The notes under the pieces were generated by a model. It saw only the letters and a program-made list of their open reading frames with translations, was not told the origin of the DNA and did not search any database. DNA of 51,188 nt from DHVE2 group archaeon (lineage in GTDB: Archaea > Thermoplasmatota > Thermoplasmata > Thermoplasmatales > Aciduliprofundaceae), in the NCBI GenBank assembly GCA_015523125.1, contig WAKX01000039.1, positions 1 through 51,188 on the forward strand, read 5' to 3'. A program made the translations under genes and the position numbers. Position 1 is the stretch's first letter. The number at the start of each line of letters is the position of its first letter. Of the stretch, positions 1 through 51,188 are shown piece after piece.

Positions 1-38
1 GCATGGGAGTCAGTATATAAACCATAAAGGAGGTGAGG

Positions 39-209
39 ATGATGGAAAGTAAGGAAAAAAGCGAATTTGTAAGCATGGGAGAGGGTGCGAATCCAGAAGC
101 ACCCCGATACAATAACAGCGCCGCCGCCAGGATTCGAACCTGGGACCTGCCGGTTAACAGCCGGCCGCTCCAGCCTACTAAGCTACGGCGGCACCAAGTA
201 GAGGAATAA
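39..209 (+). other. Doubtful 56-codon ORF running antisense across the tRNA gene
   Basis: An open frame starts at ATG 39 (or 42) just after a strong purine-rich AAGGAGGTGAGG stretch and ends with TAA at 207-209. Its second half is simply the complement of the tRNA-Asn gene and translates to the Arg/Pro-rich peptide typical of spurious tRNA-antisense frames. The first 25 codons (Lys/Glu-rich) could be the broken remains of a gene interrupted next to the tRNA. No family is recognised. The remaining bases 1-38 hold a TATA-like stretch and nothing else I can name. Confidence 0.15.
120..192 (-). tRNA. tRNA-Asn (anticodon GTT)
   Basis: Read on the minus strand this is a complete 73-base cloverleaf. 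The 7-bp acceptor stem GCCGCCG pairs with CGGCGGC at 120-126. The anticodon stem GCCGG/CCGGC encloses the loop CTGTTAA, whose middle triplet GTT reads Asn codons. The T-arm CCAGG-TTCGAAT-CCTGG is canonical. There is no intron and the 3' CCA is not encoded, so it must be added after transcription. An A/T-rich TATA-like element at about 216-226, some 25-30 bases upstream on the minus strand, fits an archaeal tRNA promoter. Confidence 0.95.
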
Positions 210-277
210 ATACCAATATTTAAAAATTTTCTAAAGCCTTTGGAAATGGTTAAATAATTGGTCTGAGATAGCTAATC

Positions 278-1888
278 ATGTTCATCAAGATATACGACGG
301 GGCCAACACCATTGGTGGAAACAAGATTTATGTGGGCGATGGAAAACATGGGATTTTTCTGGACTTTGGGCTTAACTTCGCCGTTAACAACCTTTACTTC
401 AAAGATTTCATAAAGATGAGGTCCATACGGGGAATAAACGACCCAATAGAGATGGGGCTTCTTCCAAAGATTAAAGGGTATCGCAAGGATCTTTTTCCAG
501 GGGATGTTAGCGATGTCGCCTTTGAGGAAATTCCAATAGATGCAGTTCTGATAACCCATGCACATGTGGACCACTACGGAATGCTCGGATACCTAAATCC
601 CAGAATACCCATGATGGCATCCCCAGAAACTCTAGCAATAATCAAAGCGTACCAGGACGCTGGTAAGTCGGAGATAGGAACCTCCGGTATATATTATGTG
701 GAGAGAAAAAGGCCGGTGGATAAACTGGTGCTTCCTTCGAGGAGAGTAAACACAAGTAATGTGAAGAAGGAAGAGACTGTTGAAAAGTACCTTACCGAAT
801 TCAAGGATTATTTCCCTATCCGCCCACTAATATCCACAACGAAAGTTTCGGATTCTTTACTCGAATTTATGCGCTTGCAGGGCGACGGGATTAAAATGAG
901 GCATTTCAAAAATCACCTGCGCGTAGGAACTTTGGAAGACTTTGATTTGGAGTTCAAGGTTAGGGCATATCCTGTGGACCATTCTATATATGGCTCCACT
1001 GCGTACATAATTGAAGGGGATTCTACTATTGCATACACCGGTGATTTGCGGCTCCATGGTGAAAGGGGAGCATATACAATGGAGTTTGCAAAAGGAGCGA
1101 GAGATGCCGCGACTCTTATAATAGAAGGCACAAGGACATCCAAAGAGGAACACGAATACGTGAGCGAGGAAGACGTGTACAAAAATTCACTGAGTGTTGT
1201 GGATGGAGCTAAAGGGTTGGTTATAGCGGATTTCTCCGCCAGGAACTTCGAGCGTCTGAAATTGTTCTCTAAAATTGCCGGTAAAACAGGCAGGAAATTA
1301 GTAATAGAGGAGAAGGATGCTTATGCAGTGGAAGGGTTGATCGCTGCCGGTACCAAAATTAGTACAGAAAATGTAGCTGTTTATAAAAAGCCCGTGGAAA
1401 AAGTGGAGTGGTGGATGAAGTATATAGGTCGTAAAAATGACCATCCTGCCGGAACGAGTACCTTGTGGGGTGGAAAGATGGTAAATCCCATGGAAATCCA
1501 TGATAACCCATCTAGGTATATACTCGCGTTTTCCCTTTATGACCTCCCTAACCTGCTTGATATAAAGATAGAGGGGGGAACATACCTATATTCTTCCACG
1601 GAAGCTTTCAACGAGGAGATGGAATTAGATTTCAAAACGCTGGATAACTGGCTTAGGAGATTTGGCATAGAAGCGGTAGGATTTAAAATAAATTCAGATA
1701 GTAATAAACCTGATTTTGATAAGGGGTTCCATGCCTCCGGCCATGCCTCCCCCGCGGATTTGATGAAAATAATAGATACTATCGACCCAGAGGTAATAAT
1801 ACCTGTGCACACCGAGCATCCCGAGTGGTTCTCAGAGAATTACGATGGGGTTAAAATTTTGAAAAATGGCGAAAAAATGGAGATATAA
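278..1888 (+). CDS. RNase J-like MBL-fold/beta-CASP ribonuclease
   Basis: This 536-residue protein is a metallo-beta-lactamase-fold nuclease that should process or degrade RNA in the cytoplasm with two zinc ions. The metal motif HAHVDH is at residues 94-99, a further metal His at about 235 (PVDHS), the bridging Asp at about 256 (TGDLRLHG), a beta-CASP-type SGHAS at about 487-491, and a final His in PVHTEH near 512. Length is close to bacterial RNase J (about 550) and longer than typical archaeal aRNase J. No KH domain of the archaeal CPSF type is seen. A TATA-like TTAAATAA at about 249-256 sits 22-29 bases before ATG 278, so the mRNA is probably leaderless. The family call is firm; exo- versus endonuclease action cannot be read from the sequence. 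Confidence 0.85.
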   Translation: MFIKIYDGANTIGGNKIYVGDGKHGIFLDFGLNFAVNNLYFKDFIKMRSIRGINDPIEMGLLPKIKGYRKDLFPGDVSDVAFEEIPIDAVLITHAHVDHYGMLGYLNPRIPMMASPETLAIIKAYQDAGKSEIGTSGIYYVERKRPVDKLVLPSRRVNTSNVKKEETVEKYLTEFKDYFPIRPLISTTKVSDSLLEFMRLQGDGIKMRHFKNHLRVGTLEDFDLEFKVRAYPVDHSIYGSTAYIIEGDSTIAYTGDLRLHGERGAYTMEFAKGARDAATLIIEGTRTSKEEHEYVSEEDVYKNSLSVVDGAKGLVIADFSARNFERLKLFSKIAGKTGRKLVIEEKDAYAVEGLIAAGTKISTENVAVYKKPVEKVEWWMKYIGRKNDHPAGTSTLWGGKMVNPMEIHDNPSRYILAFSLYDLPNLLDIKIEGGTYLYSSTEAFNEEMELDFKTLDNWLRRFGIEAVGFKINSDSNKPDFDKGFHASGHASPADLMKIIDTIDPEVIIPVHTEHPEWFSENYDGVKILKNGEKMEI

Positions 1889-1914
1889 GAAAGGGTGGGG
1901 TCATTGTGAAAAAA

Positions 1915-2679
1915 TTAGTAGATGTAGATGGTCTCGTAGTCGCTGTTTGCGAAGCTGAATACGTAGTACCATCCTGAGTCAATGTTATCCGGCACGGTCC
2001 ATGTATACTCCACGGATTCTCCGGGCTGGAGCACTATCATGTTCTTCCATGCTTTCTCGGTCACTTTGTCTCCGTAGTCGTTCTCCACGAAGAACCCGGA
2101 GCCGAACATTGCCGGAGAGTCCCCATAGTTCACGATCTTTATATGGACCACGTTGCCGGGGTAGTATACCAGAGCATCAGTGTACACATATACATCACTG
2201 TTGTCGTACACATTATTTGCTTGGGTGTTAGCCACCTTTATTGTGAAGTTGGTCTTGGGTGCGCTTCCGGCCCATGCCTCAATGTGAAGTATTCCGCTCA
2301 CGTTCTCTGGCACGTTCCAGTCTATATATGCGGTGTAGGTCTTTCCTGGCTGGATGTTCACCACATGCCACATCACATACTTAGGCTCGAAGCTCACGCT
2401 CTGAATCTTTTCCAGTCCGGAGGAGGTCTCTTTGTATATGTTAGCATAGGCGTAAACGGGCGAATGGCCGCTCAGAGCGAAGGGAACATCGCCGGTGTTC
2501 TTCACCGCAATTGCAATTCTCACAGCGTCCCCGGGTGTGATTTCGTCTACTTTAGTGTTATTTTTGAGTATGTATGCCGAAGTGCTAACCTGCGCTTCTC
2601 CGCCATGAACGAACATGGCCCCGTACACTCCCATCAGGATTATTCCGATTGTTAGTATTCCTATTATTCCCCATTTCAT
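1915..2679 (-). CDS. Secreted or anchored protein with two Ig-like (CARDB/BsuPI-like) domains
   Basis: The start is placed at ATG 2679 because GAGGTG lies just upstream. An ATG 24 bases earlier is possible but would add a tail before the signal sequence. The 254-residue product begins with a hydrophobic signal or anchor helix (about residues 3-25). Two beta-rich domains of about 100 residues follow, each with the pattern of adhesion-type Ig folds: a 'PGD/PGN' turn, an 'IAVKNTGD' or 'IKIVNYGD' strand, and a 'QPG(K/E)..Y/E' strand. It should sit on the outer face of the membrane. No enzyme motif is visible. It is transcribed alone, away from the antiporter, from a promoter with a palindrome directly upstream of its TATA box. 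Function unknown. Confidence 0.7.
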   Translation of the reverse strand: MKWGIIGILTIGIILMGVYGAMFVHGGEAQVSTSAYILKNNTKVDEITPGDAVRIAIAVKNTGDVPFALSGHSPVYAYANIYKETSSGLEKIQSVSFEPKYVMWHVVNIQPGKTYTAYIDWNVPENVSGILHIEAWAGSAPKTNFTIKVANTQANNVYDNSDVYVYTDALVYYPGNVVHIKIVNYGDSPAMFGSGFFVENDYGDKVTEKAWKNMIVLQPGESVEYTWTVPDNIDSGWYYVFSFANSDYETIYIY

Positions 2680-2712
2680 GGTATTCACCTCTATAATCTG
2701 CATGAAAATGAT

Positions 2713-2721
2713 GTATTTAAA
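2713..2721 (-). promoter_or_regulatory. TATA-like element of the Ig-like protein gene
   Basis: On the minus strand the A/T-rich element around GTTTAAATAC lies about 35-40 bases upstream of ATG 2679, at the usual archaeal distance for a short-leader transcript carrying the GAGGTG ribosome site. The palindrome at 2734-2755 is immediately upstream of it. Confidence 0.5.
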
Positions 2722-2733
2722 CTTTTTGAGTGT

Positions 2734-2755
2734 TGTTACACTGACAGGTGTAACA
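2734..2755. promoter_or_regulatory. 8+8 bp palindrome, candidate operator
   Basis: The sequence TGTTACAC-N6-GTGTAACA is a perfect inverted repeat centred about 70 bases upstream of the start codon at 2679 and abutting the TATA/BRE region of the same minus-strand promoter. It is not followed by a T-run on either strand, so it does not look like a terminator. Its symmetry and place fit a dimeric helix-turn-helix regulator. The regulator is not identified. Confidence 0.5.
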
Positions 2756-2848
2756 AATTATTTTTATTAGTCGGGAAAGCCTGAAAAATTGAGGAAATCA
2801 GAAAGGAAGGTGGTTGTACATGAAGAGAAAAAATAGTAAAAAAATGAA

Positions 2849-4135
2849 TCATGAGAGAAGTTTCTTCTTGAGGTAAGGAACCCACATAGTTTCTACAATT
2901 ACGGTGACGAAGACTGTTACTATGGTTGCGCTGAGAATTATTTCCCCCCAGTATATCATCTGGGTGTTGTGGTAACTTATTCCCAGCATGAGGGGTAGGC
3001 TCGCGAGGGCTGATGGAACCACACCCCTGGGGCCTTCCAGAGATATAAACAGGTACTTTTTAAAAGACAATTTTGGTAAGATTACTAAGGTTGCAACGGG
3101 TCTGGCTACAAATATTATGAACAGGGCCACCAAAGTTCCGTAAAGGAGGACAATAGGGGTAATCATGTAGAGGCTCAAACTCGCCCCCAAAAGCACGAAT
3201 ATGAAAATGGTACTGAGCGTGGAAAGTATGTCGTTGAAATGAGTGTGCCATCGAATGGCCATGGTTATTTCTGGGGAAGTATCGTGGAAGAAATCATCAT
3301 GATTTCCAAGTAAAATGCCTATGACGGTGGCTACTAAAAAGCCCGAAGCGTTTGCCACCTCTCCCAAAACAAAGCCTCCGAAAGCTAGCGCCAGAGCTAG
3401 AATCTCCACATAAGGGGATTTTCTAAGTTTTAGTTTCTTTATTCCCTCGTATCCCAGATATGCTACGAAGAAACCTATTACTATTGACATGCCAACCTGG
3501 TATAGAAAATACAGAATCGCAGCGGGATACAGAGTTACATAGTTGGCAATGACTTTAATGGGGTGTGCGTCCGGTGCGCTTGGCATTACAAAAATAAGTG
3601 CAATTGAAGTTAGGACTATGCCCAGGGGATCGTTGAATATTGACTCCGTTACTATGACTGTCTCTATGTTCCTATCTACCTTATGCTGCTTAAATAGGGG
3701 GATTAATGTTGCGGGATCCGTGGCAGATACTATTGCTCCAAATAGGAAACCCACTGCGAATGGGAGATGAAAAACAATGGAAAAGGCAAATCCTGCTAAA
3801 ACTGCGGTTATCACCATGCCTACTGTATCCAACAGTGCAATAGTGGTGATGTTTTTGAATAAAAGGGAGCGCCATAGGTGATATCCTTCAGCGAATAAGA
3901 TTATGAATAGTCCAAATACGCGAACGTATTCGAACATATCCAAGGCTATTTTTCTGTTAATTATGCCGGTTACAGGGCCAATTAATATCCCAAATATTAT
4001 CAGGATGGGGATGTATGAGATGTTCGTTTTTCTACTAATGAGGAGTGCGGTGATCCCCAGTGTGAGAACTACAACCACCACAAATGCGACTACATTGACG
4101 GTGGAATGAAGAACCAGCGATATGTTGAAATCCAT
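2849..4135 (-). CDS. CPA1-type Na+(or K+)/H+ antiporter
   Basis: This 428-residue integral membrane protein has about 12-13 hydrophobic helices and exchanges monovalent cations for protons across the cytoplasmic membrane. The family signature is clear: the unwound-helix motif SATDPATLIPLF near residues 139-150 and the ion-binding pair in ESIFNDPLG about 25 residues later, where Asn-Asp marks electroneutral CPA1/NhaP-type exchangers. A conserved Arg late in the protein (EGPRGVVPS) is also typical. It lacks the long cytoplasmic C-terminal regulatory tail of many NhaP proteins. A TATA-like TATATAC lies about 25-30 bases upstream. It is divergent from ubiX. Exact cation preference is not visible. 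Confidence 0.9.
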   Translation of the reverse strand: MDFNISLVLHSTVNVVAFVVVVVLTLGITALLISRKTNISYIPILIIFGILIGPVTGIINRKIALDMFEYVRVFGLFIILFAEGYHLWRSLLFKNITTIALLDTVGMVITAVLAGFAFSIVFHLPFAVGFLFGAIVSATDPATLIPLFKQHKVDRNIETVIVTESIFNDPLGIVLTSIALIFVMPSAPDAHPIKVIANYVTLYPAAILYFLYQVGMSIVIGFFVAYLGYEGIKKLKLRKSPYVEILALALAFGGFVLGEVANASGFLVATVIGILLGNHDDFFHDTSPEITMAIRWHTHFNDILSTLSTIFIFVLLGASLSLYMITPIVLLYGTLVALFIIFVARPVATLVILPKLSFKKYLFISLEGPRGVVPSALASLPLMLGISYHNTQMIYWGEIILSATIVTVFVTVIVETMWVPYLKKKLLS

Positions 4136-4223
4136 AGTATCACTGAGCAGGAGTATTAAAATAAAGTATATACAGCTTTGTTAAAAAGCAAAGGTTATTT
4201 AATGGGTACGTATATGTTGAGTC

Positions 4224-4766
4224 ATGAACGTTGTGGCTATCTCCGGCGCATCGGGTGCCATATTGGGCATTCGCCTTTTAGAAGAGCTCAGAGGGGAAGC
4301 GTATCTGATAATATCCAAGAATGCGGAAAAAATAATCGAATACGAAACGGGATATTCGGTAGATGAAGTTAAAAGAATGGCGAAGAGGGTGTACAACAAC
4401 GATGATCTCAGCGCGGACATCGCTTCGGGCACAACGAAATTTGATTCTCTGATCATTGCGCCGTGCTCCACAACTACCCTTTCGAAGATTGCCTGCGGAA
4501 TAGGGGATAATTTGATAACTCGCGTCGCTTCCATTGCCCTTAAAGAGAGGAGAAAATTGATCATAGTGCCCAGAGAAACTCCGCTAAGCCCAGTGGTTTT
4601 GAAGAGAATGTACGAGCTATCCAGCATGGGTGCTCTCATACTCCCGCCTGAGCCCGCGTTTTATCTGAAACCCAAAAAGATAGAGGATGTGGTGAACTAC
4701 ATTGTCGGAAAAATTTTGGATCATCTGGGTGTGGAGCATGAGCTTTACTCTCCCTACGAGCCATAA
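4224..4766 (+). CDS. ubiX: UbiX-like flavin prenyltransferase
   Basis: At 180 residues this is the normal length for UbiX, which joins a dimethylallyl group to FMN to make prenylated FMN, the cofactor of UbiD-type decarboxylases. Visible family marks are the N-terminal FMN-binding loop SGASGAILGIRLLEEL (residues 7-22), the APCSTTTLSKIACGIGDNLITR stretch around 80-101, and RETPLSPVVLKRM around 115-127. A TATA-like TTATTTAAT about 25 bases before ATG 4224 suggests a leaderless mRNA. No ubiD partner lies nearby. The end overlaps the end of the convergent gene by 13 bases. Confidence 0.92.
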   Translation: MNVVAISGASGAILGIRLLEELRGEAYLIISKNAEKIIEYETGYSVDEVKRMAKRVYNNDDLSADIASGTTKFDSLIIAPCSTTTLSKIACGIGDNLITRVASIALKERRKLIIVPRETPLSPVVLKRMYELSSMGALILPPEPAFYLKPKKIEDVVNYIVGKILDHLGVEHELYSPYEP

Positions 4767-5704
4767 ATCTTTTTTATTCCGAAATAGCTGCCAGCGAGTG
4801 AGATTCCCACAATCACCATATACCATATTCCGTAGAGGGGCAGAAGGAGGTAAATTGCAAAGAGGATTATTTTCATCACGTTTCCGAAATTTCTTGCTTT
4901 TCTCTCCATGAGTGTTCCCCTTTTCTTCTTGCCCAATATCTCGGAGAATTTTTTAATCACGTAAGCGCTTGCGGCAAAGATTACGAATAAAATAAGCGGG
5001 GAGTTCAGAGGATCGAATGGCGAGTATTCTATCCACTCTCCCCCCATGGACACGTACTGCCCTAAGATGAGGCGAAGGGTGAGGAATCCAGATGGGTAAT
5101 TCAGGCTCCCGAATCCAGCCAAAATTTCGGAATGGTGCTTCTCAACACTGGCAGAATTCAAATTGAACTTGGAAATTTCGGATTGATTGTTCACGAGTGC
5201 ATAGAAGGGCGCGAAGGTGAGATTGTCCGTCACCGCGAAATGCCTTCCGTCGACGGGCTCTCCGCGAATGAGCATTCTCAAGGTGATATCCGAAGTTGAA
5301 TTAACCGGGCCTATCAGGCCGGCCACATCATCAGGATTGTTGAGTATGCCCTGCGTGTCATCGTGCAGCGGGTCCGCCCGTGAGATTCTAACAAACGCAA
5401 GATAGCCGCAGCCGAAGCGGTTATTCTCCACAACTCTTTCCAAATCATGTTTGAAGTACTTTGATGCTGTGCCCAAATCAATCCTGCTCACCCCGTATTT
5501 TTCCCCTATCGCAGTTCTGAGTTCCTTCGCGTATTCGCCGTGAATGACCCACGTGATGTGCCCTCCGAAAACATCACCCACGTCTAAAATTTGCAAATCG
5601 CTGAATATTTCTATGTCTCCGCCGCTCGCTCCTCGAGATGTGGGAACGAAAAAAATGGAAGCTACGAGAATGAGTATTATGCCCGAGAGCAGAACCCTTT
5701 TCAT
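4754..5704 (-). CDS. Exported membrane protein of unknown function
   Basis: I place the start at ATG 5704: a TATA-like TTATATAC lies about 25 bases upstream, the resulting N-terminus is a clean signal helix (Lys-Arg then about 18 hydrophobic residues), and the longer frame would overlap the divergent MFS promoter. The product is 316 residues. A soluble extracytoplasmic domain (about 25-240) contains no catalytic motif I recognise. Two or three membrane helices follow near the C-terminus, with a short basic loop (KKKRG) between them that is probably cytoplasmic. No homologue is recognised. Confidence 0.65.
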   Translation of the reverse strand: MKRVLLSGIILILVASIFFVPTSRGASGGDIEIFSDLQILDVGDVFGGHITWVIHGEYAKELRTAIGEKYGVSRIDLGTASKYFKHDLERVVENNRFGCGYLAFVRISRADPLHDDTQGILNNPDDVAGLIGPVNSTSDITLRMLIRGEPVDGRHFAVTDNLTFAPFYALVNNQSEISKFNLNSASVEKHHSEILAGFGSLNYPSGFLTLRLILGQYVSMGGEWIEYSPFDPLNSPLILFVIFAASAYVIKKFSEILGKKKRGTLMERKARNFGNVMKIILFAIYLLLPLYGIWYMVIVGISLAGSYFGIKKIYGS

Positions 5705-5807
5705 ATAAATAGATGCGCGGGATGGTATATAAGTTTTTCTTAGAATTTTGCAACGTGTGAACAACATTTATATATTTTTGAACTATTTAACTCTGGGCGT
5801 TGAGAAC

Positions 5808-6983
5808 ATGAACAGAAGATTCTCCATGTACCTGCTCGCCACATCAATCACTGCCTTCGGATCCTTTCTATCTTCAATTGCAATTCTCCTCCTGATTTAT
5901 CAATGGACCACTTCGGGACTTATTCTCTCCTTCTTCGAATTGGCTTCTGTGTCTCCTCCAATCGCCTTGGGCGTGCTCGCAGGACAATATCTTCAGGGAA
6001 AGGACAGCAGGAAAGTCTGGATAACAATGGCTCTCATCTCTGGATTTTTCGAGCTATTCGTTGTTTTATTTTTCAACATTTACTCCCTTTTTCTCCTAAA
6101 CCTTGTGGTGAGCACAAATAGCATATTCGTCATGGTATCAAAAGGTGCGCTTCTTCCCAAAATTGTGAAGCCAGAAGAGTTGGGGTGGGCCAACAACACA
6201 ATATTTCTCTCGTATTTGGTAATCGGCGCCATCTCGCCGTTCATTGCGGCGTATTTTCTCTCTCTTTCTCCTCTTTTTCCATTCGTGGTTGATTTGGCAA
6301 CTTATTTCTTAGAAGCTCTGGCCGTGTATTTCATATCCGTGCCCGCGGCAATTGATGAAAAAACGGGGGAGAAAAAACAGGGATTTCTTAGCGGATTACG
6401 GGGAAGTTTTTCCACTTTGAGAAGGGAGGCGAAAATAGTTCTATATGCTCTGCTCTTCGCAAATACGCTCATGTTCTTGGGCGGGGCGAATAAGCTTCTA
6501 ATCGTCGGATACATTCACTCTTATTTTCCGGCGCATTATTACCTTTACTACGGTATTCGTGCAACCTTAGTTGCGGTGGGCATGATGGCCATACTGGTCC
6601 CCATAACATTCAAAAAAATCGAAATAAATAAGCCGTACGCAATGGTTCTCTATTCTTCCATCTTCTTAGCTTCTTTTTATCTTATGATAGGCGTTTTGGT
6701 GAATCCCCTCATCTTATTCTCCTCTGCCGTGATTTTAGGAATAGGCGATGGCCTAATCTCTCCGCAATTTCAGACAATATTGATGAAATACACCCCGCCA
6801 AAAATTCTAAAACCCACCCTCGGATTAACAACAACCGTGACCAAATCCGCTCAGCTAATATCAATAATCACCGCAGGCGTGTTGATGACCTTCGTGGACA
6901 CTAAAACAATATTCTTGGCCTTTGGAATAATCGTCCTCTTTATTTTCCTCTTTTTCTTGCCCACCAAAAAATTAGAAAAATAG
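5808..6983 (+). CDS. Major facilitator superfamily transporter
   Basis: From ATG 5808 the protein has 391 residues and about 12 membrane helices in the two-times-six layout of MFS carriers, with a long central cytoplasmic loop rich in Lys and Arg near residues 180-210. I see no substrate-specific signature; it most resembles the MFS_3/enterobactin-exporter-like group in overall composition, which is a weak inference. The TATA-like TTTATATA at about 5768-5775 and the position of the next ATG favour this start over one 60 bases upstream inside the promoter. Confidence 0.8.
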   Translation: MNRRFSMYLLATSITAFGSFLSSIAILLLIYQWTTSGLILSFFELASVSPPIALGVLAGQYLQGKDSRKVWITMALISGFFELFVVLFFNIYSLFLLNLVVSTNSIFVMVSKGALLPKIVKPEELGWANNTIFLSYLVIGAISPFIAAYFLSLSPLFPFVVDLATYFLEALAVYFISVPAAIDEKTGEKKQGFLSGLRGSFSTLRREAKIVLYALLFANTLMFLGGANKLLIVGYIHSYFPAHYYLYYGIRATLVAVGMMAILVPITFKKIEINKPYAMVLYSSIFLASFYLMIGVLVNPLILFSSAVILGIGDGLISPQFQTILMKYTPPKILKPTLGLTTTVTKSAQLISIITAGVLMTFVDTKTIFLAFGIIVLFIFLFFLPTKKLEK

Positions 6984-6987
6984 AAAA

Positions 6988-8403
6988 TTATCTTTTGTCC
7001 TTCCACGTGAGCACGGGCTTGCGCGCCGCTAACACGTCGTCCACTCTCTTAATGGCGGTGTTGTGCGGAGCCTCTTCCAATAACTTGGGATTCTCCTCTG
7101 CCTCTTTTGCTATTTGAATCATTATGTCCGCAAATTTATCCAGTGTCTCTTTATTCTCGCTCTCGGTGGGCTCAATCATCAGCGCTTCGTGGACGATTAG
7201 TGGGAAATACACCGTTGGAGCATGGACGCCGAAATCTAACAGGCGCTTGGCAACATCTAAAGCGCGGGCGTTCTTCGGCTTAACCACGAACTCATGCTTC
7301 CTCAGGTCTTTGTGAGGTAATTCGTAATATCCCTTAATCCTCTCCTTCAGGTAGTTGGAGTTAAGCACTGCCCTTATCGTGGCGTTCTTCAATCCCTCGC
7401 CGCCTAAGCGCTTTATGTATGCCCATGCTTTCACCATTACGCCGAAGTTGCCGTAGAATGAGCGCACCTTGCCTATGGTGTGTTTTACGTCGTAATCTAA
7501 ATAGTATTTCTCTCCGTCGTAGCGCACTATTGGAACGGGCAGGAAATCAACTAACTCTCCGCGAACTCCCACTGGCCCGCTCCCGGGGCCACCACCGCCG
7601 TGCGGAGTGGAGAAGGTCTTGTGGAGATTCAAATGCACGATGTCGAATCCCATTATTCCCGGAGAAGTGATGCCCATTATCGCATTTAGATTCGCGCCGT
7701 CGTAATATAACAGAGCACCATTTTTGTGCATAATCTTCGCAATCTCTAAAATTTCTTCTTCAAATATGCCCAGCGTGTTTGGATTTGTAATCATGAACGC
7801 TGCCGTTGTATCGTCCGTTGCCGCTTCCAGAGCTTCTAAATCCACCATGCCCTTCTCATTTGATGGTATTTCGATGACGTTGAATCCCGCCATAGCCGCG
7901 CTTGCCGGATTCGTGCCGTGGGCGGAATCAGGAAGCAGAACGTTTCTCCTCTTTTCCAATTCGCCCTTGTACTCGTGGTATGCGCGCACCAGCAACATGC
8001 CTGTGAATTCACCGTGCGCTCCCGCCGCTGGCTGAAGAGTGAAATCATCCATATCGGTGATTTTCTTAAGCATCTCCTGCAATTCGTACATTATTTGCAA
8101 TGCACCCTGCACGGTGCTCTCCTCTTGATACGGATGCAGGTACGAGAACCATTTTGCTATTTCCTCGTTGAGCTTTGGGTTGTACTTCATCGTACATGAG
8201 CCGAGGGGATAGGTGTTTATGTCCACCCCGTAGTTCATCTGCGATAGCCGGGTGTAATGCCTCACAACCTGCCATTCTTCCAGATTCGGAATATTCAAAG
8301 ATTTTCTTTTTAATTTATCTGGGACATCAACACTGATTTCTTTCTCATCTTCGCCATTTATCTCGTTCAAAAGGGGCTCGTCGTACTTCGCCTGCTGGTA
8401 CAT
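6988..8403 (-). CDS. gcvPB: Glycine dehydrogenase (decarboxylating) subunit 2
   Basis: This 471-residue protein is the C-terminal half of the split P-protein that uses PLP to decarboxylate glycine and pass the aminomethyl group to the H-protein lipoate. The PLP lysine lies in [22 protein letters not shown], followed by the Gly-rich loop typical of the family. SCTMKYNP and PHNT..(K/R)VDDV are also family stretches. Its ATG directly follows the stop codon of gcvPA with no gap, and AAGGAGGTG inside the last gcvPA codons serves as ribosome site, so the two subunits are translationally coupled. GcvH and GcvT are not in the window. Confidence 0.95.
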
Positions 8404-9747
8404 TTAGGACACCTCCTTTAAAGCGCTAACTAATTTATCCATATCCTCCTCGCGTATCATTTCGGTGGTTGCCAGAAGCATGGAATTGGGGACGTTGCGA
8501 TAGCATCCGGCGTTGATTGGCAAACCGCCGTGCACGCCATGCTTGAGCAATTCCTTAGAAATCTCGTGGGGGTTCTTAGGCAACTCAACCAAGAATTCGT
8601 TGAAGTGCTTTGCATCGAAAATGGGCGCGTTGAATCCCGCATTTCTCAATTTCTCCATAAGCATACGAGCGTTGTCCATGTTTTTCTTCGCCAATTCTTT
8701 CAATCCGTTCGCGCCGTAATATGCGACGAATGCAACGCTGAACACCGCGCAAAGAGCCTCGTTGGAACATATATTGCTCGTCGCTTTACCCCTTCTTATG
8801 TGTTGCTCCCTCGTTTGCAGGGTCATGACGAAGGCTCTCCTTCCATCAGCATCCACAGTTTCCCCTATTAATCTGCCGGGCATCTTTCTAACGTACTGCT
8901 TGCGGGTGGCGAATATTCCCAACAGCGGGCCGCCGAAGCTTATGGGATTGCCCAAAATTTGCCCTTCGCCAATCACTATATCCGCGCCGTAATCCGCCGG
9001 GGGCTTGAGAACTGCTAAGCTGAGAGGATTAACTCCAACAGTATATATTGCCTTGCCCAAAATATCTTTTATCTCATCGACGCCTTCATCTATCACGCCG
9101 AAGAAATTTGGATTCTCCACATACACCATCGCTGTATTCTCGTTGACCAATTCCTGCAATTCATCCAGAGCGACCATTCCGCGCTCGTTGAGCGGGTATT
9201 TTTTCACATGCATTCCTAATCCTGAGATATAATTCTTCAAAACGCTCTCCTTCTCCCAGTATAAATTTTCCGGAACTAAAACTTCTTTTCTCCTGTTCAT
9301 TCTGTATGCCATTCTTGCAGCTTCACCCAATGATGTGTGAGAGTCGTACATTGATGAATTTGCAACGTCCATTCCCGTTAATTCGGCGATAACGCTCTGG
9401 TACTCGAACAGAGTTTGGAGCATTCCTTGCGAAATTTCTGGCTGGTACGGGGTGTAAGAGGTGTAAAATTCTGAGCGGCCTACGATTTCCAGCACCGCCG
9501 GGGGAATGTAATGGGTATAAATTCCTGCGCCCAGAAAATTCGGCATATCAAATATATCTTTGTTCTTCGCCGCCAGCTCTTTGGCATATCGGTACACGGA
9601 TATTTCATCCATTGCCTCAATATCTATTCCTTTTTTCCACACTTCCTTTGGAATGTCGCTGAAAAGTTCTTCCCAGGAGCTCATCCCGAGATATTTAAGC
9701 ATATCGTCCATGTCTTTCATATGGGGGGTGATGATTTGGGAAAGCAT
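8404..9747 (-). CDS. gcvPA: Glycine dehydrogenase (decarboxylating) subunit 1
   Basis: This 447-residue protein is the N-terminal half of the two-subunit archaeal/bacterial P-protein and forms the alpha2beta2 enzyme with gcvPB. Family stretches include GAGIYTHYIPPAVLEI, YTPYQPEISQGMLQTLFEYQ and ANSSMYDSHTSLGEAARMA. The usual N-terminal helix (MDDMLKYLGMSSWEELF) appears 10-15 residues after ATG 9747, supporting that start. It opens a two-gene operon and faces the mobA-like gene across only 34 bases, so the two promoters must overlap. The role is glycine catabolism, consistent with peptide fermentation. Confidence 0.95.
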   Translation of the reverse strand: MLSQIITPHMKDMDDMLKYLGMSSWEELFSDIPKEVWKKGIDIEAMDEISVYRYAKELAAKNKDIFDMPNFLGAGIYTHYIPPAVLEIVGRSEFYTSYTPYQPEISQGMLQTLFEYQSVIAELTGMDVANSSMYDSHTSLGEAARMAYRMNRRKEVLVPENLYWEKESVLKNYISGLGMHVKKYPLNERGMVALDELQELVNENTAMVYVENPNFFGVIDEGVDEIKDILGKAIYTVGVNPLSLAVLKPPADYGADIVIGEGQILGNPISFGGPLLGIFATRKQYVRKMPGRLIGETVDADGRRAFVMTLQTREQHIRRGKATSNICSNEALCAVFSVAFVAYYGANGLKELAKKNMDNARMLMEKLRNAGFNAPIFDAKHFNEFLVELPKNPHEISKELLKHGVHGGLPINAGCYRNVPNSMLLATTEMIREEDMDKLVSALKEVS

Positions 9748-9781
9748 AAATCTTTTGAATACTCAACGAATTCCTTTGCAG

Positions 9782-10318
9782 GTGAAAGCGTACGTGTTAG
9801 TTGGAAACTCCAGGCGTTTGCCAAAGAAGCATTTAATTGAGGTGCTGCCCGGCATGAGGTTAATAGATTTGGTTGTTGAAAATCTCAGGAAAATCGGGCT
9901 CGAAGTGGTCATTTACTCCAAATACCCTTTTCCCGTGGACGCCGAAATGATAATCGACAGGGAGGCGTGGATTCTTCCCTCCATCGTGTCTCTATTTTCC
10001 CGAGATTCCGAGTTCTTCCTGTTCGGCGGGGACATGCCTCTGATTAAAAAGGAGGCGGTGGAAATCCTATTGAACAATTACGAGGAAGGCAAATCGGTGG
10101 TTCCCAGATGGCGTGCCACGGGATATCTGGAGCCTCTTCATGCGATTTATTCTTCCTCTTCGCTGCCATGTTTGAAAGGTGCACCCTCGCTCACACTCGG
10201 GCTAAAGAAATGCGCCGCGGTTAAATTCATTCCCGCCGATGAAATGCTAACGGAGACTTTTTTCAATGTGAACACCGCCGAGGATTTGGAGAATCTAAGA
10301 AGAATTCTTCTTTCCTGA
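9782..10318 (+). CDS. MobA-like molybdenum cofactor nucleotidyltransferase
   Basis: From GTG 9782 the 178-residue product has the fold plan of MobA/GlmU-type nucleotidyltransferases: an N-terminal nucleotide loop, the LPGMRLIDLVVENLRKIGLEVVIYS stretch, the metal-binding GGDMPL near residue 82, and a late FFNVNTAEDLE that closely matches the 'NxNTPEDL' of MobA. MobA links GMP to molybdopterin, and the neighbouring operon encodes a molybdo/tungsto-bis-MGD formate dehydrogenase, which supports that role. The usual LAGGxSxRxG loop is reduced to VLVGNSRRLPKKH, so catalytic competence needs care. A TATA-like ATAAATC lies about 27-33 bases upstream. The ATG at 9560 would read through gcvPA and is rejected. 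Confidence 0.75.
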   Translation: MKAYVLVGNSRRLPKKHLIEVLPGMRLIDLVVENLRKIGLEVVIYSKYPFPVDAEMIIDREAWILPSIVSLFSRDSEFFLFGGDMPLIKKEAVEILLNNYEEGKSVVPRWRATGYLEPLHAIYSSSSLPCLKGAPSLTLGLKKCAAVKFIPADEMLTETFFNVNTAEDLENLRRILLS

Positions 10319-11113
10319 TTTCTCGCAGAAAAATTTCCCTAGGAGCAGTGCGAGCCCGGCGGATGTGGTGAGGGTGAAGTAAATCAAGAGTCCGATGTAA
10401 ATATAAGTTGTGCAGGGCTGCGTGCCTGAGATGCGGGCACAAGCGCCCACGCCCGCGAGGTTTATGTACATGTAAGAAGGATACGCTATGAATATGCCCC
10501 AGAACAGAAGGGAAAGCGCCAAATTTGTGGTAGAATTCTTATTTATTAAATTACATTTGTGAGTTGCGGTAACCAATAGAGCAGCTATTAATGCGATAAT
10601 TACGGCGAGCAATAAAGGCAGGTAGAGTTGGATAAATTCCGATGGAGCGCTTCCGCATGGAACCTCGGTGGTGAATTGCAGAGAAATGAGAAGAAGAGGT
10701 AAAAGAATCGCATTGTAAACTATTGTCCAGAGCCTTTCTCGAAGAACGTCTTTACTTCTATGAGTGGATAAGGACATCTTCGCAGAAATCAATGTTAGTA
10801 TGAAAAAATCTATGGCCACTATTATCGGGTAGTATTTGATTGCCTGGTTCTCCTCATACCAGCTCCAACTGCTATTGGCCATCAGCGCGCTGAGCACGAG
10901 AGATATGAATGAAATCGCAGCAGCGCCTACGTACCTTTTAAGATAGAATGCCAGAAGAAAGAGAAGCATTCCGGGAAGGCTGAAAAATAGGAAGAAATAA
11001 AAAATGTCGGTTCCGAGGGAAACTAAAAAAACCGCAGTGAAGATGAACGCCATGAGGGCAATAATCCAATCATTCACTATTTTTTCATTCAACCCCCTGT
11101 GGGTTAGTTCCAT
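10295..11113 (-). CDS. Multi-pass membrane protein, unknown
   Basis: The 272-residue product has about eight hydrophobic helices separated by short loops and ends in a basic Lys/Ser/Asn tail. One loop holds two Cys residues (GACARISGTQPC), which could form a disulfide on the outside. No transporter or enzyme motif is seen. It converges on the mobA-like gene with a 24-base overlap and is divergent from the formate dehydrogenase operon, so it shares that intergenic palindrome. Confidence 0.6.
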   Translation of the reverse strand: MELTHRGLNEKIVNDWIIALMAFIFTAVFLVSLGTDIFYFFLFFSLPGMLLFLLAFYLKRYVGAAAISFISLVLSALMANSSWSWYEENQAIKYYPIIVAIDFFILTLISAKMSLSTHRSKDVLRERLWTIVYNAILLPLLLISLQFTTEVPCGSAPSEFIQLYLPLLLAVIIALIAALLVTATHKCNLINKNSTTNLALSLLFWGIFIAYPSYMYINLAGVGACARISGTQPCTTYIYIGLLIYFTLTTSAGLALLLGKFFCEKSGKKNSS

Positions 11114-11157
11114 AAGTAGTTATGTTGGTAAAAGTTATTAAATTTTTCTCCGATAGA

Positions 11158-11176
11158 TTTTGCGACTTTCGCAAAA
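11158..11176. promoter_or_regulatory. 8+8 bp palindrome upstream of the formate dehydrogenase operon
   Basis: TTTTGCGA-CTT-TCGCAAAA is a perfect inverted repeat that directly abuts the TATA-like TAAATAAC at 11179-11186. A dimer bound here would cover the BRE and block TFB/TBP. No T-run follows it. It lies between divergent genes (starts at 11113 and 11206), so it could also affect the membrane-protein gene. The regulator is unknown. Confidence 0.55.
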
Positions 11177-11178
11177 CC

Positions 11179-11186
11179 TAAATAAC
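11179..11186 (+). promoter_or_regulatory. TATA-like box of the formate dehydrogenase operon
   Basis: TAAATAAC lies 20-27 bases before ATG 11206, which matches the archaeal TATA-to-start spacing of a leaderless transcript. There is no Shine-Dalgarno sequence before this first gene, whereas the second gene of the operon has GGGGGTG. Confidence 0.6.
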
Positions 11187-11205
11187 TTTGTGATAATACC
11201 TCGGC

Positions 11206-11655
11206 ATGGACGGGAAAGTGCTCGAAATCATAGAAAAACACAGGAATGATGATTCAAAGCTTCTGGCAATTCTCCACGACGTTCAGAATGAATTCGGCTA
11301 CATTCCCGAGGATGCGATAAAAACGATTGCGAAAGAATTGGGAATGAAAAAGGGAGAAGTTTATGATGCGGCTTCATTTTATTCATTTTTCAAGTTCGAA
11401 CCCGAAGGGAAGCATGAAGTGATGATTTGCGACTGCATAGTTTGCCACATCAAAGGCTCGGAAAGAATTATTGAAAGAATCGAAAAAGAGTTCGGGGTGA
11501 AGATGGGCGAGACCACGAAGGATGGCAAATTCACATTCAAAGTTGTTGAAGGTCTCGGACATTGCGAATCCTCGCCGGTGATGATGCTCGATGGAAAAAT
11601 TTACGGGGATTTAACTCCCGAGAAAGCGATGGAAATTTTGAGGGGGTGCGAGTGA
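11206..11655 (+). CDS. NuoE-like thioredoxin-fold [2Fe-2S] subunit
   Basis: This 149-residue protein matches the 24-kDa NuoE/HndA family, which carries electrons between NAD(H)-linked flavin and downstream clusters. The N-terminal helical part (LLAILHDVQNEFGYIPEDAI, then DAASFYSFF) is canonical. The first Cys pair C75-x4-C80 is present with an extra Cys at 77. The second pair is altered: where the family has C-L-G-x-C, the sequence has G116-L-G-H-C120, so one of the four usual ligands is Gly. The stop shares one base with the next start (TGATG), so it is coupled to the NuoF-like gene and probably forms the NAD-binding module of the formate dehydrogenase. Confidence 0.88.
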   Translation: MDGKVLEIIEKHRNDDSKLLAILHDVQNEFGYIPEDAIKTIAKELGMKKGEVYDAASFYSFFKFEPEGKHEVMICDCIVCHIKGSERIIERIEKEFGVKMGETTKDGKFTFKVVEGLGHCESSPVMMLDGKIYGDLTPEKAMEILRGCE

Positions 11656-12869
11656 TGCTACTTCTCAAAGATGCACGCAATGTGGAAGATTACCTCGCGC
11701 AAGGCGGTTTCAAAGCGCTCCGCAAAGCATTGGAATTCGGGCAAGATGAAATAATAAAAGAGGTGGAAACTTCTGGGCTTTTGGGAAGAGGGGGTGCTGC
11801 GTTCCCAACGGGGCTGAAGATGAAATTCGTAAGAAAGGAGAGAAAGACGCCGAAGTACATTGTGGCCAATGCGGACGAGGGAGAACCGGGAACATTTAAG
11901 GATAGAGTTCTCATGGAGAGAAACCCGTACCAAATATTGGAGGGAATGATTATCTCCGCGTATGCCATAGGTGCCAAGAAGGGATTTTTCTACATCCGCT
12001 ACGAATATAAGGAGATTGCAAAGGACATAGAGAGAAAAATAGAGGAATTACGAAGGTTAGGAATACTGGGTCCGAGCATATACGGCTCGAAATTCTCGTT
12101 TGACATCGAAGTGGTTTTAGGAGCGGGCGCTTATGTTTGCGGGGAAGAAACGGCGCTGATGGAGAGCATCGAGGGCAAGAGGGGATTTCCGAGAATAAAG
12201 CCGCCATATCCTGCGCAATACGGGCTTTGGGGAAAGCCTACGCTGATTAACAATGTGGAGACCCTCGCGAATATACCCGTAGTGATGAGCATGGGCGGAG
12301 CGAACTACAGCAGATTGGGAAAAGAGGGCTGCAGTGGGCCGAAGCTTTTCAGCGTGAGCGGATTCGTGAAGAATCCCGGAGTTTATGAGGCGAATTTGGG
12401 AGAGAAAACTATAGGTGAGATGATTGAGCTCACCGGAGGAGTGGAAGGCGAATTCAAAGGCCTCATGATAGGCGGCGGCGCCGCGGGGTTCATACTAAAC
12501 GAAGAGTATTTAGACATGCCTCTTTGCTTTAAAGATGCAAAAGAGCGCGGCTTATTTTTAGGCACAGGAGATATAATAGTTTTCAACGAATCCGTAAATA
12601 TTTGGGATATTCTGCTCAACATCGCTAAATTCTTCGAGCACGAGTCCTGTGGGCAGTGCTTCCCCTGCCGCTACGGAACCAAGAGAATGCGGGAAATAAT
12701 TGAAAAAATTGTTCGCGGCGAGGGGAGAAAAGAGGATATTGAAAAACTCAACGCCACGGCGAGGGCGATGAAAATAGCCTCGCTCTGCCCTCTGGGCGCA
12801 AGTGCGATGTTAGCTTACGAATCCGCCATGAAGAACTTCCGCGAGGAGCTCATGGGGGTGATTCAATGA
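11655..12869 (+). CDS. NuoF-like NAD(H):FMN oxidoreductase subunit
   Basis: From ATG 11655 (ribosome site GGGGGTG, overlapping the previous stop) the protein has 404 residues. It holds the NADH-binding GRGGAAFPTGLK (near residue 40), the FMN-site stretch NADEGEPGTFKDR, the GAGAYVCGEETALMESIEGKRG segment, and the C-terminal [4Fe-4S] motif SCGQCFPCRYG with a later Cys in ASLCPLGA. It therefore oxidises or reduces NAD(P)H and passes electrons to the NuoE-like and FdhA-like partners. It lacks the N-terminal NuoE fusion and C-terminal ferredoxin domains of HydB-type hydrogenase subunits. Its stop overlaps the next ATG by four bases (ATGA). Confidence 0.92.
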   Translation: MLLLKDARNVEDYLAQGGFKALRKALEFGQDEIIKEVETSGLLGRGGAAFPTGLKMKFVRKERKTPKYIVANADEGEPGTFKDRVLMERNPYQILEGMIISAYAIGAKKGFFYIRYEYKEIAKDIERKIEELRRLGILGPSIYGSKFSFDIEVVLGAGAYVCGEETALMESIEGKRGFPRIKPPYPAQYGLWGKPTLINNVETLANIPVVMSMGGANYSRLGKEGCSGPKLFSVSGFVKNPGVYEANLGEKTIGEMIELTGGVEGEFKGLMIGGGAAGFILNEEYLDMPLCFKDAKERGLFLGTGDIIVFNESVNIWDILLNIAKFFEHESCGQCFPCRYGTKRMREIIEKIVRGEGRKEDIEKLNATARAMKIASLCPLGASAMLAYESAMKNFREELMGVIQ

Positions 12870-15505
12870 TTATAACTATTGATGGGAAAAGGGTTGAAGT
12901 TGAGGAAGGAAAGACCATTCTTCAGGCTGCGAGGGAAAATGGTATCGAGATTCCTGCGCTTTGCAATTACATTGATGGGAAGCCCATAGGCTCCTGCGGG
13001 CTGTGCGTGGTAAGCATAAAAAATGGTGGGAGAGAATATCACGCGAGGGCATGCGCCACGAAAGTTGCAGACGGAATGGAAATAGAGACTCACACTCAGG
13101 AGGTAGAAGACGCGAGGAGAACGATTTTGGAAATGTTAGCGGAGGAGCACGGGGAGATTGGGGGCGAGGCGAATGAATTGTTTTTGAAGTACGGAATAGA
13201 AATAAAGAGCGATAAAAAGAGAGAAGCACCGAATTTAGTGGACAATCCATTCATTTCTTTCAATCCCAATGCCTGCGTCTCATGTTTCCGCTGCGTGCAG
13301 GCCTGCTCGCTCATAAAAGAGAACCATGTTTTGGTGCGAGAGAATCGCGGATCAAATATAGGAATTGTAGCAGGGATAAACGAAAATCTCAAGGATGCTG
13401 GCTGCGCCTTCTGCGGTGCGTGCGTGGACGCGTGCCCCACCGGAGCGCTCATGGATTTGACCCCAAAAGAGGAAGAAGGGAAGAAAATCACGAGTATATG
13501 TCCGTATTGCGGCGTGGGGTGTGCCATAGATTACTACGTTTTGGGCAATGAAATTATTTACGCGAGGGGCTCTCCGGACGGGGTGAACAAAGGGGACGAC
13601 TGCATCAAAGGTCGCTACGGCTGGCAATTCGTGCATAGCGAAGAGCGATTGAAAAAACCGCTAATAAAGAAGAATGGAAAGTTTGAGGAAGTCACATGGG
13701 ATGAAGCTTTGAACTATGTTGCCTCGCGCCTGAAAGAAATAAAGGAGAAATACGGCGCGGACAGCATCGCCGGTCTCTCGTCTGCGAAATGTACCAACGA
13801 GGAGAATTACCTGTTTCAGAAGTTCATGCGCATTGTGGTGGGCACCAACAATGTGGACCACTGCGCGAGGCTATGTCATGCTTCCACCGTGGTCGGATTA
13901 TTCAAAGTGTTTGGCAGCGGAGCAATGACAAACAGTTTGGAAGATTTGGAGAAAGATGCGGAGCTATATTTCGTGATCGGTTCAAACACCACACATGCGC
14001 ATCCGGTAATCGGCACGATGATTAAAAGAGCCGTAAAATCTCGGGGGGCGAAATTGATAGTTGCTGACCCGCGGGATATCGAGCTCGCGGAGTACTCCGA
14101 TCTTCATTTAAGGCAGCGTCCAGGTACAGATGTCGCTTTGATCAACGGGATGATGAACGTCATAATCTCTCACGGGTTAGAAGATAGAGAATTCATAGAG
14201 AACAGAACGGAGGGCTTTGAAAAATTGAAAGAAATCGTTAAGAAATACACGCCGGAGTATGTGGAGAAGATAACCGGTGTGCCTAAGGAGGACATAATAA
14301 AGGCGGCGGTTCTGTATGCCACCCACAAATCAGCGATAATTTACGCAATGGGAATTACGCAGCACACTTCCGGCACGGCAAATGTGGCCTCGCTGGCGAA
14401 TTTAGCGCTTCTCACTGGCAATGTGGGAAAGAGGGGCGCTGGAGTGAATCCTCTTCGCGGCCAGAACAACGTGCAGGGCGCCGGGGACATGGGCGCTTTA
14501 CCAAACGTGCTTCCCGGATATGCGAAATTGGGAACGAGAAGAGCGAGGGAAATAGAAAAAATATGGGGCAGGAAAATACCTGAAAAAGATGGGTTAACCG
14601 TTGTTGAGATGATGCACGCCGCTTCTAAAGGAGTGATAAAGGGGATGTACATAATGGGCGAAAATCCGGCGGTGAGCGACCCGGACCAGAAGCATGTGAT
14701 TCAGGCGTTGAAGAATTTAGAGTTCCTCGTAGTGCAGGATTTATTTATGAGCGAAACCGCTCAACTTGCGGATGTAATTCTTCCCGTGGTGTCTTCGCTC
14801 GAGAAAGAGGGCACATTCACCAACACAGAGAGAAGAGTTCAATTGCTTCATCGCGTTCTTGAACCCGTAGAGGATGCGAAGCCCGATTGGTGGATAATTC
14901 AGGAAATTGCCAAAAGAATGGGCGCAGAGTGGAATTACGAAAGCCCGAAGGATATATTTGAAGAAATAAGGAAGGTTGTTCTGCAGTATCGCGGGATAAC
15001 ATACGAGAGAATAGAGAAAATGGGCTTGCAGTGGCCGTGTCCTAGTGAGGGGCACCATGGCACCAAGATTCTCCACGAAGATATGTTTCCGACTCCAAAC
15101 GGATTGGCCAAATTCTCCCCTTACGAGTACAATCCGCCGGCGGAAGAGCCGGACGAGGAATATCCCTTTGTTCTCACCACCGGGCGCACTTACGAGCATT
15201 TCCACACTGGCACACTGACGAGAAAAATCGATGGATTCAATGAGCTCATTCCAGAAGCATTCGTTGAAATTCATCCAGAGGATGCGGAGAAATTAGGCGT
15301 GGAAGATGGAGATTGCATAGAGGTGGAATCTCGTAGAGGAAAGATAAGGGTGAAAGCGAAGCTTGCGGGGATAAAGAAGGGCGTTGTTTTCATCCCTTTC
15401 CACTTTGCAGAGAGCGCGGCGAATGTTCTTACCATAGACGCACTGGATCCTGAGGCGAAGATTCCAGAATTAAAGGTTGCGGCTGTCCGTTTGAAGAAGT
15501 GCTGA
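12866..15505 (+). CDS. fdhA: Formate dehydrogenase catalytic subunit (Cys type)
   Basis: This 879-residue protein oxidises formate, or reduces CO2, at a Mo/W-bis-molybdopterin centre. In order: a plant-type [2Fe-2S] domain (Cys33, 44, 47, 63), two [4Fe-4S] ferredoxin motifs (CVSCFRCVQAC near 139, CAFCGACVDACP near 181), and the molybdopterin oxidoreductase part with its own [4Fe-4S] site CPYCGVGC. The metal ligand is Cys337 in HCARLCHAS, where some formate dehydrogenases have selenocysteine. The C-terminal half (LTTGRTYEHFHTGTLTRK, VEIHPEDAEKLGVEDGD) is the MopB dinucleotide-binding domain. The NuoG-type His/Cys3 cluster motif is absent. With NuoE- and NuoF-like partners it should form an NAD-dependent, cytoplasmic enzyme; no membrane subunit is seen. 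Confidence 0.92.
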   Translation: MIITIDGKRVEVEEGKTILQAARENGIEIPALCNYIDGKPIGSCGLCVVSIKNGGREYHARACATKVADGMEIETHTQEVEDARRTILEMLAEEHGEIGGEANELFLKYGIEIKSDKKREAPNLVDNPFISFNPNACVSCFRCVQACSLIKENHVLVRENRGSNIGIVAGINENLKDAGCAFCGACVDACPTGALMDLTPKEEEGKKITSICPYCGVGCAIDYYVLGNEIIYARGSPDGVNKGDDCIKGRYGWQFVHSEERLKKPLIKKNGKFEEVTWDEALNYVASRLKEIKEKYGADSIAGLSSAKCTNEENYLFQKFMRIVVGTNNVDHCARLCHASTVVGLFKVFGSGAMTNSLEDLEKDAELYFVIGSNTTHAHPVIGTMIKRAVKSRGAKLIVADPRDIELAEYSDLHLRQRPGTDVALINGMMNVIISHGLEDREFIENRTEGFEKLKEIVKKYTPEYVEKITGVPKEDIIKAAVLYATHKSAIIYAMGITQHTSGTANVASLANLALLTGNVGKRGAGVNPLRGQNNVQGAGDMGALPNVLPGYAKLGTRRAREIEKIWGRKIPEKDGLTVVEMMHAASKGVIKGMYIMGENPAVSDPDQKHVIQALKNLEFLVVQDLFMSETAQLADVILPVVSSLEKEGTFTNTERRVQLLHRVLEPVEDAKPDWWIIQEIAKRMGAEWNYESPKDIFEEIRKVVLQYRGITYERIEKMGLQWPCPSEGHHGTKILHEDMFPTPNGLAKFSPYEYNPPAEEPDEEYPFVLTTGRTYEHFHTGTLTRKIDGFNELIPEAFVEIHPEDAEKLGVEDGDCIEVESRRGKIRVKAKLAGIKKGVVFIPFHFAESAANVLTIDALDPEAKIPELKVAAVRLKKC

Positions 15506-15548
15506 ATAGAAATAAATCATTAAATACGCAATCATATTTACTCAATCT

Positions 15549-17039
15549 ATGAAAAGAGCGGTGCTGCTGGCCATGGTTGTTATCTTGCTTTTCCCCCTGT
15601 TCTTACAACCGGTTAGCGCGCGCTCCGTGGAACTGAATTATCACGGGGAGCAGGAGATAATAGTGAGAGGTCATACTCCCGTTTGGCTGAATTTCACCCT
15701 CCGTAATATTTTCAACAGGAGTCTCGACATAGAGATTTCCGTCACAGAATCTTCGCTGTATTCCGTTTCTTATGTTCCTTCGCATGCGTTCCGCTTGGGG
15801 CCTCTTTCCGAGAGGAACGTATCCGTCATAATAACCCCCAGTGAAAAGTTGGAGAGGGAGGAAATAGATATTCAGGTGAAGTTTAAAATTTACGAGATGG
15901 AGGCGGTGAATCCCATAGACACGAAGGAAATGTCCTTCGTGATTTTAGTTATCAATCCTTCATGGTTTATCAAGCCCATCATATCCACCTTGGGTCTCGA
16001 AGACAACTGGGTCTGGCAGTTCATCATAACCGTTCTATTCTGGCTCGGAGTTGGCTTTTTAACGGTCTTCGTTATAGCTCCGATAATTAGGGTAACGACG
16101 GAGAAAACCAAAACGAAGGTAGATGACATAATCTGGCAAATAATCCGGGCACCAATCATCATCATGCTCTTCATCTACGGCTTTGTAGCCGCCGCGGAGC
16201 TTCTTCCCATAAGCGCATCTTCGCTCTCAGCAATAAACAAAGCTTACGAAATAACATTAATTGCTGTGATCACTTACCTTTCGTACAGGATATTCCACGA
16301 CCTCATGATTTACGAGGGAAAGAAGCTGGCGGAGAAGACGGAGAGCGAGCTTGACGATGTTCTTATTCCCGTTGTTGAGAAAATAGGCGATGCGCTCATA
16401 CTTATTGTGGGTTCTCTGTGGCTTCTGAATTCTTTGGGAATCAACATAACTATATTTCTTGCGGGTCTCGGAGGTCTCGGATTGATAATAGGTCTCGCAT
16501 CTCAGGACGCCCTTGCCAATTTCTTTGCGGGAATGCACATCCTTTTAGATCATCCATTTGCCATAGGGGATTACATCAAGCTTGAGGGGATAAACACGGT
16601 GTACAGGATAGAAAAGGTGGGTGTTCGCTCCACTCGAGCTTACGATGTGTTCAACCACGAGGAAGTGGTGATACCCAACAAGATGCTCGCAGGGGACAAA
16701 ATTATCAACATGATGAAGCCCGATAACTTGGGCAAGGTGAAGTTCAATGTTGGCGTTGCTTACGGTACGGATGTGGATAGAGTAATGGAAATAATCGAGA
16801 AGGTTGTGGAAGAGCACCCGGAAATCATAAAGAGCGGAGACAAAAAGCCGTTGGTGCGGCTGGTGAATTTCGGAGAATCATCGCTTGATTTCCTCGTAAT
16901 CGCGTGGATTCCAAACATAATGGACCAGTGGCGCGTCGCTCATGAGTTAAGAGTCGCGCTTTACAACAAATTCAAGGAAGAGGGTGTAGAGATACCATTC
17001 CCGCAGCTGGACGTGCATATAAAAAACCAAGAATCATGA
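15549..17039 (+). CDS. MscS-family mechanosensitive channel with an N-terminal extracytoplasmic domain
   Basis: The 496-residue product starts with a signal peptide ending near SARS (residues 24-27). An extracytoplasmic Ig-like/NEW3-like domain follows to about residue 135, then four or five membrane helices. The pore-lining helix and MscS core LAGLGGLGLIIGLASQDALANFFAG (about 305-329) is unmistakable, followed by HPFAIGDYIKLEG and the beta-domain with VVIPNKMLAGDKIIN. It should open under membrane tension to release solutes during osmotic downshock. TATA-like AAATAAAT/TTAAATAC elements precede ATG 15549. It ends by overlapping the convergent deaminase by six bases. Confidence 0.9.
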   Translation: MKRAVLLAMVVILLFPLFLQPVSARSVELNYHGEQEIIVRGHTPVWLNFTLRNIFNRSLDIEISVTESSLYSVSYVPSHAFRLGPLSERNVSVIITPSEKLEREEIDIQVKFKIYEMEAVNPIDTKEMSFVILVINPSWFIKPIISTLGLEDNWVWQFIITVLFWLGVGFLTVFVIAPIIRVTTEKTKTKVDDIIWQIIRAPIIIMLFIYGFVAAAELLPISASSLSAINKAYEITLIAVITYLSYRIFHDLMIYEGKKLAEKTESELDDVLIPVVEKIGDALILIVGSLWLLNSLGINITIFLAGLGGLGLIIGLASQDALANFFAGMHILLDHPFAIGDYIKLEGINTVYRIEKVGVRSTRAYDVFNHEEVVIPNKMLAGDKIINMMKPDNLGKVKFNVGVAYGTDVDRVMEIIEKVVEEHPEIIKSGDKKPLVRLVNFGESSLDFLVIAWIPNIMDQWRVAHELRVALYNKFKEEGVEIPFPQLDVHIKNQES

Positions 17040-18251
17040 GAATTTTTCCTCTCCGTACCTTATTTTTCCGTCCACGATTGTGGCGGCCACGTTCAGACCG
17101 TTGAGGGAGTAAACGATGTTCGAGACCAAGTTCTCCTTTTTGAACGGCTTTGCGTTAGGCTCGTTTCCGTCGATTATCACCAAATCTGCCAATTTTCCCT
17201 CTTCCACGCTTCCGGCGTTCAACCCAAGAGCTTTCGCCGCGTTCACCGTTGCAAAATCCAAAATCATCTGCGCGTTGGTGGCCTTCGGGTCCCATCTCTC
17301 ATTCTTGTGCAAGAGGGCGGCGAATTTCATCACTTCGAACATGTCGAGATTGTTATTGCTTACCACGCTGTCTGTGCCCAGCGTAACATTCATTCCGTTT
17401 TGAAGCATCTCCACTAAGGGCATAGAACCTCCGTTTCCCAACTTCATGTTGCTGGTGGGATTGTGGGAAGCGATAACACCTCTCTCCGATAGCAATTTTA
17501 TCTCACGGAGTGTGAGCCAGACCATGTGCGCTCCGATAACGCGATTGCTCAAGAACCCGATTTTGTCCAGCCATTCCGCAGGTCTCATTCCTGTTTTCTT
17601 CCTGTGATCATAGACTTCTTTTCTCGTCTCGGAGATGTGGATGGTCATAAGGGCATCGTATTTCTCAGCCACTTCCTTAGCTTTTAGCAGGGTTTCTTCC
17701 CCGCAGGTATACACGGCATGGGGTGCTATTAGTGGGGTTACGAGATCATCCCCGCGGTATTCTTTTATGAACTCTTCCGCATTTCCAACGGGGGTTCCGC
17801 CCTGCGTCGTTAATTCCTCATCCACTACCGCCCAGCCTAAGAATCCCCGTATGCCTTTTTCTTTTACCGCCTTAGCCACTTCGTCTTCGTAGGAGTACAT
17901 ATCAACGAAAGTTGTTGTTCCCGTGCGGAGCATCTCCTCAATGCCCATTATCGAGCCGCGATAGATATCTTCCTTGGTCATTCCCTCTTCAACCTTCCAA
18001 ACCCGCTCCAAGAATTCGAAGAGATCCACGTCGTCGGCGATCCCCCGCATGAAAGTCATTGGAACATGGTTGTGTGTGTTTATCAATCCGGGCATGACCG
18101 CGATGTTTTTTCCCTCAAATTTGTACTCCGCTTCCACATTGACCTTTCCTATTTCGGAAATGAGGTTGTCCTCCACGTATACATCGCCTTTCTTTATCTC
18201 TCTTTTTTCGTTTTGCGTCACTATTAATGAATCTTTAATCAGGATGCTCAT
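17034..18251 (-). CDS. 5'-methylthioadenosine/S-adenosylhomocysteine deaminase-type amidohydrolase
   Basis: This 405-residue protein belongs to the MtaD/TrzN-like amidohydrolases, TIM-barrel zinc enzymes that deaminate methylthioadenosine and S-adenosylhomocysteine. The metal motif NTHNH (about residue 58-62), the HISET His near 200, the later HNPTSNMKLGNG and the catalytic Asp in LGTDSVVSNNN are all present. The 'DL..WL...W' segment common in the family appears here as DLFEFLERVWKVE. A TATA-like TTATAAAT is about 25-30 bases upstream. Related families act on other purine or guanidine substrates, so the exact substrate is inferred. Confidence 0.85.
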   Translation of the reverse strand: MSILIKDSLIVTQNEKREIKKGDVYVEDNLISEIGKVNVEAEYKFEGKNIAVMPGLINTHNHVPMTFMRGIADDVDLFEFLERVWKVEEGMTKEDIYRGSIMGIEEMLRTGTTTFVDMYSYEDEVAKAVKEKGIRGFLGWAVVDEELTTQGGTPVGNAEEFIKEYRGDDLVTPLIAPHAVYTCGEETLLKAKEVAEKYDALMTIHISETRKEVYDHRKKTGMRPAEWLDKIGFLSNRVIGAHMVWLTLREIKLLSERGVIASHNPTSNMKLGNGGSMPLVEMLQNGMNVTLGTDSVVSNNNLDMFEVMKFAALLHKNERWDPKATNAQMILDFATVNAAKALGLNAGSVEEGKLADLVIIDGNEPNAKPFKKENLVSNIVYSLNGLNVAATIVDGKIRYGEEKFS

Positions 18252-18343
18252 AACTCCGTTAATGGCTGCGTGAATTTATAAGTTTTCCCCATGATATTTA
18301 AGCATACCAAAAATTATATGCGATAACGATATTAGCGGCAGAA

Positions 18344-19129
18344 GTGAGTACAAAAATCACATTTCTGGGCACAGGCGGCGGGAGATTCACCACGATATAT
18401 CAGATTCGGGCCACTGGAGGTCTGTATGTGGAGAGCGGAGCTAAGATTCACATAGACCCCGGGCCCGGCGCGCTGGTGCAGATGCACCGCTTGGATATGG
18501 ATCCAACAAAGACTGATGTTATTGCCATATCCCATTGCCACACGGATCATTACACAGATGGCGAAATTTTGATTGAGGGCATAACCAACGGGGGCACCAA
18601 AAGAAAAGGATTGTTGTTGGGTTCTAAAAGTGTTATTGAGGGGGTAGAGGGTATTGGACCGGGAATATCAAAGTATCATCGAGGCTTGGTTGATAAGGTC
18701 GTGGTAATGGAGCCGGGGTACGAGGTTAAATTTAAAAGGTTGAAAATCGAAGCCACTAAATCTTTTCACAATGACCCAACGACGGTTGGTTTTAGGCTCC
18801 ATACCCCAGACGGAATAATATCGTACATGGCTGATACTGATTACGACGATTCCCTAATTGATATCCATTCAAATGCCCGTGTTTTGATTCTTCCTGTCAC
18901 CCGACCTTTAGGGGCAAAGATTCCTTTTCATTTGAGCACTAGGGAGGCGGCAAAGCTCGTGGAAGAGATAAAGCCGGAGATCGCCATTTTGACCCATTTC
19001 GGATTGAAAATGCTCAACGAGAATCCCGAGTATCAGGCGGATTGGATATGGAAGGAAACAGGCATAAGAACGATAGCCGCCGAGGACGGGATGCTCGTGA
19101 AAATAGGAAAAAGAATAGAAATCGAATGA
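18344..19129 (+). CDS. MBL-fold metallo-hydrolase (COG1235/RNase Z-like group)
   Basis: The start is GTG 18344, about 25-30 bases downstream of a TATA-like AATTATAT, giving 261 residues and a leaderless message. The N-terminus ITFLGTGGGRF is the standard first strand. The metal motif is SHCHTDHYTDG (HxHxDH, about residues 65-70), with further ligands likely His at KSFHNDP, Asp at MADTDYDD and His in LTHFGLKM. This group contains PhnP-like phosphodiesterases and uncharacterised archaeal proteins. The substrate cannot be assigned. Confidence 0.75.
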   Translation: MSTKITFLGTGGGRFTTIYQIRATGGLYVESGAKIHIDPGPGALVQMHRLDMDPTKTDVIAISHCHTDHYTDGEILIEGITNGGTKRKGLLLGSKSVIEGVEGIGPGISKYHRGLVDKVVVMEPGYEVKFKRLKIEATKSFHNDPTTVGFRLHTPDGIISYMADTDYDDSLIDIHSNARVLILPVTRPLGAKIPFHLSTREAAKLVEEIKPEIAILTHFGLKMLNENPEYQADWIWKETGIRTIAAEDGMLVKIGKRIEIE

Positions 19130-19459
19130 TTATCTTTTTCTGAAGTACTCGTCCTCTTCCAACAATTCTTCCATTAAGTCTGATATCTTCCACTTAAGAG
19201 AAGTTGGGGTTGTGGTTGCGAATATCACTCTTCCTTCCACGGCATTTCTAACGCTTCTCATTGTTTCGCTTATTTTTTCATTAGGCACGTTATGCATTAT
19301 TACGAATTTTCCTCGCTCCACGGGTTCGTATTTTTCACCTTTTGGTTTCTTCTCGATGAGTTCTTCCAAAACCCAGTCAACGTATTCCTTCGATACCGCA
19401 TATTTATCGCCGTCGATTTTATTCATTTCCTCCTCTGAGAAGCCAACTAGGATTAGCAT
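19130..19459 (-). CDS. DUF3783-like small protein
   Basis: This 109-residue acidic protein resembles DUF3783 in the pattern of a short N-terminal 'LILVGFSEEE' strand/turn, a central VIMHNVPNEKI segment and VIFATTTPTSLKWKISDLMEELLEED at the C-terminus. It begins at ATG 19459, overlapping the end of the aldehyde oxidoreductase gene by seven bases, with GGTG as ribosome site, so it is the last gene of that operon. The biochemical role of the family is unknown; it may be co-expressed as an accessory protein. Confidence 0.65.
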   Translation of the reverse strand: MLILVGFSEEEMNKIDGDKYAVSKEYVDWVLEELIEKKPKGEKYEPVERGKFVIMHNVPNEKISETMRSVRNAVEGRVIFATTTPTSLKWKISDLMEELLEEDEYFRKR

Positions 19460-21273
19460 TTTGAATCACCTTGGAAAAGGGAATGTGGGAACAAATTTAA
19501 AAATTCCTCCAAACCCAACATTTCGATGGTTTCTTCCGAGGGTATTCCGCACCCGCTCCAACCGCGAATTCGATAAAATTCTTTCCTTGCCTCTACGAAA
19601 TCCTGCAAATCCCTGAATGCTTTGTTACCCTTCGCAACGCCCTCCTTCTCCTCTTCCCACCATCTATCCGGAATCACGTCCTCTTCCACGGGATTCAATC
19701 CAGCCATTATATCGTAAATTCTCGCAAGAGTTTCGATTTTCCAGCCGATGTTCTCGGGCACATCTTCGCCATATATCACGTTATACATTTTATCTATCTC
19801 CTCTTTTTCGTACGGAACGAACTTGCAGAGCCCCATGGTGTCGAAGAGCGCATCTTTATCTCTGTTTTCAATCATCGATTTAACTAACTCCTTGGCTGGG
19901 CCATCGTTCGGGAGAGAATGTGGAGAAGGCCATCCTCGTAAATGGGATGCGCCCACGTCCGCGGTGGCGTAGCTTAATGCGTATGTTCTCAATCCTCTCG
20001 GGTCCCACGCCGGCGCTTCTAAGCCTTTAACATGCACCGCGTATCTACCTCCGCGATTCAATATCTCCGAAGCCCTTTTAACTCCTTCAGCCAGAACGGC
20101 GCCGATTCCCATGCGATGGGCAATGTGGATAAGCAATTTTTTCTCTGCGTTGTAATCTCCAAATCCTTCAACATCGAAACCTATCTCTTCCATTCCTGTC
20201 TCGCCATTCTCAACCATTTCGAAGAGCCATCCAATCACGTTGCCGGCCGCGATGGCGTCCAATCCCAAATCGTTGGCAATGTGAATCAGATGAGCAACTT
20301 TGGGAAAATCGAACACGCCGGTGGCCGCGCCTAGCATCCCGATGCTCTCGTACTCCGGCTTCACCCTGAATTTCTCCCCTTCTAATTCTATTTCCACATA
20401 TCTGGCGCATTTCACAGGACAGGAGTGCCCGTGGATGAATCTCTCAGGCTCTATCTCGTATTTTTTCACCTCTTCGCCGCTCAATTTTTTTGATAGTTCC
20501 TCAGGTATGTACGGTCTCGAGAAATTGAAAGCAGGACTCATCCCGCTCCTTCCAGAGTTTATTAACGCATTTGTGGTCCCATAGGTTTTCAGGGAAGGGG
20601 ATGCCCTTTCTTCGAGTTCCTGATACAATTTCGCCCGCAAATCGTTCCATCGCTTTCTATCTTTTATTTCTACCTTGGCGTTATCAAGAGATATGGGCTT
20701 CACAAACACCGCCTTTAGATTTTTTGAACCCATCACCGCGCCGAGACCTCCGCGCCCGGCGGCGCGCTCGGTGTCGAACATGATGTTTGCGAATCTCACT
20801 AAATTCTCCCCCGCTGGACCGATCGCAGCGATTGCTCCATCTCCGTGCTTCATCCAGAGCTGCTCCGTAGTATCGTAAACTCCTAATCCTCTCAGCTCCG
20901 GAGCCTCGATTATCTTTACCTCTTCTCCCACATATAAATAGACCATGCTCTCCGCTTTTCCTTCGATTAGAATTGCATCGTAGCCCCATCTCTTTATGAA
21001 GGGCCCGAATCTGTCTCCAGCGTAACTATCGCTCACCAGAGAAGTCTCAGGGGATATGGAAACAACCGCCACCTTGCTTGCTCCCGGAGCCAAACCGCTC
21101 AGCGCACCCGGCACGAATGCTATTTTATTTCTCTCGGAAAACGGCTTGGTTCCCGGTGGGACGTTCTTGGCGATGAGGTAATAACCCAATGCTTTACCGC
21201 CGGGGTATTTCAATTCTTTTTCCTCTTTTATTTCTCCCGTGCTCAAATTAACCCTGATTATTTTCCCGTTCAT
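19453..21273 (-). CDS. Tungsten-dependent aldehyde:ferredoxin oxidoreductase
   Basis: The start is ATG 21273 (MNGKIIRVNLSTGEI, the standard AOR N-terminus), giving 606 residues, the normal length. The enzyme oxidises aldehydes from amino-acid 2-keto acids to carboxylates and reduces ferredoxin. The pterin loops AGDRFGPFIKRWGYDAI, AAGRGGLGAVMGSKNLKA and ASHLRGWPSPHS are present, as is a late cluster Cys at 483 (GLCKFVP). The usual C-x2-C-x3-C cluster motif is altered: residue 282 is Gly, with Cys285 and Cys289 present. It lies between nob1 and the DUF3783-like gene in one operon. Confidence 0.9.
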   Translation of the reverse strand: MNGKIIRVNLSTGEIKEEKELKYPGGKALGYYLIAKNVPPGTKPFSERNKIAFVPGALSGLAPGASKVAVVSISPETSLVSDSYAGDRFGPFIKRWGYDAILIEGKAESMVYLYVGEEVKIIEAPELRGLGVYDTTEQLWMKHGDGAIAAIGPAGENLVRFANIMFDTERAAGRGGLGAVMGSKNLKAVFVKPISLDNAKVEIKDRKRWNDLRAKLYQELEERASPSLKTYGTTNALINSGRSGMSPAFNFSRPYIPEELSKKLSGEEVKKYEIEPERFIHGHSCPVKCARYVEIELEGEKFRVKPEYESIGMLGAATGVFDFPKVAHLIHIANDLGLDAIAAGNVIGWLFEMVENGETGMEEIGFDVEGFGDYNAEKKLLIHIAHRMGIGAVLAEGVKRASEILNRGGRYAVHVKGLEAPAWDPRGLRTYALSYATADVGASHLRGWPSPHSLPNDGPAKELVKSMIENRDKDALFDTMGLCKFVPYEKEEIDKMYNVIYGEDVPENIGWKIETLARIYDIMAGLNPVEEDVIPDRWWEEEKEGVAKGNKAFRDLQDFVEARKEFYRIRGWSGCGIPSEETIEMLGLEEFLNLFPHSLFQGDSKC

Positions 21274-21305
21274 AATTTTTGAAAGAGAAATTCCCGTATT
21301 AAAGA

Positions 21306-21758
21306 TTATCTGTCCTTCACCCGTCTCAGCGGAGCGCCGCAAACGGGGCATTCTTTGTAGTATTTCCTGAAGTACCTTCCGCAGCCGGTGCAGCGCCATT
21401 TCCATTTTCTTCTCTCTTTTATCCCCTTTATTCCCGCGGGAACGTATTTAATTCCCAAATAGGAGGCAACGTTCTGTATTGCGTAATCGTCCGTGACGAT
21501 GGTGGCCTTTTCCTGATACCCCAGCGCCAGAATTTCGAAATCCGTTTCGGAGAGAACCTCAAAATCACCAGTCTTTTTGCTTGCTTCTTTAACGATTTCT
21601 ATTGCCTCCTCCTCTGGAGAAATCACTTTGTAAAGGTCGAGATCCGGAGGTTTTTCCTTCAATTCCGAAACTACTGATGGGGGAATGATTATTTCCTCAG
21701 GCGGAAATTTCAGCCCGGCGATGAGCGCCGAGGTATCTAAAACGAACATATCTCCCAT
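21306..21758 (-). CDS. nob1: rRNA maturation endonuclease Nob1
   Basis: The protein starts with a PIN domain (FVLDTSALIAGL, with later acidic residues in LSETDFEILALG and VTDDYAIQN) and ends with a zinc ribbon with two Cys pairs (CTGCGRYFRKYYKECPVCG). That is exactly the Nob1 architecture, which cleaves the 3' end of small-subunit rRNA. From ATG 21758 it has 150 residues; a TTG at 21776 is also in frame but lies within the promoter's TATA-to-start interval. It heads the operon with AOR. A short inverted repeat GTCAA-TTTT-TTGAC lies in the divergent intergenic region. Confidence 0.88.
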   Translation of the reverse strand: MGDMFVLDTSALIAGLKFPPEEIIIPPSVVSELKEKPPDLDLYKVISPEEEAIEIVKEASKKTGDFEVLSETDFEILALGYQEKATIVTDDYAIQNVASYLGIKYVPAGIKGIKERRKWKWRCTGCGRYFRKYYKECPVCGAPLRRVKDR

Positions 21759-21851
21759 TATATTTTGCTTTTTCAAATATCTTTCGTCAATTTTTTGACA
21801 TGTTAATTTTTACAAAAGAATTAAATATCATTAAAGTTCATGATTATATGA

Positions 21852-23375
21852 ATGATTGATGAAATAATTTCCGATGTATTGACCGTAATCATATTCTTGT
21901 TTTTCATCGTTTATGTAGTTAGAAAAAGGGGGTTTGACAAATTAACCTATGTGCTCTTCCTCCTGGCGGGGGGAATGATGATTGTTGGAATCTCCGATAT
22001 AGTTTCCCTTCTTTTCGTAAGCAATGTTGGTATTGAATGCATGGCCGGGCGGGTTACCGCGTTCGGGGTGATGCTTGCCGCCCTCGGGCTCATATCCTCT
22101 CTTTCCATGTTTCCAAAGAAGAACATAATTTACAAAGCGCTACCCTCTCTTTACATAGTTTCCTCTCTATTGGTGGTTTATCTTTTCTTTTCGCCGCATT
22201 TTCTTTACTGTGACCCGCTGCTGGGTGGCACCCGAGGACCACTATGGACATTGTATTCACTCTGGATTTATGAATTGTTGTTTGTCTCGTCGTTCATTTC
22301 TGTTTACTTGCTCTTAAAATCAAAAACGAAGGTCGAAAGGATGCAATTCCTGTACATGTCCATAGGCTCCCTCATTGTTTTGGTTTATCTCGGAATAGCT
22401 CAAATTGTGCCCTATTTCTTGGAAGATATGGAATACTTCACCGCCGTACATGTTCTACCATTCATGGGTATTTTTTTCACCGTTGCCCTGATAAAGTACG
22501 GAATGTATGTGGTTTCACCCATTCGAGAAAGCCACAAGCCGATAGTATGTGAGTTGGACATAATTTATCAGGAAATAAACGGGATATACAACATAAACGC
22601 CGCTTACAAATCGTTTAGAAAGGAAATTTCCAAGGTGCCGGGCATGGTGGTAACCATTCGCCCGCCGGAGCTAATCAAAAATAGGTATATAATGGAAAAA
22701 ACGCCGATTCTGTGGCTCACATATTTTCCATATCTCTATGATAAAACGATTATTCCCGACAGGCTGCATTTTGAAGTCATGTATTCTGTGATAAATTTTG
22801 TGGACAACGGCGGAGAAATAGTGTTGATAGACGGTGTGGAATACTTGATCGAGAATTTCGGTCGTGGCTCTTTTTTGGAATTTGTTAAGGGGATAAAGGA
22901 GATAAATGGGCGTGTAACCGTTGTTTTGGCGGTCCAAAACGAAAAAGTGGTTGCTGGGTTTGCAGATGTGGTTAAAGGAAAGAACTGCAGAATTGCCGAT
23001 CCTCGCGTAATCATGATAAAGGATGAGAGGGAACTAACAAAGAAAGAGGAACTTTACATTATAACCACCAGAGATAAGGAGAGCATAGAAAGGGAATTTT
23101 TAGGTCACATCGAGATCCTGAGGTTGAGCGATGAATACAGCGTAGATCATCTTCTATTTGACGGAATAAACAAAATAGAGTTATCGACGATGTGGGATCT
23201 ATACATAGATTGCACGGATTACATAATTTCTATAGGGGGAGAGAAGAAGTTTATGAATTTTCTGAAGGATGCCATGGATATCCTATTGCCTCGGGGAGGA
23301 ACAATATATCTGAAATATACTCCCCGCGCTGAGGAGTCGCCGCTCATTGCGCCGCTAATTGAAGATATCAGGTAG
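21852..23375 (+). CDS. Seven-helix membrane protein fused to a DUF835 domain
   Basis: This 507-residue protein has seven membrane helices in its first 215 residues, in the pattern of 7TM sensor modules found at the N-terminus of some histidine kinases. A cytoplasmic part follows: a DUF835-like domain (about 250-375) with the typical 'ILWLTYFPYLYDKTIIPDRL' and 'VLIDGVEYLIENFG..SFLEFVKGIKEINGRV' segments, then a second, partial DUF835-like half (RDKESIEREFLGHI to the end). There is no kinase H-box or ATP site. It is probably a membrane sensor that signals through DUF835. A TATA-like TTAAATAT precedes ATG 21852 by about 30 bases. Confidence 0.72.
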   Translation: MIDEIISDVLTVIIFLFFIVYVVRKRGFDKLTYVLFLLAGGMMIVGISDIVSLLFVSNVGIECMAGRVTAFGVMLAALGLISSLSMFPKKNIIYKALPSLYIVSSLLVVYLFFSPHFLYCDPLLGGTRGPLWTLYSLWIYELLFVSSFISVYLLLKSKTKVERMQFLYMSIGSLIVLVYLGIAQIVPYFLEDMEYFTAVHVLPFMGIFFTVALIKYGMYVVSPIRESHKPIVCELDIIYQEINGIYNINAAYKSFRKEISKVPGMVVTIRPPELIKNRYIMEKTPILWLTYFPYLYDKTIIPDRLHFEVMYSVINFVDNGGEIVLIDGVEYLIENFGRGSFLEFVKGIKEINGRVTVVLAVQNEKVVAGFADVVKGKNCRIADPRVIMIKDERELTKKEELYIITTRDKESIEREFLGHIEILRLSDEYSVDHLLFDGINKIELSTMWDLYIDCTDYIISIGGEKKFMNFLKDAMDILLPRGGTIYLKYTPRAEESPLIAPLIEDIR

Positions 23376-24171
23376 ATTCGATTCTCTCCTTCGCAATCTC
23401 GTACGCCTTTTTGCCGCTGAGGAGCATGCCCCCGAAGGTTGGCCCCATGCGCGGAGCGCCGCTCACGGCGTTGGCGGCCATGCCACATACAACCAATCCG
23501 GGGAACATTTCCTTGGTGTTTGTAACCGTTGCCACATCTCCCACTTCCACATGCATCGGACCTTCTCCAGGGATTATTATTTCTTTTTTTCTCTTCGCTA
23601 AGTGATGCACAACTTCCGCGGGATGACCGGTTGCATCTATCACTACCTTTGCCGAAATCACCAAGGGGTCAACCATGAGATTTGCGATTTGCACAGTGGA
23701 CCAGTTAATAACTATGCCCTTCACCTTATTGTCCTTAACAACTACGTCCTCTGCGAATATCCCGTTGAGTATTGTTGCACCGCTCTTTGTGAGGTTGTAT
23801 ATGAGTACCCCTGCAAGCTCCACGGCGCTGGCCACGTACAGATCTCCTTTCTTTTCGTATTTCAGCCCTATTTCATCGAAAACTTCCTTTGATTCTTCAG
23901 TGAATGTGATTACGTTGAACATCATTCCTCCTGCCCAAATTCCACCCCCGAGGGATAAACGACGATCGATAAGCACGGTTTTATATCCGTCCTTCGCAAG
24001 TCGATACGCGGCGTAAAGCCCGGAGGGGCCGCCGCCCACAACAACGGCATCCACTTCCAGAGAATTCTTCAGAATTTTGAAGTATTCGTCGATTATAGCC
24101 TCGCTGATCTTCTTTTCGAGATTCATGGTTGGAGGCATGTTGAGCATCTTAATATCGTTTTCCTCAGTCAT
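23368..24171 (-). CDS. thi4: Sulfide-dependent thiazole synthase (archaeal Thi4)
   Basis: This 267-residue flavin/NAD-fold protein makes the ADP-thiazole precursor of thiamine. The N-terminal dinucleotide motif GGGPSG is at 46-51, followed by the Thi4-specific SLGGGIWAGGMMFN and, near the C-terminus, GAPRMGPTFGGMLLSGKKA. The position matching the sulfur-donor Cys of yeast Thi4 (His in Methanocaldococcus) is Met166 in ANLMVDP, so the enzyme cannot use the Cys suicide mechanism and should take sulfur from sulfide. Its ATG overlaps the stop of the decayed membrane gene upstream (ATGACTGA), so it is coupled to that operon. Confidence 0.9.
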   Translation of the reverse strand: MTEENDIKMLNMPPTMNLEKKISEAIIDEYFKILKNSLEVDAVVVGGGPSGLYAAYRLAKDGYKTVLIDRRLSLGGGIWAGGMMFNVITFTEESKEVFDEIGLKYEKKGDLYVASAVELAGVLIYNLTKSGATILNGIFAEDVVVKDNKVKGIVINWSTVQIANLMVDPLVISAKVVIDATGHPAEVVHHLAKRKKEIIIPGEGPMHVEVGDVATVTNTKEMFPGLVVCGMAANAVSGAPRMGPTFGGMLLSGKKAYEIAKERIEST

Positions 24172-24573
24172 TTTCTCTTATCTGATTTTTATACATGCCG
24201 TACATGTATTTTGCGCTTCCCCAAATAAAAAGGGGAAAAATCCCAAATCATACGAGCATAGTAGTGACGCAGGTAAATCCACCTCTCCCAATATCTATCA
24301 TAAACAGGGTTCCTATCCACCCAGCAAAAATTAGCCCCCAGAGTAGACTAATAAACCACCATGTCCTATAAAAAAATCCATGTTCTGACTTAACGCAGCC
24401 ATGAGTGGGAAGTAGTTTGTGATAAAAGATGGCCCGTACATTTCCGCGTATATGTTTTCTGGCTCTTCTTTTTTTATCCATGGATGGAGAAGAACGTAGA
24501 AACCCGGGGTAATTAAAAAAGATATAAATAACACGAAGATTAGCAGGAAAAACCACCACAATTCAACGACCAT
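24164..24573 (-). pseudogene. Decayed duplicate of the upstream small membrane protein
   Basis: The frame starts at ATG 24573 (GGTG ribosome site) and follows its neighbour at 24585-24992 closely. After 24376 homology jumps frame: adding one T to the seven-base T run (plus-strand A-run 24370-24376) restores the match (FFYRTWWFISLLWGLIF against HFYGKWALISVLWSSIF). The corrected frame then meets a TGA at 24248-24250 exactly where the paralogue has a Cys codon TGT, and continues in frame (PLFIWGSAKYM against PFLIWGTGKYM) to a stop at 24164-24166 that overlaps the thi4 start. It is thus a gene with a one-base deletion and a nonsense change, or a sequencing artefact for the first lesion. Confidence 0.75.
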
Positions 24574-24584
24574 AGTATTCACCT

Positions 24585-24992
24585 TCACACTCTTCTAAGC
24601 TCTTCCCTGTACTTTTTGAACATGTATTTGCCGGTTCCCCAAATCAAAAAAGGAGGTAAGGCAATACATATTAAAAACGTTGAAAAGCACACCGCTTCTC
24701 TATACTTTATTGGGGCTAAAAGAATTGAGGCAAACCAGAATGTGAAAATGGAGCTCCATAGAACACTTATCAGGGCCCATTTCCCGTAAAAATGGCGCAT
24801 TCTAAAGCTGAGCGTGGCCATGAGCGGTCTGTAGTTTGTCAGATATGCGATTCCGTGCATCCTCTCATATATTCTTTCTGGTTTGGTTTCCCTCGTCCAA
24901 GAGTGAATGGCCAGATACATACGGGGCGAAATGAGAAATGAGAGGAAAGCGATAAAGAAGAATAGCAGTACCAAAAGCATAGGTGGGACCAT
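24585..24992 (-). CDS. Small three-helix membrane protein, first gene of the thi4 operon
   Basis: This 135-residue protein has membrane helices at about 5-25, 70-92 and 98-118, a basic amphipathic loop (SWTRETKPERIYERM) and a basic C-terminal tail. No family is recognised. GAGG lies eight bases before ATG 24992 and a TATA-like ATTTAAAAT at about 25028-25036 precedes it. It shares the intergenic region, and the DtxR-like box, with the divergent feo operon. A duplicated and broken copy follows it, then thi4. A role in thiamine precursor or metal handling is only guilt by association. Confidence 0.6.
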   Translation of the reverse strand: MVPPMLLVLLFFFIAFLSFLISPRMYLAIHSWTRETKPERIYERMHGIAYLTNYRPLMATLSFRMRHFYGKWALISVLWSSIFTFWFASILLAPIKYREAVCFSTFLICIALPPFLIWGTGKYMFKKYREELRRV

Positions 24993-25044
24993 TTTCAGCG
25001 CCTCAAGGCTTCATGTTCAAAAAGAATTTTAAATTTTCCTCAAT

Positions 25045-25058
25045 TTAGGTTGGCCAAA
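25045..25058. promoter_or_regulatory. DtxR/IdeR-like iron box between the feo and thi4 operons
   Basis: TTAGGTTGGCCAAA matches the core of the established DtxR-family operator (TTAGGTTAGCCTAA) at 12 of 14 positions. It lies between two divergent TATA-like elements: about 25028-25036 for the minus-strand membrane protein/thi4 operon and 25073-25080 for feoA. A bound metal-loaded repressor would sit on the upstream edge of both. The DtxR-type regulator gene is not in this window. Confidence 0.5.
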
Positions 25059-25072
25059 AATGTTTAGATAAG

Positions 25073-25080
25073 TTTAAATA
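25073..25080 (+). promoter_or_regulatory. TATA-like box of the feo operon
   Basis: TTTAAATA lies 22-26 bases before the GTG 25099/ATG 25102 pair, consistent with a leaderless feoA message. No Shine-Dalgarno sequence precedes feoA. Confidence 0.6.
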
Positions 25081-25101
25081 TTTATTTGCAATCTTCCCGT
25101 G

Positions 25102-25533
25102 ATGCTTCTTTCAGAGCTCAAGCCGGGAGAATACGGAATAGTCAAAAAGATAGGAGGGAGTGGTGCGATACACCGCCGTTTATTGTCCATGGGTCTCCTT
25201 CCCGGCGCCATAGTGAGAGTGGTAAGAATTTCTCCCTTAGGAGATCCAATAGAATACGAAATACGCGGGTTTTTTATCTCTCTCAGAAAGCAGGAAGCGA
25301 CCAATGTGGAAGTTGACAAAATTGTTCCCCTCTCCTTAGTTCCCGGGAACTCGGAAGTGAGGGTGATTTTCATAGATGGCGGAGTGGGATTCGTGCAGAA
25401 CATGGGTGCAATGGGCATCGCAGTGGGCAAAATATTGAAAGTGATAAAGCCATGCTGTCCCATGCAGGTTCAAACGGATAGGGGAATTTTCACAGTGGGG
25501 CGCGGCATGGCATATCGCGTGTTTGTGAGGTGA
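25102..25533 (+). CDS. feoA: Tandem FeoA-domain protein
   Basis: The protein holds two SH3-like FeoA domains in about 143 residues. The first (LSELKPGEYGIVKKIGG...RRLLSMGLLPGAIVRVVR...) spans about residues 3-75; the second (PGNSEVRVIFIDGG...MGAMGIAVGKILKVI...) spans about 78-143. Single-domain FeoA is about 75 residues, so this is a duplicated or fused form. FeoA assists the FeoB Fe(II) transporter. GTG 25099 is an equally good start. It is followed by feoB after only four bases, with GAGGTGA as the ribosome site. Confidence 0.88.
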   Translation: MLLSELKPGEYGIVKKIGGSGAIHRRLLSMGLLPGAIVRVVRISPLGDPIEYEIRGFFISLRKQEATNVEVDKIVPLSLVPGNSEVRVIFIDGGVGFVQNMGAMGIAVGKILKVIKPCCPMQVQTDRGIFTVGRGMAYRVFVR

Positions 25534-25537
25534 TTTC

Positions 25538-27532
25538 GTGATTGTTGCGCTTGCTGGCAATCCAAACACTGGAAAATCCACAATTTTCAACGCATTGACG
25601 GGGATGAAGCAGCACGTGGGCAACTGGCCCGGGGTCACCGTGGAGAAAAAGGAAGGTGAGATGGAGATAAATGGAACACGAGTGAAGGTTGTGGATCTTC
25701 CGGGCACATATTCCCTTACTGCATACTCGCTGGAAGAAATAATCACGAGGAATTTCATAATCGAGGAGAAGCCCGATATAATCGTGGACATAATCGACGC
25801 CTCAAATCTTGAGAGGAATTTGTATCTCCTCACCGAGCTCTTGGAATTGCATTCTAAAATCATCGTTGTTCTTAACATGTTCGACGAGGCACAGAAAAAA
25901 TACAACATAGATGTGGATCTCATGTCAAAAATCCTAGGATTGCCCGTTGTTCCCGCCGTGGGGATTCGGGGAAAGGGGATCGACGAACTGAAGGAGAAAA
26001 TTCTACGAGGAAAGTTCAATCCCAAGAAGGTTGAATATCCGGAGGACGTGGAAAAGAGAATAGAAAAAATAGAGGAGAAAATAAAGAAATTGGGTCTTGA
26101 GCCAGCGAGATGGTACGCGATAAAGGTCATCGAGAACGATGTGGAAGTGGTGAAAAAAATAAAGGACAAGGGAGCGAGGGATATATTGCACCTCGCGGAG
26201 CACCTCAGGCACGAAATCGAAGACATTTATGGAGATGACATTGAAAGCGTGATGACCTCTTTCCGATATTCATTCGCACATGGTCTTTTCCATGAGGTTG
26301 CCGAGCCGATAAACGTTGGGGGAGTGACCATAACTGATATGTTGGACCACGTGATTACGCACAAAATATTTGGAATTCCCATTTTTCTTGCTATAATGTA
26401 CCTCTCGTTTCAATTTGTGTTCCTCGTGGCCGCACCTTTTCAGGATGCAATAGACCTGCTATTCAATGGAAAAGATGCAGCTGGGGGGCACATCCCCGGG
26501 TTGGTGGATCTCTCATACAACTGGATGCTCACCTTCATGCCAGACTGGCTCTCATCTTTCATCAATCACGGCATGCTCCGCGGCCTCGGAGCTGTGCTCA
26601 CCTTCACGCCCGTCATCATGCTACTATTCCTGATTCTCTCATTTTTAGAGGATTCCGGCTATCTTGCGAGAGTCGCGTTTCTAATGGATAGCGTAATGAA
26701 GAAGATGGGGCTGGAAGGCCGCGGGATTATTCCCCTCATGCTCGGGTTCGGCTGCAATGTGCCCGCGGTGATGGCCACGCGCACCCTCAAAGACGAGAAT
26801 GAGAGAAAATTAAGCATTGCGCTGAACCCCCTAATTCCATGCGGAGCTAGGATTCAAGTATTTGCATTCCTTTCCAGCATATTCTTCCCTTCAAACCCCG
26901 CATTGGTGTTGTGGAGCCTTCTCATTCTCTCAATGGTAGTTGTCTTCTTTCTCGGATACATTTACAGCAAAACCATATTTCGCGGTAAGAGCGAGCCATT
27001 CGTTCTCGAATTGCCACCATATAGAATGCCCACCATGAAGGGAATTTCCATTCACATGTGGGAGAAAAGCGAAGGATTTCTGAGGAAAGCGGGAACCATA
27101 ATAGTTGGTGCCGCAGCGATAATATGGATATTCGCCGCGCTCCCATGGGGCGTGGAATATGGATCTCCCGATAGTTACATAGGCATGTTCGCCCAGTGGA
27201 TTGCTCCCATAGGTACGGCGTTCGGACTAACCCCTGAGGCGATAATATCCCTCATTTTCGGATTCTTCGCGAAGGAAGTTGTTATCGATGTTCTCTACGT
27301 TCTGTTTGGAAGCAAAGATGCAATTTTAGCATCCATGACATGGGCTCAGGCATATTCCTTTATGTTATTCATGCTATTCTATACGCCATGCGTTGCAACT
27401 TTGGCTGCGGTTTACAACGAGACAAAGAGCAAAAAATTCACCCTGTTCGTGATTCTCGAAGGCTTCTTCCTAGCCGCTCTTTTCTCCTTCACTTTCTACA
27501 CCATATTTACTCTTTTGGGGGTGGGAGCTTGA
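25538..27532 (+). CDS. feoB: Ferrous iron transporter FeoB
   Basis: This 664-residue protein starts at GTG 25538. The G domain has the P-loop GNPNTGKST (7-15), G3 DLPGTYSL and G4 NMFD, and is followed by the helical GDI-like domain. The membrane part has the Gate repeats with the conserved Cys sites GFGCNVPAVMATRT and NPLIPCGAR, plus FTPVIMLLFLILSFLEDSGYLARVA. It imports Fe(II) across the cytoplasmic membrane. Length is on the short side for FeoB but all core segments are present. The stop overlaps the next gene's likely TTG start. Confidence 0.97.
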   Translation: MIVALAGNPNTGKSTIFNALTGMKQHVGNWPGVTVEKKEGEMEINGTRVKVVDLPGTYSLTAYSLEEIITRNFIIEEKPDIIVDIIDASNLERNLYLLTELLELHSKIIVVLNMFDEAQKKYNIDVDLMSKILGLPVVPAVGIRGKGIDELKEKILRGKFNPKKVEYPEDVEKRIEKIEEKIKKLGLEPARWYAIKVIENDVEVVKKIKDKGARDILHLAEHLRHEIEDIYGDDIESVMTSFRYSFAHGLFHEVAEPINVGGVTITDMLDHVITHKIFGIPIFLAIMYLSFQFVFLVAAPFQDAIDLLFNGKDAAGGHIPGLVDLSYNWMLTFMPDWLSSFINHGMLRGLGAVLTFTPVIMLLFLILSFLEDSGYLARVAFLMDSVMKKMGLEGRGIIPLMLGFGCNVPAVMATRTLKDENERKLSIALNPLIPCGARIQVFAFLSSIFFPSNPALVLWSLLILSMVVVFFLGYIYSKTIFRGKSEPFVLELPPYRMPTMKGISIHMWEKSEGFLRKAGTIIVGAAAIIWIFAALPWGVEYGSPDSYIGMFAQWIAPIGTAFGLTPEAIISLIFGFFAKEVVIDVLYVLFGSKDAILASMTWAQAYSFMLFMLFYTPCVATLAAVYNETKSKKFTLFVILEGFFLAALFSFTFYTIFTLLGVGA

Positions 27533-28116
27533 ATAAGGAAGTGAAAGTAAAACTCTCCGTGATTTACTCTTTTGCACTTATTTCTTTAGCTCTGTACTAC
27601 GGGATTTACAACATACTTGCGTATTTTTCCGTTAGCCCGGGAATATATCTGGTCCCTCTATCCATCATTGCTCTAATATCATTTCCATTGTTTTTCCGTG
27701 AAAAAAACATTATTTTTTACTCTTTAATTGCCATTCTTTCATTTCTTATAGCACTGGGAACAATGCTAATCAAAGATATCCATGTGCCCGGAGACATTAT
27801 GGACGCTTTTATTCTCATTTTGGTGGCATCCTTGATAGCTTCTGGAGTAAAAGATACATTCAAACTGCTTTACCGCGGCTTATCATTCTTCATTGTAGGG
27901 GCTTTTCTGCTTTTTGCTTTTGCTTTGATAAAAATAATAATTTTCCTGTCGGCCGTGCTTGATTACTACATAAATTGCCTAGGGGACAAATGCGCCCCAT
28001 ATTCGTTTGCTGCGTTTCCTTCTGTTGCTTTGATTATATTGGTAATTCCCGCGCTGTATCCTTACTTCGCGCGAAGCATATTCAGGAGAGATGTGAATGA
28101 TAAAGAAAGTTCTTAG
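27529..28116 (+). CDS. Membrane protein inside the feo operon
   Basis: The most likely start is TTG 27529, overlapping the feoB stop and preceded by GGGGGTGGGAG; GTG 27541 is an alternative. The product of about 195 residues has six hydrophobic helices, a Cys pair near the end of the fifth loop (NCLGDKC), and a basic tail. No known family is recognised. Its position between feoB and feoC suggests an accessory role in Fe(II) uptake, which is inference only. Confidence 0.6.
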   Translation: MNKEVKVKLSVIYSFALISLALYYGIYNILAYFSVSPGIYLVPLSIIALISFPLFFREKNIIFYSLIAILSFLIALGTMLIKDIHVPGDIMDAFILILVASLIASGVKDTFKLLYRGLSFFIVGAFLLFAFALIKIIIFLSAVLDYYINCLGDKCAPYSFAAFPSVALIILVIPALYPYFARSIFRRDVNDKESS

Positions 28117-28348
28117 GGGGATATGCGAAGGAAAAACCCTTGCGGAAATAGCCGAGGAGATGGATATGGAGTACTCCGCTTTAATTGCCATGTTGGAGCA
28201 CATGGTGAAGATGGGCTATTTGGTTCGCGGTAAAAAGGAGAACAACGAGATTTGTTCTACCTGTCCCCTGCAGAAGGTTTGCTCTGAGAGAAATTACACT
28301 GTTTATTTTCTAACGGAGAAGGGAAAAAAATTGGTGGGCTCATGCTAA
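28097..28348 (+). CDS. feoC: FeoC-like winged-helix protein with Cys cluster
   Basis: This 83-residue protein starts at ATG 28097 (ribosome site AGGAGAG) inside the end of the previous gene. The first half is a small winged helix (GKTLAEIAEEMDMEYSALIAMLEHMVKMGYL). The second half has the Cys motif C-x2-C-x5-C plus a further C-terminal Cys, as in FeoC proteins that bind an iron-sulfur cluster and respond to oxygen or iron. Operon position after feoA and feoB supports this. It overlaps the convergent Cas4-like gene by nine bases. Confidence 0.8.
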   Translation: MIKKVLRGICEGKTLAEIAEEMDMEYSALIAMLEHMVKMGYLVRGKKENNEICSTCPLQKVCSERNYTVYFLTEKGKKLVGSC

Positions 28349-29308
28349 TCTCTCCGGGCAAATGTCCCGGCGGGAGCAGTGCCTGCATTTTCCCGGGCGA
28401 TTGTGGTTGCGATGCACCTCGCCCGTTTTCATGGCTTTACGCATCTCTTCAACCTTTTTCAGCATTATTTTCTTCAGATCTTCCTCATAATCTATCTTGT
28501 AAATTTGAGGCCCGTATTTCAGGATTCCGTATGGGGGTGTTCCGTAGTTCTCTTCCACTAAAACCATGTAAGCGGTGAGCTGCATTATGTGCGAAAAAAG
28601 CGGTCCTTTTGGAATTCTTCCTGTCTTCACCTCCACGGGCACGTAGCCCTCCTTCACTTTAAGGAGCATGTCCGGGCGGCCCCAAATCTTGTATTTTTCA
28701 CTTTTTAGAATCGGGGATTTTTTCAGGTCGTCGATGTATATGATTTCTCCATCCGGCAGGCGAAGCTCGCTTCTTATCTTTGAGTAGTGCATTTCGCTCC
28801 TCAAAGCTAAGTAGAAGAAGAACGTGGCGAATATTAGCCATAGGAGAGAGGCTATTTCCAACACATACCCCAGAAGAAAATTAGGGTTCATTATGAATGT
28901 CACGGCAAAAATGGAGAAAACAGTGGCTGCTGATGGGAGAATGAGCATCATTCTCTTGAAGTTGTCGTGCCACATGGTTATGTATTTTTCGGATTTCCAC
29001 AGAAAGTAAATGGCTGCCAAGAGCCAGAATATGGCAATGGCATCAAAGATTATTCCGAGGGTGTAGGAAGAGTAGAACATGGAAATACCCACCAGCGAAG
29101 CTATCGTGCCACCTATTGCGAGATAAAGAACGGATCTTTCGGAGTTCTTTGCCGCTTCGTACTCTTCCATACCCTTCTTCGCCTTCTCGCTGATATCTTG
29201 ATGTTTTTTTACTCCTTCATTTTCTACATTTTTCTCTTTTTTGCTCAGCCACCAGCTAAGCGGGCAGTACGAATACTTTTCAATGTCCCCTGCGGAGATG
29301 TAGTCCAC
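28340..29308 (-). CDS. Membrane-embedded Cas4-like PD-(D/E)XK nuclease
   Basis: The 322-residue protein has all Cas4/RecB-type marks: N-terminal Cys15 (SYCPLSWW), His36, catalytic Asp213 (GRPDML), Glu226 and Lys228 (VEVKTGR), the Q243-x3-Y247 motif, and the C-terminal cluster Cys308, Cys311 and Cys317. These predict an iron-sulfur exonuclease acting on DNA. Unlike ordinary Cas4 (about 170-200 residues), about 110 residues forming four membrane helices (about 58-76, 83-104, 119-139, 146-168) are inserted between the His36 helix and the catalytic core. Both ends would still face the cytoplasm. No cas genes or CRISPR array are nearby, so an adaptation role is not supported. Confidence 0.82.
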   Translation of the reverse strand: MDYISAGDIEKYSYCPLSWWLSKKEKNVENEGVKKHQDISEKAKKGMEEYEAAKNSERSVLYLAIGGTIASLVGISMFYSSYTLGIIFDAIAIFWLLAAIYFLWKSEKYITMWHDNFKRMMLILPSAATVFSIFAVTFIMNPNFLLGYVLEIASLLWLIFATFFFYLALRSEMHYSKIRSELRLPDGEIIYIDDLKKSPILKSEKYKIWGRPDMLLKVKEGYVPVEVKTGRIPKGPLFSHIMQLTAYMVLVEENYGTPPYGILKYGPQIYKIDYEEDLKKIMLKKVEEMRKAMKTGEVHRNHNRPGKCRHCSRRDICPERLA

Positions 29309-29404
29309 GGGATAATTACGGCTGGGAGATATATAATTTTATCGGTGAAAAAGGGAGATAAAAAATATAAATAGTTGGTGGAGTATTCTCAATTGGTGAT
29401 TGCC

Positions 29405-29710
29405 ATGGATGATACAGACACGATTATGAGTGAATATTATGAGAAGCACATAGTAAGCGCCCTGATTGGCATAAATTGCGACACTGCAAAAATAGAGGAT
29501 GTGTCTAATGCACTGGTTGATTATAACAACGTGGAAGATGTTTTTCTCACAACCGGAAATTTCGATATAATAATAAAGGTTAAATTTCCCGAGTATTCCA
29601 GTTTGAAGGATTTCATACTCAACGACCTCTCAAAGCTTGAGGGGGTGAACAAGACTGAAACGATGCTTGTTGTAAGCACCTACAAGGAGAGAGGGATAAA
29701 ATTCGAGTGA
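29405..29710 (+). CDS. Stand-alone Lrp/AsnC effector (RAM) domain protein
   Basis: The preferred start is ATG 29405, with GGTGA six bases upstream; GTG 29375 is also open. The 101-residue protein matches the ligand-binding RAM domain of Lrp/AsnC regulators (the VSALIGINCD strand, NALVDYNNVEDVFLTTGNFDIIIKV, then GVNKTETMLVVSTYKE) but has no DNA-binding helix-turn-helix. Such proteins may bind amino acids or partner with full Lrp proteins. It is followed closely by the UPF0147 gene, with which it probably forms an operon. Confidence 0.75.
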   Translation: MDDTDTIMSEYYEKHIVSALIGINCDTAKIEDVSNALVDYNNVEDVFLTTGNFDIIIKVKFPEYSSLKDFILNDLSKLEGVNKTETMLVVSTYKERGIKFE

Positions 29711-29720
29711 GGTGATTAGA

Positions 29721-29993
29721 ATGGACGAGAAAGAAAAGTTGTATAATGAAATAATCGCAATACTAGATGAAATAATCGAAGACACGTCAATTCCCCGCAA
29801 CATAAGGAGAAGCATAACCCATGCGAAGGAAACCCTTGCGGATGAGAGCAAATCGCTGGATGTTCGTGTGGCAAGCGCCATATTCGAATTAGATGAGATT
29901 GCAAACGACCCGAATATACCGGTGCATGGCAGAACAGTGGTTTACATGGCTATGGGCAAGCTTGAGACCCTTTCCAACATGGTGCAATCCTGA
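29721..29993 (+). CDS. UPF0147 family protein
   Basis: From ATG 29721 (ribosome site AGGTGATT) the protein has 90 residues, the normal length of this archaea-only family. The pattern 'ILDEIIEDTSIPRNIRRSI..AKETL' and 'VRVASAIFELDEIANDPNIPVHGRT' is characteristic. It is all-helical and acidic with no known enzyme site. It sits 10 bases after the RAM gene and five before marC. Confidence 0.9.
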   Translation: MDEKEKLYNEIIAILDEIIEDTSIPRNIRRSITHAKETLADESKSLDVRVASAIFELDEIANDPNIPVHGRTVVYMAMGKLETLSNMVQS

Positions 29994-29998
29994 TATCC

Positions 29999-30622
29999 AT
30001 GAATTTCTCTGATTTTCTCCACATTTTCGTTCCTCTTTTTGCTGTGATAGACCCGTTCGCAGCACTCCCCCTTTATCTCTCATTTTCCACAGGTTTGAGC
30101 AAGGAGGACAAAAAAAGAATAATTAAAGAAGCGACCCTCACCGCCATTTTTCTCCTTTTGTTCTTTCAATTTACGGGAGTATATATTTTAGATTTTTTCG
30201 GAATATCCATCCCTGCATTGATGATTGCCGGCGGAATACTCATGCTATTGGTTGGTATAGAGATGGTCCGCGAGGGAGATAAGCCCCGCAGCACGAGGAA
30301 AAAGGACAAGCTAAGGGAAGAAACTGGTGACATAGCGATAGTTCCCCTCGGAACCCCCATGCTCGCCGGTCCGGGAGCCATATCGCTTGTGATAATTTTG
30401 ATGGGTAAGTACAACTCCGGTCCGGTGGACGCGCTGGTCATTTCTCTATCAATCATCGCAGTTATTCTATTCACGGCGCTTCTATTCGTGGGTGGGAATT
30501 TCATGTCTAAAATCATGGGTGAGAAAGGTGCACGCGCATTCACCCGCGTCATGGGTCTTCTCGTGACGGCATTTTCGGTTCAGTATATATTGGATGGAAT
30601 ATCCATCTATTTTGGACTTTGA
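29999..30622 (+). CDS. MarC-family integral membrane protein
   Basis: The 207-residue protein has six membrane helices and the MarC pattern: PLFAVIDPFAALPLYLSF near the N-terminus, a central MIAGGILMLLVGIEM, then AIVPLGTPMLAGPGAISLVII. The family is named after the E. coli mar region but is not a drug pump and its function is not settled. The gene follows UPF0147 after five bases. Its stop overlaps a possible TTG of the next frame, but that gene has its own promoter. Confidence 0.9.
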   Translation: MNFSDFLHIFVPLFAVIDPFAALPLYLSFSTGLSKEDKKRIIKEATLTAIFLLLFFQFTGVYILDFFGISIPALMIAGGILMLLVGIEMVREGDKPRSTRKKDKLREETGDIAIVPLGTPMLAGPGAISLVIILMGKYNSGPVDALVISLSIIAVILFTALLFVGGNFMSKIMGEKGARAFTRVMGLLVTAFSVQYILDGISIYFGL

Positions 30623-30657
30623 AGGCAAAGTTTATATCTTCCTCCCGCATGAATTAC

Positions 30658-31275
30658 ATGAGAATGGATTTGAAGCAAAGGTTCCAGAAGCACACTTTCA
30701 TATATGTGATTGCAGCCATAGTTGTCTTTTCCATAACTATATTTGCCTCTATCCTCTTGCATCCGGAATTTTCACTATTTGACCCCAATTCATCACTGAG
30801 TAGAATGGGTAAGCTGGGAGACCCTGTGGGTTGGGTGTTCGATGTGGGAATGTTCATAACTGGAGTTTTTCTCCTTTTGTTTTCAATAGGCATGGGTTAC
30901 GTGTATCGCGGAAAGACAGGGAAGTATTATGCGATGGTTCTATTCTTCGTGGCATCTATTATGTACATTGGTTTTAGCGTGTCCCCTTACGGCACCCCGT
31001 ATCACACCCCATTAGCGCAAACATTCTTTTTGTTAGCATCCATATCCATTCTCATATGGTCCTCCTTCTCCATCCGGGATGGGGAAAATGCGATGGCAAT
31101 AGTTCTCATTCTCCTTACGATATCCGCCTATGGGGTATACGCTTTTTACGAGATATTTGGATTTCCAATGGCGGAGCTTTATGGGGGAATTGTGATTTCC
31201 ATATGGGCTTTGTACGTTGGATTTATAGACGCAAAGAGATATTACCTGAAGAAATATACACCCGAGGAAAATTAA
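30658..31275 (+). CDS. DUF998-like six-helix membrane protein
   Basis: A TATA-like TTTATATC at about 30630-30637 lies 21-28 bases before ATG 30658, which I take as the leaderless start (ATG 30649 and 30664 are close alternatives). The roughly 205-residue product has six helices and resembles DUF998: a short loop with SSLSRMGKLGDP after helix 1, a GMGYVYRGKTGK turn and a PYGTPYHTPLAQTFF segment before helix 4. Function unknown. Confidence 0.65.
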   Translation: MRMDLKQRFQKHTFIYVIAAIVVFSITIFASILLHPEFSLFDPNSSLSRMGKLGDPVGWVFDVGMFITGVFLLLFSIGMGYVYRGKTGKYYAMVLFFVASIMYIGFSVSPYGTPYHTPLAQTFFLLASISILIWSSFSIRDGENAMAIVLILLTISAYGVYAFYEIFGFPMAELYGGIVISIWALYVGFIDAKRYYLKKYTPEEN

Positions 31276-31325
31276 TTGCTTGAGTTGCGAAAATATTATT
31301 ACCTGTAATTGCATAACATCAATAG

Positions 31326-32333
31326 ATGTTCAGATTTGGTTTAGCAGGCATACCCCTTTCGTGCAAGGGCCGTACATTGAAGGACGCCATAGAGGATACC
31401 AACCGCATGGGATTGCATGCAATCGAAATTCAGTTCCTCCGGGCGAATGTGCAGGAGAGAACGGTCATAGATGAAGTCGGGTTACTTCCGAGGGAAGTGG
31501 AAGATGCTATAATTGTGGAAGTTCTCCGTTTGGATGACGAAGGTAATTATGTTCCGGTGGGCATCGATACCCCATTGGAAGAAGACGACATTGTTTTACA
31601 ACTTTTCTGGAACCTCGCCACAAGTTACTCGGAATTGAGAACCCTCGGGGAACTCGCCAAGGAGTTGGATGTAAAACTCACATTACACACTCCTTATTAC
31701 ATGGATTTGGTGAGTAATGGTGAACTCACGGAAAAATCGCTGGATTACATAACATGGGGGGGTTTATTGGCAAATGAGGTTCAGGCTGATCTGGTTGTGA
31801 ATCATGTCGGATTGTATGGAAAATTGGGAAAGCAAAAAGCGATGAAAAATGTGGTTGAGAATGTGAAATACCTGAAAAAGAGGTATAAGGAGTTGAAGCT
31901 GAAACCCAAGCTGGGGTTCGAAGTCTCTGGAAAGCAGGCTCTCTTCGGGGATCTCAAAGAGATAATCTCCCTATCGAAGAAAGTCAAAGGTGTGGTACCC
32001 GTGCTGAATTTTGCGCATCTGCATGCGAGGAGCAACGGGAAGTACAAGGAAGCGAAGGATTTTGAGGAGGCCTTCAAGAAGGTGGAGCCATTCATGGATG
32101 GGGAGTATTACATAGAGTTCTCCGGTGTTGAATACGAGAACGGAAACGAGTTGAGATTGACTCCTATAAAGAAGGGTGACTTAAAATTTGAAACCCTCGC
32201 CACAGCGATTTACGAGAACGAATACAATATAACGGTTATTTCAGCATCTCCCCTTTTGGAGCACGATGCGGCTTACATGCGCACCATAACCGAGAGGGTA
32301 ATTCTGCGCAAGATGGGATCGAAGGGATCTTGA
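31326..32333 (+). CDS. Endonuclease IV-like TIM-barrel protein
   Basis: The 335-residue protein looks like a xylose-isomerase/AP-endonuclease-2-type TIM barrel. Its N-terminus (FGLAGIPLSCKG, then AIEDTNRMGLHAIEIQFLR) matches endonuclease IV-like archaeal proteins. Candidate metal ligands are His in LTLHTPYYMDL, His in VVNHVGLYG, Glu in LGFEVSGK, the His pair in AHLHARSNG, and Glu in YIEFSGVEY. It may cleave abasic DNA or act on a sugar. Its stop shares a base with the start of the hexulose-phosphate isomerase gene (TGATG), so the two are co-transcribed, which tilts slightly towards sugar metabolism. Confidence 0.75.
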   Translation: MFRFGLAGIPLSCKGRTLKDAIEDTNRMGLHAIEIQFLRANVQERTVIDEVGLLPREVEDAIIVEVLRLDDEGNYVPVGIDTPLEEDDIVLQLFWNLATSYSELRTLGELAKELDVKLTLHTPYYMDLVSNGELTEKSLDYITWGGLLANEVQADLVVNHVGLYGKLGKQKAMKNVVENVKYLKKRYKELKLKPKLGFEVSGKQALFGDLKEIISLSKKVKGVVPVLNFAHLHARSNGKYKEAKDFEEAFKKVEPFMDGEYYIEFSGVEYENGNELRLTPIKKGDLKFETLATAIYENEYNITVISASPLLEHDAAYMRTITERVILRKMGSKGS

Positions 32334-32869
32334 TGTACAGGGAATCTTATCGCCATATAATTTTCAAGTCTCGCGATGCCCTTGATAAAATAGGGGAAGA
32401 TGCGGTGAAAAAGGCGGTTGATATAATAAAGAACAGCAGGCAGATTTTCGTTTACGGCTCCGGGCGCTCCGGGCTCGTTGGAAAATTCTTCGCCATGCGC
32501 CTCGTTCAATTGGGGTTCACTGCGTACTTCATAGGGGAGACAATTACTCCAATCGTAACTGAAAATGATTCTGTCATTCTGATTTCGAATACGGGAATGA
32601 CCAAATCCACTCTTTTGGTGGCCAGCGTTGTGAAGCGCATAGGTGCGAAGATAATAGGGGTTACATCGAAAGAACATTCGCCCTTGGCAAAGTACGCAGA
32701 TTTGGTGATTCATGTATCGCCGGAGAATGGGAACGGGGAACTGGCTCCTCTCGGTACGCTATTTGAAATTTCCTCTGTGGTTTTCCTCGACTCCTTGGTG
32801 GCCGAGCTCATGAGCGAGACCGAGCAGAAAGAGGAGGATTTGAGAAAGAGGCATGCCATATGGGTCTGA
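32333..32869 (+). CDS. hxlB: 6-phospho-3-hexuloisomerase (SIS domain)
   Basis: The 178-residue protein is a single SIS sugar-phosphate isomerase domain of normal PHI length. VYGSGRSGLVGKFFAMRL and VILISNTGMTKST match the phosphate-binding loops, and APLGTLFEISSVVFLDSLVAELM is the C-terminal family segment. PHI interconverts 3-hexulose-6-phosphate and fructose-6-phosphate in the RuMP pathway, used by archaea to make pentoses. The partner synthase HPS is not in the window. It overlaps both neighbours by a few bases. Confidence 0.88.
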   Translation: MYRESYRHIIFKSRDALDKIGEDAVKKAVDIIKNSRQIFVYGSGRSGLVGKFFAMRLVQLGFTAYFIGETITPIVTENDSVILISNTGMTKSTLLVASVVKRIGAKIIGVTSKEHSPLAKYADLVIHVSPENGNGELAPLGTLFEISSVVFLDSLVAELMSETEQKEEDLRKRHAIWV

Positions 32870-33252
32870 TGATAATAATCGAAACAGAGGTAAATCCCAC
32901 CGAAGACGTGGAAAAAGTTAAAAATGCAATTCGTAATCTTTTTCCAGATGCAAATTGTGAATTCTCCGGAGACAAATTGAGATGTGAAACTGAGAGCATC
33001 GAAAATTTTGCCACGCTTTTGAAGGAACAGAGAATAAGGGACGCGGCCCGCGGGGTTTTGATTAAAAATCTTCATGGGAATAGAATCGTGTTCTTCGTGA
33101 GCAAGCAGGTGGCTACCGTGGGAAAAATAAGCTTCTCCGTGGGCGATGTACCCTTGGGGGATATAAAAATAGAGATTACGGGGGATTCTCTTCCGGAGCT
33201 GATTGATCATATTGCTCCCGATACTCGGGTTCAAAAACAGTCCCGCAATTGA
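32869..33252 (+). CDS. UPF0201 family protein (COG1325)
   Basis: The start at ATG 32869 overlaps the hxlB stop (TGATG) and gives an N-terminus matching the family (strand, then TEVNPTEDVEKVKNAI). ATG 32860 is a possible earlier start. RIRDAARGVLIKN and GKISFSVGDVPLGDIKIEI are also family-like. The protein of about 127 residues has been suggested to be RNA- or exosome-related, but that is not proven. Its last 77 bases overlap the end of the convergent CPBP gene, an unusually long tail-to-tail overlap. Confidence 0.85.
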   Translation: MIIIETEVNPTEDVEKVKNAIRNLFPDANCEFSGDKLRCETESIENFATLLKEQRIRDAARGVLIKNLHGNRIVFFVSKQVATVGKISFSVGDVPLGDIKIEITGDSLPELIDHIAPDTRVQKQSRN

Positions 33253-34291
33253 GGCATTTCAATTTTCCATTTTCCAGATATATGAAATTCTGCCCCCCGC
33301 AATTGGGGCATTTTATATTTATCCACGGCGGTGGTGGTATATATCTTTGAGTTATTTTCTTCTCTTTTTTCATCATTCCAAAATGCTGTAGAATGCGAAT
33401 GGAATAAGATACCGTGAAAACCAAGCCGGCCATGGCTATGATCAAAAACAGCAACCCGAAGGTGAGATAAACCTGAGAGTTCATGGCCATGGGTATGGTC
33501 ATGTAGTCGGTTGTAAAATGGAAAAGGATTGAGAGGTGCATTCCGTATTTGAGGTACAGATATCCCATGCCTAACCCTGCGATGAAAGCGGGCAGAAATT
33601 TCCACCAGCCCCATGCAGGAGTGTGCGCGAGTCCGAATATTGCGGAGGAGATGAATAGAAAAGTGAGTTCGGGCACGCCCATTTCATAGTGACCTCCGAA
33701 TACTCTGAGCGGCGATAGAAATTTCCCATCTCTACGATACATTGAAATTCCGCGCCAGATGAAAACAGGGACTCCGAGGAGAAGAAATCTCACAACGAAT
33801 TCCTCGTAAAACGCCGCGTGGAGAAGCTGTAGCATCTGGGCGTAAAGGGGCATTTTTTCTATTCCTATTCCGGGGGTTTGCACTCCGGCCACGCGCATAA
33901 TCATAGTTATTACGAGGGACAAGAATATAACCGCCGAGAAAACTTCAGATAGTTCTTTCACCGAGTTGGTTTTGTAAGAGAGTGGAGAGGTCATAAGGTT
34001 CTTTATATAATTTCTTAGCCCGAAAATAGTGAATATTCCCACGGAGATTGTGATGGTTATAGCGAGGAATATGTACCACACATAAGCGTAAATTCCGTAT
34101 GCAAAGCCCAGCAAAACGGGGAATGGAATTACTAAGAAAAATGGAATAACGAAGTATTTTTCATTTATGAAAGGAACGAGATAATAAAGGCTGTAAAACA
34201 TAACGGCGAAGCTGGTGAACAGTATGACGAGGATAATGAACGTGGTTATAAATGAAGTAATTTCTTTCAATGTGTGAAGCATGTTGCCCAT
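33176..34291 (-). CDS. CPBP-family intramembrane protease with C-terminal zinc ribbon
   Basis: The 371-residue protein has about eight membrane helices. The CPBP/Abi (CAAX protease-like) core is AFYEEFVVRFLL (Glu-Glu with Arg five residues later), FGLAHTPAWGWWKFLPAF (catalytic-type His) and LSILFHFTTDYM (second His). After a basic linker it ends in a zinc ribbon, CPNCGG then CLNCGT. This family includes prenyl-protein CAAX proteases and bacteriocin-immunity proteins. The ribbon suggests protein or nucleic-acid binding in the cytoplasm. A TATA-like AAATAAATT about 25 bases upstream suggests leaderless translation from ATG 34291. Confidence 0.82.
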   Translation of the reverse strand: MGNMLHTLKEITSFITTFIILVILFTSFAVMFYSLYYLVPFINEKYFVIPFFLVIPFPVLLGFAYGIYAYVWYIFLAITITISVGIFTIFGLRNYIKNLMTSPLSYKTNSVKELSEVFSAVIFLSLVITMIMRVAGVQTPGIGIEKMPLYAQMLQLLHAAFYEEFVVRFLLLGVPVFIWRGISMYRRDGKFLSPLRVFGGHYEMGVPELTFLFISSAIFGLAHTPAWGWWKFLPAFIAGLGMGYLYLKYGMHLSILFHFTTDYMTIPMAMNSQVYLTFGLLFLIIAMAGLVFTVSYSIRILQHFGMMKKEKKITQRYIPPPPWINIKCPNCGGQNFIYLENGKLKCLNCGTVFEPEYREQYDQSAPEENPP

Positions 34292-34380
34292 ATCGGGGCA
34301 TGCCGCTCCATTAATTTATTTTTTTCGAAATTGTGGGCAAGTTGTGCAACCCGTTTTTCGTTGCTCGTTTACCCTTTTTT

Positions 34381-34493
34381 AGTCCCCTTTGCTGCCACGC
34401 TATATTACGAGCACCATACAATACTGGGCTGTCAGGATGTCTGCTCTCTTAACGCGGAGGTTAGAATTTATGTGATATCGGAAGGAGGTGAAT
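34381..34493 (+). pseudogene. C-terminal remnant of a family P gene
   Basis: The stretch encodes the last 35 or so residues of a family P protein and nothing before them: ATLYYEHHTILGCQDVCSL, then a degenerate AEVRIYVISEGGE. It is closest in DNA to the end of the P gene at 43646-44467 (GCCACGCTATATTACG is shared exactly). Two changes hit invariant positions (Trp to Cys in 'GWQDVH', His to Cys after it). The purine-rich GGAAGGAGGTG that ends these genes is intact. Upstream bases 34292-34380 show no recognisable coding sequence. Confidence 0.75.
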
Positions 34494-34501
34494 TAAAAAA
34501 A

Positions 34502-34560
34502 ATGAATGGGAAAAGAGTTTTTTAGGGGTATTGGGAGTGATTGCAAGGGCAGTTAGTTTT
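34502..34560 (+). pseudogene. Remnant of an L-type signal-peptide sequence
   Basis: Immediately after the P remnant, ATG 34502 opens a frame that encodes MNGKRVF and then stops. The following bases still match, with substitutions and a shifted frame, the DNA encoding the signal peptide of the L gene at 36407 (the AAAAGAGTTTT block followed by a TTGGGAGTGATTGCAAG-like block). It looks like the oldest and most decayed copy of the P-L pair. Confidence 0.6.
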
Positions 34561-34585
34561 TGTTTGTATTTGAACACAAGTAACC

Positions 34586-34594
34586 TTTTTATAC
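34586..34594 (+). promoter_or_regulatory. TATA-like box of the first intact P gene
   Basis: TTTTTATAC lies 33-41 bases before ATG 34627. The same element occurs at nearly the same distance before the second P gene (35551-35559), and a weaker ATATTTTTA before the third (42724-42732). Each gene also has GAGGG 5-9 bases before its ATG, so short-leader transcripts with a ribosome site are expected. Confidence 0.55.
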
Positions 34595-34626
34595 TTAATT
34601 TCTTTTCTCATATTTGAGGGTTTAAG

Positions 34627-35469
34627 ATGGACGAGATTGAAAAAATAAATGACAAAATAAAAGAATCGGGGGCAGAGCCGAAGAGAAAGCTGGGAAAGAA
34701 GAGGAAAATCACGGTAATTGGTGCTGTAGGGATAATTGCAATTCTTATAGGGGCCGTGCTGTATGTAACCTTAACAGCGCCTCCGCCGGAAAAGTACTGG
34801 AAGCCGGAGAGGGAGTTTACCATGCCAAATGTAGACTGGGGTGTGGTGAAAAACAGCTACACGGTAAAAAGAACAACGTATGATCAAGATGGTACCCAAG
34901 GACCCATAATAAATCAGACAATCGGCTCGGAGAAAAGCGATGGGAGTTTCAAAGTTATGCTAGTGGTTAGGATTAAGGATTATGGTTATCTTCCTGAAAA
35001 TCCTGATGAGATACACATAATGTTTTATATATCTTTTGTGAAGTTGAAGGGGGATTACATAACAAAAGAAATAATCCTTAAGTACAAACCAAGCGACAGC
35101 TATGTAAGAACGCCGAGTTTTGATGGCCATTACTTTGCCTCTAAAAATCTCTATTTCACTGCGGATACAGGCAATTATCCCACGCCGTACGGAACGGTGA
35201 GCGATAGGATGGATTATGAATTATGGACTCTGCACCAGATAAGGGGGATAAACAAAGATAAAAGAGACCTCAAAGAAGGAGGATTTTCCAACAGTTTTCA
35301 GATGGACCTTTTTGACGAATATCCGAATTGGACGGCTCACACAATCACATTCACAGCCACCCTTTACTACGGAAAGTATGTGCATGGGTGGTTCGGAGAT
35401 TCCTGGGAAGATGTGCACGAGTTGAGCGCATCCGTCGTGATATATGTTGTGCCGGAAGGAGGTGTGTGA
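34627..35469 (+). CDS. Family P surface protein, copy 1 (type II single-helix anchor)
   Basis: This 280-residue protein has a basic cytoplasmic tail containing DKIKESGAEPKRKLGK (residues 9-24), one membrane helix (about 29-50) and a 225-residue extracellular domain. Landmarks shared by all copies are a W-x-x-V/M segment, QTIGSEKSDGSFKV, KNLYFTAD, LHQIRGINKDKRDLKEGGF, LFDEYPNWTAHTITFTATLYYG and the terminal IYVVPEGG. It has no Cys in the outer domain and no enzyme motif. The gene ends GAAGGAGGTG, which also serves as the ribosome site for the truncated L ORF behind it. Family and function are not recognised. Confidence 0.8.
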   Translation: MDEIEKINDKIKESGAEPKRKLGKKRKITVIGAVGIIAILIGAVLYVTLTAPPPEKYWKPEREFTMPNVDWGVVKNSYTVKRTTYDQDGTQGPIINQTIGSEKSDGSFKVMLVVRIKDYGYLPENPDEIHIMFYISFVKLKGDYITKEIILKYKPSDSYVRTPSFDGHYFASKNLYFTADTGNYPTPYGTVSDRMDYELWTLHQIRGINKDKRDLKEGGFSNSFQMDLFDEYPNWTAHTITFTATLYYGKYVHGWFGDSWEDVHELSASVVIYVVPEGGV

Positions 35470-35471
35470 AA

Positions 35472-35594
35472 ATGGAAGGAAAAAGAGTTTTGGGAATGTT
35501 GGTAGTGATGGCAATGATAGTGACAGCGATGCCAGAACCTGAAAATAAGGTTTTTATACCTAATAACCATCCTCCCTACTACGGAGGGAGTTAA
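35472..35594 (+). pseudogene. Truncated L gene: intact signal peptide then a frame into the next promoter
   Basis: ATG 35472 follows GGAAGGAGGTG and opens 40 codons. The first 20 or so (MEGKRVLGMLVVMAMIVTAM) are almost identical in DNA to the signal-peptide region of the L gene at 36407. Identity ends abruptly after ACAGCGATGCCA, and the frame then reads through the promoter of the next P gene, including its TATA box at 35551-35559, to a stop just before that gene's ATG. This is the scar of a tandem duplication or deletion. The short peptide might still be made and exported, but there is no evidence for a role. Confidence 0.7.
35551..35559 (+). promoter_or_regulatory. TATA-like box and leader hairpin of P copy 2
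   Basis: TTTTTATAC at 35551-35559 is followed, before ATG 35595, by CCTCC-CTACTAC-GGAGG (35570-35586), a 5-bp hairpin whose right arm is the ribosome site GGAGGGAG. If formed it would mask that site; at high growth temperature a 5-bp stem may be weak. Confidence 0.45.
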
Positions 35595-36404
35595 ATGAAT
35601 GGGATAGAAGAAATAAAAGATAAAATAAAAGAATCCGGAGCAAAGCCAAAGAGGAAACTGGGAAAGAGGGGAAGAATCATAGTAATAAGCAGTATAACAG
35701 TAATTGCAATTTTGATTGGTGCTATTTTCTATGTTACTTTAACCTCTCCGCCTGAAAAGTACTGGAAACCTGATAAGGAGTTTATTATGCCCAGTGTGGA
35801 CTGGAGTAGTGTTAAAAACAATTATACGGTAAAAAGAACTCACTATAACGATATAAATGGAACAGTAATCAATCAGACGATCGGGTCGGAAAAAAGCGAT
35901 GGAAAATTCAGGGTTGAACTGGTGGTGAATATCCAAGATTATACATATAGACCTAAAAACTTTGATATAATTGGTACTATGTTCTACCTTTCTTTCACGA
36001 AGATGAGTGGGGATTACAGAGTAAAGGAACTTGTATTTCACTATGAATTTGGAGATGATAAGTTGAGCACAAATGGACTGGATTATTATTATGCTGCAAC
36101 CAAAAATCTGTATTTCACTGCAGATGAAGGAAATTACCACGGCTATGCATACCGCATAAACTATGAATGGTGGGTTCTGCAGGAGTTGAGGGGAATAAAC
36201 AAGGATGCGAATGATATAAAAGACGGTGGATTCTGCAACGATTTCCAGATTAATTTATTTGACTCTTATCCGCACTGGACAAATCACACGATTACGATGA
36301 GTGCAACACTCTATTACGGCCATCCCTCATTATTAGGATGGCAGGATGTCCATTCTTTGAGCACATCCGTCGTGATATATGTTGTGCCGGAAGGAGGTGA
36401 ATAA
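35595..36404 (+). CDS. Family P surface protein, copy 2
   Basis: At 269 residues this is a close paralogue of the preceding P protein: basic tail with DKIKESGAKPKRKLGK (residues 8-23), membrane helix (about 28-49), then the outer domain with VKRTHYND, NQTIGSEKSDGKFRVELVV, ATKNLYFTADEGNY, LRGINKDANDIKDGGF and the C-terminal YVVPEGGE. The end of the gene (from about 36362) is nearly identical to that of copy 1, indicating recent duplication or gene conversion. One outer Cys (GFCNDFQ) is not shared by copy 1. The codons for the final EGGE form the ribosome site GGAAGGAGGTG of the L gene, which starts two bases after the stop. Confidence 0.8.
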   Translation: MNGIEEIKDKIKESGAKPKRKLGKRGRIIVISSITVIAILIGAIFYVTLTSPPEKYWKPDKEFIMPSVDWSSVKNNYTVKRTHYNDINGTVINQTIGSEKSDGKFRVELVVNIQDYTYRPKNFDIIGTMFYLSFTKMSGDYRVKELVFHYEFGDDKLSTNGLDYYYAATKNLYFTADEGNYHGYAYRINYEWWVLQELRGINKDANDIKDGGFCNDFQINLFDSYPHWTNHTITMSATLYYGHPSLLGWQDVHSLSTSVVIYVVPEGGE

Positions 36405-36406
36405 AA

Positions 36407-38062
36407 GTGAGAGGAAAAAGAGTTTTGGGAATGTTGGTAGTAATGGCAATGGTTTTGACAGCGATGCCATTGCTGACAGGGAATGCAAAGGCGAGCAGTA
36501 ACACGGACCATGTGCCGAGCTATCTGGTTGTGGTTAGAAAGAGTTATGGTAGCGAGATAGGTGGATACACAATAGATAAGACCATAGGCAATGCGTACCA
36601 GGACGATAAGTTTGGAGTGGAAGTGATAGTGCATGTGCAGGACTACACTTATCGTCCGCACAACTCAGACATAGTATCTATAAACCTCACAGGGATTGGT
36701 GTGAAGGGAAGTGATGCGGGAGATTACAAGGTAGAGTGGTTAGAAATAGATAGCACGAAGTTTTCATTTGAGGAAAGGAACTCGGATGTAACACCCTACG
36801 CAACAGACTATGTCTCATCTATTGAACCGGTTGGAGTACCAGATGTTCTGGTGGGACTTAAAGGCTCTGTTCAGCATCCTGAGATTAAATGGTTTGCTAA
36901 CATCTCCGACGAGGTTGCGTCCACAGCAACATCCCTTGCTATTGATGCAGCTACAGGCGGTGCGGCGGGGCCTCTTAGTGGACTGGCAGGCAATGGCGCT
37001 GGATATATAGTGAATCAAGCTATAACACATATGTTCAATATCAACAACGCAGGTAAAAACTACGCTGGATCTGATAAAGACCCATGGCAATCAACAGCTA
37101 ATGAATATACATATGCCGCATTACGAGGAGTTAATGATGGAAATAGCAATCCAGATAAAACACTTATTGGAAGATCACTTCAGTGGAACCTTTTTGACGG
37201 AATTAATGATCGTATTCATGCGTTAACATTAAAAGCCACACTTTGCTATGCTAAATATGGCCCCCATGGGTCTTATATTGAGGATCCAATATCCCACGTA
37301 CGTATTCCAATAATAGCGCGAGGTTGGTACGATGAGCACAAGATAAGCACAAGCGTAACAATCTCGGTGGTTCCTACAAATATGGCACATGAAGTTCAGA
37401 CAAGAGGTGGAAGTACCTTTGATATGAAAAGGGAACTAAGCGACCCCGCAAATTATAATAGTTATTTTTTGAAGATAACAGGGGATGACACACCAACCAG
37501 ATATGGATATTCAATGCCTTTAGAAGCAAAACCCACTACTCCAAGGACAGATAGCGGAGATACAGGAAGAACAATATTTCTTTATTCTGGGCACTATGGA
37601 CTCGCAGGCAGTGCGGATACTTACTATTACTATAAAGGGGCCCTTCCAGCGGGAGATAGTTACGATGTGTATAAAGTCGACTTTACCTATAATACGGAAT
37701 ACTTAGAAAATTATGGTGATATATGGATATATTCGACCGGAAGCATACACATAAACATTCGTTTTGCAGGGCAAATACAATATTACACTCTCAAAGGGGG
37801 GCAATCTATCCTTATCAGTAATCTTATGCATTCAACAGCACATGCATATATAACTATCAGCAAAGTCGGAAGTGGAGAGCCTACATATATAATATCTCCC
37901 TATACTGTGTACTTAGAATATAATGATAACAATGGCGGCGGCTCCGGCGGAGGAGGATCCGGTGGCGGAGGGATCCCCGGCCCAGGACACGGCATTCACA
38001 TTACATCGGCACCACCGACACCGCAGTATGTGGGGGATGTGACGGCCCCGAATTCTCCATAA
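36407..38062 (+). CDS. Secreted 551-residue protein L with a family P domain
   Basis: GTG 36407 opens a protein with a clear signal peptide (about 1-29, cleavage near NAKAS). Residues 38-325 follow the outer domain of family P (KTIGNAYQDDKFGVEVIV, ALRGVNDG, QWNLFDGINDRIHALTLKATLCYAKYG, WYDEHKISTSVTISVVP) but contain an insertion of about 95 residues with an Ala/Gly-rich hydrophobic stretch (about 170-208) able to span or insert into a membrane. Residues 330-508 form a Tyr-rich beta domain with a PPC-like layout. A Gly/Ser linker (about 509-525) and a short Pro-rich tail end it. No membrane anchor or sorting signal is seen. It is co-transcribed with P copy 2. Function unknown. Confidence 0.75.
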   Translation: MRGKRVLGMLVVMAMVLTAMPLLTGNAKASSNTDHVPSYLVVVRKSYGSEIGGYTIDKTIGNAYQDDKFGVEVIVHVQDYTYRPHNSDIVSINLTGIGVKGSDAGDYKVEWLEIDSTKFSFEERNSDVTPYATDYVSSIEPVGVPDVLVGLKGSVQHPEIKWFANISDEVASTATSLAIDAATGGAAGPLSGLAGNGAGYIVNQAITHMFNINNAGKNYAGSDKDPWQSTANEYTYAALRGVNDGNSNPDKTLIGRSLQWNLFDGINDRIHALTLKATLCYAKYGPHGSYIEDPISHVRIPIIARGWYDEHKISTSVTISVVPTNMAHEVQTRGGSTFDMKRELSDPANYNSYFLKITGDDTPTRYGYSMPLEAKPTTPRTDSGDTGRTIFLYSGHYGLAGSADTYYYYKGALPAGDSYDVYKVDFTYNTEYLENYGDIWIYSTGSIHINIRFAGQIQYYTLKGGQSILISNLMHSTAHAYITISKVGSGEPTYIISPYTVYLEYNDNNGGGSGGGGSGGGGIPGPGHGIHITSAPPTPQYVGDVTAPNSP

Positions 38063-38081
38063 TTTTTTATTTTTATATTTT
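38063..38081 (+). terminator. T-rich terminator candidate after the P-L cluster
   Basis: Directly after the L stop codon the plus strand runs ATTTTTTATTTTTATATTTT, an archaeal-style oligo-T termination signal with no hairpin needed. The rest of the gap to 38239 (about 160 bases) shows only another pyrimidine-rich stretch and the promoter of the MFS gene. Confidence 0.55.
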
Positions 38082-38239
38082 GCGAACATCTCCAACTGGT
38101 TTATATTGTTTTAAATTAACGCTTATGCTCTTAATAATGTACCCTCTTTTTTTTATCTCTATTTTCCCCGTTTTTCAAGGAATTCAATCTGCTAAAATGC
38201 GACTGGTAAATAATTAATACTACCAACCTATGCAGCGCC

Positions 38240-39433
38240 GTGAATAGAAAGCTGCTCTACATATCCACCGGATTTCTGTTCGCCAACATGAGCTGGGGCA
38301 TGGCTTGGCCATATTTGCCCAATTACATGCGGTTACTGGGTGGTAGTGTTCTTTTCATCGCATTTCTGTCCGTTTTTTTCAACATCACTTCCGCTTTTGG
38401 ACAGGCGTTCTGGGGAAGAAAATCCGATGCGGTGGGTAGGAGAAAGCCCTTCATTCTTTTAGGTTTGTTTTCCTCAGCGCTATTCTTTTCGCTCATGGGA
38501 TTGGTGCAGAACGCAATCGCCCTTTTGTCTTTTAGAACTCTGCAGGGATTCTTTGTTTCTTCGCAAACTCCGGCAATAAGTGCGCTGGTTTCCGAGTTAT
38601 CCACCAATATTGGACGCGGGTTCGGGATATTCAATTTGTTCTCAAATATCGGATTCATGTTAGGCAATTTTCTAGGGGGAGTTGTGGTTCACTATTTCCC
38701 AATCAATTATGTGTTTATTTTTTCCGTGATTCCCGTGGCCATATCATTCGTCATGTTTTCTCTGTTCAAGGAAGAGTCCCGCAATCCAATGGATTTCCGC
38801 CTTCTCTTTCGCTACGACCGCCCTGGGAGAACTGTGGTGTCGTGGAAAAACGCGAGGGAATTCATGAGAAAAAACAGAAATATACTGATTTTCTCCTTGG
38901 CCACATTTGTTTTGATGATTTCCTCGGGCATGGTTTACTCGTACCTCTCCCTTCTTTTAGATGCGCGGTTCGGTGAAGGGTACGTGGGTTTTTATTACGG
39001 AATCGACGGCCTTTTTTCTTCGTTTTTCATCTATCCCTTCGGGTACCTCTCAGATAAAATCGGGAGCAAAACGGTCATCGTGATCGGCTCAATTCTTTAC
39101 GTGGTAACCTTCGGGATGTACTTCATGGCAACAACCATTCCTTTTTTGATAATAACCGCCCTGATATCCGGAACCAAATGGGCTGCATACTTCAATTCCA
39201 TAAACACCTACGTTTCAAGGATGAGCACCCGGGAAGAGAGGGCAACCGCCCTCGGGCTAATGAACAGCGGGATTGCAATGGGCTGGGTTTTAGGGCCCTT
39301 AATCGGCGCTTACACAATCGTGCTCTTCGGTCTCGCTGAAATGATGCTCATCGCAACCATTCCCGTGATATTAAGCCTTATCATCCTTGTTCCATTCACA
39401 AAGAACGACAGGGAGAAAAAATATAACGCATGA
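38240..39433 (+). CDS. Major facilitator superfamily transporter
   Basis: GTG 38240 lies about 25-30 bases after a TATA-like AAATAATTAATAC and opens a 397-residue, 12-helix MFS carrier. The loop between helices 2 and 3 carries the MFS signature as WGRKSDAVGRRKPFI, and the repeat in the second half reads GYLSDKIGSKTVI. These motifs point to a drug-efflux or sugar-type MFS but do not give the substrate. It is unrelated in detail to the MFS gene at 5808. Location between the two P clusters may be chance. Confidence 0.85.
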   Translation: MNRKLLYISTGFLFANMSWGMAWPYLPNYMRLLGGSVLFIAFLSVFFNITSAFGQAFWGRKSDAVGRRKPFILLGLFSSALFFSLMGLVQNAIALLSFRTLQGFFVSSQTPAISALVSELSTNIGRGFGIFNLFSNIGFMLGNFLGGVVVHYFPINYVFIFSVIPVAISFVMFSLFKEESRNPMDFRLLFRYDRPGRTVVSWKNAREFMRKNRNILIFSLATFVLMISSGMVYSYLSLLLDARFGEGYVGFYYGIDGLFSSFFIYPFGYLSDKIGSKTVIVIGSILYVVTFGMYFMATTIPFLIITALISGTKWAAYFNSINTYVSRMSTREERATALGLMNSGIAMGWVLGPLIGAYTIVLFGLAEMMLIATIPVILSLIILVPFTKNDREKKYNA

Positions 39434-39449
39434 GGGGATATGGTTCATT

Positions 39450-39728
39450 ATGAAATTCACCATGGCCTCAAAGTGCATTTACAATCGCGGAGGAATGTGC
39501 TATTTTCTCGTCTCGGACCCTAAGCCATGCACCATGTGCGTCAATTTCTGCTCATCGGACCCAGCACTGAAGAGGGAGCTTAAAATAAATAAACCCGTGG
39601 TTACATTTTACGATCTCCTAATGAAGGATTCTCGATACAGGGCAATGTTCCCCAAGAGCGGCAGCGAGATGCAGATGAGCTTAAATTCTGGGGCCTACGA
39701 ACTGCCACACGATGAGAACGAGGATTAG
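39450..39728 (+). CDS. Small Cys-rich protein, unknown
   Basis: From ATG 39450 the protein has 92 residues (ATG 39462 is an alternative). Its first 40 residues hold six Cys in the order C-x7-C-x9-C-x2-C-x3-C with one earlier, in KCIYNRGGMCYF and KPCTMCVNFCSSD, a pattern that could bind zinc or an iron-sulfur cluster. The rest is hydrophilic. The last 48 bases overlap the end of the convergent site-2 protease gene. No family recognised. Confidence 0.5.
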   Translation: MKFTMASKCIYNRGGMCYFLVSDPKPCTMCVNFCSSDPALKRELKINKPVVTFYDLLMKDSRYRAMFPKSGSEMQMSLNSGAYELPHDENED

Positions 39729-41216
39729 TATGCTCATGAACGTTGTGATATTCGACGCCAATTCCTCCGGTTTTTTCGCTTTCATTTTTTTTGCAATTCC
39801 CGTGAGCAAATCTTTGAACAAGTAGCCACCGTCCAAGGGCACCGCGGGCAATAAATTGGTGAGTCCAAGCATGAGATTGAGCCAGAAAATCCAGTAAAAC
39901 GAGTTAACCAGAATCCAGAATCCTGCGAATGGTACGGAGAATATATTCTCGTACTCCGCCGGGAACGGCATTAGACCCATGAAAGGAAGGGCAATCAGGT
40001 ACATGCTTCCCTGAAAGAATCCCTCAAAGCCGGATTTTCCCTCGTACGGATTCGCCAACGTCTGCTTTAATAGATTCGGATCGCCCACGTTCATTCCCAT
40101 GAAGGACGCGCCCACGCCTAAAAATCCCTTGCCTTTGAAGTAGTCCCTGTTTATCTGGGGCTGGTATTTCTCGTAGTACTCGTATTTGTCCGCGAGGGTT
40201 ACGTTCAAATACACCTTCTGAAGCGTGGTGTTGAGCATCACTACCGGTATTCTTTCCCCCGCTCTTGTCTCGTTCAACGCACTCAGGAAATCGGCGTAAT
40301 TTCTTATTATTGTGCCGTTTATTGAGTAGAATATCCAGCCGGGCCGGATTCCCGCATCGTACGCAGGATACCCTTTCATCACCGAGAGCACGAAAATTCC
40401 GCTTATTAGCTCTACTTGTTTCAAACTCCCCCGATAATATTTCACTATGGTGTTCTCTCCGGGAAGCGGAGCGTTGATTTTCTCGAAATCTTCTACGCTT
40501 TTTATCTCCGTTCCATTTATTTCCGCGATTATATCGCCAATCTTTATTTTCTCTCCGTTCACTCCTCCGACGCCCGCAACGTAAACTCCAGGGTGCGCGG
40601 GGGAAGCGGCCCCTATGGTCACCGAGAAAAGTATGAGAAATATCACCGCCAGAACTATGTTGGTGGTTGGCCCCGCAGCGAACACGTGCATCCTCTTTAT
40701 GCGCTCCGCCTCCATGAGTTGATCCTCGTCGGGCTCAACAAAGGCGCCTATTGGTACGATGAACAGCAGAATTCCGAGGGAAATGATTTTCATTCTGTGA
40801 AACGCTGTTAGCAATCCGTGCGAGAGTTCGTGGAAAACAATCGCGACCGCAAGTCCCAATATTCCGTACCATATCGGAATTATGGGATTAATTCCCGGGA
40901 TCCCAAGCGCTTCCACGGGCGAGGGGGCCTTGCTTGCGGGTATGGTGGTGACCATGTACGCCTGCCAGAGCAGCATGGCGAAAACTAAAATCATCACAAG
41001 GAAAGAAAGGGCAATTCCCATGTACCCATATGCTTCCCAAATTCTGTGTCTCCCCACCTTCTCAATGTATTTTTTCCCCCGTGCAGTCTTGAGCATAATT
41101 GCCGGGCCGAACAGGGCGATGTTCCCCTCCTTCTTCACGTATCCCTTTTTGTAGAGGAAATACACCAATATGAGCCAAATTACCGTTAAGATGAGCGCGA
41201 TTAACCAGCCGTCCAT
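39681..41216 (-). CDS. Site-2 protease (M50) with two PDZ domains
   Basis: The 511-residue membrane metalloprotease has the zinc motif HELSH at about residues 129-133 within a membrane helix and the second ligand in NLLPAVPLDGG near the C-terminus. Between them are two PDZ-like domains (about 210-270 with KIGDIIAEINGTEI, and about 280-330 with GIRPGWIFYSINGTII), more than the single PDZ of many archaeal homologues. Such enzymes cut type II membrane proteins inside the bilayer. Family P proteins, encoded on both sides, have that topology, but a link is speculative. Confidence 0.9.
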   Translation of the reverse strand: MDGWLIALILTVIWLILVYFLYKKGYVKKEGNIALFGPAIMLKTARGKKYIEKVGRHRIWEAYGYMGIALSFLVMILVFAMLLWQAYMVTTIPASKAPSPVEALGIPGINPIIPIWYGILGLAVAIVFHELSHGLLTAFHRMKIISLGILLFIVPIGAFVEPDEDQLMEAERIKRMHVFAAGPTTNIVLAVIFLILFSVTIGAASPAHPGVYVAGVGGVNGEKIKIGDIIAEINGTEIKSVEDFEKINAPLPGENTIVKYYRGSLKQVELISGIFVLSVMKGYPAYDAGIRPGWIFYSINGTIIRNYADFLSALNETRAGERIPVVMLNTTLQKVYLNVTLADKYEYYEKYQPQINRDYFKGKGFLGVGASFMGMNVGDPNLLKQTLANPYEGKSGFEGFFQGSMYLIALPFMGLMPFPAEYENIFSVPFAGFWILVNSFYWIFWLNLMLGLTNLLPAVPLDGGYLFKDLLTGIAKKMKAKKPEELASNITTFMSILILVLIVWQFVGPRI

Positions 41217-41265
41217 GGGCGAAGGATAGCATAAACATTAAAAATGGTTTCCACAATCACCTATC

Positions 41266-41775
41266 ATGATCGAGGAACTCATACCGGAAATAAATGAAAT
41301 CCGCGACGAGGAGCTGAGAGAGAAAGTAAAAAAGGTCTGGGAGTACGCAATAGAGAAGGGCGGGTGGAAAGACTACCCGCTGGATAAGATACCCTTCACT
41401 CTTCTTATACCCACGGAGCGCGACCTGATCACGCACACCCGTATGGTGACTCGCATGGCCATGGCCGTCGGTAAAGAGCGGGGGGACGTGAACATGGATT
41501 ACCTGATTGCTGGCGCCATTTTGCACGACGTGGGCAAGCTTCTGGAATTTAGACTCGAGAATGGGAAAGTTGTGAAGAGCGAGTATGGCAAGAGAATCAG
41601 GCATCCGGTGAGCGGGGCAATGTTAGCGGAGAAATTCGATTTACCATGGGAAATCTCGCACATAATCGCATCGCACTCCAAAGAGGGCGAGTTCATAAAG
41701 CGCACGCCAGAAGCGGTAATTGTGAATCACTGCGACTTCACTGACTTCCACATCGAGAAGGGAAAGTTAGAGTGA
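41266..41775 (+). CDS. HD-domain phosphohydrolase
   Basis: The 169-residue protein has the HD signature: THTRMVTRMA (first His), AGAILHDVGKLLEF (His-Asp), RHPVSGAMLAE and a late Asp in VNHCDFTDFH. HD proteins of this size are often metal-dependent nucleotide or cyclic-nucleotide phosphohydrolases. The substrate is not evident. It converges on the hydrolase gene with a nine-base overlap. Confidence 0.85.
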   Translation: MIEELIPEINEIRDEELREKVKKVWEYAIEKGGWKDYPLDKIPFTLLIPTERDLITHTRMVTRMAMAVGKERGDVNMDYLIAGAILHDVGKLLEFRLENGKVVKSEYGKRIRHPVSGAMLAEKFDLPWEISHIIASHSKEGEFIKRTPEAVIVNHCDFTDFHIEKGKLE

Positions 41776-42645
41776 ATAGATGAACTCCGCAATCCTTTCG
41801 AACACCTCTTCTTCTTTTCCGTGGAAGCTGTGATCTCCGCGCGGTACTTTCACTATTTCCGTTTTGCCGAATTTTCTAGCGTTTTTTATTTTCTCCTCGT
41901 ACCACTCGAACTCATGATAAAGGGTATCGTCGTAGGTGCCGAAGAAGAACAGCATAGGCGATTTCACCTTTCCCAAAATGGGGAGAGAAGAATCGTAATT
42001 GAACATTCTCGCCTCATTTCTCTCACGGTCTGCAAAGCTGAGGAATCTCGAGGCGGACCATATCGCTCCCGTTCTCCGATAAATGAAATAATGTAGTGTG
42101 TTCCCGTATCCGCGGTCCTCCATGTTCTGCGCAATCTCCACTGCTTTTTCCAATTCATCGCCCAAATATTCTTCCCAAATGGGATAATCGTCCGAGGGAG
42201 AGAGAAAAATGAGGCTTTTCACCCTCTTATCTTTTCTTTTCCATGCGTAGTAGAGAATCTTTTGGCAGCCAGTGCTGTGCCCAATTAGGTGGAATTTTTG
42301 ATAACCTAGGGATTCCAGATAATTTATCGCCCCTTTGATATCCCGCGCGGAATCTTCGAATTTTTCGAAGGCGGTGCCGAATGTGTAATACTTATCCCCG
42401 CGGGTGTTTTTGAACGACTTCACAATTTCCGCGCCGCGGTTGTTGAAGGCAAAGAAAGAAATACCTCGTTCTAATAATTTTCCCGCGCCGAACAGAAAAC
42501 CGTCCTTGGCGAAGCTGCCGCCCATTCCATGCACAAAAATCGCGATTTCATCGCCCCCAGATTCCATAAGAAATCCAGAGGTTTTAATGTTGTCTGTGGT
42601 TGTGAAAAATACGAGCTTTCCTTTAAATTCCAGGGGGTATCTCAC
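41767..42645 (-). CDS. Alpha/beta-hydrolase
   Basis: Starting at GTG 42645, this 292-residue protein has the alpha/beta-hydrolase plan: an oxyanion strand AIFVHGMGGSFAK, the nucleophile elbow LIGHSTGCQKI (GHSTG), an Asp candidate in FFGTYDDTLY and the catalytic His in PRGDHSFHG. It resembles DUF1749-type esterases or lipases. There is no signal peptide, so it is cytoplasmic. Substrate unknown. Confidence 0.82.
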   Translation of the reverse strand: MRYPLEFKGKLVFFTTTDNIKTSGFLMESGGDEIAIFVHGMGGSFAKDGFLFGAGKLLERGISFFAFNNRGAEIVKSFKNTRGDKYYTFGTAFEKFEDSARDIKGAINYLESLGYQKFHLIGHSTGCQKILYYAWKRKDKRVKSLIFLSPSDDYPIWEEYLGDELEKAVEIAQNMEDRGYGNTLHYFIYRRTGAIWSASRFLSFADRERNEARMFNYDSSLPILGKVKSPMLFFFGTYDDTLYHEFEWYEEKIKNARKFGKTEIVKVPRGDHSFHGKEEEVFERIAEFIYSL

Positions 42646-42767
42646 GCCTGCACCACCGGGCAGTCATTGTTTTATGGGTATTAAAATTTTCCAAACATTC
42701 TTTTTTTATCTCCTTTCAGGGCAATATTTTTACCCGCGAACATCTTCTCCACCGCAGAGGGTTCGAG

Positions 42768-43598
42768 ATGACAGAGATTGAGGAAATAAATGATAAAATA
42801 AAAGAATCGGGAGCAAAGCCAAAGAGGAAACTGGGAAAAGGGGGAAAAATTGCGATAATCGGTGTGGTTATTGTGATAGGTATCTTTATAGGTGCTTATT
42901 TGGCAGTAACACTTACTGTATCGCAGGAGAAGTTCTGGAAGCCACAGAATGAGTTTACAATGCCGACCGAGGACTGGAACAAGGTGAGGGAGAATTATCT
43001 TTTGGAGAGGGGGAATAGTGATGTAGATCCTCTTAATAAAACGATTGGAAATTTCATAAAAAATGATAAATTTGTTGTATATTTAAAAGAGGATTTAAAG
43101 AGGTATGATGCACATAATGATGGAACAGGAGAACTCTGGATACAGCCCTACTTGTATGCAGGGCGGATAGGGGACACATCCTACAGAATAAAAGAGTTGG
43201 TATTTCACTTCAGTTATGGAGATGACAGAAATGTAAGTTATTTGAGTATGGACTGGAGGAAGTTAGGTGCAAAGAATCTCTATTTTGATGTCACGTCGGG
43301 GAAATACAGCGGGCCATATGGCACATACGACAACAAGCTGGATTCGGACTGGATGAATTATTACAGGATTGTGGGAGTAAATAAAGATGGGGAGGACATA
43401 AAAGATTGCGGTTTCACATTTCCCATGCAACTTCTCTTCTTTGATGAATATCCGAACTGGACGAATCATACAATCACATTCACGGCCACCCTTTATTACG
43501 GAAAGTATGTGAACGGGTGGTTTGGTTCTGGATGGCAGGATGTGCATGAATTGAGCAGCTCCGTAGAAATATATGTTGTGCCGGAGGGAAGTGGATAA
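42768..43598 (+). CDS. Family P surface protein, copy 3
   Basis: This 276-residue family member keeps the basic tail (NDKIKESGAKPKRKLGKGGK), a membrane helix at about 27-48, and the outer domain ending in ATLYYGKYVNGWFGSGW, QDVHELSSSVEIYVVPEGSG. The 'IGSEKSDG' landmark has drifted to IGNFIKND, and the central part is the most divergent. The last codons are GGAAGT rather than GGAGGT, so the embedded ribosome site seen in copies 1 and 2 is weakened, and here no L-like gene follows. TATA-like ATATTTTTA at 42724-42732 and GAGGG before the ATG match the other copies. Confidence 0.8.
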   Translation: MTEIEEINDKIKESGAKPKRKLGKGGKIAIIGVVIVIGIFIGAYLAVTLTVSQEKFWKPQNEFTMPTEDWNKVRENYLLERGNSDVDPLNKTIGNFIKNDKFVVYLKEDLKRYDAHNDGTGELWIQPYLYAGRIGDTSYRIKELVFHFSYGDDRNVSYLSMDWRKLGAKNLYFDVTSGKYSGPYGTYDNKLDSDWMNYYRIVGVNKDGEDIKDCGFTFPMQLLFFDEYPNWTNHTITFTATLYYGKYVNGWFGSGWQDVHELSSSVEIYVVPEGSG

Positions 43599-43645
43599 TA
43601 TGGACATGCGTGCAAAAATGGAAAACTAATGAGGTGGGAGAAAAC

Positions 43646-44467
43646 ATGGGTGATAAAAATCCTCAAAAGAAATTGGAAGAGGAAAACGATGAAACCATAA
43701 AAAGATTGAAATATGAAAGAAAAAGGAGGATAATGAAAAGAGTTGCGATTGCTATGGTTGCAATTGTGATAGTGGGAATACTAATAGCCGCATATTCTTT
43801 CTATGAGGCATCTCAGGACACATATTTTCGGCCAGAAGGAACGCTGAACAAGCCGGATGTGAACTGGGGCCAGATGAATGACAGCTTAATTGTGAAAAGA
43901 GTGACTTACGAAAATATAAGCGGTTACTCGATAAATAAAACTATCGGGTCAGAAAAAAGCGACAGTAATTTCAAGGTTGAGTTGAGAGAGTATGTTGCAA
44001 ATTATGAATATGTTCCTGGGGGAGGACCGGAGCGGATTGATGAAATTGCCAGCAGTCCGCTTCTCTACGTGGAGAAAATAGGCAATAATAATTATGAGGT
44101 GAAGGAACTGATATTCAAATACAAGTTCAATGATTATGAAATAGAGGCTTTGACAGGGGATTATATAAATGCAAAGAATCTCTACTTTTTGTCGACTGAA
44201 GGCAATTTTGATGGATACTCGGATAAAATAGAGTACGAATGGAGGGAACTTCATCAGCTTAGAGGAGTAAATAAGGATGCGAAGGACATAAAAGAATGTG
44301 GCTTCACATTTGAAATGGATTTTCTGATGTTTGACGATGTGCCATTTATGAATCACACAATTACCCTTACCGCCACGCTATATTACGGGCATCATACAAT
44401 ATTTGGCTGGCAAGACGTACACTCTCTTAGCGCGGATGTTAAAATTTACGTTGTGCCAGAGGGATGA
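43646..44467 (+). CDS. Family P surface protein, copy 4
   Basis: ATG 43646 has GAGGTG upstream; the 273-residue product has a longer, Lys/Arg/Glu-rich cytoplasmic tail (about 32 residues, KYERKRRIMKR before the helix) that differs from the KIKESGAKPKRKLGK tail of copies 1-3. The outer domain is fully family-like: NKTIGSEKSDSNFKVEL, NAKNLYFLSTEGNF, LHQLRGVNKDAKDIKECGF, MNHTITLTATLYYGHHTI, GWQDVHSLSADVKIYVVPEG. It has one Cys, shared with copy 3. It probably shares the transcript of copy 3, 47 bases away. The 34381 remnant is closest to this copy. Confidence 0.8.
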   Translation: MGDKNPQKKLEEENDETIKRLKYERKRRIMKRVAIAMVAIVIVGILIAAYSFYEASQDTYFRPEGTLNKPDVNWGQMNDSLIVKRVTYENISGYSINKTIGSEKSDSNFKVELREYVANYEYVPGGGPERIDEIASSPLLYVEKIGNNNYEVKELIFKYKFNDYEIEALTGDYINAKNLYFLSTEGNFDGYSDKIEYEWRELHQLRGVNKDAKDIKECGFTFEMDFLMFDDVPFMNHTITLTATLYYGHHTIFGWQDVHSLSADVKIYVVPEG

Positions 44468-44529
44468 GAGAGTAATTTCCATCGTTTTATTGGAAAAATA
44501 TTTAATAACTGTAAAATCATAGAGGCATA

Positions 44530-45309
44530 GTGGATTCGTTGATGGTTATCGGGTGCGGAGGCGCGGGTGTGAGGTTCTTAAATCACATTAGAAAATTCAC
44601 TAGAAGCAGATGCGTGGGGATAAACGACGCATCCGGAGAAATAAGAGTTAGTCGCGAGAAGATAACCATAGTTGACAGCGTTCACGGCACCATGTTTTTT
44701 CAGGTATACCCGTGGCTCAGAGATTTGGGCGGGGAAAACATGATAATAATTGGGGGTTTGGGCGGAGAAATTGGCACCAATTTGGCCAAGCTCATGGGTG
44801 AGGTCTACGGGAAAAAATACAATTTATACGGAATTTTTGCGGAGCCCTTCCGCTCGGAATCTTCATTCAGAAGAACACGGGAGGAAGTGGCGAGGAAAAA
44901 AATCGACGAAACGTACAGGGCGGTATTTTATCTTCCCAATGATGCGCTGGTTGATTATTACCCAAATTTGAAGATGGAGGAGTCCATGATGATTCACCCT
45001 GTGGTTATGCGGCACGTAATTCAGGATTTTGAGAGAATCATTTTGAAGAATTCTCTGAACATATCTCTCTCGGGAAGAATGGGTTTAGGCGTGGGCTTCG
45101 GTTCTGGCAAAGAGAGAATTCGCCTCGCGGTGGAAGATGCCCTCGATTCCCCGTGGCATGTTGGCAATCCACGGTATGCTTTTTTCAGCGGAAATGTGGA
45201 TAGGGAGGACATAGAAGTGGTTGTGAGGGATTACGATTTCGAGTTCTGGGATTTTTACCGCACAGAAGAATACGGAGAGCAGATAAAAGCGACGATTTTA
45301 AGCAAATAA
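44530..45309 (+). CDS. Divergent tubulin/FtsZ-like GTPase-fold protein
   Basis: GTG 44530 follows a TATA-like ATATTTAATA by about 25-30 bases. The 259-residue product is shorter than FtsZ (about 350) but has its landmarks in order: nucleotide loop GCGGAG (8-13), a tubulin-signature-like GGLGGEIGT (75-83, instead of GGGTGTG), FYLPNDAL (133-140, FtsZ-like 'PND'), a T7-like VIQDFER (163-169), and MGLGVGFGSGKERIRLAVEDALDSP (184-208), which closely mimics FtsZ 'MGxGxxxGxxRAxxAxxxAxxSP'. The T7 loop lacks the Asn and the second Asp that activate GTP hydrolysis. It may bind GTP without normal polymerisation. Not a standard ftsZ. Confidence 0.65.
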   Translation: MDSLMVIGCGGAGVRFLNHIRKFTRSRCVGINDASGEIRVSREKITIVDSVHGTMFFQVYPWLRDLGGENMIIIGGLGGEIGTNLAKLMGEVYGKKYNLYGIFAEPFRSESSFRRTREEVARKKIDETYRAVFYLPNDALVDYYPNLKMEESMMIHPVVMRHVIQDFERIILKNSLNISLSGRMGLGVGFGSGKERIRLAVEDALDSPWHVGNPRYAFFSGNVDREDIEVVVRDYDFEFWDFYRTEEYGEQIKATILSK

Positions 45310-45320
45310 AAAAGAAAAAA

Positions 45321-46733
45321 TTAGAGTTTTCTCCTCACGGCAATCATGGCTCCAGCCAGCAGAACGAAAACCAGGACGATCCCCGGGGAGATCTCGGGCA
45401 CCGCTGTGGATGTTGTGAGCGGCAGTTCGTCTTCGCTATTTGCGCTTCCGTCGATTGAGTATGGGTTATCCACTATCCCGTTATTGTTGTTGTCCGGAGT
45501 TGTCCAGTCGTACCAGTAATTGCCTTCGTATGAGATGTTCCATGCGTTCCCTGTGCCGTAATCCGCCGCTTGCACCGCCCCTGAAGAATAGGTGTCCGTG
45601 GAGCCGTGGTTGAAATAGAAGGAGTTCTCGTACACTCGGTTGTAATTTGATGAGGAGTAAATGGTTATTCCGTACCCAGAGTTGTTGTAGAACATGTTGT
45701 TGTGTATGTCGTTGTAACTGGATTTATCCAAGTAAAGACCCTGCCCCCCGTTGAAAGATAAGTTGTTCCACATAATCACGTTGTGGTCCGAGGGGGTAGA
45801 GGTGGAATAGGCATATATGTAAATTCCCGACTTCAAATTATCGTGCATGTGGTTTTTCTCCAAGGTGTTGTAAGAGGAACCAGTGTCTAAGTATATCCCG
45901 TAGTTGGTGTTGTTGTAACCCTCATTCTCCCTAGCGCTCATGTTCTGGGTGTATATGGTGTGGATTCCGTAGGTGTTGTTAAATAATGTATTCTTGTATA
46001 GGAGTGTGTTGTTAAGATATCCATCGGAGGGGCCGCTAATGTATATTCCGTTTTCTGAGTTGAATGAGAGAGTATTGAACTTTATCTGGGTATTGTTGCT
46101 GTTTCCCCACAGGGAAATTCCCCAGTCGTTATTCTCACAAGTATTCCCTTCTAAGAGATTATCCTGCGCGGTGTAGACCAATATTCCCGATTTTCCGTTG
46201 TGGGTGCATGTATTGTAAGTGATATTGTTGTTATTGGAGTACACTACCCAAATTCCTTGGTTACTGTTATTTTCCACTGAGTTTCCGTTCACTATGTTTT
46301 CCGATCCGCCCCGTATGTATATTCCGTTGGAGTTGTTTTTTGCCACTACATTCTCCACCTTTCCGTTAATCACGTTGTACAAGAGCACACCTGCCCCAAC
46401 ATTGTATGGTATCGATGAGTAAGACGCATTGTAAAGTAGCAAATTTCTAATTATAAAGTACTTGGTTGTGTTTCCTATGTAAATGGCATAACCGCCGCCG
46501 TTTGCATCGATTTCGTAATTCTCTATAATGTATGGGTCATTTACCGTACCGGAACCACTACTCGCCATGCTTTGCAGCTCCGAGTCGCTGTTTATTTTTA
46601 TTACCGCATGGCTAACGTACGCTCTTAAATTTTCGCCGTTCTCTTTCACCGGCGCTCCGCTCGCAGATATGGGAATTGCCGTGAGCAAAAGCACGACTAT
46701 CGCTCCAACCAGCACATACTCCAGTTTTTTCAT
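45321..46733 (-). CDS. NosD-like secreted right-handed beta-helix protein with C-terminal anchor
   Basis: ATG 46733 (GGA ribosome site eight bases upstream) opens a 470-residue protein with a signal peptide (KKLEYVLVGAIVVLLLTAIP). About 14 beta-helix turns rich in Asn, Tyr and Gly follow (repeats of 'N...G(I/V)Y(I/L)...S.N..I..N'), as in NosD/PbH1 copper-binding or polysaccharide-acting proteins. It ends in EISPGIVLVFVLLAGAMIAVRRKL, a PGF-CTERM-like tripartite anchor (Pro/Gly, helix, basic tail). It should be displayed on the cell surface. No catalytic residues can be assigned. Confidence 0.85.
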   Translation of the reverse strand: MKKLEYVLVGAIVVLLLTAIPISASGAPVKENGENLRAYVSHAVIKINSDSELQSMASSGSGTVNDPYIIENYEIDANGGGYAIYIGNTTKYFIIRNLLLYNASYSSIPYNVGAGVLLYNVINGKVENVVAKNNSNGIYIRGGSENIVNGNSVENNSNQGIWVVYSNNNNITYNTCTHNGKSGILVYTAQDNLLEGNTCENNDWGISLWGNSNNTQIKFNTLSFNSENGIYISGPSDGYLNNTLLYKNTLFNNTYGIHTIYTQNMSARENEGYNNTNYGIYLDTGSSYNTLEKNHMHDNLKSGIYIYAYSTSTPSDHNVIMWNNLSFNGGQGLYLDKSSYNDIHNNMFYNNSGYGITIYSSSNYNRVYENSFYFNHGSTDTYSSGAVQAADYGTGNAWNISYEGNYWYDWTTPDNNNNGIVDNPYSIDGSANSEDELPLTTSTAVPEISPGIVLVFVLLAGAMIAVRRKL

Positions 46734-46897
46734 TTTTATTCCTCCACAATCTCTATTCAAAAGCTCCTATTTAAATTTTTTGTATAATTACATATATTTT
46801 GTGAAGTATCAAAAATTTATATTTGAAAAATATTTATTTCTCATAATTTGAAATTTTTGGGGTTAAATTTATATCCCATAATGTCTGATGATTAACT

Positions 46898-47140
46898 ATG
46901 ACAATGGGTATGGGGTATATTCTGGTGAAATGCGAAAAAGATGCCATAAACAAAGTGTACAAGGAGATAGAGAAAGTCACCGAGGTGAAGGATATATACG
47001 CCGTGAATGGTGAATACGATATTCTGGCAAAAATAGTCACATTGAGCCCTTCAGAAATACCCAGAGTGGTTCTTAAAATAAGGAAGATTCCGGGTGTTCA
47101 TGCCACGAAGACCTTGACCGTGGTGAGCTTGGAGGCCTAA
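46898..47140 (+). CDS. Stand-alone Lrp/AsnC effector (RAM) domain protein
   Basis: The 80-residue protein is a single RAM domain (GYILVKCEKDAINKVYKEI, EVKDIYAVNGEYDILAKIV, IPGVHATKTLTVVS) without a DNA-binding helix. It is a different subtype from the one at 29405. A TATA-like TTAAATTTATAT lies about 25-35 bases before ATG 46898. truA follows two bases after its stop, so they form an operon. Confidence 0.85.
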   Translation: MTMGMGYILVKCEKDAINKVYKEIEKVTEVKDIYAVNGEYDILAKIVTLSPSEIPRVVLKIRKIPGVHATKTLTVVSLEA

Positions 47141-47142
47141 TT

Positions 47143-47883
47143 TTGCTTCTAAAATTTGGATACGATGGCACGAAGTTCTACGGGTACCAGAGACAACCCT
47201 CGGTTCCGACGGTTGAGGGAGAAATAATCAGGGTTCTCCGCGAGTATGATATTGCATATTCCTTGAAAAGTGCATCCCGCACGGACCGCGGGGTGAGCGC
47301 TCTCGGTAATGTGATTTTCATCGAGACAGAGGAAAATCCGCGCAAGGTGATAGGAATACTCAACTCCAATTTGAATCACATTTTTTTCCACTCATATTCT
47401 CTCGAGAACGTGAATCCCCGATTTGCAAAGATGCGCTGGTATAGATATCATCTGGCAGATTTCGGATACTCTCTCGAAGATTTGAAGGAAGCAGCGGAGA
47501 TTTTCGAAGGCGAGCACAATTTCCGCAATTTCACTCGCGCGAAGGAGAACACGATGCTTAGAATCGATGAAATATCGGTGGAAAAAAAAGGTGGGTACTT
47601 TGTGATAGATTTCCGCGCCAGGTATTACCTGTGGAATCTGATTCGGAGGATAGTGGCGGCCATGACATCATATGCATCCGGAAATAAATTTGGCGAGGAA
47701 GTTTTCGAAGAACGCAGGCATTTCGGCCTCGCGCCCCCAGAGCCCCTCATTCTAATGGACGTCACATACGATTTTGAATTCAAGCGAATTAGGCAAAATC
47801 GCAGATCCGTGGAGAGAAATTTCCGGGAATTCGCCGGGGGGCTGGTGCATTATTACATTTTCAGGGAGTTTGTTGGGAAATAA
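47143..47883 (+). CDS. truA: tRNA pseudouridine synthase A
   Basis: The start is TTG 47143, directly after the RAM gene, giving 246 residues. The TruA pattern is clear: FGYDGTKFYGYQRQPSVPTVEGEI at the N-terminus, catalytic Asp in SASRTDRGVSALGN, then GEHNFRNFTR and a C-terminal RRIVAAM segment. It isomerises uridines 38-40 in the anticodon arm of tRNAs. The frame looks complete. Confidence 0.93.
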   Translation: MLLKFGYDGTKFYGYQRQPSVPTVEGEIIRVLREYDIAYSLKSASRTDRGVSALGNVIFIETEENPRKVIGILNSNLNHIFFHSYSLENVNPRFAKMRWYRYHLADFGYSLEDLKEAAEIFEGEHNFRNFTRAKENTMLRIDEISVEKKGGYFVIDFRARYYLWNLIRRIVAAMTSYASGNKFGEEVFEERRHFGLAPPEPLILMDVTYDFEFKRIRQNRRSVERNFREFAGGLVHYYIFREFVGK

Positions 47884-47939
47884 GGGGGCTGCTCACAAAC
47901 GTTAAATACTTTGTTCAATTTAGAAACCCCGGTGATTCC

Positions 47940-48287
47940 ATGTATCTCGGCCATGTTGATGATGTTAAAAAAGAAGAGGTGAAGATGGAAGGGACCTCGG
48001 GCACATTTATTCAGTGGCTCATATCCAAGGGGCAGGGCGCGGAGAACTACGCTATGCGCCTGTTCACCGTCAAGCCCGGCGGGAAGATTGCGAAGCACCA
48101 GCACCCGTGGGAGCACGAGATTTTCATTCTGAAGGGCCACGGTAAAGTTGGAGCCGGGGACGAGGAAGTGGAAGTCCGCGAGGGCAATTTTCTCTATATC
48201 GAGCCGGATGTTCCGCACTGGTACGAAAATTTGGGAGACGAGGACTGGCAGTTCATATGCATAATACCCATGAAGGGTGTGCAGTGA
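47940..48287 (+). CDS. Cupin-fold protein
   Basis: This 115-residue single-domain cupin has both motifs: HQHPWEHEIFILKGHGKVG (metal-binding His/His/Glu) and the second His in IEPDVPHWYENLG. Small archaeal cupins bind a metal and may isomerise or bind sugars or sense metabolites. The substrate is not visible. Its stop overlaps the start of a 38-codon ORF (TGATG). Confidence 0.85.
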   Translation: MYLGHVDDVKKEEVKMEGTSGTFIQWLISKGQGAENYAMRLFTVKPGGKIAKHQHPWEHEIFILKGHGKVGAGDEEVEVREGNFLYIEPDVPHWYENLGDEDWQFICIIPMKGVQ

Positions 48288-48403
48288 TGTTCAAGAGAGA
48301 GAAGAAAAGGGTGAAAACCAAGGAGGAGCTTTTCGAGCTGCTCCTCAACGAAATTCTGGACGAGAAAGCCAAGGGAATATGGGAGAGGCTCAAAGAAATA
48401 TGA
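48287..48403 (+). CDS. 38-residue basic helical protein downstream of the cupin
   Basis: ATG 48287 overlaps the cupin stop (TGATG) and opens 38 codons ending at TGA 48401-48403. The peptide is charged and predicted helical: a basic start (FKREKKRVKTKEEL) then an amphipathic segment (LFELLLNEILDEKAKGIWERL). The translational-coupling arrangement and clean end, one base before the convergent gene's stop, argue that it is real. No homologue is recognised. Confidence 0.5.
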   Translation: MFKREKKRVKTKEELFELLLNEILDEKAKGIWERLKEI

Positions 48404-48850
48404 TTACTCTTCCATCGCCTTTTCCAAAAGATTTTCAATCATTCTTTTGAACCCGAAGATTTCAACGATGTATGTTTTGTCATCAAATGAGATGTCTTCG
48501 TCGTTGGTGAGTAGCTCCGCCACCACGCCCGGATCCGAAAGAGCCTTCTGGTCGATTTCTTTCATCATTTCCTCGTTGTCCTCGTGCAAATCGAATAGGG
48601 TCGGAATGATTATTGCGTAGTAATTCACCTTTCTCTGAAGGGGCGTTTTGTACTTCTCCTCTAACTTCTCGTAAAATCCCCGCAGAAATTCTTCGAGGTC
48701 GTCGCTTTGGAATGATTCAGCGAAATCTTTGTAAATCCCTATTGCCTCTTTGTCCAAAGCAGAGAGAACGTCCTTTCCCGTGTTCTTTTCCACCCACTGG
48801 TAGAAGGCGCCTATCACGCCCATGACAATCTCAAATGTGTCATCGCTCAT
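48404..48850 (-). CDS. Acidic helical protein, unknown
   Basis: I place the start at ATG 48850: a TATA-like TTTAATAAT lies about 25 bases upstream, making the message leaderless; an ATG at 48871 would fall inside the promoter. The 148-residue product is rich in Glu, Asp and Lys, all-helical in character, with no Cys and no motif I recognise. It is convergent with the cupin operon. Confidence 0.6.
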   Translation of the reverse strand: MSDDTFEIVMGVIGAFYQWVEKNTGKDVLSALDKEAIGIYKDFAESFQSDDLEEFLRGFYEKLEEKYKTPLQRKVNYYAIIIPTLFDLHEDNEEMMKEIDQKALSDPGVVAELLTNDEDISFDDKTYIVEIFGFKRMIENLLEKAMEE

Positions 48851-48959
48851 ATTGTGGCTATGGCGCACCATTATTAAATCTTATCCAGAGCGAGTATATT
48901 TAAAATCCCCGCCGAAACTTCGCAGTTAGAAAAATCATTCACCTCTCAAATTACATGCT

Positions 48960-50063
48960 ATGAGCCTGAAAAAGTATCTGAAAGGAATAGAAGAGATGGA
49001 GTCCTGGTACACCTTTTCCAAGGAAACGGAGGAGATTCTGAAAATAATGCCTCTGGTGCGCAATGGCAAGTTGCTCCTTATGGGTCCCTACGGCTACGGC
49101 AAATCCCTCTACGCGTATTTAGTTGGAAGAATATTCTTCAACTACCGCGCGGACAACATGCCCGTGGCGCAGTTGATGGACGAGCTCTCGGTGTACGATG
49201 TGCTCTTCAACATCGATATACCTTCGCTCATGAAGGGTGAGGAGAAGATGGAGCCCCGGGAGATAGTCAGTGCACCGTTCAAATTCATAAACGAATTCCA
49301 GAGGGGGAATTACAGGGTTTACAACGCTCTTTTAGGTTTATTTTCCGAAGGATTCATAACGATAAGAGATATGAAATTCGAAACGCAGGATTACTTTGCA
49401 GTTCTGGATGCGAATCCCATGGACTCTGGCTCCCGGGAGATACCAGCGGCGCTGTTAGATCGGATAACTGCGAGTGTGAACATGCGCAGTTTGAAGGGCG
49501 AGGAGATGATGCAAATGCTCGATTACGACGTAGAATTGGACAAGGTGAAGAATTATCTCAACGAGAAGGACATGGCGGCCCTGTGGAAAAAGGTAAACGG
49601 GATAAAAATTCCAGAGAGCGGAAAGCTTCTATTGGCGTTGGTGCATAGCTATTTTTCCTCGTGTGTTTACGGCGACCGTGCGGTCATGGACTCTCGCCAT
49701 GTGGCAAGTTTATGCGAATCATGCACCTACCGCACCGAGCCATGCGCAATGCTCAAGGAGCCTTTGGGTCAAAGATGGTGGAAGGACACTCTTAGGATAG
49801 CAAAGGCAAAGGCATTCTTTGAATCTCGAGATTCCGTGAAAATCGATGATATATTCTTCGCCATGCCCTACGCGCTGCAGCATCGCGTTAGAACGAGGGA
49901 AAAGCTGAGGAGCTTGTATCCTTCCAAGGAGAAATGGGTTAAGGAATCGGTGGAGAACGCCAAGAGATTGCTTAAGAGTGTGTGGATTCCCGCGCTAAAG
50001 GGCGATGAGAAAAAGATGGAGAAGGACAGAAGAACGCTCTCTGCCATCGGGGTGGAGCAATGA
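48960..50063 (+). CDS. MoxR-type AAA+ ATPase with a Cys motif
   Basis: The 367-residue ATPase has Walker A GPYGYGKS (42-49), a Walker B-like FKFINEFQRGN (Asn-Glu for the usual Asp-Glu), sensor-1-like AVLDANPMDSGSREIPAALLDRI (with the MoxR 'NP' and 'DR' signatures) and a C-terminal lid. The lid contains C-x2-C-x6-C (CESCTYRTEPC), unusual for MoxR, which could bind zinc or an iron-sulfur cluster. MoxR ATPases act with VWA proteins as chaperones for metallo-enzyme assembly. Its stop overlaps the next ATG (ATGA). Confidence 0.85.
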   Translation: MSLKKYLKGIEEMESWYTFSKETEEILKIMPLVRNGKLLLMGPYGYGKSLYAYLVGRIFFNYRADNMPVAQLMDELSVYDVLFNIDIPSLMKGEEKMEPREIVSAPFKFINEFQRGNYRVYNALLGLFSEGFITIRDMKFETQDYFAVLDANPMDSGSREIPAALLDRITASVNMRSLKGEEMMQMLDYDVELDKVKNYLNEKDMAALWKKVNGIKIPESGKLLLALVHSYFSSCVYGDRAVMDSRHVASLCESCTYRTEPCAMLKEPLGQRWWKDTLRIAKAKAFFESRDSVKIDDIFFAMPYALQHRVRTREKLRSLYPSKEKWVKESVENAKRLLKSVWIPALKGDEKKMEKDRRTLSAIGVEQ

Positions 50064-51188
50064 ACATAGAGGAATTGAACAGGGAGGTTGGAGAGGAATA
50101 CGGAAAGGTTCTTCCCCTGAAGGTAGTGGAGGGCGAAGCGCCCAACTTCGACTGGAACTCGGTGAACATACCGAAAGATACAATCGATAAGATGAGCATA
50201 AGGGATCTGAAGAACATACTCCGCCACGAGTACGGGCACCTGTTCATCAACCCCAGAAATTTAGCCACAAGCGAAACCATGGTTTATCTGGCCAAGCTTT
50301 TGAGGTACAACAATCCCATGGTTATAGTGAACGTCATTTCCGACATGCTGGTGGATTCCACCCTAATAAAAATTCACGGAAGGGAATACCTGAAAACGAT
50401 TGAGAAATACCTAAAAAATCCCAAAAACGCGGTGTTTATCGCCATGGCATCGTTCTACGCTGCCTACGCCAAGAGCCTGAATTTGGAGACGAATTTGCCC
50501 GAGGACCCGATAGGGAAGAAGATTCACAAGGTTATCTACGGCCCGGGTAATCTCTACATGCGGGTTTACAAGACCATGGAACTGCTCCGCTGGTATCTGG
50601 ATATTCCGAGCAACATGCCCAAATACTCTGTGTCCATAATTTCTGTCAAAGAGCCAAACGAGGCCATCGCCCGGCGCGAGCTGGAGCGCAACGGAATACG
50701 GGTTGACACCTTGGGGGATCGAGGAACACCGGGAATTTTTGGAGCAGGATCTAGTTCCCTCTTTCGAGTGAGCTCAAATCCCAAGTACGTGGCCTTGGTG
50801 GAGATGGAAATAGAGAAGATAATGGACGAAAAGGTCTCAAGCGAGAAAGAAATGTACGATTATGGAACGTGGTACGTTGGGGACGAGCCGAGAAAGTTGG
50901 ATATTCTTCGAACGGTGGAAAACGGGGGATTGCCCATTCCCGGGGTAACAACAATATCAAGAGAGGCAAACAAAGACCGTGGCCCGGAAGCGCCCGGGAT
51001 TGATAGCGTCGCAGTGGTTTTGGATTGCAGCGGTTCGATGGAAGATAAATTTATTCAGGTTCAGATGGCCGTGTTAAATCTTTTGGAGATGGCAAAGAAA
51101 AATAGATTTAGAGTTGCATTAATCCCATATTCTGCGGGCTACAGCGAGGAGTACGTGATTTACCCAACCTTTGATTACGAGGAGATCC
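50060..51188 (+). CDS. HEYGH-metallopeptidase-like and VWA domain protein (partial, runs off the window)
   Basis: The frame is open from ATG 50060 to the last base, at least 376 codons, so the C-terminus is missing. Near the N-terminus RHEYGHLF (about 56-60) matches the HExxH zinc motif, with a possible third ligand in NVISDMLVDS. From about residue 315 a VWA domain begins, with the MIDAS motif DCSGSMED (about 322-329) intact. This resembles DUF2201-type metallopeptidase/VWA proteins that work with MoxR ATPases. Overlap with the MoxR gene supports a joint complex. Its client protein is unknown. Confidence 0.82.
   Translation, partial: MNIEELNREVGEEYGKVLPLKVVEGEAPNFDWNSVNIPKDTIDKMSIRDLKNILRHEYGHLFINPRNLATSETMVYLAKLLRYNNPMVIVNVISDMLVDSTLIKIHGREYLKTIEKYLKNPKNAVFIAMASFYAAYAKSLNLETNLPEDPIGKKIHKVIYGPGNLYMRVYKTMELLRWYLDIPSNMPKYSVSIISVKEPNEAIARRELERNGIRVDTLGDRGTPGIFGAGSSSLFRVSSNPKYVALVEMEIEKIMDEKVSSEKEMYDYGTWYVGDEPRKLDILRTVENGGLPIPGVTTISREANKDRGPEAPGIDSVAVVLDCSGSMEDKFIQVQMAVLNLLEMAKKNRFRVALIPYSAGYSEEYVIYPTFDYEEI

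Follow-up and report, generated by a model that had tools for sequence, protein, structure and literature searches.

Membrane-anchored and secreted forms of one domain in Aciduliprofundaceae archaea, with a possible role in antagonism

Archaeocins (halocins and sulfolobicins) are secreted proteinaceous antagonists of archaea. To our knowledge, few archaeal weapon–antidote systems have been described, and almost none in Thermoplasmatota. Here, we analyze the window, a 51,188-nucleotide stretch of DNA from a DHVE2 group archaeon, one of a set of archaea of deep-sea vents (contig WAKX01000039.1, assembly GCA_015523125.1), which carries an array of genes for a type II membrane-anchored protein (P) and a secreted relative (L). 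L differs from archaeocins in being a multidomain protein of 550 to 900 residues, two to three times longer than P.

Polymorphic toxin systems are one point of comparison. As in these systems, L is secreted and built from variable and shared modules, its cognate partner gene is adjacent (wherever the context of an intact L is visible, P lies immediately 5' of it), and partner genes persist alone (P1 in the window and the P genes at G002, G007far, G009c3, and G009c6). However, the variable, partner-matched domain of P–L is N-terminal and the shared module C-terminal, neither protein has a nuclease or other known toxin domain, and P is a homologue of the L effector domain itself.

In VARTIG loci of Thermococcales, the lead gene encodes a large multi-Ig protein whose C-terminal Ig domain is hypervariable, and the authors of that study found nothing closely resembling the module in other archaea (PMC8416519). 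Both VARTIG and P–L are lineage-specific archaeal loci that combine secreted or surface proteins of beta-sandwich or Ig type with membrane proteins and show local hypervariability. P–L loci, however, start with P and carry the matched variable segment in the N-terminal domain. EsxX is a glycine-zipper membrane toxin whose surface-acting immunity proteins are kept as orphans by nonproducers (PMC12744356). L is likewise a secreted protein with a Gly/Ala-rich segment, membrane-active in EsxX and perhaps so in L; membrane proteins act against the extracellular form in that system and would do so here, and orphan genes occur in nonproducers. Unlike the EsxX-ExiCD system, P–L has no LXG domain or type VII secretion, and whereas the polytopic ExiCD proteins share no homology with their toxin, P spans the membrane once and is an L homologue. 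The organization of P–L thus resembles polymorphic toxin systems and VARTIG. We claim membership in neither, because no toxin domain was found and the VARTIG lead protein (arCOG07710, compared by description) is absent.

The array and its proteins

The preliminary description had listed four intact P genes, one secreted relative, and a P remnant. The reading frames of the five genes are open and intact, and the remnant is recovered by the P profile (Table 1). That description also called the family expanding, which holds in that the array grew by P–L units, but it subsequently lost L genes. Judged from its sequence, the region is a broken array of P–L units, not only an expanding P family. A second L remnant, following P1, had been missed. 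TATA-like sequences lie just 5' of P1 (TTTTTATACTT) and, for P2, at 35550 (GTTTTTATACC).

Table 1. Coordinates of the P–L array within the window.
Feature	Position	Strand	Evidence
P0 remnant, 3' end of an older P gene	34385..34489	+	P-profile match, E 7e-7, last 35 model positions
L-start remnant (MNGKRVF, then stop), immediately 3' of P0	34502..34525	+	Sequence; intact L start is MRGKRVLGM
P1, type II membrane-anchored protein, own L decayed	34627..35469	+	Intact ORF; dN/dS 0.14 versus L-less G002 relative
P1 cognate-matching hairpin segment, residues 110–143	34954..35055	+	Sliding-window re-pairing test
L1 remnant, signal peptide only (MEGKRVLGMLVVMAMIVTAMP), 3' of P1	35472..35543	+	75% identity to L residues 1–24
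P2, cognate partner of L	35595..36404	+	Intact ORF; AlphaFold2 model
P2 hairpin (strand-loop-strand), residues 107–140	35913..36014	+	Re-pairing test; AlphaFold2 model
GGAGGTG, putative Shine-Dalgarno of L, within PEGG(E) tail codons of P2	36393..36399	+	Sequence; pattern across loci
L, secreted: signal peptide, P-like domain with helical insert, second beta-rich region, Gly-rich tail	36407..38062	+	Intact ORF; profile comparison
L signal peptide (MRGKRVLGMLVVMAMVLTAMPLLTGNAKA)	36407..36493	+	Sequence; conserved among relatives
L segment matching P2, residues 71–106 (VEVIVHVQDYTYRPHNSDI...)	36617..36724	+	Alignment and re-pairing tests
L-specific Ala/Gly-rich helical insert, residues 166–210, in no P	36902..37036	+	Alignment of P and L
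P3, orphan P, no adjoining L	42768..43598	+	Intact ORF
P4, orphan P, most divergent of the four	43646..44467	+	Intact; inside ORF listed from GTG 43610

P2, P3, and P4 are 46 to 62% identical to P1. The protein plan first described, a basic N-tail, one membrane helix, and an IYVVPEG end, is seen in each P: the single hydrophobic helix is strong (KD19 2.6 to 2.8), and the basic tail on the cytoplasmic side is short, at about 30 residues or fewer. That anchored and secreted proteins share one domain was borne out by profile comparison, in which the first domain of L aligns with the P outer domain (probability 99.4%, E 5e-22); single-protein searches also recover the relationship. The AlphaFold2 model of P2 is a beta-sandwich (mean pLDDT 83.6) with a hairpin formed by strands 105–117 and 124–136 and the loop between them, pLDDT exceeding 90 over these blocks. 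The L model is poor (pLDDT 44).

What distinguishes L is an Ala/Gly-rich, mostly uncharged helical insert, found at one fixed place in the domain in all L proteins of the window's type (type A) and absent from every P in an alignment of all P and L. Its turn often reads GPLSGL or GPLAPF. The insert may act at the membrane. Its hydropathy is moderate (KD19 0.8 to 1.7, below that of a typical membrane helix); GGAAGPLSGLAGNGAG, within a 27-residue uncharged run, reaches only 0.95. This modest value, like the poor L model, counts against reading L as an antagonist.

As in the preliminary description, no known family was recognized: no P or L family match was found in Pfam, NCBIfam, PHROGs, PADLOC, or PDB sequences, and the first four of these contained no recognizable toxin domain for either protein. 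Matches to PDB antibody and linker sequences were rejected; they had E >0.01 and aligned to the part of a mixed profile that covers the Gly-rich tail of L. In a fold search with P2, no PDB match had a TM-score above about 0.36 by query length, and viral structures gave nothing. Many rows were beta-barrel pore-forming toxins of haemolysin fold (TM-scores of ~0.3, rmsd 8 to 20 Å), interspersed with adhesins and arrestins, and we set them aside as evidence. Pilin-type or LPXTG-like anchored adhesins were also considered, and there was no sequence match to a known adhesin family. A viral origin was rejected, as four queries found no relatives in IMG/VR.

Distribution, gene junctions, and loss of L

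Of 61 relatives searched, 13 have P, as do 7 of 300 genomes sampled from the class; those seven belong to the window's own family. L was found in 7/61 relatives by single-protein search, and genera g3 and g5 contributed two more L genes, each adjoining P. The matches with named records are a DHVE2-group archaeon and Aciduliprofundum sp. JdFR-45. The preliminary description had named the absence of a P–L neighborhood in related genomes as grounds for refutation; P–L adjacency recurs in several genera of Aciduliprofundaceae/DHVE2-type archaea. A type-A L sits directly behind P at eight of eight loci (the window, G003, G007, G008 twice, G021, G017, and G009 contig 2); these eight L are intact or near-intact, two extend past the end of their contig, and at one locus P is present only as a 60-residue fragment at the contig end. 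No intact L without P was seen among the loci found. Presence of the pair varies even between close genomes (G000 versus G003).

The junction between the two genes is compact. DNA coding for the P2 end, IYVVPEGG, overlaps GGAGGTG, and L begins with GTG at 36407; across P–L loci, no more than a few bases separate the L start from the P stop, or the two overlap by four bases. GGAGGTG is a good putative ribosome-binding site for L, so IYVVPEGG would not be only a protein motif. Where L has been lost the P tail may drift, and tails do differ there (EGSG in P3, EGS in G002). The junction DNA itself is repeated. P and L are presumably co-transcribed. Bacterial-type promoter and terminator scans gave promoters at chance level; archaea do not use sigma-70 promoters.

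Beyond the window, a C-terminal module of ~330 to 390 residues (CPFLYTYSGN...) is common to L genes of other loci. It can be found as many as six times in one genome, fragments included, is weakly present in unrelated large Thermoplasmatota surface proteins with PKD-like and other repeats, and was not found in plasmids. N-domains of three types (A, B, and C) carry this same module, and most L of genus g1 are without it. In type B, a distinct membrane protein, P', precedes L'; P' aligns over its full length with the first domain of L', which carries an insert in addition (P-value 3e-5). The genes of type C are arranged in the same way, but P''–L'' homology is weak (P-value 0.007), and we do not count it as support.

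Loss falls on L. At five loci (P1, G007far, G009c3, G002, and G009c6), L is dead and P intact, and the reverse was not seen among the loci found; note that this asymmetry rests on five cases and that the longer L is more easily broken. L is mostly broken just after the signal peptide: four of the five loci keep the L start, and the G002 leftovers are interior and C-terminal fragments. Both genes are broken at P0 and on G007 contig 40. P1 and the G002 P, both L-less, show purifying selection relative to each other (dN/dS 0.14), and P therefore remains useful once its own L is gone. For P3 compared with G007far, dN/dS is 0.86 across residues 75 to 145 and 0.17 thereafter; in this single pair, the values are consistent with relaxed or diversifying change around the matched hairpin.

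Cognate matching at a short hairpin

Adjacent P and L match each other in one short segment. Using a single alignment of all P and L, and excluding G003 from permutations because it is a near-copy of the window pair, we found that the true adjacent pairing ranks 1/720 among re-pairings at P1 residues 114 to 136. The C-terminal half (residues 205 to 276) ranks 108/720, with no significant effect. Because the segment was first spotted by eye, a sliding scan and an alignment-free repeat are the fairer tests. The former places the matching effect at about P1 residues 110 to 143, and the latter ranks the true pairing 1/720 in the N part and 50/720 in the C part.

P genes of the same genome that do not adjoin the L served as a control for lineage. 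In the segment, the adjacent P beats all of them in 5/5 genomes that offer such controls. For five of seven L, the cognate P ranks first of 19; for the G003 L it is second, behind the near-identical P2, and for the G008a L it is third. Furthermore, matched type B pairs score best for two of three L', and the match on G009 contig 3 is again a short loop-strand (GGGxxDVFLN). We infer physical contact between P and L, although the similarity of their hairpins could instead reflect a shared third partner.

Possible functions of the pairs

The preliminary description held that nothing in the sequence decides between receptor–ligand, toxin–immunity, and surface-assembly roles. The comparative evidence now leans, short of proof, toward a cognate antagonist/immunity logic, because L is lost asymmetrically, L-less P is under selection, the hairpins covary, and the insert is confined to L. 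We put at about an even chance the reading that L is a secreted, probably membrane-active antagonist and P an anchored domain-twin that recognizes L and gives immunity. The toxicity of L and the immunity role of P are what we infer, and the matched-pair core is more secure than this function.

On the antagonist/immunity reading, P would be made first and seated in the membrane with its beta-sandwich outside. L would be translated from the same message, via the ribosome-binding site inside the P tail, and exported. Its first domain would be a copy of the P outer domain with the Ala/Gly-rich helical hairpin inserted, and P and L of one locus would recognize each other by the matched strand-loop-strand hairpin. 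L would antagonize close relatives, acting at the membrane through its insert, and the insert-less P would capture L, or enter L assembly as a dead subunit, leaving the producer protected. P genes with decayed L would be kept as immunity against neighbors.

More tentatively, and we think this somewhat unlikely, these pairs may represent a lineage-wide form of archaeal antagonism, with the weapon's own domain serving as antidote: an anchored twin without the membrane-inserting hairpin would block the secreted twin by homotypic hairpin pairing, a plan that would have arisen in at least two unrelated-looking P/L families.

It is possible, though doubtful, that there is no antagonism and that P docks L on the producer's own surface via the matched hairpin, contributing to an adhesin or coat. 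Cognate matching is also compatible with docking, type II anchors bearing a beta-sandwich are common among surface proteins, and L in other genera shares its C-terminal module with ordinary large Thermoplasmatota surface proteins. However, P remains under purifying selection after L loss, several P accumulate per L, and docking leaves unexplained both the hydrophobic insert unique to L and the diversification of hairpins between same-genome paralogues.

Kin recognition or signaling, with L as a diffusible or displayed ligand and P as its cognate receptor for telling self from nonself, strikes us as improbable. The variable matched hairpin, the difference between G000 and G003, and the type II topology of the putative receptors would suit it, with orphan P as extra receptors, but the inside tail of P is short, without a recognizable signaling domain, and no regulator is linked.

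Finally, hairpin likeness through local gene conversion between neighboring homologous genes, with no functional matching, is unlikely. In its favor are the repeated junction DNA and one pair, G021, where the segment has 68% DNA identity versus 43% in the C part and 20/32 shared residues use the same codon. Against it, independent loci show the effect in the same hairpin and nowhere else, and the effect recurs in type B and in the other four pairs tested comes without a meaningful DNA identity excess (0.44 to 0.49 in the segment versus 0.41 to 0.49 elsewhere) and with codons largely unshared. In the window pair, the same codon is used at 9/25 in the matched segment, and because codons are mostly unshared, this segment is not a recent copy. 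Recent copying thus appears not to explain the match in four of five pairs; in G021 it may.

If the antagonist/immunity reading is true, these loci would form a compact self/nonself system with specificity set by one small hairpin. Specificity would therefore be testable by pairing and mismatching the natural proteins. The arrangement would also offer a search rule for cases without a known toxin domain: the same domain with an insert, together with an insert-less membrane twin.

CPBP proteins (CAAX-protease/bacteriocin-processing) include bacteriocin self-immunity proteins. A CPBP gene lies within 3 kb of P at three independent loci versus 0.12 expected (G000/G003, which are one syntenic locus, G011, and G013), an association that was noticed post hoc and carries low weight. 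The CPBP gene of the window is a widely conserved gene of the group, with counterparts away from P elsewhere.

Surroundings of the P-L array

The P genes (34627-38062, 42768-44467) are AT-richer than most of their neighbours, with a GC content of 0.38-0.43 versus 0.43-0.49. That of the CPBP gene is 0.43, and its product carries a zinc-ribbon-like tail at the C-terminus. PF02517 matches were also found close to P in two other genomes (G011 and G013). Beyond P4, the tubulin/FtsZ-like match scored 24.3 bits (Pfam cut-off, 33), and the C-terminal end of the NosD-like protein resembles a membrane anchor.

Features beside the array and at related loci
Feature	Location	Strand	Remark
CPBP/CAAX-type intramembrane protease	33176-34291	-	adjoins P-L array
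Short tubulin/FtsZ-like protein	44530-45309	+	sub-threshold Pfam match; directly 3' of P4
NosD-like right-handed beta-helix protein	45321-46760	-	secreted
Second L-like gene, carried by the window's genome	L087 6836-9378 (G000 contig 40)		split across three frames
Putative relaxase-like and conjugative-ATPase-like genes	L063 8107-10731 (G017)		adjoin P-L pair; read by eye

Related genes at other loci

The second L-like gene has an intact C-terminal module. Its first domain resembles neither the window-type family (type A) nor the second P'/L' family (type B), and no P-like gene was seen immediately upstream. At locus L119, a large surface protein from a different Thermoplasmata family has the shared C-terminal module after a Hint/intein-like stretch (CLVPGTKISTPNGEV...), read by eye. 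At the G017 P-L locus, the relaxase-like and conjugative-ATPase-like neighbours suggest an integrated mobile element.
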